Origin: Nitrospirota bacterium | GTDB lineage: Bacteria > Nitrospirota > Thermodesulfovibrionia > SZUA-242 | Assembly: GCA_003235715.1 (NCBI GenBank) | Contig: QJVM01000092.1 | Location: forward strand, 1 to 36,073 | Length of the DNA: 36,073 bases | Direction: 5' to 3' | Part shown: positions 1 to 36,073 of the stretch, piece by piece | Position numbering within the stretch: the first letter of the stretch is position 1 | How the letters are laid out: the number at the start of each line of letters is the position of its first letter | The notes under the pieces: generated by a model | What the model was told of the DNA's origin: nothing | Database searches by the model: none | The model's input: only the letters and a program-made list of their open reading frames with translations | Made by a program: the position numbers and the translations under genes

Positions 1-2403
1 AACACGACGAGCTGGCTGAACGCCACGGTGGACCACACGGCGGTTTCAGGGACGTGCTTCTCCTGTCATAACGGCACCACGGCCACGGGCAAGAGCGCGA
101 CCCACATCGCAAGCACCAACACCTGCGACGACTGCCACACGACCACGAGCTGGCTGAATGCCACCGTGGATCACAGCACGCTCACGGCCACGTGTTATTC
201 GTGCCACAACGGCACCTCAGCCACCGGCAAGAGCGCGACCCACATCGCAAGCACCAATACCTGTGATGACTGCCACAACACGACCAACTGGCTGAATGCC
301 ACGGTGGACCACACGGCGGTGACGGGCACGTGTTACTCGTGTCACAACGGGACCACGGCGACGGGCAAGAGCGCGACCCATATTTCGAGTTCCAATACCT
401 GCGACGACTGTCATACCACGACGTCCTGGCTCGGAGCGCGCGTGGACCACAGCACGATCACGGCTACGTGCTATTCCTGCCATAACGGAAACAAGGCCAC
501 CGGCAAGTCGGCGACGCATATTGCAAGCACCAACACCTGCGACGACTGTCACACGACAACGAGCTGGCTGAACGCCACGGTGGATCACACGGCGGTTTCA
601 GGGACGTGCTTCTCCTGTCATAACGGCACCACGGCCACGGGCAAGAGCGCGACCCATATCGCAAGCACCAACACCTGCGACGACTGCCACACGACCACGA
701 GCTGGCTGAATGCCACCGTGGATCACAGCACGCTCACGGCCACGTGTTATTCGTGCCACAACGGCACCTCGGCCGCGGGGAAGTCGGCGACCCATATCGC
801 AAGCACCAATACGTGCGACGACTGCCACAACACGACCAACTGGCTGAACGCCACGGTGGACCACACGGCGGTTTCAGGGACGTGCTTCTCCTGTCACAAC
901 GGGACCACGGCGACGGGCAAGAGCGCGAGCCATATTTCGAGTTCCAATATCTGCGACGACTGTCACACCACGACGAGCTGGTTGAATGCCACCGTGGATC
1001 ACAGCACGCTCACGGCCACGTGCTATTCCTGCCATAACGGGACCACAGCCACCGGGAAGACCGTGACCCACATCGCAAGCACCAACACTTGTGATGACTG
1101 CCACACCACCACGAACTGGCTGAACGCCACGGTGGATCATACGGCGGTTTCGGGCACGTGTTATTCCTGCCACAACGGGACCACGGCCACGGGCAAATCG
1201 GCGACCCATATATCGAGCTCCAATACCTGTGACGACTGCCATACGACCACGAGCTGGTTGAATGCCACCGTGGACCACAGCACGCTCACGGCTACGTGCT
1301 CCTCCTGTCATAACGGGACCACAGCCACCGGGAAGACCGTGACCCACATCGCAAGCACCAACACCTGTGATGACTGCCACACCACCACGAGCTGGCTGAA
1401 CGCCACGGTGGACCACACGGCGGTGACGGGTACGTGCTCCTCCTGTCACAATGGGACCACGGCCATCGGGAAGAATTCGACCCATATTTCGAGTTTGAAC
1501 ACGTGTGACGACTGCCACACGACGACAAGCTGGCTGAACGCCACGGTGGATCACACGGCGGTGACGGGCACGTGCTCCTCCTGTCACAACGGGACCACGG
1601 CTATCGGGAAGAATGCGACCCATATATCGAGTTTGAACACGTGTGACGATTGTCACACGACCATGAGCTGGCTGAACGCCACGGTGGATCACACGGCGGT
1701 GACGGGTACGTGTTACTCCTGTCATAACGGGACCACGGCCACCGGCAAGTCCGCAACCCATATGGCAAGCACCAGCATCTGCGATGACTGCCACACGACG
1801 ACGAGCTGGCTGAACGCCGCGGTGGATCACACGGCGGTGACGGGTACCTGTTATTCCTGTCATAACGGGATTACGGCCACCGGCAAGAGCGCAACCCACA
1901 TCAGCAGCGGGAACGTTTGTGACGACTGCCACGTTACGACCAGTTGGACCCAGGTGAACGTGGACCACGGAACCCTCACCGGATCCTGTTCATCCTGCCA
2001 TGACGGGACCCGCGCCACGGGAAAACCATCCGGTCATTTCCAGACCACCGTGCAATGCAACGAGTGCCACAGCACGTTGAGCTGGCTGCCGGTGCTGTCG
2101 TATCGGCATTCCAGCCCCGATTACCCCGGCAACCATAACTCGTCGGTTACGTGCATCTTCTGCCATACCTCCAACAGTCAGACCGCCACGTGGACCAGTG
2201 CGGCCTATAAACCTGACTGCGCCGGTTGCCACGCGAACGATTTCCGTTCCAGCGACCACAGAAAGGTTGTGAATGGCGCCTATTACACGGCCAGCGAACT
2301 TCGGGATTGTACGGGGGCCTGCCACACCTATACGGATTCCACGCTCAGGACCATATATCGTTCCCGTTCAGGAGAACACAGAGTCAGTTCAGGGAGTTGG
2401 TAA
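1..2403 (+). CDS. Repeat-built multiheme c-type cytochrome (5' partial)
   Basis: The frame is open from the first base, so the N-terminus and any signal peptide lie outside the window; the apparent GTG start at 28 is just a Val inside a repeat. The visible part is 800 residues. Fifteen units of 46 residues start with CxSCH (first Cys codon at 55) and carry a second motif, CDDCH, 23 residues on. A divergent tail adds CIFCH, CAGCH and a spaced CTGACH, giving 32 CxxCH plus one CX3CH. Each unit has two further conserved His (GKxxTH and VDH), enough to give both hemes bis-His ligation. Such proteins are periplasmic or extracellular electron carriers; I infer an extracellular or outer-surface electron-transfer role, but the family is not one I can name. 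The next gene begins 4 bases after the stop, suggesting an operon. Strong for cytochrome, weak for exact role. Confidence 0.9.
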   Translation, partial: NTTSWLNATVDHTAVSGTCFSCHNGTTATGKSATHIASTNTCDDCHTTTSWLNATVDHSTLTATCYSCHNGTSATGKSATHIASTNTCDDCHNTTNWLNATVDHTAVTGTCYSCHNGTTATGKSATHISSSNTCDDCHTTTSWLGARVDHSTITATCYSCHNGNKATGKSATHIASTNTCDDCHTTTSWLNATVDHTAVSGTCFSCHNGTTATGKSATHIASTNTCDDCHTTTSWLNATVDHSTLTATCYSCHNGTSAAGKSATHIASTNTCDDCHNTTNWLNATVDHTAVSGTCFSCHNGTTATGKSASHISSSNICDDCHTTTSWLNATVDHSTLTATCYSCHNGTTATGKTVTHIASTNTCDDCHTTTNWLNATVDHTAVSGTCYSCHNGTTATGKSATHISSSNTCDDCHTTTSWLNATVDHSTLTATCSSCHNGTTATGKTVTHIASTNTCDDCHTTTSWLNATVDHTAVTGTCSSCHNGTTAIGKNSTHISSLNTCDDCHTTTSWLNATVDHTAVTGTCSSCHNGTTAIGKNATHISSLNTCDDCHTTMSWLNATVDHTAVTGTCYSCHNGTTATGKSATHMASTSICDDCHTTTSWLNAAVDHTAVTGTCYSCHNGITATGKSATHISSGNVCDDCHVTTSWTQVNVDHGTLTGSCSSCHDGTRATGKPSGHFQTTVQCNECHSTLSWLPVLSYRHSSPDYPGNHNSSVTCIFCHTSNSQTATWTSAAYKPDCAGCHANDFRSSDHRKVVNGAYYTASELRDCTGACHTYTDSTLRTIYRSRSGEHRVSSGSW
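55..2124 (+). repeat. 15 tandem 138-bp repeats inside the cytochrome gene
   Basis: Cys codons of the first motif recur every 138 bases (55, 193 and so on to 1987). The final 18 residues of an earlier unit precede position 55, so the array continues upstream. Units 1-10 alternate between the linkers HSTLTAT/HSTITAT and HTAVSGT/HTAVTGT, making a 276-bp dimeric super-repeat; units 10-13 all use the HTAV linker, so the alternation breaks there. Units 1-2 and 5-6 are nearly identical in DNA at an offset of 552 bp, which points to recent block duplication or gene conversion. The last unit degenerates after about 2090. Confidence 0.95.
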
Positions 2404-2407
2404 ATCT

Positions 2408-2905
2408 ATGACCAGAAACCGTTTGTTGACCCTTCTTGCTTTGCTCTTACTGGGCGCGATCCTGCTGGCCCAGGCGGCTCTTTCGCAACCCGTTCGTGAC
2501 CGGGTTCTCAGTGAGGTCCGTATTGCGGACGGCGACGAATGCGCGCTTGTCACCGTAAGCTTCAACTTCCCGGTCCGGTATGTCCGGCATTTTCCTGAGA
2601 CCGCCGGGGATGAGTTGCGGATTCACCTGGAACCCATTGCCGTGAATCCCCGGGATGCGAACGCCCTCTTCAAACGCGAGGCGATCAAGCCGCCGGCCTC
2701 GGAGATTGCGCCCCTGGTGGAGGTGACCTACGAAGGCGACATCACCGGGGGGCCCTATCTGACGTTGTCGTTCAACCACCCGGTCCAGTTCAAGGTGGGC
2801 CAGGGGAGCGATTTCAGGAGCCTCGTGGTGGCCGTTCCCCTTCCTGAAACGAACCTGCCGTGCGATCCGATGCCGGACAAGGGCAAGGCCCCGTCGGGCA
2901 GGTAG
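2408..2905 (+). CDS. Small secreted AMIN-like beta-domain protein
   Basis: The product is 165 residues. Residues 1-26 are a clear signal peptide with a Leu/Ala-rich core ending near AQAALS, so it should be exported. The ATG at 2408 is chosen because it places the signal peptide at the N-terminus and has an AGGGAG Shine-Dalgarno sequence about 11 bases upstream. The rest is a beta-rich domain with the pattern of AMIN-type domains. It parallels residues 45-158 of the barrel protein at 5290-8190: SFNFPVRYVRH matches RFTQPLRYVSH, and VQFKVGQGSDFRSLVVAV matches VAFNVSGGSDGRSVVVAI. It has no CxxCH, so it binds no c-type heme. It probably acts as a periplasmic partner of the cytochrome or the barrel protein; that role is inferred from position and shared domain only. 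Confidence 0.75.
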   Translation: MTRNRLLTLLALLLLGAILLAQAALSQPVRDRVLSEVRIADGDECALVTVSFNFPVRYVRHFPETAGDELRIHLEPIAVNPRDANALFKREAIKPPASEIAPLVEVTYEGDITGGPYLTLSFNHPVQFKVGQGSDFRSLVVAVPLPETNLPCDPMPDKGKAPSGR

Positions 2906-2970
2906 CCCATCATGGATATCCATCACCAAAGGCCCAAAAGACCAAGACACTCGAACTCTGGAGGTGAATC

Positions 2971-3843
2971 ATGCATCAGATAAAAAAAAGGGAAGATTTT
3001 TCAGACATTACCTTCTCCATCGAAGTGGAACACCCTTTGCTCGCCAAGGCGGCCCAGCCCGGCCAGTTTGTAATCGTCCGAACGCACCAGACCGGGGAGC
3101 GTATACCGCTCACCATCGCGGACTATGACCGCGAAAAGGGAACCATCACCATGGTGATCCAGGCCGTGGGAAAGACCACGCGCGAGATGCAGGCGATGTG
3201 TCGTCCGGGAGCGCATCTTGCCGGGATCGCGGGGCCCCTGGGGATGCCCAGCCACATCGGGCAGGCCCGTAAGGTGGTGTGCATCGGCGGAGGGCTGGGG
3301 GTAGCTCCCACTTATCCCCAACTCCGGGCTCACAAGCTGAACGGGGCCTACGTCATTGGGATCGTCGGTTTCAGAAGCAGGAACCTCGTCTTTTGGGAAG
3401 ACCGGTTCCGGGCGTTCACGGACGAGTACCTCGTGTGTACGGATGACGGGTCCGCAGGGATCCGCGGGCTGGTCACGGACGGATTGAGAGAGGTGATTTC
3501 CCGTCATCCGGATATCGACGAGGTGATCGCCATTGGACCCCCGGTGATGATGAAGTTCTGTTCGGATGTCACCCGACCCTTTGGTATCCGGACCACGGTA
3601 AGCCTGAACCCGATCATGGTGGATGGCACCGGGATGTGCGGAGGATGCCGCGTGACCGTGGCCGGGCAGATGAAACTGGGCTGTGTGGACGGTCCCGACT
3701 TCGACGGACATCAGGTGGATTTTGATGAACTGATTAACCGCCTCGGAAGATACAAGGAAGACGAAAGACTCGCCATGGAACGGTGGCTCCGCCATCGCGA
3801 TCACTGCCGCCTGGTCGGTCAGGCAACGGGAGGTGCCTCATGA
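2971..3843 (+). CDS. nfnA: NADH-dependent ferredoxin:NADP+ oxidoreductase, subunit NfnA-like
   Basis: This 290-residue flavoprotein belongs to the ferredoxin-NADP reductase/dihydroorotate dehydrogenase electron-transfer family. RIPLTIAD (residues 44-51) is the FAD-binding motif, and CIGGGLGVAPTYPQ (104-117) binds the pyridine nucleotide. The C-terminal [2Fe-2S] site has Asp218, Cys223, Cys226 and Cys238, the Asp/Cys3 spacing known for NfnA. With NfnB it would bifurcate electrons between NADPH, NAD+ and ferredoxin in the cytoplasm. GGAGGTG lies just before the ATG, and its stop overlaps the start of the next gene in ATGA, the usual nfnAB arrangement. SudB (sulfide dehydrogenase beta subunit) is an older name for similar proteins and cannot be excluded. 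What is odd is its location between genes for exported proteins. Confidence 0.88.
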   Translation: MHQIKKREDFSDITFSIEVEHPLLAKAAQPGQFVIVRTHQTGERIPLTIADYDREKGTITMVIQAVGKTTREMQAMCRPGAHLAGIAGPLGMPSHIGQARKVVCIGGGLGVAPTYPQLRAHKLNGAYVIGIVGFRSRNLVFWEDRFRAFTDEYLVCTDDGSAGIRGLVTDGLREVISRHPDIDEVIAIGPPVMMKFCSDVTRPFGIRTTVSLNPIMVDGTGMCGGCRVTVAGQMKLGCVDGPDFDGHQVDFDELINRLGRYKEDERLAMERWLRHRDHCRLVGQATGGAS

Positions 3844-5255
3844 GCACGGTAAAAAAAACGCTAAGGAGCATTCCGCAGGACAGGACCCCTCTTCCGGAGG
3901 TTGCCCCCGAAATTCGAGTCAGGAGTTTTCGGGAGGTGGCCGAGGGATACAGCCGGGACCAGGCTTTGCACGAAGCCAATCGTTGCCTCGGATGCAGCAA
4001 GCCCGGTTGCGTAACCGGGTGCCCCGTGTCCATCAACATCCCGGGATTCATCCGGCGGATCCAGGAGAAAAATTTCAGGGAAGCCTACGAAATCCTGACC
4101 CGGTCCACCACGCTGCCCGCGGTCTGCGGCCGGGTTTGCCGCCAGGAGGACCAGTGTGAGGGTTCGTGCACGGTGGGGAGGAAACTGGCACCCGTGGCCA
4201 TCGGCAATCTGGAGCGGTGGCTCGGGGACCTGGCCATTCGTGAAGGCTGGCACCTCGAACGGACGGGCGCAAGAACCGGCCGACAGGTGGCCGTGATCGG
4301 CTCGGGTCCGGCGGGTCTTGCTTGTGCCGCGGACATGGTGCGGGCGGGTTGTGAGGTTACGGTATTCGAAGCCTTGCATGAACCGGGCGGGGTGCTCAAG
4401 TACGGCATTCCCGAATTTCGCCTTCCGAACGATGTGGTGGATGCTGAAGTGGAAAATCTGAAGAGACTCGGGGTTCGTTTCGAATGCGATGCCCTCATCG
4501 GGCGGCTTTTAACCATAGAAGAGCTGAAGAAGGATATGGGATTTGAGGCGGTCTTTATCGGTACCGGCGCCGGTTATCCCTCTTTCATGGGTATTCCCGG
4601 TGAGTCCCTGAACGGAGTTCTTTCGGCCAACGAGTTTCTGACGCGATGCAATCTGATGAAAGCCTGCAATTTCCCCTGCACGGACACACCTGTGCATACG
4701 GGGCGCCGCGTGGCCGTGATCGGCGCGGGCAATACGGCCATGGATGCATTGCGGGTGGCCGCGCGCCTCGGCGCGGAGAAGACCTATTGTCTGTACCGGC
4801 GCAGCCGTTCAGAGAGCCCTGCACGACTTGAAGAACTGCGGCATGCGGAAGAGGAGGGCGTAGAATTCCGATGGCTCACCCTTCCTCTTGAGATCCTGAA
4901 CGATGGCCAGGGCTCGGTGCGTGGCCTTTCCTGTGTCCGGACCGAACTCGGTGAACCCGATGCCTCGGGCCGACGAAAGGCCTCCACGGTCCCCGGAACC
5001 GAGCACGTGATCGAGGTGGATATGGTCATTTATGCCCTGGGAACCAATGCCAACCCCATCATCGGCCAGACGAGCTCGCTCAAGCTGGACGCCCGCGGGT
5101 ATATTGCGACCAATGAACGACTGGAGACGTCCATGCCGGGTGTTTTTGCCGGCGGCGATATCGTCACAGGGGCGGCTACGGTCATCAGTGCCATGGGGGC
5201 CGGGCGACGGGCTGCCGGTGCGATGAAAACCCTTTTCGGTTTCCGATCCAATTAG
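3840..5255 (+). CDS. nfnB: Nfn subunit B / GltD-like FAD and Fe-S oxidoreductase
   Basis: The product is 471 residues from the ATG at 3840, chosen because it forms the ATGA overlap with nfnA and has GGGAGG upstream. The N-terminal cluster domain has Cys49, 52, 57 and 61 and Cys96, 100, 106 and 110, consistent with two [4Fe-4S] clusters. VIGSGPAGLA (about 152-161) binds FAD, and VIGAGNTAMDALR (293-305) binds NADPH. A final FAD contact is AGGDIVTGAATV (437-448). The same fold occurs as the glutamate synthase small subunit GltD, but no large-subunit gene is present and NfnA is its partner, so NfnB is preferred. It should be cytoplasmic and couple NADPH to ferredoxin and NAD+. The barrel-protein gene starts 34 bases downstream on the same strand. 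Confidence 0.9.
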   Translation: MSTVKKTLRSIPQDRTPLPEVAPEIRVRSFREVAEGYSRDQALHEANRCLGCSKPGCVTGCPVSINIPGFIRRIQEKNFREAYEILTRSTTLPAVCGRVCRQEDQCEGSCTVGRKLAPVAIGNLERWLGDLAIREGWHLERTGARTGRQVAVIGSGPAGLACAADMVRAGCEVTVFEALHEPGGVLKYGIPEFRLPNDVVDAEVENLKRLGVRFECDALIGRLLTIEELKKDMGFEAVFIGTGAGYPSFMGIPGESLNGVLSANEFLTRCNLMKACNFPCTDTPVHTGRRVAVIGAGNTAMDALRVAARLGAEKTYCLYRRSRSESPARLEELRHAEEEGVEFRWLTLPLEILNDGQGSVRGLSCVRTELGEPDASGRRKASTVPGTEHVIEVDMVIYALGTNANPIIGQTSSLKLDARGYIATNERLETSMPGVFAGGDIVTGAATVISAMGAGRRAAGAMKTLFGFRSN

Positions 5256-5289
5256 CGCTTCCGGGCGCAGAAGGAAAAAGAAAAAAAAT

Positions 5290-8190
5290 ATGCTCATTCT
5301 TCACAAATTTGCTTTACGGGGATGTCTTCTCGATGAGCTGAACAGGACTTTGGCTCGACGGGTCGGCTCCCTTTTCTTGCTGGTGCTGCTGTTGCTTCCG
5401 TTTCAGGGATTGTATGCCGAAACACGCCTGATCGACGAGATTTCCCTTTCAGAAAACGAAACGGGTGGAGAGATCCAGGTCCGCTTCACGCAGCCCCTGC
5501 GGTATGTGTCCCATGCCCCCCTTGAAAAAGGGAGGGTGGTCACGATTCGTCTGAAGCGAGTTGTTTCGCCCACACAGTCTGTTCCGGAGAGCGATAGACC
5601 GGAGAAGGTGTCGGTGAACGGCCGGCCTGCGCTTCCTTTGCTCGAAGCCCACCTGGACCTCTCCATCCCCGGGAGTCCGGAACTGGTGTTGACCTTTGAA
5701 CGAACGGTGGCTTTCAATGTTTCCGGCGGCAGCGACGGGCGGAGCGTGGTTGTGGCGATCAAGGGTGAAACACCCGCGGCGGCTGAGGCTCCGAAAAAGC
5801 CGGAGCCTGTAGAGTTGCCCGAGCAGGTCACGTCCAACCGGGAGCGGTATGCCATCAACCTCTTGTGGACCACGGACCCCATCAACGTTGAGGCTCTCCC
5901 GGCCCTGGACAAGATGTCCCGGCACCGACTTTACATCTCCCGGTATATGGCCGGGGACGTGCTCTGGTACCGGCTTCGCCTTGGGTTTTTTGATTCCCGA
6001 AAGGAAGGAGAACGTTTCCTCGAAAGCATCCGCAGTAATTACAAGTCTGCATTCGTGACCCAACTGGCTCCCGGGGAAGAGGAGCGCTCGGTACGGGAAG
6101 CCCGGCCCATTCCAGCGAAACCGTCAGAAAAGGCCGCCCCGCCTCCGTCCGGGACAACGCCGGAAGAGCCCGCTCCGTCCGACGCGATTGTGGCCGACGC
6201 CGGAACCCAGCTGAATTATGTGGTCAATCTGGCCTCTTCCCTGGAACCCTTCACGGCCGAGAAGGTACCCGACCTTGAAGCCTTCGGAGGATACCGGCTC
6301 TACACCACGACCTTCAGCCTCGAGGGAACCCGGTGGCACCGGCTTCGTCTCGGTTTCTTCCCGACGCGGGAGGCGGCTGTTCTTCACATGGCCGGGGTTG
6401 GGAAGGACTATCCCCAGGCCTGGGTCAGCCGGGTTTCCCGCAAGGAACGGGAAGAGTCAGCCAACCGGATCCTGAAGGCCGGCCCCCCTTCGGCCCCGTT
6501 CCATGGCCCTGAAGGAGCCGTGCTCGTCGAAACAGAGAAAGCGCCGACTGAAATCGCGGAACCGCCCCCCGGAACCGCAGAATCCGAGGAAAAACTCGCG
6601 GCACGGATGGAGGAAGCCCGGGTGGCCATGGCCAACGGCGATTACCGGAGGGCCATCCAGCTATACACAAAGGTAATGACCTCGGCAAATCCCAAATTCG
6701 ACCCGGATGCCCTGGAATACCTGGGACTCGCACGGGAGCGGAACGGCCAGATGGCCCATGCGGTGGCAGAATACCAGAGGTACCTCAAGCTCTATCCTGA
6801 AACCGAGGGAGCGGTTCGTGTCCAGCAGCGGCTCGACGGACTTCTTCTCGCCCAGGCTCCGGCCAAGGAAAAATTAAAGGGCGAGGTCAGCGAGCGGAGC
6901 AGAAAGGAAGTTCGGGGAAGCTTCTCGCAGTTTTATACCTATGATGAAAGTTATGAAGACGAGCTGGGGGTTATGACCAACCGCTCCGCCCTTTCATCGG
7001 ATCTCGATATCACCGGCCGGGTACGCACCCAACGTTTTGACACGCAGGCCCGGTTTACCGGCGGCTATGAAAACAATTTTCTTCGCAGAGGTGAGGACGA
7101 GGCCAGCATCAGCGCCCTCTACATCGATGCGGCCGGGTGGGAGAACCGCGTTGCCGGCCGGGTCGGGCGCCAGAGCCAGAGCACGGGCGGGGTGTTGGGC
7201 CGTTTCGACGGAGCGCACCTGGGCTTTCAGCTCTTTTCCAGGCTTCGCCTGAACCTCGTGGGAGGGTACCCGGTTTCGTCGTCGACGAAGACCAGCGTGG
7301 AAACCGAAAAGGGTTTCTATGGCGTAAACATGGATATCGGTACCTTCCTTGAACACTGGGACTTCAATATCTATGCGGTCGAGCAGACGGCCGACGGGAT
7401 TCAGGACCGACGGGCCGTGGGAGGCGAAGTGCGGTACTTCCATCCGAGACGTTCCTTTTTCGGTCTTGTGGACTATGACGTTCTGTTCGACGAGCTGAAC
7501 ACAGGCCTGGTGCTGGGAACCCTGGTCTTTGAAGATCGGTCCACGATCAACATCTCTCTGGATTACCGGCGAAGCCCCGTTCTCACCACAAGCAACGCTC
7601 TTCAGGGCCAGCTTACGGATTCCCTGAGGTCCCTGAACGATATCTATGATGACAGCACGCTCCGGAAACTGGCCCGCGACCGTTCTCCCATCAGTCGCTC
7701 CGCGAGCCTTGGGGTATCCAAACCCGTCACCGAGAAGCTTCAGCTGAGCGGCGATGCGACCATCTCCGAGATTGGCGACAGCCGCGCTTCAGGGGGGGTT
7801 GAGGCCGTGGAGGGTACGGGCATTGAGTACTCGGTATCGTTTCAGGTCACGGGGAGCAGCCTCATCAAGGAAGGCGATATCGGCATTGTCGACCTCCGCT
7901 ATTTTGAAGGCCATACTCACAAGACTTACTCCCTTAACCTCAATACCCGCTATCCCGTGAATCGCGCCTGGCGGATCAACCCCAGGGTCAGGCTGGATTA
8001 CCGTCTAAATGACAGAGACGCCGGCGAGGAAATTTCCGTGCGACCGTCCCTGAGGACGGACTACCGCCTCGGAAGACACCTGCGGTTTGAGCTCGAGGGC
8101 GGAGGCGAATGGTCGAATGAGGACCTCCCCGGCGACACCAGGGTTTCCACCAATTACTATGTCACTTCAGGGTATCGGTGGGATTTCTGA
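5290..8190 (+). CDS. Outer-membrane barrel protein with AMIN-like, two SPOR-like and TPR domains
   Basis: This 966-residue protein has a signal peptide core at about residues 27-43 (LFLLVLLLLPFQGLYA). It continues with an AMIN-like beta domain (45-158), two SPOR-like repeats (about 186-260 and 308-383, each with YRLRLGFF or HRLRLGFF), Pro/Glu-rich linkers, a TPR-like helical pair (about 450-515) and a beta-strand-rich C-terminal half from about 540. It ends in YRWDF, and a terminal Phe is typical of barrels inserted by the BAM complex. The predicted 27-residue n-region is long, so a TTG start at 5350 is an alternative. SPOR and AMIN domains bind peptidoglycan or cell-envelope partners, so it may anchor a pore to the wall. 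I infer that it could be the outer-membrane partner of the cytochrome, but it has no named family. Confidence 0.72.
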   Translation: MLILHKFALRGCLLDELNRTLARRVGSLFLLVLLLLPFQGLYAETRLIDEISLSENETGGEIQVRFTQPLRYVSHAPLEKGRVVTIRLKRVVSPTQSVPESDRPEKVSVNGRPALPLLEAHLDLSIPGSPELVLTFERTVAFNVSGGSDGRSVVVAIKGETPAAAEAPKKPEPVELPEQVTSNRERYAINLLWTTDPINVEALPALDKMSRHRLYISRYMAGDVLWYRLRLGFFDSRKEGERFLESIRSNYKSAFVTQLAPGEEERSVREARPIPAKPSEKAAPPPSGTTPEEPAPSDAIVADAGTQLNYVVNLASSLEPFTAEKVPDLEAFGGYRLYTTTFSLEGTRWHRLRLGFFPTREAAVLHMAGVGKDYPQAWVSRVSRKEREESANRILKAGPPSAPFHGPEGAVLVETEKAPTEIAEPPPGTAESEEKLAARMEEARVAMANGDYRRAIQLYTKVMTSANPKFDPDALEYLGLARERNGQMAHAVAEYQRYLKLYPETEGAVRVQQRLDGLLLAQAPAKEKLKGEVSERSRKEVRGSFSQFYTYDESYEDELGVMTNRSALSSDLDITGRVRTQRFDTQARFTGGYENNFLRRGEDEASISALYIDAAGWENRVAGRVGRQSQSTGGVLGRFDGAHLGFQLFSRLRLNLVGGYPVSSSTKTSVETEKGFYGVNMDIGTFLEHWDFNIYAVEQTADGIQDRRAVGGEVRYFHPRRSFFGLVDYDVLFDELNTGLVLGTLVFEDRSTINISLDYRRSPVLTTSNALQGQLTDSLRSLNDIYDDSTLRKLARDRSPISRSASLGVSKPVTEKLQLSGDATISEIGDSRASGGVEAVEGTGIEYSVSFQVTGSSLIKEGDIGIVDLRYFEGHTHKTYSLNLNTRYPVNRAWRINPRVRLDYRLNDRDAGEEISVRPSLRTDYRLGRHLRFELEGGGEWSNEDLPGDTRVSTNYYVTSGYRWDF

Positions 8191-8305
8191 GGATGTTCTG
8201 TTTGCCCGCCGTTGAGTGGTGAGTCGCGAAGGTTCGTCTCTCGGAATGAGTTCTTGAACCGGGCATTCGATGGGGCTCACCAGCGTCCCGGAGAGCCCCG
8301 ACGAC

Positions 8306-8896
8306 CTAGCCCTGGAATCGATCTGCTTTGTTTCCGAGCGCCCTGTATCGGAAACAATCCACCAGGTGATCGTTCACCATGCCGACGGACTGCATGAAGG
8401 CATAGCAGACGGTCGAACCGACGAAACTGAATCCTCGTTTCTTCAGATCCTTGCTCAAGGAGTCGGAAGCCGGCGTCCGGGCCGGTATTTCGCCCAGTGT
8501 CCGCCAATGGTTCCGGATGGGCTTTCCGTCCACGAATCGCCAGAGATATTCCCGGAAAGTTCCGAATTCTGCGGAAAGCTCCAGGAAGGCCCGGGCGTTC
8601 TGTATCGCGGACTCTACCTTCCGCCGATTCCGGACGATGCCTGGATTCTGCAGAAGACGGTCGACCCTGCCCGTGCCGTAGCGCGCCATCTTCTCCGGGT
8701 CGAAGCCGTCGAAGGCTTCACGGTACCAGGGTCTCTTTCTTAATATTGTCAGCCAGCTCAATCCAGCCTGGGCCCCTTCCAGGATGAGCATCTCGAACAG
8801 GAGCAGGTCGTCGTGAAGGGGCACGCCCCATTCCTTGTCATGATATTCGACGTAAAGGGGATCCCCAAGGCACCAGGGACAGCGGGTTCGGACCAC
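8306..8896 (-). CDS. tag: DNA-3-methyladenine glycosylase I
   Basis: The product is 196 residues, close to the usual 187 of Tag. It removes 3-methyladenine from alkylated DNA as the first step of base excision repair. The structural zinc ligands are visible: Cys6 and His19, with the same 13-residue spacing as in E. coli Tag, and the late pair in NDHLVDC. Other Tag signatures are YHDKEWGVP, LEGAQAGLSW and KKRGFSFVG. The start is a GTG at 8896; no ATG lies in frame before it, and the N-terminus aligns well with Tag. It lies 17 bases after the DUF4197 gene, so translation is probably coupled. It converges on the barrel-protein gene across 115 bases in which I see no convincing terminator. Confidence 0.93.
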   Translation of the reverse strand: MVRTRCPWCLGDPLYVEYHDKEWGVPLHDDLLLFEMLILEGAQAGLSWLTILRKRPWYREAFDGFDPEKMARYGTGRVDRLLQNPGIVRNRRKVESAIQNARAFLELSAEFGTFREYLWRFVDGKPIRNHWRTLGEIPARTPASDSLSKDLKKRGFSFVGSTVCYAFMQSVGMVNDHLVDCFRYRALGNKADRFQG

Positions 8897-8913
8897 GGGA
8901 CGGGTTCCGGGCC

Positions 8914-9681
8914 CTATTCTTTCGAACCGAAGACCCGTTTCAGGATTTCGGTTGTCCGTTTGGCCGGGTCCTTCCTGATGGCCGCCTCTTCCCTGGCCAT
9001 GTAAAGGAATATCCCGTCCATCCCCTTCTGGACCACATGTTCCGTGAGGTCCGCCTTGATATCCGGGACAAAGGGGAGGGCCTGGTATTGGCCCATCACC
9101 TTGTCGTAGGCCCGCACCGCTCCCACCTCCGCCAGAACCCTTTCCACGATGGGGCGCATGGCCGCGGCGAGGTCCGAAGACATGCTTTTCTCAAAATACC
9201 GGGTTGCGGCATCGTCGGGCCCATGGAACACGGCCCGAACATCCTCGAAGGTCATTTTTGAAATTGCGTCCAGAAACAGAGCCTTGGCCCTGGGCGTGGC
9301 TGTTTCGGCGGCCCGATTCAGCTTGAGTTCGAGATCGTCCAGAAGACCGGCCATGCCCAGCTTCCCCATCATGGTTCTTACGGTCGTGAATTCGTCGGGA
9401 AGCGGAATATGAATTTCCGGATCAAGGTTGAAGCTGTCCGTCCGGCCCAGGGCCTCCACCACGCGGTCCGAACCCACGGACAGGGCTTCCTTCAATCCTG
9501 CTCCAATATCCTCGAGCGTCAGCGAGGTCCCCTTCTCTTCCCCGGCCATGTCCAGCAGGAGTTCCAGGCTGTCCCCGAACCAGCCTCCTTCTGCCGGGGA
9601 CTTCCCGAAAGCCACGACCCATAGGAAGAACAGCAGGGTGACGCGGGGTGCTGTCCGCCATAAACCGGGGTTCCTGGACAT
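8914..9681 (-). CDS. Exported DUF4197 family protein
   Basis: The protein is 255 residues with an N-terminal hydrophobic segment (residues 15-31) that fits a signal peptide cleaved near SPAEG, so it is likely periplasmic. The remainder is helical and matches the DUF4197 pattern: LTLEDIGAGLKEAL near the start of the domain, MTFEDVRAVFHGPDDAATRYF in the middle and FVPDIKADLTEHVVQKGMDGIF towards the end. The biochemical role of the family is not known to me. The ATG is firm because AAGGAGG sits 7 bases upstream. It lies 162 bases downstream of ftsH on the same strand and just ahead of tag. The pairing with a membrane protease and a repair enzyme gives no clear functional hint. Confidence 0.8.
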   Translation of the reverse strand: MSRNPGLWRTAPRVTLLFFLWVVAFGKSPAEGGWFGDSLELLLDMAGEEKGTSLTLEDIGAGLKEALSVGSDRVVEALGRTDSFNLDPEIHIPLPDEFTTVRTMMGKLGMAGLLDDLELKLNRAAETATPRAKALFLDAISKMTFEDVRAVFHGPDDAATRYFEKSMSSDLAAAMRPIVERVLAEVGAVRAYDKVMGQYQALPFVPDIKADLTEHVVQKGMDGIFLYMAREEAAIRKDPAKRTTEILKRVFGSKE

Positions 9682-9843
9682 GCTTGGCCTCCTTCGTAAA
9701 AAAGGTGTTCTTTATCTGTCGACTTTTTCGGCCGGGATATTCAACTCTGCAGCTCACGTCGAACCGTCTGTACCGTGGCATTCCGTTTTTTGGTTCCAGA
9801 CGGACGACGCCATCCAGGGAGCCGCGAGGAAGTGTCGTCTGTC

Positions 9844-11673
9844 TCAGGAGGTCTTGACCAGTTGACCTCTCAACGTTTCCAGGTCCCCTTCTCCCAAGGT
9901 TTCCCTTTCCAGTAACAAGCGGGCGCCGTTTTCGAGGATGGCCCGGTTCGTTTCAAGAATCCCCCGGGACCGTTCGAAGACTCTCTTCAGAATGCCACGG
10001 ACTTCGCAGTCGATCTCCCGGGCCGTATCCTCGCTGTACTGGCGTGGCCTGAAGTTGTCCATGGAAGGGCCGAGCATGCTCTGGCGTTCCGGTTCGTAGA
10101 CCACGTGACCCAGCTTTTCATCCATGCCGTATCGCATCACAATGCTTCGGGCGATGTCTGTGGCCTTGGCCAGATCATCTGAAGCCCCGGTCGACAAATG
10201 GTCATAGATCAGGTGTTCGGCGGCCCGTCCGCCAAGGAGCACGGCCATCTTGTTCTCCAACTCCTCCCGGGTCATGAGAAAACGGTCTTCGGTCGGGCGC
10301 TGGATGGTGTAGCCCAGGGAACCGATACCGCGGGGAATGATGGAAACCTTGTGCACCGGGTCACTCCCCGGCAAGGCCATGGCCACCAGGGTGTGCCCCA
10401 TTTCGTGATGGGCCACGACCTGCCTCTCCATCGGGTTCAGGAGGCGGTTTTTCTTTTCGAGCCCGGCCACGATGCGCTCAATGGCGCCCGTGAAGTCGTC
10501 CATGCCCACGGCGTCCGCCTGCCTGCGGGTCGCCAGCAGAGCGGCTTCGTTGATCAGGTTCGCAAGGTCTGCACCCGAAAAGCCCGGGGTCAGGGCCGCG
10601 ATCTTTTCGAGGTCCACATCGCTTCCCTTCTGGATCTTCTTCATGTGCACATTCAGGATCTGGACCCGGCCCGTCCGGTCCGGCCGATCCACCAGAACCT
10701 GGCGGTCGAAACGGCCCGCCCTCAGAAGGGCAGGATCCAGGATCTCCGGCCGGTTTGTCGCGGCCAGAAGCACGAGTCCTGTGGATGAATCAAACCCGTC
10801 CATCTCCACCAGAAGCTGGTTCAGGGTCTGCTCCTTCTCATCATGTCCACCGCCATAAGGATAGGCTCCCCGGGCCCTACCGAGCGCATCGAGTTCATCG
10901 ATAAAAATAATCGCCGGCGCCTTCTGTCGGGCCTGTTCGAAAAGGTCACGCACCCGCGCCGCACCCACCCCCACGAACATTTCGACAAATTCCGAACCAT
11001 TGATGGAGAAGAAAGGAACAGAGGCTTCCCCGGCCACGGCCCGGGAAAGAAGGGTCTTCCCCGTGCCGGGAGGTCCCACCAGGAGGACCCCCTTGGGCAC
11101 CCGTCCGCCCAGCCGGCCATGACTCCTGGGATCCTTCAGGAACCCGACCACTTCCTTCAGTTCCTCCTTGGATTCGTCCACGCCGGCGACATCCTCAAAG
11201 GTAACCTTCGTGTCCGTCTCCACGTAAACCTTGGCCTTGCTCTTGCCAATGGACATGAATCCGCCGCCCATCCCCTGTTTCTCCGCAAAACGGCGGATGA
11301 CAAAGATCCATATCCCGAAGAAAATAAGGGCCGGAAGGATCCAGGAGAGCAGGTCACGGAAGAAGGTATCCCGGATGACTCCCTTGAACTTGACGCCGTA
11401 CTGTTCCAGGTCCTTGGCCAGTTCCGGCTCAACCCGGGTGGTATAGAAACGGGTCCTTCCATCGGGCAGGGCCTGCTTCAGGGTGCCCCGGATGAACTGG
11501 TCATCGATGGAAATCTCATCCACGTTTCCCTTCTTGAGCTGCTCCTGAAAATCACTGTACGGCATGTGCTCAATCTGGGTGGATTCCACGTAAAACTGAT
11601 GGAGCCACATGACGGCCATCGCCGCCAGTATGAAATACCAGATGTTGACCTGTGTATGTCGTTCCACGGGCAT
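9844..11673 (-). CDS. ftsH: ATP-dependent zinc metalloprotease FtsH
   Basis: This 609-residue membrane protease degrades misfolded or regulatory membrane and cytosolic proteins. Two membrane segments flank a short periplasmic domain (about residues 10-27 and 108-126). The AAA+ module has Walker A GPPGTGKT (200-207), Walker B IIFIDELD (255-262) and the arginine-finger region [19 protein letters not shown]. The protease has HEMGH (423-427), with the third zinc ligand likely Asp500 in [11 protein letters not shown]. The Met in HEMGH in place of the usual Ala, and the altered [14 protein letters not shown] loop, fit an accessory FtsH paralogue. AGGAG abuts the ATG at 11673 but sits an ideal 7 bases before a GTG two codons later (11667), which may be the true start. 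Confidence 0.96.
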
Positions 11674-11696
11674 GCTCCTGAGCGCTGTTTGGTTCC

Positions 11697-11705
11697 ATTA
11701 TTACA
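11697..11705 (-). promoter_or_regulatory. Possible extended -10 promoter of ftsH
   Basis: On the minus strand the sequence reads TGTAATAAT, an extended -10 element with five of six matches to TATAAT. No good -35 box lies 16-18 bases upstream, which is common for extended -10 promoters. The implied transcript would start near 11690, leaving a leader of fewer than 25 bases before the ftsH start. Confidence 0.35.
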
Positions 11706-11785
11706 TACCCGTATGAATCAAAACGAAACGCCTCCACTCCTAATTACTGATTCAGAGATCGCTCAACGACCCCCCGGAATATTTA

Positions 11786-11800
11786 TGGACAGGTTGTCCA
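11786..11800. promoter_or_regulatory. 15-bp perfect inverted repeat, possible operator
   Basis: TGGACA-GGT-TGTCCA is a perfect 6-bp dyad with a 3-bp spacer, lying about 85 bases upstream of the inferred ftsH -10 and in the divergent region with polX. Its form is that of a small dimeric repressor site. The right arm overlaps TTGTCCACA, one mismatch from a DnaA box, but that stands alone. Confidence 0.35.
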
Positions 11801-12091
11801 CACGGCGTGGCCAGACCAGGGGCGACAGAACTTGTGACTGCCAGTGAAATAGGCAAAGCGGTGTAGGCCTCCTCACTCCTTATCACCCTGGAACCCGTTT
11901 CAAGTTGAAGCCACACGACTTATCCCGTGTCGAAAAGGAAGACGCCCTGAAACACGCAAAAAATGAGAAATTCACGAACGGGCCCGGAAGCTTGACAACG
12001 ATACGGATATCTGCACGCCCGGATGGTGAGAGCGGTTCCCTTTACGAAATATGGAGTAGTGGAAGGCCTGAATTTGTGCGACGATGTTTTC

Positions 12092-13813
12092 ATGAAGAAT
12101 CAGGAGATTGCCACCATATTCGGGAGAATGGCGGACCTGCTGGAACTTAAGGGAGATAACCCCTTCAAGATCAGAGCATACCGCAGGGCCGCTGAAAACC
12201 TCGAGGTCCTTCAGCAGGAGGTCTCCTCCCTTTCGCATGAAGACCTCCTGGATATTCCCGGCGTGGGGAAGGAACTTGCGGACAAGATCACGGAATACTG
12301 CGAAACCGGAGAGATCGGGGCCTGGAAGAGGTTGAGGTCCGAATTTCCCGAGGGAATATTCGACCTGATGGCTGTCCCCGGTATCGGTCCCAAGACCGTG
12401 AAGCTTCTGTATGAGCACTTGCACATCACGAGTCTGATCGAGCTCGAACGAAACGCCCGGGAGGGACGGCTCCGTGAGCTTCCGAAGATCAAGGAAAAGA
12501 CGGAACAGAACATTCTGAAGGGTCTTGAATTTCTGAAGAAAGGCCGCGAGCGTCATCCCATCGGCAGGGTGCTGCCTTTGGCCGAGGACATCGTGGCTCA
12601 ACTCAAGCGGAAGGCCCCGCTCGAGGAAATCGCTCTCGCCGGGAGCCTTCGAAGGTGGAAGGAAACGGTCAAGGACATTGATATTCTGGCCACATCAGTA
12701 CGGCCCGCAAAGGTGATGGAAGCCTTTGTGTCGCTTCCGCCGGTGGTCGAAGTGATCGCTCACGGCCATACGAAATCCAGCATCGTGCTCTCCGAAGGGC
12801 TGCAGGTGGACCTCAGGGTCGTGGATAAGACCTCTTTGGGTGCGGCCCTCCAGTATTTCACGGGCAGCAAGGCCCATAACATCAGGCTGCGGGAGCTGGC
12901 GGTCAAGAAAGGCTTCAAGATCAATGAATACGGGATCTTCCGGGAGAAAGATACGAAGCGCCTGGGCGGTGCGCGTGAGCAGGATATCTACACGACCCTC
13001 GGTCTTCCGTATATTGAACCTGAACTCCGGGAAGATACGGGAGAGATCGAGGCGGCCCAGGCCATGAAGCTCCCGCGCCTTGTCAAGCTGAAGGACCTCC
13101 GTGGCGACCTTCACGTCCACTCCAACTGGTCGGATGGCGCCCATTCCATCGAAACCATTGCGCGGGAGGCCCAACGCCGGGGATACGAGTACATCGCCGT
13201 GACCGACCATTCCAAGGGGCTGGGTGTGACCGGGGGTCTAACGGAAGATCAGGTTCTGGACCAGGTGAAGGAGATTGACCGCGTCAACAGGAAACTGAAG
13301 GGTTTTCGTATTCTGAAGGGGATAGAGGTCGACATTCGAAGTGACGGCCGGCTGGATCTTGCGGACCGCGTCCTCCGGTTACTGGACGTTGTGGTGGCTT
13401 CCGTTCACTCGGGGTTCAAGCAGTCCCGCGACCAGCAGACCGCACGGCTGGTGAAGGCCATGCGCCACCCGCTGGTGACGATGCTGGCCCACCCCACGGG
13501 CCGGATGATCGGGGAGCGCGAGGCCTACGAAGTGGACATGGATAGCGTGCTCGCCACGGCCCGGGAATCCGGGACGATCATGGAAATCAACGCGTATCCG
13601 CTCCGGCTGGACCTGAACGAGCACCATGCCCGGGCGGCCAAAGGGCTCGGGATTCCTCTTGCGATCAACACGGACGCCCACGTTTCAGACCAGTTCGACC
13701 TTGTCCGGTACGGAGTGGGTAGTGCCCGCCGAGGCTGGCTGGAGAAAGAGGATGTCATCAACACCCTGGACTATCGGCGATTGAAGAAATTTCTCTCAAA
13801 GAAAAGGAAATGA
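12092..13813 (+). CDS. polX: DNA polymerase/3'-5' exonuclease PolX
   Basis: The product is 573 residues from the ATG at 12092, chosen because it gives the usual bacterial PolX length (about 570) and N-terminus; no clear ribosome-binding site is visible. PolX fills short gaps and trims 3' ends in base excision repair. The N-terminal 8-kDa-like domain has helix-hairpin-helix motifs ([12 protein letters not shown] near 55-66; [12 protein letters not shown] near 95-106). The palm has GSLRR followed by the catalytic pair DID (Asp195, Asp197). The C-terminal PHP exonuclease begins with [11 protein letters not shown] (339-349) and has further metal ligands in VTDHSKG, VDIRSDG, LAHPTGR and INTDAH. 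It is the first gene of a run with DUF72, an RNase Z-like gene and rtcA; the DUF72 ATG starts 1 base after its stop. Confidence 0.95.
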
Positions 13814-13814
13814 A

Positions 13815-14576
13815 ATGGGGGTGGCCTCCGGCAAATCCCCATCGCCACGGCCGGCCGTGAAGGTGGGATGCAGCGGCTTCATGTACGACCATTGGAAGGG
13901 ACGCTTCTATCCCTCCGATCTTTCGAAACGCCGCTGGTTCGAGTATTACCGGGAGCATTTCGATACCGTGGAAATGAATGTCACCTTCTACCGGCTACCC
14001 AAGCCTGAAACCATGCTTAAATGGCACGACGAAAGCCCGGACGAATATGCCTTCAGCCTGAAGGGGAGCCGTTTCATCACGCATGTCAAGCGTCTGGCTC
14101 AGGTTGAAGAGCCTCTTGCGCGGTTTTTTGACGTCGCGCTCAGGCTCCGGAAGAAACTGGCCGTGGTTCTGTGGCAGTTTCCTCCGGGCTTTGCGCGGGC
14201 CGGTGACAGGCTGGGGATTTTTCTTGATCTGCTCGAACCCTACAAGGTGCGGCAGGCCTTCGAATTCCGGGACGAGAGCTGGCTGGTTCCCGAGGTGGTG
14301 GAGGCCCTTCGCCTGAAGGGCTACGCCCTGTGCAGTGCGGACTGGCCTCCCTGGAACGCTACCCCCCCCCTCACCTCTGATTTCCTCTATCTCCGGCGGC
14401 ATGGTCACGGCGGCCGGTGCGATTCCGGTTACACCGAAGCCGAGCTGAAGGCGGATGCGCGGTGTATCCGGAACTTCCTGAAGCGGGGTTGCGATGTCTT
14501 CATCTACTTCAACAACGACGCCTTTGCCCATGCCCCGAAAGACGCGACCCGTCTGATGTCCATGCTCAGGGTATGA
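13815..14576 (+). CDS. DUF72 domain-containing protein
   Basis: This protein of 253 residues matches the DUF72 (YecE-like) family, which has a TIM-barrel-like fold. The signatures are VGCSGFMYDHWKGRFYP near the start, FDTVEMNVTFYRLP, YAFSLKGSRFITHVKRL and VLWQFPPGF, followed by AFEFRDESW and ending in the YFNNDAFAHAPKDA region. The biochemical activity is not established; a link to nucleic-acid metabolism has been suggested for the family from gene neighbourhoods, and the flanking polX and RNase Z-like genes fit that. The ATG follows the polX stop after one base, and its own stop overlaps the next start in ATGA, so translation is coupled on both sides. A run of eight C lies at about 14363-14370, a place prone to slippage, but the frame is intact. 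Confidence 0.88.
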   Translation: MGVASGKSPSPRPAVKVGCSGFMYDHWKGRFYPSDLSKRRWFEYYREHFDTVEMNVTFYRLPKPETMLKWHDESPDEYAFSLKGSRFITHVKRLAQVEEPLARFFDVALRLRKKLAVVLWQFPPGFARAGDRLGIFLDLLEPYKVRQAFEFRDESWLVPEVVEALRLKGYALCSADWPPWNATPPLTSDFLYLRRHGHGGRCDSGYTEAELKADARCIRNFLKRGCDVFIYFNNDAFAHAPKDATRLMSMLRV

Positions 14577-15616
14577 AACCGGTCCTTCATCCGCACCTCG
14601 TAAACGGCGCCGTCGGCGACCCTGTGCTCTATGTCGACTTTCTTTACGACCGGCGGGCCCTGCTCATGGACCTCGGCGACATTCATACGCTTTCTCCCGG
14701 CCGGGTCCTTCGTGTCAGCGATATCTTTGTATCGCACACGCATATGGACCATTTCATCGGGTTCGACCACCTGCTTCGTATCCTGCTCGGCCGCGATCAC
14801 ACGCTCCGGCTCTATGGCCCGCCCGGGGTCATCGACCGGGTTGAACACAAACTGGCGGCCTATACCTGGAATCTGGTCGAGAACTATGACACGGACTTCA
14901 CGCTTCTGGTCACTGAGATGCTTTCGCCTTCACAGGCCCACAGGGCCCGGTTCCGGTGCAAGGCCCGGTTCAGGCGCGAGGCAGAGCCTCCTCCCGGGCT
15001 GGCCGATGGCGTCCTCCTGGACGAGGAAACCTTCTGCGTCCGGGCCGTGGAACTGGAACACCGGGTGCCCTGCCTGGCGTTCGCGCTGGAGGAGAAGATA
15101 CATATAAATATATGGAAGAACCGTCTGGACGATCTTGGCCTGCCCACCGGACCGTGGCTCCGCGAACTCAAGTCCGCAGTTCTGCGGGGTGTGCCGGATG
15201 ATACCCCGTTTGAGATCCAGTGGTGCGACCAGAAAAAGGAGCATCACCGTGTGGTGCCCCTTGGTCAATTGAAGGCTGCGGTTCTTCGCACCGTTCCCGG
15301 TCAGAAAATCGCCTACGTGACGGACGCCATTGATGAACCGGAGAATGCACGGCGTATCGTCGACCTGGCGCGGGACGCCGACCTGCTTTTTATAGAAACC
15401 TTTTTCCTCGAGGCGGATATCGAACGGGCCCGAAGGACCTTCCATCTTACGGCCCGCCAGGCCGGTCGGCTGGGACGCGAAGCCGGCGTGAAGGGGCTGG
15501 TGCCGATGCATTTCTCGGCGCGTTACGAGGACCATGGGAAAGCGCTCCGACGGGAAGCCCTGAACGCCTTTTACGATGGAGCTTTCGCAGGGGGAGGTGA
15601 CCGTGCTCTCGATTGA
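14573..15616 (+). CDS. RNase Z-like metallo-beta-lactamase-fold hydrolase
   Basis: The protein is 347 residues from the ATG at 14573, which overlaps the DUF72 stop (ATGA). SHTHMDHFIG supplies the HxHxDH zinc motif near residue 50. Further RNase Z landmarks follow: VELEHRVPCLAFALEE, GLPTGPWLRELK, IAYVTDAIDEPEN, RTFHLTARQAG and a terminal PMHFSARYED. RNase Z cuts precursor tRNA to form 3' ends. The usual HEATF motif is changed to IETFF, and the region between residues 110 and 155 is longer and Arg/Pro-rich, so this is a divergent relative whose substrate may not be tRNA. Its last 14 bases overlap the start of rtcA, an RNA 3'-end modifier, which supports an RNA-processing role. It could also be annotated as plain MBL-fold hydrolase. 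Confidence 0.82.
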   Translation: MKPVLHPHLVNGAVGDPVLYVDFLYDRRALLMDLGDIHTLSPGRVLRVSDIFVSHTHMDHFIGFDHLLRILLGRDHTLRLYGPPGVIDRVEHKLAAYTWNLVENYDTDFTLLVTEMLSPSQAHRARFRCKARFRREAEPPPGLADGVLLDEETFCVRAVELEHRVPCLAFALEEKIHINIWKNRLDDLGLPTGPWLRELKSAVLRGVPDDTPFEIQWCDQKKEHHRVVPLGQLKAAVLRTVPGQKIAYVTDAIDEPENARRIVDLARDADLLFIETFFLEADIERARRTFHLTARQAGRLGREAGVKGLVPMHFSARYEDHGKALRREALNAFYDGAFAGGGDRALD

Positions 15617-16640
15617 TGGCAGTTACGGCGAGGGAGGGGGGCAGGTCCTTCGCACGGCCCTGGGGCTTTCCTGTGTGCTTGCTCGACCGTTCCATTTGTA
15701 CCACATCCGGAGGTTGCGTCCCAGGCCCGGCCTCAGGGCCCAGCATCTGATGTGCGTGGAGGCGCTCCGGACCCTGTCCCGCGGCAGCGTTACAGGCGAC
15801 CGGAGAGGTTCGAGCGAACTCACTTTCAAGCCGGGTCCGGTCATTCCCGGAACCTATCGCTTTGATATCCAAACCGCCGGCTCGACAGCCCTGCTGCTCC
15901 AGGCCATCCTTCCTGCGGTTGTTTTTTCAGATGCGGAGTCCAGGGTCACGGTCTGTGGCGGTACGCACGCGGCCTTCAGCCCGACGTTTGATTATTTCAG
16001 CACGGTTTTTCTCCCCATGCTCGAAAGGCTCGGAGTCCGTGTTCAGGCGGATATCGAAAGTTACGGCTTCTATCCCGGCGGTGGGGGCCGGGTGACCCTA
16101 AGGGTTCGGCCCGCCAAAAAGGCCGGGAACCTTCTGGCCCTGGAACGGGGCCGGCTGCGGCGTGTTACCGGGATATCGGCCGTGGCCAACCTGCCTTTGA
16201 GCATTGCCGAACGTCAAAGGCAGGCGGCCCTCGCGGTGCTTCGAAGCAAGGAGCTCGATGCCGGCATCGAAACCCGTTCGGTCCCTTCGCCCGTGCCGGG
16301 GACGTATATATTTCTTAAGGTCGAGGCTGAGAACGTCACAGCGGGCTTCTCCGCGCTTGGCGCGAGGGGCAAAAGAGCAGAAACCGTGGGGGAGGAGGCC
16401 GCCCGGGAGTGTCTTGAATACCTTCAGTCGGAGGCCTGCCTGGACCCGTACCTTGCCGACCAGATTGTCCCGTACCTTGCCATGGCAGACGGTGAATCGA
16501 TATTCACGACCTCACGGATCTCCGGGCATCTCCTGACCAACCTCTGGGTCGTGGATCAGTTTCTGCAAGTGAGGCATTCCGAAAGAGGCCCACAGGGAGG
16601 GCCCGGCCGCATTACCGTTACTGCTGGACACGACCGGTAG
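15603..16640 (+). CDS. rtcA: RNA 3'-terminal phosphate cyclase
   Basis: RtcA uses ATP to turn a 3'-phosphate RNA end into a 2',3'-cyclic phosphate. The 345-residue product begins IDGSYGEGGGQVLR, the family signature. It also shows RPGLRAQH, TAGSTALLLQAILP, GGTHAAFSPTFDY, GFYPGGGGRV, GFSALGARGKRAETVGEEA, DQIVPYLAMADG and a terminal GHLLTNLWVVDQFL with the likely nucleophilic His. I choose the GTG at 15603 because GGGGGAGG ends 5 bases before it and the N-terminus then matches the family; an ATG at 15576 in the same frame would add nine residues and lengthen the overlap with the upstream gene to 41 bases. No rtcB or rtcR gene is nearby, so this is not the usual rtc operon. Confidence 0.93.
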   Translation: MLSIDGSYGEGGGQVLRTALGLSCVLARPFHLYHIRRLRPRPGLRAQHLMCVEALRTLSRGSVTGDRRGSSELTFKPGPVIPGTYRFDIQTAGSTALLLQAILPAVVFSDAESRVTVCGGTHAAFSPTFDYFSTVFLPMLERLGVRVQADIESYGFYPGGGGRVTLRVRPAKKAGNLLALERGRLRRVTGISAVANLPLSIAERQRQAALAVLRSKELDAGIETRSVPSPVPGTYIFLKVEAENVTAGFSALGARGKRAETVGEEAARECLEYLQSEACLDPYLADQIVPYLAMADGESIFTTSRISGHLLTNLWVVDQFLQVRHSERGPQGGPGRITVTAGHDR

Positions 16641-16902
16641 GGGCTCAACCCTTTTGGCGTCCCCCCGGGGGCTTTACGAATCACGCCGAAGACGATGGAT
16701 TCAGGTCCCTTCGGACCGCCGTGCGGGTGGTAGCTCCAATTCCGGTGTACCCCGAAGACCACGTAAAAGGATTCCGCGCCGTGCTGTTTTTGGGTTCCCC
16801 CACGGGTTTCTCGGTTTTCCCGAGGGCAGTCCAGGCGGGACCTGATGGGGCCGGATGTGAGATACTTAAAAAACTTCCTGGCGGAGAAAGGAACCCGTCG
16901 CC
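16641..16902. other. Gap between rtcA and mscS
   Basis: This 262-base stretch is very GC-rich with a CCCCCCGGGGG palindrome near 16660-16670. A weak AGGGGCTCAACCCTTTT hairpin just after the rtcA stop might terminate transcription but has only a 3- to 4-bp stem. TGTGAGATACTT at about 16856-16867 is a poor extended -10 candidate for mscS. No coding sequence is supported. Confidence 0.4.
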
Positions 16903-17805
16903 ATGACGCCTGCCGAGTTTTTTGAGGTTCTCCGGGCTACATTTAAATTCACGCTTTTTACCGTAAACCAGACGCCCGTTACGATCGCCTCGTTGTTTCT
17001 TTTTCTGGGGGTCTTTCTCGGGTTTATCCTTCTGGCCAACGGCCTCACGCGCATCCTGATGCGGCGCCTGCTTGCCCGATTTCACGTTGAAGAGGGTATC
17101 CAGTACAACCTTGAGCGCATTGTTCGCTATTCCCTCGGGATTATCGGCGCCATCGTGGCCTTTCAATTCATTGGCATCGACCTGAGCGGTCTGGCGGTCA
17201 TCTTTGGGCTTCTTTCGGTAGGGGTGGGCTTCGGGCTTCAGAACGTGGTCTCCAATTTTGTTGCAGGCCTGATTCTTCTCTTCGAACGCCCCATCTCGGT
17301 GGGCGACCGCATTACGGTTGGCGAAACCGAGGGTGATGTGCTGGATATCAATATGCGTTCCACTACGATCCGTTCCGTCGACAACATTGCCATCATCGTT
17401 CCCAACTCGGAATTTATCGCAAACCAGGTGACGAACTGGTCTTACGGAGACAAGAAGGTGAGGCTCAACGTGGAGGTCGGCGTCTCCTATAGCTCGGACC
17501 TGGACACGGTCCTGCGGAGCATCCGGGAAGTGGCCGATGAAAATGACAGTGTATTGGCCGAACCGGAACCCCAGGTCCATTTCATGTCCTTCGGGGATTC
17601 ATCCTGGAACCTTGTGCTCCGGTGCTGGATCTCGGATCCAAAGGCGCATCGAAAGATCAGGTCGGAAATCAATTGTGCGCTGGTCCGCAACTTCAGGAAG
17701 AACGGTATCGAGATTCCGTTCCCGCAGAGAGACCTTCACCTGAGGTCAGCCGTTTCGTTACCGGTCCGTCAGACGCAAAACGACCAGGGTGTGGAGACTT
17801 CCTGA
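16903..17805 (+). CDS. Small-conductance mechanosensitive channel, MscS family
   Basis: The 300-residue protein opens under membrane tension to release solutes after a fall in external osmolarity. Three membrane segments are visible: about residues 27-48, 70-92 and a pore-lining TM3 rich in Gly and Ala (about 93-120, LSGLAVIFGLLSVGVGFGL). The MscS signature follows: QNVVSNFVAGLILLFERPISVGDRI. The beta domain (IIVPNSEFIANQVTNWSYGDKKVR) and the alpha/beta cytoplasmic vestibule end with GIEIPFPQRDLHLR, as in most family members. Length and order match a minimal MscS. AAGGA lies 11 bases before the ATG. Standing among trehalose/glucan and antiporter genes, it fits osmotic adaptation, but it is not obviously co-transcribed with them. 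Confidence 0.94.
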   Translation: MTPAEFFEVLRATFKFTLFTVNQTPVTIASLFLFLGVFLGFILLANGLTRILMRRLLARFHVEEGIQYNLERIVRYSLGIIGAIVAFQFIGIDLSGLAVIFGLLSVGVGFGLQNVVSNFVAGLILLFERPISVGDRITVGETEGDVLDINMRSTTIRSVDNIAIIVPNSEFIANQVTNWSYGDKKVRLNVEVGVSYSSDLDTVLRSIREVADENDSVLAEPEPQVHFMSFGDSSWNLVLRCWISDPKAHRKIRSEINCALVRNFRKNGIEIPFPQRDLHLRSAVSLPVRQTQNDQGVETS

Positions 17806-17919
17806 ACCGGGCCAAATCGCGAATCCCGAGGGCCAGCTTCCTGGGGGCTTCCCCTTTCGGATGGTATCATGACGGTGTTGGAGGAGGGCACGGAAGACAG
17901 GTCTTTTGGGTCCGATACG

Positions 17920-19029
17920 ATGAAGAGATTTTCATGTGAATGCGGACAGGCGGTTTATTTCGAAAACTCCCGGTGTCTGAGCTGTCAGAGGGAGCTTGGG
18001 TTTCTTCCAGACCGCAACGTGATGGCGCCTCTGATGCCCGGGGCGGATGGAGTGTGGACCGCGCATTTGCCCGCCGGGGATGCCCGGGCCTACAGGAAGT
18101 GCCGGAACTACGAGCAGCAGGAGGTCTGTAACTGGATGGTCCCTGTCGATGACAGGAACGTGTATTGCCGTTCGTGCCGGTTGAACCGGGTCATTCCCAA
18201 TCTGTCGATTCCGCGGAACCGGGTTTTATGGTTCCGAATTGAACAGGCAAAACGGAGGTTGATCTACGGCATCCTGACCCTGGGTCTCCCCCTGATCGGC
18301 CGGGAACAGGACCCCATAAATGGTCTGGCCTTTGAATTTCTTGAGGATTCCCAGTCCGGAGTTGAATTTTCCGCAGACATCGGCCAGCCGAACCGGGTGA
18401 TGACGGGCCACAATCAGGGGGTTATCACCATTAATATCGCGGAGGCCGACCCCATCGCTCGAGAGGAAGCCCGGGAGACCTTACGGGAACAATACCGGAC
18501 GCTTCTGGGCCATTTCAGGCATGAAATTGGCCACTACTATTGGGACAGGCTGGTCCGGAACACCGGCTGGCTTGACACGTTTCGAGAACGGTTTGGTGAT
18601 GAAAGCGCGGATTATGAACAGGCGCTGGCTCGATACTACAGTCAGGGTCCACCGTCAGGCTGGGCGGCGAGTTTCATCAGTATGTACGCTTCGTCACACC
18701 CGTGGGAAGACTGGGGTGAAACCTGGTCTCACTATCTTCACATGGCCATGACTCTGGAAACCGCTTATGAATACGGATTTGCCATAAGGGGGAAGGAAAT
18801 TGGTCATCCTCATGAGCATCTGGAGTCCGGAGACTTCTCTTCAACGGCAAGAATAGATGCGTTTGAAGACATGATCAAGAATTGGATTCAACTCACAGAG
18901 GGCATGAATGCTTTTAACCGGAGCATGGGCCTGCCCGATGCCTATCCCTTTGCGCTTTCACCGCCCGTCGTCAAGAAACTCCGGCTGGTTCACCGTATTA
19001 TCTGCGAGCACGTTCAGCAATGCGCCTAA
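17920..19029 (+). CDS. Zinc-ribbon putative metallopeptidase
   Basis: The protein is 369 residues from the ATG at 17920, which places the first Cys pair at residues 6 and 8; an ATG at 17869 would add 17 residues, and neither has a clear ribosome-binding site. The N-terminal zinc ribbons have Cys6, 8, 19 and 22 and Cys61, 70, 83 and 86. The peptidase core has HFRHEIGHYYWD (HExxH at 201-205), with a likely third ligand Glu in WEDWGETWSHYLHM. This matches the putative zinc-binding metallopeptidase family (COG4307 type), which has no defined substrate that I know. Its stop overlaps the stop of the convergent Anbu gene, so it is placed with the Anbu/ATP-grasp/alpha-E module. It probably acts in the cytoplasm because no signal peptide is seen. 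Confidence 0.85.
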   Translation: MKRFSCECGQAVYFENSRCLSCQRELGFLPDRNVMAPLMPGADGVWTAHLPAGDARAYRKCRNYEQQEVCNWMVPVDDRNVYCRSCRLNRVIPNLSIPRNRVLWFRIEQAKRRLIYGILTLGLPLIGREQDPINGLAFEFLEDSQSGVEFSADIGQPNRVMTGHNQGVITINIAEADPIAREEARETLREQYRTLLGHFRHEIGHYYWDRLVRNTGWLDTFRERFGDESADYEQALARYYSQGPPSGWAASFISMYASSHPWEDWGETWSHYLHMAMTLETAYEYGFAIRGKEIGHPHEHLESGDFSSTARIDAFEDMIKNWIQLTEGMNAFNRSMGLPDAYPFALSPPVVKKLRLVHRIICEHVQQCA

Positions 19030-19036
19030 TCGGCGC
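19022..19036. terminator. Small hairpin across the convergent stop codons
   Basis: GCGCC-TAATC-GGCGC is a perfect 5-bp stem with a 5-base loop, and the loop holds the TAA of the peptidase gene and part of the Anbu TAG. There is no following T-run, so termination is only possible, not shown. Confidence 0.25.
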
Positions 19037-19769
19037 CTGTTTCCCAGTCAAACCGGGGTAACCGCCGAAAGGCCCGTCTGAGTCCCTCGCTCCAACCCTT
19101 CTGAATGGTGGCATACAGGGGTGAAGAGGGGTTCAGGGAAAGCCGGTGGGCCATGGCCAGTTCCTCTTTCCGGAAAATGCCAAGTTCAATGGGCGGCCCC
19201 ACCGCTATATTACTCCGCATGGTGGAGTCGATGGAGACCAGGGCACACCGCGCCGCGTCTTCGAGCGACGTGTCTGAAGAAATGACCCGATCGAGAATCG
19301 GTTTTCCGTATTTCGTCTCGCCAATCTGGAGAAAAGGCGTTTCCGGCGAGGCGTTGATATAGTTTCCCTGCGGATATATCAGGAAGATGTCATGCGGTTT
19401 GCCCTGAATGCGCCCCCCAAGGATAAAGCTGGCCTCCACGTTGATGCCCGACTTCCGCACGAAGTCCCGGTGTTCTTCCTGGACGCCAACACTGATCTGC
19501 CCAACGTAGTGCGCCGCATCGAAAAGATAGCCCACGGTATTCAGATTAACCTTGGCCTCCGATGATGTGAGGTCTCGTTCGATAAGGTTCACGACGGCCT
19601 GGGTGGTAGCCAGGTTCCCGGCGGATAGAAGAAAGACGAAGCGGTCTTTCTTGAGATCAAACGTATGCATTTTTCCATAGGTTGCAATATGGTCCACGCC
19701 GGCATTGGTCCTGGAATCGGACGCAAACACCAAGCCCTGGTTCACTTTGATAGCTACGCAGTAACTCAT
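19026..19769 (-). CDS. Anbu proteasome-like peptidase
   Basis: Anbu is a bacterial relative of HslV and the 20S proteasome beta subunit. The 247-residue product begins MSYCVAIKVNQGLVFASDSR and goes on with TNAGVDHIATYGKM, the family signature. If the initiator Met is removed, the nucleophile would be Ser1, with Asp17 and Lys32 at the positions of the proteasome Asp17/Lys33 pair; many Anbu proteins also lack Thr at this position. GAGGTG lies 6 bases before the ATG. Divergent on the other strand are the ATP-grasp and alpha-E genes with which Anbu is repeatedly found, and a zinc peptidase converges on it. Comparative genomics has linked this set to the making and removal of a peptide tag. Cytoplasmic; assembles as an open ring or spiral in studied examples. 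Confidence 0.92.
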   Translation of the reverse strand: MSYCVAIKVNQGLVFASDSRTNAGVDHIATYGKMHTFDLKKDRFVFLLSAGNLATTQAVVNLIERDLTSSEAKVNLNTVGYLFDAAHYVGQISVGVQEEHRDFVRKSGINVEASFILGGRIQGKPHDIFLIYPQGNYINASPETPFLQIGETKYGKPILDRVISSDTSLEDAARCALVSIDSTMRSNIAVGPPIELGIFRKEELAMAHRLSLNPSSPLYATIQKGWSEGLRRAFRRLPRFDWETGAD

Positions 19770-19908
19770 GCCTGCACCTCTTCAGTCAACGTAATGTTAT
19801 GGTCACAGAGTGTCATGCGGTGGTCAGCTGATGTTTACAATGATATTATAATTGCCCTAGAGAGTGGTGCGACGCTCGCTGTCTGCCAGAGAAGGACCCA
19901 TCCTGCCT
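19770..19908. promoter_or_regulatory. Divergent promoter region, Anbu / ATP-grasp
   Basis: TATAAT at 19847-19852 faces the ATP-grasp gene and is part of ATTATAAT, which is its own reverse complement, so both strands carry a perfect -10 hexamer at nearly the same place. No standard -35 box is present for the rightward promoter. TGGTCA occurs at 19800-19805 and again at 19821-19826, 21 bases apart (two helical turns), with the second copy close to the -35 position, as expected for an activator site. The rightward start near 19859 favours the ATG at 19909 over the GTG at 19864. Confidence 0.45.
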
Positions 19909-21372
19909 ATGGGAAAAGACGGAATACGCTGGAAACCATACGAGAGCCCGGGCTTTTTCGACGAGCTCATTAAGGGAAAGGGCCGAATCCGATACGGGGC
20001 CCGGCCTCTGTGCCGATACCTTTCCAGGCTGTCCACAGACGAGGTGGGTCGTAGAAAAGCCGCTGCCGACCTGGCCATCCATACGATGGGCATCACCTTT
20101 CGGGTCTATTCCGACAAGACCGGTTCCATTGACCGGGAATGGCCCTTTGACATCATTCCCCGCATCATTCCGCGTTCTGAATGGGAGCGTATCCGGGAAG
20201 GCCTGACGCAGCGGGTCAGGGCACTGAACCTTTTCATCAACGACCTGTACCACGGCCAGAAGATTGTCAAGGATAAGGTCTTTCCCGAGACCGTGCTGCA
20301 GGAATCGAAGAATTTCCGGAAGATTTGTATGGGCGTGAATCCCCCTCTCGGCGTGTGGGCACACATTTGCGGGAGTGATCTGGTGCGAGACAGTGACGGA
20401 ACCATGTACGTTCTCGAGGACAATCTTCGGGTTCCTTCAGGCGTGTCCTACATGCTGGAGAACCGCCAGATCATGAAACGCGTCTTCCCCGAGATGTTCG
20501 AGGCCTATGACATCGACCCCGTCGATGACTATGCCTTGCAGTTACAGCAGTGTCTGGCTTCCTTATCGCCCCGCAATGTGAGAAATCCGGAGATTGTCGT
20601 CCTCACGCCGGGAATCTACAACTCGGCCTACTTCGAACATTCCTATCTGGCCCAGCAGATGGGCGCCGAACTGGTGGAAGGTGCGGATCTTTTTGTCGGG
20701 AGTGACGATGTGGTTTACATGCGGACCGTGGAAGGCCCGAAACGCGTGGATGTGATTTACAGGCGGATTGACGACCTCTTTCTGGACCCGGAGGCGTTCC
20801 ATCCGGATTCCATGCTGGGGGTCTGCGGCCTGGTCCGGTCCTGGAAAAAAGGCAAGGTTGCGCTGGCCAACGCGCCCGGGGCGGGGGTGGCGGACGACAA
20901 GGTGGTGTATGCCTATGTTCCCGAGGTCATTCGTTATTACCTCGGGGAGGACCCGCTCATCCCGAACGTCCCGACCTATCTCTGTTTTGACCGGAAACAG
21001 CGAGAGCACGTCATCCAGAACCTGGACAAGCTTGTTGTGAAGCCGGCGAATGAATCCGGCGGCTACGGCATGCTCATTGGGCCGCATGCGACCCAGAAAG
21101 AACGGAATCATTTTGCACGGTTGATTCGAAGGGATCCGCGGAACTACATCGCGCAGCCACTCCTGGGTATCTCCACAACCCCGACTCTTGTGGGCGACCG
21201 CGCGGAACCCCGTCACGTGGACCTCCGGCCATTCATCCTCTCGGGAAAGGAAATGTTCGTGACCCAGGGAGGCCTCACCCGGGTGGCCCTGCGAAAAGGA
21301 TCGACCGTCGTCAACTCCTCGCAGGGCGGTGGGAGCAAGGACACCTGGATCGTGGGTCGTAAGGGGTTGTAG
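19909..21372 (+). CDS. Circularly permuted ATP-grasp family protein
   Basis: This 487-residue protein (from the ATG at 19909; a GTG at 19864 would add 15) belongs to the circularly permuted ATP-grasp family predicted to form peptide or amide bonds using ATP. Landmarks are FFDELIKGKGRIR near the start, GITFRVYSD, PFDIIPRIIP, NLFINDLYHGQKIVKD, VWAHICGSDLVRDSDGTMYVLEDNLRVPSG, VVKPANESGGYGMLIGP (the permuted nucleotide loop) and HVDLRPFILSG near the C-terminus. AGAAGGA lies 12 bases before the ATG. The alpha-E gene begins one base after its stop, the standard pairing for the family. The substrate is unknown; glutamate-like tag formation has been proposed for related systems. Confidence 0.92.
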   Translation: MGKDGIRWKPYESPGFFDELIKGKGRIRYGARPLCRYLSRLSTDEVGRRKAAADLAIHTMGITFRVYSDKTGSIDREWPFDIIPRIIPRSEWERIREGLTQRVRALNLFINDLYHGQKIVKDKVFPETVLQESKNFRKICMGVNPPLGVWAHICGSDLVRDSDGTMYVLEDNLRVPSGVSYMLENRQIMKRVFPEMFEAYDIDPVDDYALQLQQCLASLSPRNVRNPEIVVLTPGIYNSAYFEHSYLAQQMGAELVEGADLFVGSDDVVYMRTVEGPKRVDVIYRRIDDLFLDPEAFHPDSMLGVCGLVRSWKKGKVALANAPGAGVADDKVVYAYVPEVIRYYLGEDPLIPNVPTYLCFDRKQREHVIQNLDKLVVKPANESGGYGMLIGPHATQKERNHFARLIRRDPRNYIAQPLLGISTTPTLVGDRAEPRHVDLRPFILSGKEMFVTQGGLTRVALRKGSTVVNSSQGGGSKDTWIVGRKGL

Positions 21373-21373
21373 C

Positions 21374-22306
21374 ATGCTTTCCCGCGAAGCCGAACGTATT
21401 TACTGGATGGGGCGCTACCTCGAGCGCGCAGAGGACATGTCCCGTCTGGTTAACGTCAATGCCCTGCTGCTTCTCGACCTTCCCGGAGGTGTCTCCGTGG
21501 GATGGAAACCCCTGGTGTCCATTACCGCAAGTGAACCTCTTTTTTCAGACCGCTATGGCGAGGCAACGGAGCGAAACGTGATCCGTTTCCTGGTTAGTGA
21601 CCAGGGGAACCCCGGATCCATTCTTAGTGCGCTGTCGCAGGCCAGGGAAAACGCCCGTACGATACGGGATATCATCCCGCGGGAAGCCTGGGAAGAGGTC
21701 AACAACATCTATCTCCATGCGAAGGAGGATATGCATTCCGGCCTTTCAAAGCGGGGCCGGAATGTCTACCTTACCTCCATCATCCGGAGGTCCCAGCTCA
21801 TCACCGGGCTTCTGGCCGGTACCATGACGCACAACTATGCCTACGACTTCTTGAAACTTGGCCGAAACCTCGAGCGGGCGGATATGACCAGTCGGATCGT
21901 GGACATCCGCTCCCAGAATCTTCTCAACGAGCCCGAGGAAAGTCTCCGGCCTTTCGAAAACATCCAGTGGATGAGCGTCCTGAAGTCCTTGTCCGGCTAC
22001 CAGATGTACCGTCAGCACGTCCGCGGCCCGGTCCGGGGTGCCGACGTAATCCATTTCCTTTTCAAGCACGAACAGTTTCCCCGGTCGATTTATCATTGTG
22101 TCAGCGAGGTGGCCGGATGCCTCCGCCGACTGCCCCGAAACGAGGACCCCATGAAGACCCTGAACCGGCTCCGCCGGGCTGTCCGGAACACGAACCCGGA
22201 AGATCTTCCTGCGGAAGGCTTGACCCGTTACATCGACAAGATTCAGCGCGTCTTCAACCGCTTCCACCAAGATATCCAGGCCACCTATTTTTCCATCACC
22301 TCGTAG
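21374..22306 (+). CDS. Alpha-E domain-containing protein
   Basis: The 310-residue, all-helical protein starts MLSREAERIYWMGRYLERAED, the alpha-E signature, with repeated charged helices such as YAYDFLKLGRNLERADMTSRI later on. The domain always travels with permuted ATP-grasp proteins and is thought to assist the ligase or hold its substrate; no catalytic activity has been assigned. The ATG is taken because it lies one base after the ATP-grasp stop, with GGGG eight to ten bases upstream. In many genomes a transglutaminase-like protease gene comes next; here a 356-base gap follows and then glgE, so that partner is absent from the window. Confidence 0.92.
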   Translation: MLSREAERIYWMGRYLERAEDMSRLVNVNALLLLDLPGGVSVGWKPLVSITASEPLFSDRYGEATERNVIRFLVSDQGNPGSILSALSQARENARTIRDIIPREAWEEVNNIYLHAKEDMHSGLSKRGRNVYLTSIIRRSQLITGLLAGTMTHNYAYDFLKLGRNLERADMTSRIVDIRSQNLLNEPEESLRPFENIQWMSVLKSLSGYQMYRQHVRGPVRGADVIHFLFKHEQFPRSIYHCVSEVAGCLRRLPRNEDPMKTLNRLRRAVRNTNPEDLPAEGLTRYIDKIQRVFNRFHQDIQATYFSITS

Positions 22307-22347
22307 CGATTTATTCATATCGATCCGCCCTCCGCGGAAGGACAGCT

Positions 22348-22467
22348 ATGCAAGAAGATGGAAGCCCATGTCTGCTTGAGTCCCGGCGATTATTTGACGT
22401 CGTCTCTCAGAATTCTGGGGACTCACCACATCCTTTGACGTCCGGAATGGATTCACGCGCAATCTGA
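22348..22467 (+). CDS. Possible 39-residue small ORF
   Basis: GGAAGGA lies about seven bases before an ATG that opens 39 codons (MQEDGSPCLLESRRLFDVV and so on) and ends at a TGA. The good ribosome-binding site is the only support; the peptide has no recognisable motif, membrane segment or signal. It follows the alpha-E gene by 41 bases on the same strand, so it could be translated from the same message or be chance. Confidence 0.2.
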   Translation: MQEDGSPCLLESRRLFDVVSQNSGDSPHPLTSGMDSRAI

Positions 22468-22530
22468 ATGTTGCGGGTAATTTCCCGAAAAACGATTGCG
22501 GATAAGGCAGACGTCGTCCCAGTACGAGGA

Positions 22531-22548
22531 AGAGTCCTGCACGACTCT
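22531..22548. other. Small inverted repeat
   Basis: AGAGTC-CTGCAC-GACTCT has a perfect 6-bp stem and a 6-base loop. It lies downstream of the alpha-E gene and could end that transcript, but it has no T-run (GTTTC follows), so its role is open. Confidence 0.3.
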
Positions 22549-22662
22549 GTTTCAGAGGTTCAGACGTTTCTTATGGCGCATCCAATGTAATTCGCTGAAT
22601 CAAACTCGGGTCGCGTTCCTTTGCATGAGATCGGTTTTGAGCGCTCCAATCAATGTGATACC

Positions 22663-24657
22663 ATGAGTTTCATGAACTTTGACGGAAGAAAGCGTGTGGT
22701 GATCGAGAACGTGAAGCCCGAGATCGACGGCGGTCGGTTTCCGGCCAAACGCGTGGTGGGCGAAAACGTGCGCGTGACCGCCGATGTGTTCACTGACGGG
22801 CACGACAAGGTGGCCGCCGTGATCCGCTACCGGGGGCCCTCTGACGAGGAATGGCACGAGAAGCGTTGCCGTTTCAATGGGGCCGACCGGGCCACCGCCG
22901 AGTTCCAGGTCACGGACCTCGGCCCCTATCTCTACACAGTAGAAGGCTGGGTGGATCACTTCGCCTCATGGCAGAGCGACCTCAAGAAGAAGTACGATGC
23001 CGGGCAGACGGTCAATACGGAGGTCAAGGCCGGAATCCTGCTGGTTCGGGAGGCGACGAAGCGGGCGGAACCGGGAGATGCGAAGCGGCTTTCAAGCCTC
23101 GCCGCATCCATCGAGCGGGAAAAGGACGCGGACCGGGCCGTGGCGCTTTGTTTCGGAACGGAACTCACGGAGTTGATGGACCGCTGGCCCGATCGGGGTT
23201 TTTCCACGGTCTATGAACGGGAACTCCTCGTCACGGTTGAACGAAAGCGGGCCCTGTTCAGTTCATGGTACGAACGGTTTCCCCGTTCCTGCACCACCGA
23301 CCCCGAACGGCATGGAAGCTTCCGGGACTGCATCGAGATGCTGCCCGAGATCCGTCGCATGGGTTTTGACGTGCTCTACCTTCCGCCCATCCATCCCATC
23401 GGCGAGACCAAGCGGAAGGGAAAGAACAACAATCCGGAATCGGAGCCTGAGGATGTGGGAAGTCCCTGGGCCATCGGGAGCCGGGAGGGGGGACATACGG
23501 CCATCCATCCCGACCTCGGGACCCTGGAAGACTTCCTGGACCTCGTGGAAGCCGGGAAGAGCCAGGGGATCGAACTGGCCCTCGATCTGGCCTACCAGTG
23601 CTCGCCTGATCATCCTTACGTGAAGGAACACCCCGAGTGGTTCCGCTGGCGGCCCGACGGTACGGTCCAGTACGCGGAAAATCCGCCCAAGAAGTACGAG
23701 GATGTTCTCCCAATCAATTTCGAGACGGATCACTGGCAGCCCCTGTGGGAGGAGCTCCGCGACGTGGTGCTCTTCTGGATCGACAAAGGCATCCGGGTCT
23801 TTCGCGTGGACAATCCGCATACCAAGCCCTTTGTCTTCTGGGAGTGGCTGCTGGGTGAGATCCGGCGTGATTATCCGGACGTCATCTTTCTGTCCGAGGC
23901 CTTTGCCCGGCCCACGGTCATGTACCGCCTGGCCAAGATTGGCTTTACCCAGTCGTATACCTATTTCACCTGGCGAAACACCAAGTGGGAGTTTGAATCC
24001 TACCTGACGGAGTTGACCCAGGGGGACAAGCGCGAGTATTTCAGGCCCAATTTCTGGACCAACACCCCGGACATCCTGCCGGAGCATCTGCAATATGGCG
24101 GGAGGCCGGCCTTCATGATGCGCCTTCTTCTGGCCGCGACCCTGAGTTCCAGTTACGGGGTCTATGGGCCCGTGTTTGAGCTGGCCGTGAGCGAAGCAGT
24201 TCCGGGCAAGGAGGAGTACAAGGACTCGGAGAAATACGAGGTCCGCCAATGGGACTGGGAACAGCCTGGGCATCTCCGTGACTTTATCGCAAGGGTCAAC
24301 CGCGTCCGTCAGGAAAACCCCGCTTTTCAGACCACCTGGAACCTCCGGTTCGTGGAGGTGGAGAACGAGTACCTCCTGGCTTATATCAAGTACGACGAAT
24401 CCATGGAGAGTCTTCTGCTGGTGGTGGTGAACCTGGATCCTTATCACACGCAGAGCGGATGGCTGAAGGTGCCCATCGGGGAGCTGGAGATCGACCCGGA
24501 GAAGCCTTACCTCGTTCATGACCTGCTCGGCGACGGCAAGTACATCTGGCACGGGGAACGCAACTATGTGGAGCTGAACCCGAAGGTTCTGCCCGGCCAC
24601 ATCTTCCAGGTGCGCAAGCGTCTCCGGAGGGAATCGGACTTTGACTATTTCGTGTAA
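22663..24657 (+). CDS. glgE: Alpha-1,4-glucan:maltose-1-phosphate maltosyltransferase
   Basis: GlgE extends alpha-1,4-glucans by transferring maltosyl units from maltose-1-phosphate. The 664-residue product (ATG at 22663; a second ATG at 22672 is equally possible) has the family's usual length. An N-terminal beta domain (about 1-110) and helical insert precede the GH13 barrel. The nucleophile is Asp383 in RVDNPHTKP and the acid/base is Glu412 in LSEAFARP; their spacing of 29 equals that of the Streptomyces enzyme (394 and 423). IHPIGETKRKGKNN and LDLAYQCSPDHPYVKEHPEW are also diagnostic. The next gene makes its substrate, though a separate promoter candidate lies between them. No clear ribosome-binding site is visible at either ATG. 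Confidence 0.95.
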   Translation: MSFMNFDGRKRVVIENVKPEIDGGRFPAKRVVGENVRVTADVFTDGHDKVAAVIRYRGPSDEEWHEKRCRFNGADRATAEFQVTDLGPYLYTVEGWVDHFASWQSDLKKKYDAGQTVNTEVKAGILLVREATKRAEPGDAKRLSSLAASIEREKDADRAVALCFGTELTELMDRWPDRGFSTVYERELLVTVERKRALFSSWYERFPRSCTTDPERHGSFRDCIEMLPEIRRMGFDVLYLPPIHPIGETKRKGKNNNPESEPEDVGSPWAIGSREGGHTAIHPDLGTLEDFLDLVEAGKSQGIELALDLAYQCSPDHPYVKEHPEWFRWRPDGTVQYAENPPKKYEDVLPINFETDHWQPLWEELRDVVLFWIDKGIRVFRVDNPHTKPFVFWEWLLGEIRRDYPDVIFLSEAFARPTVMYRLAKIGFTQSYTYFTWRNTKWEFESYLTELTQGDKREYFRPNFWTNTPDILPEHLQYGGRPAFMMRLLLAATLSSSYGVYGPVFELAVSEAVPGKEEYKDSEKYEVRQWDWEQPGHLRDFIARVNRVRQENPAFQTTWNLRFVEVENEYLLAYIKYDESMESLLLVVVNLDPYHTQSGWLKVPIGELEIDPEKPYLVHDLLGDGKYIWHGERNYVELNPKVLPGHIFQVRKRLRRESDFDYFV

Positions 24658-24694
24658 GAGCGCAGGGCTGCTGAGTCGGTGGCCTGGTCAACCA

Positions 24695-24712
24695 ACGGAT
24701 ATAATTCTCCGT
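24695..24712 (+). promoter_or_regulatory. Dyad around a TATAAT upstream of treS
   Basis: ACGGA-TATAATTC-TCCGT is a perfect 5-bp inverted repeat flanking TATAAT at 24700-24705, 88 bases before the treS start. No good -35 hexamer is found 16-18 bases upstream. A site of this form would let a repressor cover the -10 element. It may give treS and glgB a promoter independent of glgE. Confidence 0.4.
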
Positions 24713-24792
24713 CGGCCGCGCTGACATTGACGGACCCCCAACGCGGCAGCCAACTAACCTGCTGACTAACCCGATCACCAGCATCATACGTT

Positions 24793-28122
<3,330 letters not shown>

Positions 28123-28127
28123 ACGAT

Positions 28128-30062
28128 ATGAAGAAAAAGGAAGACCCGAAAGTTATTCACGGCGTCAGCCTCCTCTCGGAATTCGACATTCATCTCTTCC
28201 GGGAGGGCAACCATTTCAACCTGTTCGACAAGCTGGGGGCACACTTCATGGAGGTGGAGGGGGTCAAAGGGACCCTCTTTGCCGTATGGGCTCCCAATGC
28301 GGAGCGGGTCACGGTGATGGGCGGTTTCAATGACTGGCAGGCTGAAACGCACGACCTGTCCGTCCGCCTGGATCATTCCGGCATCTGGGAGGGGTTTGTT
28401 CCCTATGTCATGCCGGGAACCTCCTATAAATATCATGTCTGGTCGAAATATCAGGGGTATCGTTCGGACCGGGCTGACCCTGTAGGGTTCTTTGCGGAGC
28501 GGGCCCCGTCGACCGGTTCCGTGGTGTGGTCGCTGGACTATGAATGGAACGACCGGGACTGGATGTCCCGGCGGAAGGAACGGAACGCGCTGGAGGCTCC
28601 CTGGTCCATCTACGAAATGCATCTCGGTTCATGGCGCCGAAAACCGGAGGAGGCGAACCGATCCCTCACGTACCGGGAGATGGCCCCCTACCTCGTGGAC
28701 TACGTGAAGGAATTGGGGTTCACGCACGTGGAGTTCCTTCCGATCATGGAGCATCCCTTTTATGGGTCCTGGGGCTATCAGGTCACGGGCTACTTCGCGC
28801 CCACCAGCCGTTACGGTACGCCCCAGGATTTCATGTATCTTGTGGACCAGCTTCATCAGGCCGGCATCGGCGTGATCATGGACTGGGTTCCGTCCCACTT
28901 CCCGGGTGACGGCCACGGCCTGGCGTATTTCGACGGGACTCACCTCTACGAACACGAGGACCCACGGAAGGGATTTCATCCGGAATGGAAAAGCTACATC
29001 TTCAATTACGGCCGGAACGAGGTCCGGAATTTTTTGATCAGCAATGCCATTTTCTGGCTGGACAAGTATCACATCGATGGCCTGCGGGTGGATGCCGTCG
29101 CCTCGATGCTGTACCTCGACTATGCCCGCAGCGGCGGCGACTGGATTCCGAACGAATACGGCGGCAACGAGAACATCCCGGCCATACAGTTTCTTCGCGA
29201 CTTCAACCAGGCCGTGTACCGGGCTCACCCCGATGTCCAGACCATTGCCGAGGAATCCACGGCCTGGCCCATGGTGTCCAAGCCCACGTACGTCGGTGGG
29301 CTGGGCTTTGGCATGAAGTGGAACATGGGCTGGATGCACGACACGCTGAAGTACATGGCCCAGGACCCGGTGTTTCGGAAGTATCACCATAACCAGCTGA
29401 CCTTCAGCATCTGGTATGCGTTCTCCGAGAACTTCGTGCTTCCCTTTTCACACGACGAGGTCGTGCATGGCAAGGGATCCATGTATGGCAAGATGGCCGG
29501 CGATGAATGGCAGAAGTACGCCAACCTCCGCCTTCTCTATGGATATATGTACGGTCACCCCGGCAAGAAACTGCTGTTCATGGGATCCGAGATCGCCCAG
29601 TGGCGGGAATGGACTCACGAGGACAGCGTGGAATGGCATGCCCTCCAGGACCGCTTTCATGCCGGCGTGAAGGACTGGATGCGTGACCTGAACCGGGTTT
29701 ACCGGCAGGAAAAGGCCCTCCATGAAGTGGATTTCGAGAATGCCGGATTCGAGTGGGTGGATTGTAATGACTGGGAGGAAAGCATCATCTGCTTCATCCG
29801 GAAGAGCCGGAACGGTGACGAGCAGATCCTCGTCGCCTGCAACTTTACGCCGATCCCCCGCCCCAATTATCGGGTGGGCGTTCCTCACGGCGGATACTGG
29901 ACCGAGGTCCTGAACAGCGATGCCGATACTTATGGCGGAAGCGGCACGGGCAATATGGGCGGCCTCGAAGCCACGCCGGTGCCGTCGCACGGCCGGTATT
30001 ATTCCCTGAACCTGACGCTTCCTCCATTGGGCGTGGTTTTTCTCAGGGGAGAGAACCGTTAG
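28128..30062 (+). CDS. glgB: 1,4-alpha-glucan branching enzyme
   Basis: GlgB cuts alpha-1,4 chains and rejoins them through alpha-1,6 links, giving the branched polymer that GlgE then extends. The 644-residue product has a CBM48-like N-terminal domain (FAVWAPNAERVTVMGGFNDW, about 45-66) and a GH13 barrel with MDWVPSHF, the nucleophile Asp322 (GLRVDAVASMLY) and the acid/base Glu375 (IAEEST). The 53-residue spacing equals that of E. coli GlgB (405 and 458). PFSHDEVVHGKGS carries the third acidic residue. The ATG at 28128 is chosen because GGGGAGG ends about ten bases before it and the treS stop is just upstream. It lacks the extra N-terminal domain of long enzymes. It converges with the antiporter gene across 93 bases. 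Confidence 0.96.
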   Translation: MKKKEDPKVIHGVSLLSEFDIHLFREGNHFNLFDKLGAHFMEVEGVKGTLFAVWAPNAERVTVMGGFNDWQAETHDLSVRLDHSGIWEGFVPYVMPGTSYKYHVWSKYQGYRSDRADPVGFFAERAPSTGSVVWSLDYEWNDRDWMSRRKERNALEAPWSIYEMHLGSWRRKPEEANRSLTYREMAPYLVDYVKELGFTHVEFLPIMEHPFYGSWGYQVTGYFAPTSRYGTPQDFMYLVDQLHQAGIGVIMDWVPSHFPGDGHGLAYFDGTHLYEHEDPRKGFHPEWKSYIFNYGRNEVRNFLISNAIFWLDKYHIDGLRVDAVASMLYLDYARSGGDWIPNEYGGNENIPAIQFLRDFNQAVYRAHPDVQTIAEESTAWPMVSKPTYVGGLGFGMKWNMGWMHDTLKYMAQDPVFRKYHHNQLTFSIWYAFSENFVLPFSHDEVVHGKGSMYGKMAGDEWQKYANLRLLYGYMYGHPGKKLLFMGSEIAQWREWTHEDSVEWHALQDRFHAGVKDWMRDLNRVYRQEKALHEVDFENAGFEWVDCNDWEESIICFIRKSRNGDEQILVACNFTPIPRPNYRVGVPHGGYWTEVLNSDADTYGGSGTGNMGGLEATPVPSHGRYYSLNLTLPPLGVVFLRGENR

Positions 30063-30155
30063 ATCCTGCAGACCGCTGTTCCCGGGTTCCATGGCAGTCG
30101 TACGGGCCGGAACGATGGTGCGCAAGCCGCCGCTTCGCGTTCTGATTTTGGAAAG

Positions 30156-32015
30156 CTACGAGGCCTCGGGGTGCCGTGAGGAATCCGGCTTGACGTCCTC
30201 TTGCGGTTTGGGGCGTGGTGTGCAGCTGGGAGCCACGAAGGAAACGAGCGTATCGCCGGGTTCGGCCGGCATCAGGGCCATGTCGTGCGTCTTGAGGATG
30301 ACCCGGCCGTCCTCTTTCAGGAGGATCACTTCCATGACCCCCTCGGAACGTTCCTCGATATACGAGTCGTACGTATACTCGTCGGTGAACCGCGTCTTCT
30401 GAAAGACCCAGCCCCGGTAATGCCGACTCTGCAGTTCCTCGTAGGGAACCTCCTCGTCAAAGGCCTCGACCCCGCGAAGGGTATTGGGCAGGCCCCGGGA
30501 ACTTCTCTCGTCTTCGCCGAATATGGGAAGCTGGTAAACGCGGGCGCGGCCGAGATCCCCGGCAAAATGAGTGCAGACCAGGGCATTGTAGGCATCGTTC
30601 GAAGTGGCGGCGAGAAGATAGCCAAATTCGTTCCACTCCATGCTCTCCTCGGTCCGTTCCGAAAGGACCTCTCCAAAATAGACGCGGAGCCCTGAAAGGC
30701 GGGCGGACCTCAGGCGGTGCCACGAGGTGTCGGCCACCATGACCGGAACGCCGAGCCCGTTGAGCACGCCGGCCAGTTCGTTGGTCCACGGCGACCCTCC
30801 CACAAAGAGAACGCCGTTTCGTTCACGGAACGAAAGCCCGAGGCGATTCGAAAGGGTGCCGATGCTGAGGCCGTGAACCGTGACGGTCAGAAGGATGAGC
30901 CCGAAGACCAGGGGCGTAAGCAGCGCCGCATCCGGGTATCCCAGCCCTTCCAGCTTTATCCCGAAGAGCCCCGCCACGGCCGCGGCCACGATGCCGCGCG
31001 GGGCAATCCAGCCCAGGAGAACACGCTCCTGAATCTCGACGTCCGAGCCCAAAGTCGCGAACAGGATGGTGAGCGGGCGCACGATCAGAAGCAGGACCAC
31101 GAGCAAAAGAGTCCCCCTCAGCTCCAGCCGGGCAAGAACCGTCGGGTCCAGATCCGCGGACAGCAGGATGAAGATGCCTGACACCAGGAGTATGGTCAGG
31201 TATTCCTTGAACCGGCGCAGTTCGCCGATGCTCGGAAGGGCCATGTTCCCGACCGTGACCCCCATGACCGTGGCTGCAATCAGGCCCGCCTCCCGGAACA
31301 GCAGGTTGGACACGGAATACACCGCAAGGACCGAGGCCAGAAGGAGGGGCGGCTTCAGGTATTCAGGGACGTGTCCCTTCCGGAAGAGGATGCTCACCCC
31401 ATATCCGGTGGCCGCCCCGAGAACCAGTGCCGAGGTCACGGCCGCGGCCAGGGAGAGAAAGAGCACCTGCGGGGGCAACCCTCCAGCGCGGTACAACAGG
31501 TACTCATAGACCAGAACCGCAAGGACCGCGCCGATGGGATCGTTCACGATCCCTTCCCACTTGAGATAGGATGCGGGTTTCCGCTTCAGTCGCGCGTGCT
31601 TGAGAATGGGCATGATGACGGTGGGGCCAGTCACCACGATGATGGCTCCGAAGAGCAGGGATATGGGCCAGGAAAGCCCGCCGATGTACCGGGTGGCCAG
31701 GGTTCCGAGGGTCCACGCAATGGGGACCCCCGGGAAGATTAAACGCCGAATCCCCCGGGATGCGGACCGGAACTCGGCGAGCTTGAGGTTCAGGCCTCCC
31801 TCGAAAAGGATGACGGCCACGAAGAGCCCGATGAGGGGTTGAAGGATGTTTCCGAAATCGCGGGACGGATGCACGAGGCCCAGTACCGGCCCGGCCAGGA
31901 ACCCGCCGAGCATGAGAAAGATAATGGCGGGGACGCGCAGTTTCCAGGCGATCCACTGGGCCATGGCTCCGAGCACGGCCACCAGGACCAGGATATGACT
32001 TATGGCCGGTTCCAT
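30156..32015 (-). CDS. CPA1-family cation:proton antiporter with nucleotide-binding-like tail
   Basis: The 619-residue membrane protein exchanges Na+ or K+ for H+. Residues 1-400 hold about twelve membrane segments. The transport core shows VILFEGGLNLKL, VVTGPTVIMPIL and GIVNDPIGAVLAVL, where the ND pair is the CPA1 ion-binding motif. After about residue 410 comes a soluble tail with VLFVGGSPWTNELAGVLNGLGVPVMVAD, a Rossmann-like fold close to TrkA-N, followed by a C-terminal domain like TrkA-C (VILLKEDGRVILKTHDM). The Gly motif (VGGSPW) is not the usual GxGxxG, so nucleotide binding is uncertain. The glycosidase gene lies 141 bases upstream on the same strand. Na+ versus K+ preference cannot be read from sequence. 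Confidence 0.88.
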   Translation of the reverse strand: MEPAISHILVLVAVLGAMAQWIAWKLRVPAIIFLMLGGFLAGPVLGLVHPSRDFGNILQPLIGLFVAVILFEGGLNLKLAEFRSASRGIRRLIFPGVPIAWTLGTLATRYIGGLSWPISLLFGAIIVVTGPTVIMPILKHARLKRKPASYLKWEGIVNDPIGAVLAVLVYEYLLYRAGGLPPQVLFLSLAAAVTSALVLGAATGYGVSILFRKGHVPEYLKPPLLLASVLAVYSVSNLLFREAGLIAATVMGVTVGNMALPSIGELRRFKEYLTILLVSGIFILLSADLDPTVLARLELRGTLLLVVLLLIVRPLTILFATLGSDVEIQERVLLGWIAPRGIVAAAVAGLFGIKLEGLGYPDAALLTPLVFGLILLTVTVHGLSIGTLSNRLGLSFRERNGVLFVGGSPWTNELAGVLNGLGVPVMVADTSWHRLRSARLSGLRVYFGEVLSERTEESMEWNEFGYLLAATSNDAYNALVCTHFAGDLGRARVYQLPIFGEDERSSRGLPNTLRGVEAFDEEVPYEELQSRHYRGWVFQKTRFTDEYTYDSYIEERSEGVMEVILLKEDGRVILKTHDMALMPAEPGDTLVSFVAPSCTPRPKPQEDVKPDSSRHPEAS

Positions 32016-32035
32016 GATTTAACGAGTTCCCTCAA

Positions 32036-32101
32036 GGCATCCGAGTTTTCCCCGGGGCATCGACGCCATCCTATCACGTCTCCCATGGCTTGGCATCCGA
32101 G
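32036..32101. repeat. Pair of 10-bp direct repeats upstream of the antiporter gene
   Basis: GGCATCCGAG occurs at 32036-32045 and again at 32092-32101, 56 bases apart, in the gap between the antiporter and glycosidase genes. The two copies could be regulator sites, but two 10-bp words this close may be chance in GC-rich DNA. Confidence 0.3.
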
Positions 32102-32156
32102 AAGGGGGCCGGGTATCAAAACAGTCCGTTCACGGATAGCCACTGGCGGTGGGCCG

Positions 32157-33356
32157 TCAGAACAGGGGCCTTCGCTGTTCCAGGGAGTGGGTGGCCAGGA
32201 TGAACATCGCCGCGTTCCATGACTGGCCCTTCATGCCGCGAGGGACTCCGGTCTTTCCGTGAAACCATTCGTGGAACCCCCACCCGTTCACCCGGTTTGC
32301 CTCGGCACAGCGAACCAGTTCGTGGAGGGCGAGGTTGTAATTCTTCAGTCTGCCCAGGAGAAGAACCCAGAAACACCCGATGAAGGGCCACGCCCCGCCG
32401 TTGTGATACTGGTAGGGGAGGTTCTGCAGATGCCGTTCCATGTAAAGCCTCCAGAGTGGGCTGTTCCTTCGGATGGGACGGTGAACGGCGCGGGCCGGAA
32501 AGGGCCGGCTCACGCCCATCCGGAGAAACTGTTCCACGCATCGCTCCGTCTCGGAGGCGGGCAGCACGCCAGAGAGCAGGGCGAGGATATTGCCAAAGGT
32601 GTCCACCTCCGGCCCCCAGAACGAGAAATTCACAAAGCTCAGGAAGAGGTCCGCTGGGTCTGAACCCTTCTTCACATAATGAACCAGCAGGCGGACGCGC
32701 CGGTTCTCCGGGACATCCTGGTGGTAGGGCCGGAAGATCTGCAGGAAATGCCTGCGCGTTCTTCGTGCATGAGGAAGGCTGAACAGGGCCTTGACTCTGA
32801 GCCAGAGGGCATTGCTGTACAGCACGAACCCCGAACGGGGCATGATATCGGCCCAGTCGCTGGCCTCGTTCTGCTGAAGAAGGAAGAGTCCCTGGTGTTC
32901 CTGGCAGAGAAGCCAGTTCAGCGCCTGCTGAACTTCCTCCCGAAGTCTTTCCATGAGCCCCTCTTCAGGGCAATGCCGGTTGAAGAACTCGACGGCGATG
33001 AGCCACCAGAGCGTGGCATCGATACATCCGGCGTACCAGAAATCCACTTCGCCCTGTTCGGGCTTGATGAATTTTGGAATCTGGCCGTTCACGGCCTGGT
33101 GCTGTCCCAGGGCGATGAGACTGCGGCGGGCGATTCGCCGGAGGTCCCGGTCTCCGGATACGACCATCCCCAGAGAACATATGGCGGCATCCCGTCCGAA
33201 GATGCTCGCGTAGTTCCTATCCGTGGCTTTCTTCGATGGGGAGCAGGCAATGATGCCCGAAGCCTTGGAGTTTAACTTGAGCAGGGCCAGTGAACGTTCA
33301 TAGCATTCCGAAACGACCGGGTGCTGTTGCGGGGAAGTTCCGGAACGTCCTGTCAT
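32157..33356 (-). CDS. (alpha/alpha)6-barrel glycosidase, GH100/debranching-like
   Basis: The 399-residue protein matches the inverting (alpha/alpha)6-barrel glycosidases related to GH63, GH100 neutral invertases and glycogen-debranching amylo-glucosidases. Landmarks are YASIFGRDAAICSLGM (49-64), ASDWADIMPRSGFVLYSNALW (165-185 region, likely acid Asp167 or Asp170), YQYHNGGAWPFIGCFWV (315-331) and GFHEWFHG (360-367, likely base Glu363), with GMKGQSWNAAMF at the end. I cannot decide between sucrose, trehalose, or glucan as substrate. The nearby glgE/treS/glgB genes favour an alpha-glucoside role. No signal peptide is seen, so it is cytoplasmic. The ATG at 33356 gives a sensible N-terminus. Confidence 0.72.
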   Translation of the reverse strand: MTGRSGTSPQQHPVVSECYERSLALLKLNSKASGIIACSPSKKATDRNYASIFGRDAAICSLGMVVSGDRDLRRIARRSLIALGQHQAVNGQIPKFIKPEQGEVDFWYAGCIDATLWWLIAVEFFNRHCPEEGLMERLREEVQQALNWLLCQEHQGLFLLQQNEASDWADIMPRSGFVLYSNALWLRVKALFSLPHARRTRRHFLQIFRPYHQDVPENRRVRLLVHYVKKGSDPADLFLSFVNFSFWGPEVDTFGNILALLSGVLPASETERCVEQFLRMGVSRPFPARAVHRPIRRNSPLWRLYMERHLQNLPYQYHNGGAWPFIGCFWVLLLGRLKNYNLALHELVRCAEANRVNGWGFHEWFHGKTGVPRGMKGQSWNAAMFILATHSLEQRRPLF

Positions 33357-33709
33357 TGGAATGAAACCACTGCGCTTACACGCAGGGCGTGAGAGGCCTT
33401 CCGGAGAACCCGGCCTCGGCGCTCTACTGTGAAGAGAACCTCCCGCGACGGACGGGCACTCCGGTGAAAGAGAGGGTCATGCCTCATGATGGATGGACTT
33501 GGAGAAGAGCTCACGGTGTCGGGTCATGAGTATCTTCAGAACTGGAGTCAGCTTATCAGAAGCGGGTGTCGCTGACAAAAATCTGAACCCGAAAGGCCTA
33601 CCGGTACCGGGGTCTTGTTTCGTTGATGGGCGTGGAGTAGGCTTGACGGTATACGCGCTGGTTATTGCGCGACCGTGACCCGGGTGTGTACAGCGGCGGT
33701 GGATCAAAT
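33357..33709. other. Divergent gap between the glycosidase and MFS genes
   Basis: This 353-base gap separates divergent genes. Short reading frames exist on both strands (for example 33493-33678 plus and 33477-33707 minus), but none has a ribosome-binding site or a recognisable motif. TTGACG at about 33640 is a -35-like box without a -10 at the right distance, and CGCGCTGGTTATTGCGCG (about 33655) is a small hairpin. I see no RNA gene. Confidence 0.5.
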
Positions 33710-34981
33710 ATGTTTCGGACCTTTCTTGTCATTCCCTCACTTCTTGCCGGTCTCGGCCTGATCCTGGTCGGAAACGGCTTGCTCGGGACCCTGCTTGCGG
33801 TTCGGGCCACGGCCGAAGGCGTATCCCCAACAGGTATCGGCGCCTTCATGGCCCTTTACTTCGCGGGGTTTGCGTGCGGCACCTTATGGGTGCCGCCCCT
33901 GGTCCGGCGGATCCGGTACATCCGCACGTTTTCCCTCATGGGTGCCGTGATCTGCTGTGCGGCCCTGCTGCATGGGCTCTGGCCCAACATGGTTTTCTGG
34001 GGGATGCTCAGGTTCGCCTCAGGTTTCTGCATGGTGGGCATCTACACCGTGATCGAGAGCTGGCTGAACGTTCTGGCCACGGACGAGACCCGATCGACCT
34101 ACTATTCGGCCTATATGTTCGTGTGTCTCTTTGCCCTGGGAATAGGACAGTTCTTCGTGGCTCTGGACGACGGGATCGGTCTGACCGCATTTCTCATGAT
34201 CGGCTTCTTTGTTTCAGCAGGCCTCATCCCTGTGGGATTGACCCGCGTTGCAGAGCCTGTGCTTGGGCCCATGAGGAGTTCCGGTTTCCAGGAAATCTTC
34301 AGAAAGGCCCCGCTTGGCGTGGCCGGGTGCACGGTTTCCGGAATTGCCGGAGGGGCCTTCTGGGGAGTGGGTCCGTCCTTTGTGAAATCCGTGGCTCCGG
34401 TGGAGGCCGTGGCCTGGTTCATGGGTGCGGCGGTATTCGGGGGCCTCTTCTTTCAATGGCCCACCGGATGGCTGGCTGCCCGTTTCGATCGCCGTCAGGT
34501 ACTGGCCCTGTTGAGCGGATCGGCGGCCTGTATGGCGGCCGTGTTTATGTTTCTTCCGGTCAATGCGGGCCCTGTCCTGGCGATGGCCTCTCTTGTCTTC
34601 GGGGCTCTGCTCTTTTCCCTGTACCCTGTAAGCGTGTCGATCACCAACGACCGGATTTCCCCGGATGAGGCCCTCGAGGCGGCCCGTGGCCTGCTTCTCA
34701 TGAACGGCATCGGAGCCGCCGCAGGGCCCCTGGCCGGCGGGATCATCATGGACCTTCTTGGAAACCGGGGACTGTTCGTTTTTTTCGCCGTCATCTTCCT
34801 CCCCCTCGCGGTTTACTCAGCCTACCGTCTGAGAATTCCGCTTCCGCGGCCTGCTGAGGAACAGACGCCGTTTGCACCGCTCACTCGGACGGCGGCCGTG
34901 GTTCTGGACATGCACCCGGGGGTCGAGACCACGGAGGAACAGGCGGCCATACATACGCCCGACGATCGGGGACCGACATGA
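33710..34981 (+). CDS. Major facilitator superfamily transporter
   Basis: The 423-residue protein has twelve hydrophobic segments in two halves joined by a hydrophilic loop near residue 190. The first segment, LLAGLGLILVGNGLLGTLLAV, is followed by a loop resembling the MFS motif-A region (WVPPLVRRIRYIRTF). YTVIESWLNVLATDETRSTYYSAYM is typical of the YcaD-like drug/sugar-efflux branch of DHA1 transporters. The ATG at 33710 is chosen because it begins directly at the first membrane segment and has GGTGG a few bases upstream; an earlier GTG at 33665 would add 15 polar residues. About 40 polar residues follow the last helix. Substrate unknown. It converges with the patatin gene across 24 bases. 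Confidence 0.85.
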   Translation: MFRTFLVIPSLLAGLGLILVGNGLLGTLLAVRATAEGVSPTGIGAFMALYFAGFACGTLWVPPLVRRIRYIRTFSLMGAVICCAALLHGLWPNMVFWGMLRFASGFCMVGIYTVIESWLNVLATDETRSTYYSAYMFVCLFALGIGQFFVALDDGIGLTAFLMIGFFVSAGLIPVGLTRVAEPVLGPMRSSGFQEIFRKAPLGVAGCTVSGIAGGAFWGVGPSFVKSVAPVEAVAWFMGAAVFGGLFFQWPTGWLAARFDRRQVLALLSGSAACMAAVFMFLPVNAGPVLAMASLVFGALLFSLYPVSVSITNDRISPDEALEAARGLLLMNGIGAAAGPLAGGIIMDLLGNRGLFVFFAVIFLPLAVYSAYRLRIPLPRPAEEQTPFAPLTRTAAVVLDMHPGVETTEEQAAIHTPDDRGPT

Positions 34982-35005
34982 TGCTGGTTTCCCCCGGGAT
35001 TATTT

Positions 35006-35977
35006 TCATACCGCTTTCAGACGGCTCACGAGTTTCTTCATCTTGTCTGCGCCTTCCCCCCGCAGGTACATGTCCGCCAGGTTCATGAGCGCATTGAGGT
35101 TCGTTTCGTCCGCGTTGTCCATGTCGTCATAGGCGGTCGTCAATTCGGTCTGGAAGCGGAAGTATCCGCTCTCGGGGATCATCTGGCGGGCAATGTAATC
35201 CACCGCATCGCCCGCGCCGTCAAAGAGCACGTCGATGATCGGGATGGCCCACTCAAGGGCGCCCCATTCGAGGGCATCCTTGATCTCGATGGGCCTGACT
35301 GTGGCGCCGGTTCCAAAGGACGCCACGACAAACTCGGCCAACGGGGCCCGTTCCGCTTCAGGCTTGTCCCGCTGGACCTTGAGTCCTTCCGCAATCGCAC
35401 ACCCCGTGGGATTATTGGCGACCACGCCGCCGTCGATCATGGGAGCCTTCCTTCTGCCGAGCGTCAGCACGTGTGCGGGAAAAAACGTCGGGGCGGCCGA
35501 GGAACAGGTGCAGACCTCCCAGATCTTCAGACTCTGGTAGGCCGCCTTGGTGTTCTTGAAGACGATGGCTTCGCGGGTGAGGGTGTTGTACGAGGTGACG
35601 AGGGTCGGCTTGATGGCGAGCTTGCCGAAGGAGGCTTCCTTGAAGACTCGTTTCAGCACCTTCTGGAGACCGTCAGGGGAATACTTGGGCGCACTGACGC
35701 CCTCTCTGAAGGTCCGGCGGACCCTGCTCCACAACCGTGAGGCCGTGCCGGGAAAAACGTCGCGGCCACGCTTAACATACATGTCCACGATCTCCTCGGC
35801 CGGGATCCCGTGGGAGACCCCGCAGGCCAGGATGCTTCCGGTGGAGGTTCCGGCCACCAGGTCAAAGTGTTGCCTGAGAGGAGCCCCCAGCTGTTTCTCG
35901 AGTTCCGTAAGCCACACCGCGGTCATGAGACCCCTGATACCGCCTCCGTCCAGTGAAAGAATCCGGTAAGTAGCCAT
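35006..35977 (-). CDS. Patatin-like phospholipase
   Basis: This 323-residue protein is a lipid acyl hydrolase with a Ser/Asp dyad. DGGGIRG (10-16) forms the oxyanion loop, GTSTG (43-47) holds nucleophile Ser45, and MIDGGVVANNP holds Asp182. SCAAPTFFP-like sequence (SSAAPTFFPAHV, 159-170) is also typical. No signal peptide or membrane segment is seen, so it is likely cytoplasmic. The start is firm: AAAGGAGG lies about seven bases before the ATG. Patatin domains also serve as effectors in CBASS defence (CapV), but no cyclase gene is nearby, so a housekeeping lipid role is the default reading. The C-terminal 60 residues are helical and unassigned. Confidence 0.92.
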   Translation of the reverse strand: MATYRILSLDGGGIRGLMTAVWLTELEKQLGAPLRQHFDLVAGTSTGSILACGVSHGIPAEEIVDMYVKRGRDVFPGTASRLWSRVRRTFREGVSAPKYSPDGLQKVLKRVFKEASFGKLAIKPTLVTSYNTLTREAIVFKNTKAAYQSLKIWEVCTCSSAAPTFFPAHVLTLGRRKAPMIDGGVVANNPTGCAIAEGLKVQRDKPEAERAPLAEFVVASFGTGATVRPIEIKDALEWGALEWAIPIIDVLFDGAGDAVDYIARQMIPESGYFRFQTELTTAYDDMDNADETNLNALMNLADMYLRGEGADKMKKLVSRLKAV

Positions 35978-36009
35978 TTGTCATCCTCCTTTCCAAGCCC
36001 CATGCCGGG

Positions 36010-36037
36010 AATCTATGTCGGGTCGCCCGCCTCCCAA
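36010..36037 (-). promoter_or_regulatory. Possible promoter of the patatin gene
   Basis: On the minus strand TTGGGA (36032-36037) and TAGATT (36010-36015) are 16 bases apart, each with four of six matches to the consensus. The start would lie about 30 bases before the ATG. This is a weak candidate only. Confidence 0.3.
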
Positions 36038-36073
36038 ACGATTTCACGCACGTGTCCAGAGTAGCAAAAGGTC

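Follow-up and report, generated by a model that had tools for sequence, protein, structure and literature searches.

A PCC3-type multiheme cytochrome built of 23-residue heme modules in a Nitrospirota bacterium, with a predicted role as an electron conductor at the outer face of a porin

The window, that is, the whole stretch of DNA analysed here, is the entire 36,073-base contig C45 of a Nitrospirota genome assembled into 271 contigs and 3.24 Mb. It opens with a truncated gene for an array of c-type heme sites, followed by genes for a small protein of family F4, a pair related to NfnA and NfnB, and a porin (Table 1). Further downstream, at 19864-30062, a circularly permuted ATP-grasp and Alpha-E pair is followed in a row by genes for GlgE, an alpha-amylase/TreS-like protein and a branching-enzyme-like protein, a set belonging to glucan/trehalose metabolism. 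Elsewhere in the same genome, contigs C62, C7 and C194 (loci L002, L003 and L004) specify multiheme cytochromes of a non-array kind, with 22, 14 and 9 CXXCH motifs, respectively; the cytochrome gene of L004 is followed by one resembling an outer-membrane barrel.

Table 1. Coordinates of the array gene, its parts and the genes downstream of it in the window
Feature	Position	Strand	Details
Array cytochrome gene, PCC3-type extracellular multiheme cytochrome, 5'-truncated	1..2403	+	800 aa, 32 CXXCH + 1 CX3CH
Partial first unit, aa 1-41	1..123	+	without its CDDCH
14 complete units of 138 bp / 46 aa, aa 42-685	124..2055	+	each two 23-aa half-units CxxCH-x11-H-x6
C-terminal domain (type 1), 115 aa, aa 686-800	2056..2400	+	CNECH, CIFCH, CAGCH, CX3CH and four further His (aa 703, 712, 753, 793)
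CX3CH heme site CTGACH, aa 770-775	2308..2325	+	conserved in most relatives
Small protein with signal-like N-terminus, family F4	2408..2905	+	resembles the porin N-terminal domain, 30% identity over 112 aa
NfnA/SudB-like FAD/NAD-binding iron-sulfur protein	2971..3843	+	PRK06222 above cut-off; operon insertion
NfnB/SudA-like protein, gltA family	3840..5255	+	TIGR01316 above cut-off
PCC3-type porin, family F0	5290..8190	+	N-terminal domain in common with F4, SPOR, TPR, presumed beta-barrel ending in F

The reading frame of the array gene has no 5' closure, and its first base is also the first base of the contig; hence, the 5' part of the gene has been cut off by the assembly, and the assembled sequence lacks the N-terminus of the array along with its signal peptide. 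Repeat DNA of the array kind was found on no other contig of the host assembly. The first-pass annotation was right to see a real open reading frame for a repeat cytochrome here, but it overlooked the contig end as well as the C-terminal domain with its four heme sites. Its count of fifteen units likewise holds for fourteen complete ones, the fifteenth being a partial unit that has lost its first CxxCH.

The array is highly regular. Successive CxxCH motifs are exactly 23 residues apart in 29 of the 31 intervals, and TRF reports 13.8 copies of a 138 bp period, with a 276 bp period scoring better still. All fourteen complete units retain C1, C4, H5, W10, D16, H17, C24, C27, H28, G30, A33, G35, K36 and H40, which bears out the earlier claim that each unit carries two CxxCH motifs and two further invariant His. 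Its half-units, such as CDDCHTTTSWLNATVDHTAVTGT and CYSCHNGTTATGKSATHIASTNT, share about 30% identity; one heme site and one further His occur in each. The smallest module of the array, as judged from its sequence, is thus a 23-residue element with one heme and one His. To call the 46-residue units near-identical is slightly too strong, given a mean pairwise identity of 78% at the amino acid and 76% at the nucleotide level and a divergent last unit.

The mean synonymous divergence (dS) among the units is about 1.0 and their dN/dS is 0.15, values that make chance an unreasonable explanation for them. They also bear on the proposal that the array length is a product of assembly, with the units being recent slippage copies devoid of functional meaning. 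A contig break inside the array, and the 91-93% identity that some units share with the unit four places further on, would fit such an origin, but synonymous divergence among the units is near saturation, so an assembly artefact can be rejected as the source of the repeats. Moreover, complete arrays occur on long contigs in isolate genomes, such as those of two named Amphritea species, and we regard this proposal as largely refuted and very improbable. Neighboring units at even lags are more alike and, together with the copies that are 91-93% identical, this suggests past segmental duplication.

The array of the window has 33 heme sites, namely 32 CXXCH and one CX3CH, against 34 other His. One His per heme leaves one His over, which fits a heme whose CxxCH lies beyond the start of the contig. 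The counts, both in the window and in the relatives, agree with the first-pass proposal that there are enough His for two per heme. That proposal also named homologues with unconserved spare His as evidence that would tell against it; in the relatives, however, the spare His is found 12 or 13 residues past the CxxCH His in 1247 of 1308 intervals of 22-24 residues, and it is invariant or nearly so in an alignment of the relatives (A1) and in 141 five-unit stretches (A3). With one conserved second His per heme, we infer bis-His ligation of the hemes along the chain.

Which heme each spare His serves is a separate question. Most likely, it ligates the following heme, in an H-x6-CxxCH arrangement. 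This pairing is favored by three features of the relatives. First, in 1222 of 1281 intervals six residues separate the His from the Cys that follows; the stretch between CxxCH and His varies more, almost only within the first half-unit. Second, six complete proteins (L019, L024, L029, L044, L046 and L047) stop about seven residues past their last CxxCH, which no His follows, a short C-terminus shared by the fragment L071, and in L024 and L029 the other His exactly equal the hemes in number. Third, two His precede the first heme at fixed positions in 49 of the 50 proteins with an N-terminus. The short C-terminus of these seven proteins carries a motif like TRxWDD/R. The converse pairing, in which the His would ligate the heme of the preceding CxxCH, 12-13 residues upstream, so that CxxCH-x11-H forms a closed module, draws on a CxxCH-to-His offset of 12 in 1037 and of 13 in 217 of the 1281 intervals. 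We consider it possible, though the less likely of the two: the His-to-next-Cys distance is the steadier one, the last heme of the short C-terminal variants has no His after it, two near-invariant His stand ahead of the first heme, and the stretch from heme 1 to heme 2 contains no conserved His. If each His serves the following heme, a 46-residue unit that is taken to begin at CDDCH would not have to be complete in itself. The description of the unit as a self-contained di-heme module therefore needs refining: the repeating chemistry would be that of the 23-residue, one-heme/one-His module.

The genome scan for relatives recovered 65 loci that span the Gamma-, Alpha- and Deltaproteobacteria, Nitrospinaceae, Nitrospira, Omnitrophota and other lineages, with an identity of 41-62% at most loci. 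These loci share an order in which an inner-membrane protein (family F2) is followed by a 21-heme multiheme cytochrome, the array cytochrome, in some cases F4, and the porin; genes of families F1 and F3 also lie close by. The F2 proteins of the relatives have the W-x3-H-x13-H motif twice along with SGxxG, which are the marks given for the PCC3 inner-membrane protein by He et al. (2017, PMC5566968). The same paper assigns 63 heme sites to the PCC3 extracellular multiheme cytochrome of Amphritea atlantica DSM 18887, and the locus that we retrieved from this very strain (L026) has 63 CXXCH. This match in a named strain, combined with the architecture of the loci, is the basis for identifying the system as PCC3. 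In line with the latter, the window encodes a large repeat cytochrome that is homologous to the arrays of PCC3 loci and has about 25 residues per heme (the published PCC3 median is 26), next to a porin of a family, F0, found at 49 loci including the window. Hence, the gene in the window is most likely of the known PCC3 extracellular multiheme cytochrome type. Arrays of up to 85 heme sites, their repeats, the range of their sizes and the proposal of a wire were all published in 2017 (He et al., PMC5566968), and the extracellular location of the array cytochrome is a prediction of the same authors. The function of PCC3 was still termed unverified in 2025 (PMC12442390). In the open-access literature, excluding supplements, we found no paper that describes a module of 23 residues, the tally of His against hemes, the change of length in pairs or the existence of two types of C-terminus. 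The F1 protein, an Fe-S/FAD oxidoreductase, occurs in 39 PCC3 loci and the F3 protein, with Sel1/ankyrin repeats, in 30 (both among L012-L076); neither is among the four components named in the passages on PCC3 that were read.

We found no paper in the open-access literature that connects PCC3 with Nitrospirota. Among 396 genomes drawn from this phylum, 22 have a match to the porin at E <= 1e-20, and none of these except the host itself belongs to the host's class. Three of the 22 that were read contain complete PCC3 clusters, with arrays of 41, 21 and 23 hemes. This sporadic distribution suggests horizontal spread.

The lengths of the arrays follow a simple rule. The number of CXXCH motifs ranges from 7 to 65 and is odd in 44 of 46 complete genes, the exceptions being L050, with 20 CXXCH and two CX3CH, and L076, whose product does not belong to the regular array type. 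A stricter set of 40 complete genes with 11-65 CXXCH has 39 odd counts, and the three arrays from the same phylum are odd as well; we claim no P value for these counts, as the loci are phylogenetically non-independent. The odd counts imply that arrays gain and lose hemes in di-heme steps and not as single half-units. The array length would then be the number of 46-residue di-heme units, which are gained or lost whole, probably through unequal recombination. Close relatives have nearly or wholly constant counts: 63 in each of three Amphritea, 33 in both L012 and L020, 33 in both L024 and L044, and 23 versus 21 in the pair L037 and L047. The earlier expectation that length changes by unit number thus holds between genera, in whole 46-residue steps; between close relatives, length is stable or nearly so. 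The relative at L040:5172-10784, a protein of 1870 residues with 65 CXXCH, has irregular spacing and many extra His.

The rest of the host cluster is only partly assembled. At the edge of contig C237 lies an F1 gene (64% identity), followed by the start of F3, which runs off the contig end. As the gene order in L017 is F1, F3, inner-membrane protein, 21-heme cytochrome, array, F4 and porin, with a similar order in L015, we predict that the missing middle of the host cluster lies between C237 and C45. The host assembly yielded no convincing match to the 21-heme periplasmic cytochrome and no inner-membrane protein, and the contigs break at the very places where both would be expected. The host also differs from other PCC3 loci in an insertion. 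Wherever else F4 and the porin are both present they adjoin, whereas here they are separated by the NfnA/NfnB-like pair, an insertion that the other loci read all lack. A second NfnB-like gene, 68% identical, is found on contig C41. By virtue of its position, the inserted pair may be coupled to PCC3.

Comparisons with other multiheme systems leave PCC3 as the closest. The published PCC3 cytochromes (PMC5566968 and the Gallionellaceae survey PMC10734462) share with the window homologous arrays, the neighboring porin, the repeats and the wire hypothesis; the differences are the NfnAB pair between F4 and the porin, and the periplasmic cytochrome and inner-membrane protein that are missing from the assembly. 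The decahemes MtrA, MtoA and DmsE likewise space their CxxCH motifs some 25 residues apart, in several cases with a His about 12 residues further on, but they have ten hemes and no tandem array, and the array scores 134.4 bits against the MtrA/DmsE model NCBIfam TIGR03508, below its cut-off of 192.2. Matches to PDB sequences are short or compositional; the best by profile, 6r2q_A, is labelled cystathionine beta-synthase, yet reads as an MtrA-type CxxCH chain. OmcS, OmcE and OmcZ are multiheme conductors outside the cell, but their filaments polymerise from small subunits, whereas in the window the chain itself is the array; no likeness to OmcS/OmcE-type filaments emerged from the PDB, by sequence or, with weak models, by fold. 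The array exceeds the curated cut-offs of the cytochrome c7 and doubled-CXXCH families PF14522, PF09699, TIGR01905 and TIGR04257, which are generic models of CxxCH spacing and thus uninformative as to system or function. A Pfam 'Glutaredoxin' match on the array was rejected as cysteine-driven, and a search of plasmids returned no close array. Heme-free AlphaFold2 modeling gave a pLDDT of 48.7 for all 800 residues (41-row alignment) and a pLDDT of 71.3 with a pTM of 0.38 for five units (141 rows), and Foldseek against the PDB with these weak models gave no useful match. Published AlphaFold2 models of PCC3 cytochromes are reported to be long and mostly linear (PMC10734462).

Taken together, we favor, with a probability of close to 0.8, the reading that the gene codes for a PCC3 extracellular cytochrome: a string of bis-His hemes that would both conduct and store electrons at the outer side of the porin and whose length is set by 46-residue units. 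A heme would be attached at the CxxCH found every 23 residues, with the one further His in each such stretch providing the second axial ligand. Based on the cluster content and the published PCC3 model, the string would form an extended conductor and store, with electrons passing between an extracellular donor or acceptor, the array, the periplasmic 21-heme cytochrome, the inner-membrane protein and the quinone pool. Electron uptake is slightly favored over release, considering the PCC3 carriers among metal oxidizers and the NfnAB pair in the operon.

One relative raises the possibility of a different location, that is, a periplasmic or wall-spanning conductor anchored to peptidoglycan by its N-terminus instead of a surface wire. 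The protein at L017:6576-10076 has three peptidoglycan-binding SPOR domains ahead of its array, which hints at a periplasmic N-terminus; SPOR is also present in the porins of L017 and the window, and the N-terminal FDHxxTGFxLxGxH-x4-CxxCH element of the arrays is similar to the repeats found in the 21-heme protein of the periplasm. However, SPOR was seen ahead of the array in one relative, most arrays begin a short way behind a signal-like N-terminus, a distinct 21-heme protein for the periplasm is already part of the cluster, and He et al. (PMC5566968) predict an extracellular location. We accordingly hold the periplasmic location to be improbable. Another suggestion, made in PMC10734462, is that of a capacitor. 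The many hemes per chain and a length that varies widely while the partner proteins stay unchanged might point to an array acting mainly as a redox buffer and not as a directional wire; yet the strict geometry of the modules and the purifying selection on the units fit ordered packing, and conduction and storage are mutually compatible. That storage is its main role seems unlikely to us.

The surface conductor could be specified further: PCC3 arrays might be strictly quantised wires, made of H-x6-CxxCH 23-residue modules in obligate pairs and altered in whole di-heme steps, and tied in this bacterium by a dedicated NfnAB to the NAD(P)H/ferredoxin pool, as for electron uptake. As a whole this version is rather doubtful; if true, evolution would be tuning the length of the wire in fixed steps. 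The inserted NfnAB pair in itself suggests a concrete connection of extracellular electrons to the reducing power of the cell. PCC3 is widespread, and the regularity of its 23-residue module, in which heme sites and His tally exactly, opens it to experiment: short constructs of a few units could be expressed and their structure solved, and the number of units could be varied to learn how conduction depends on heme count.
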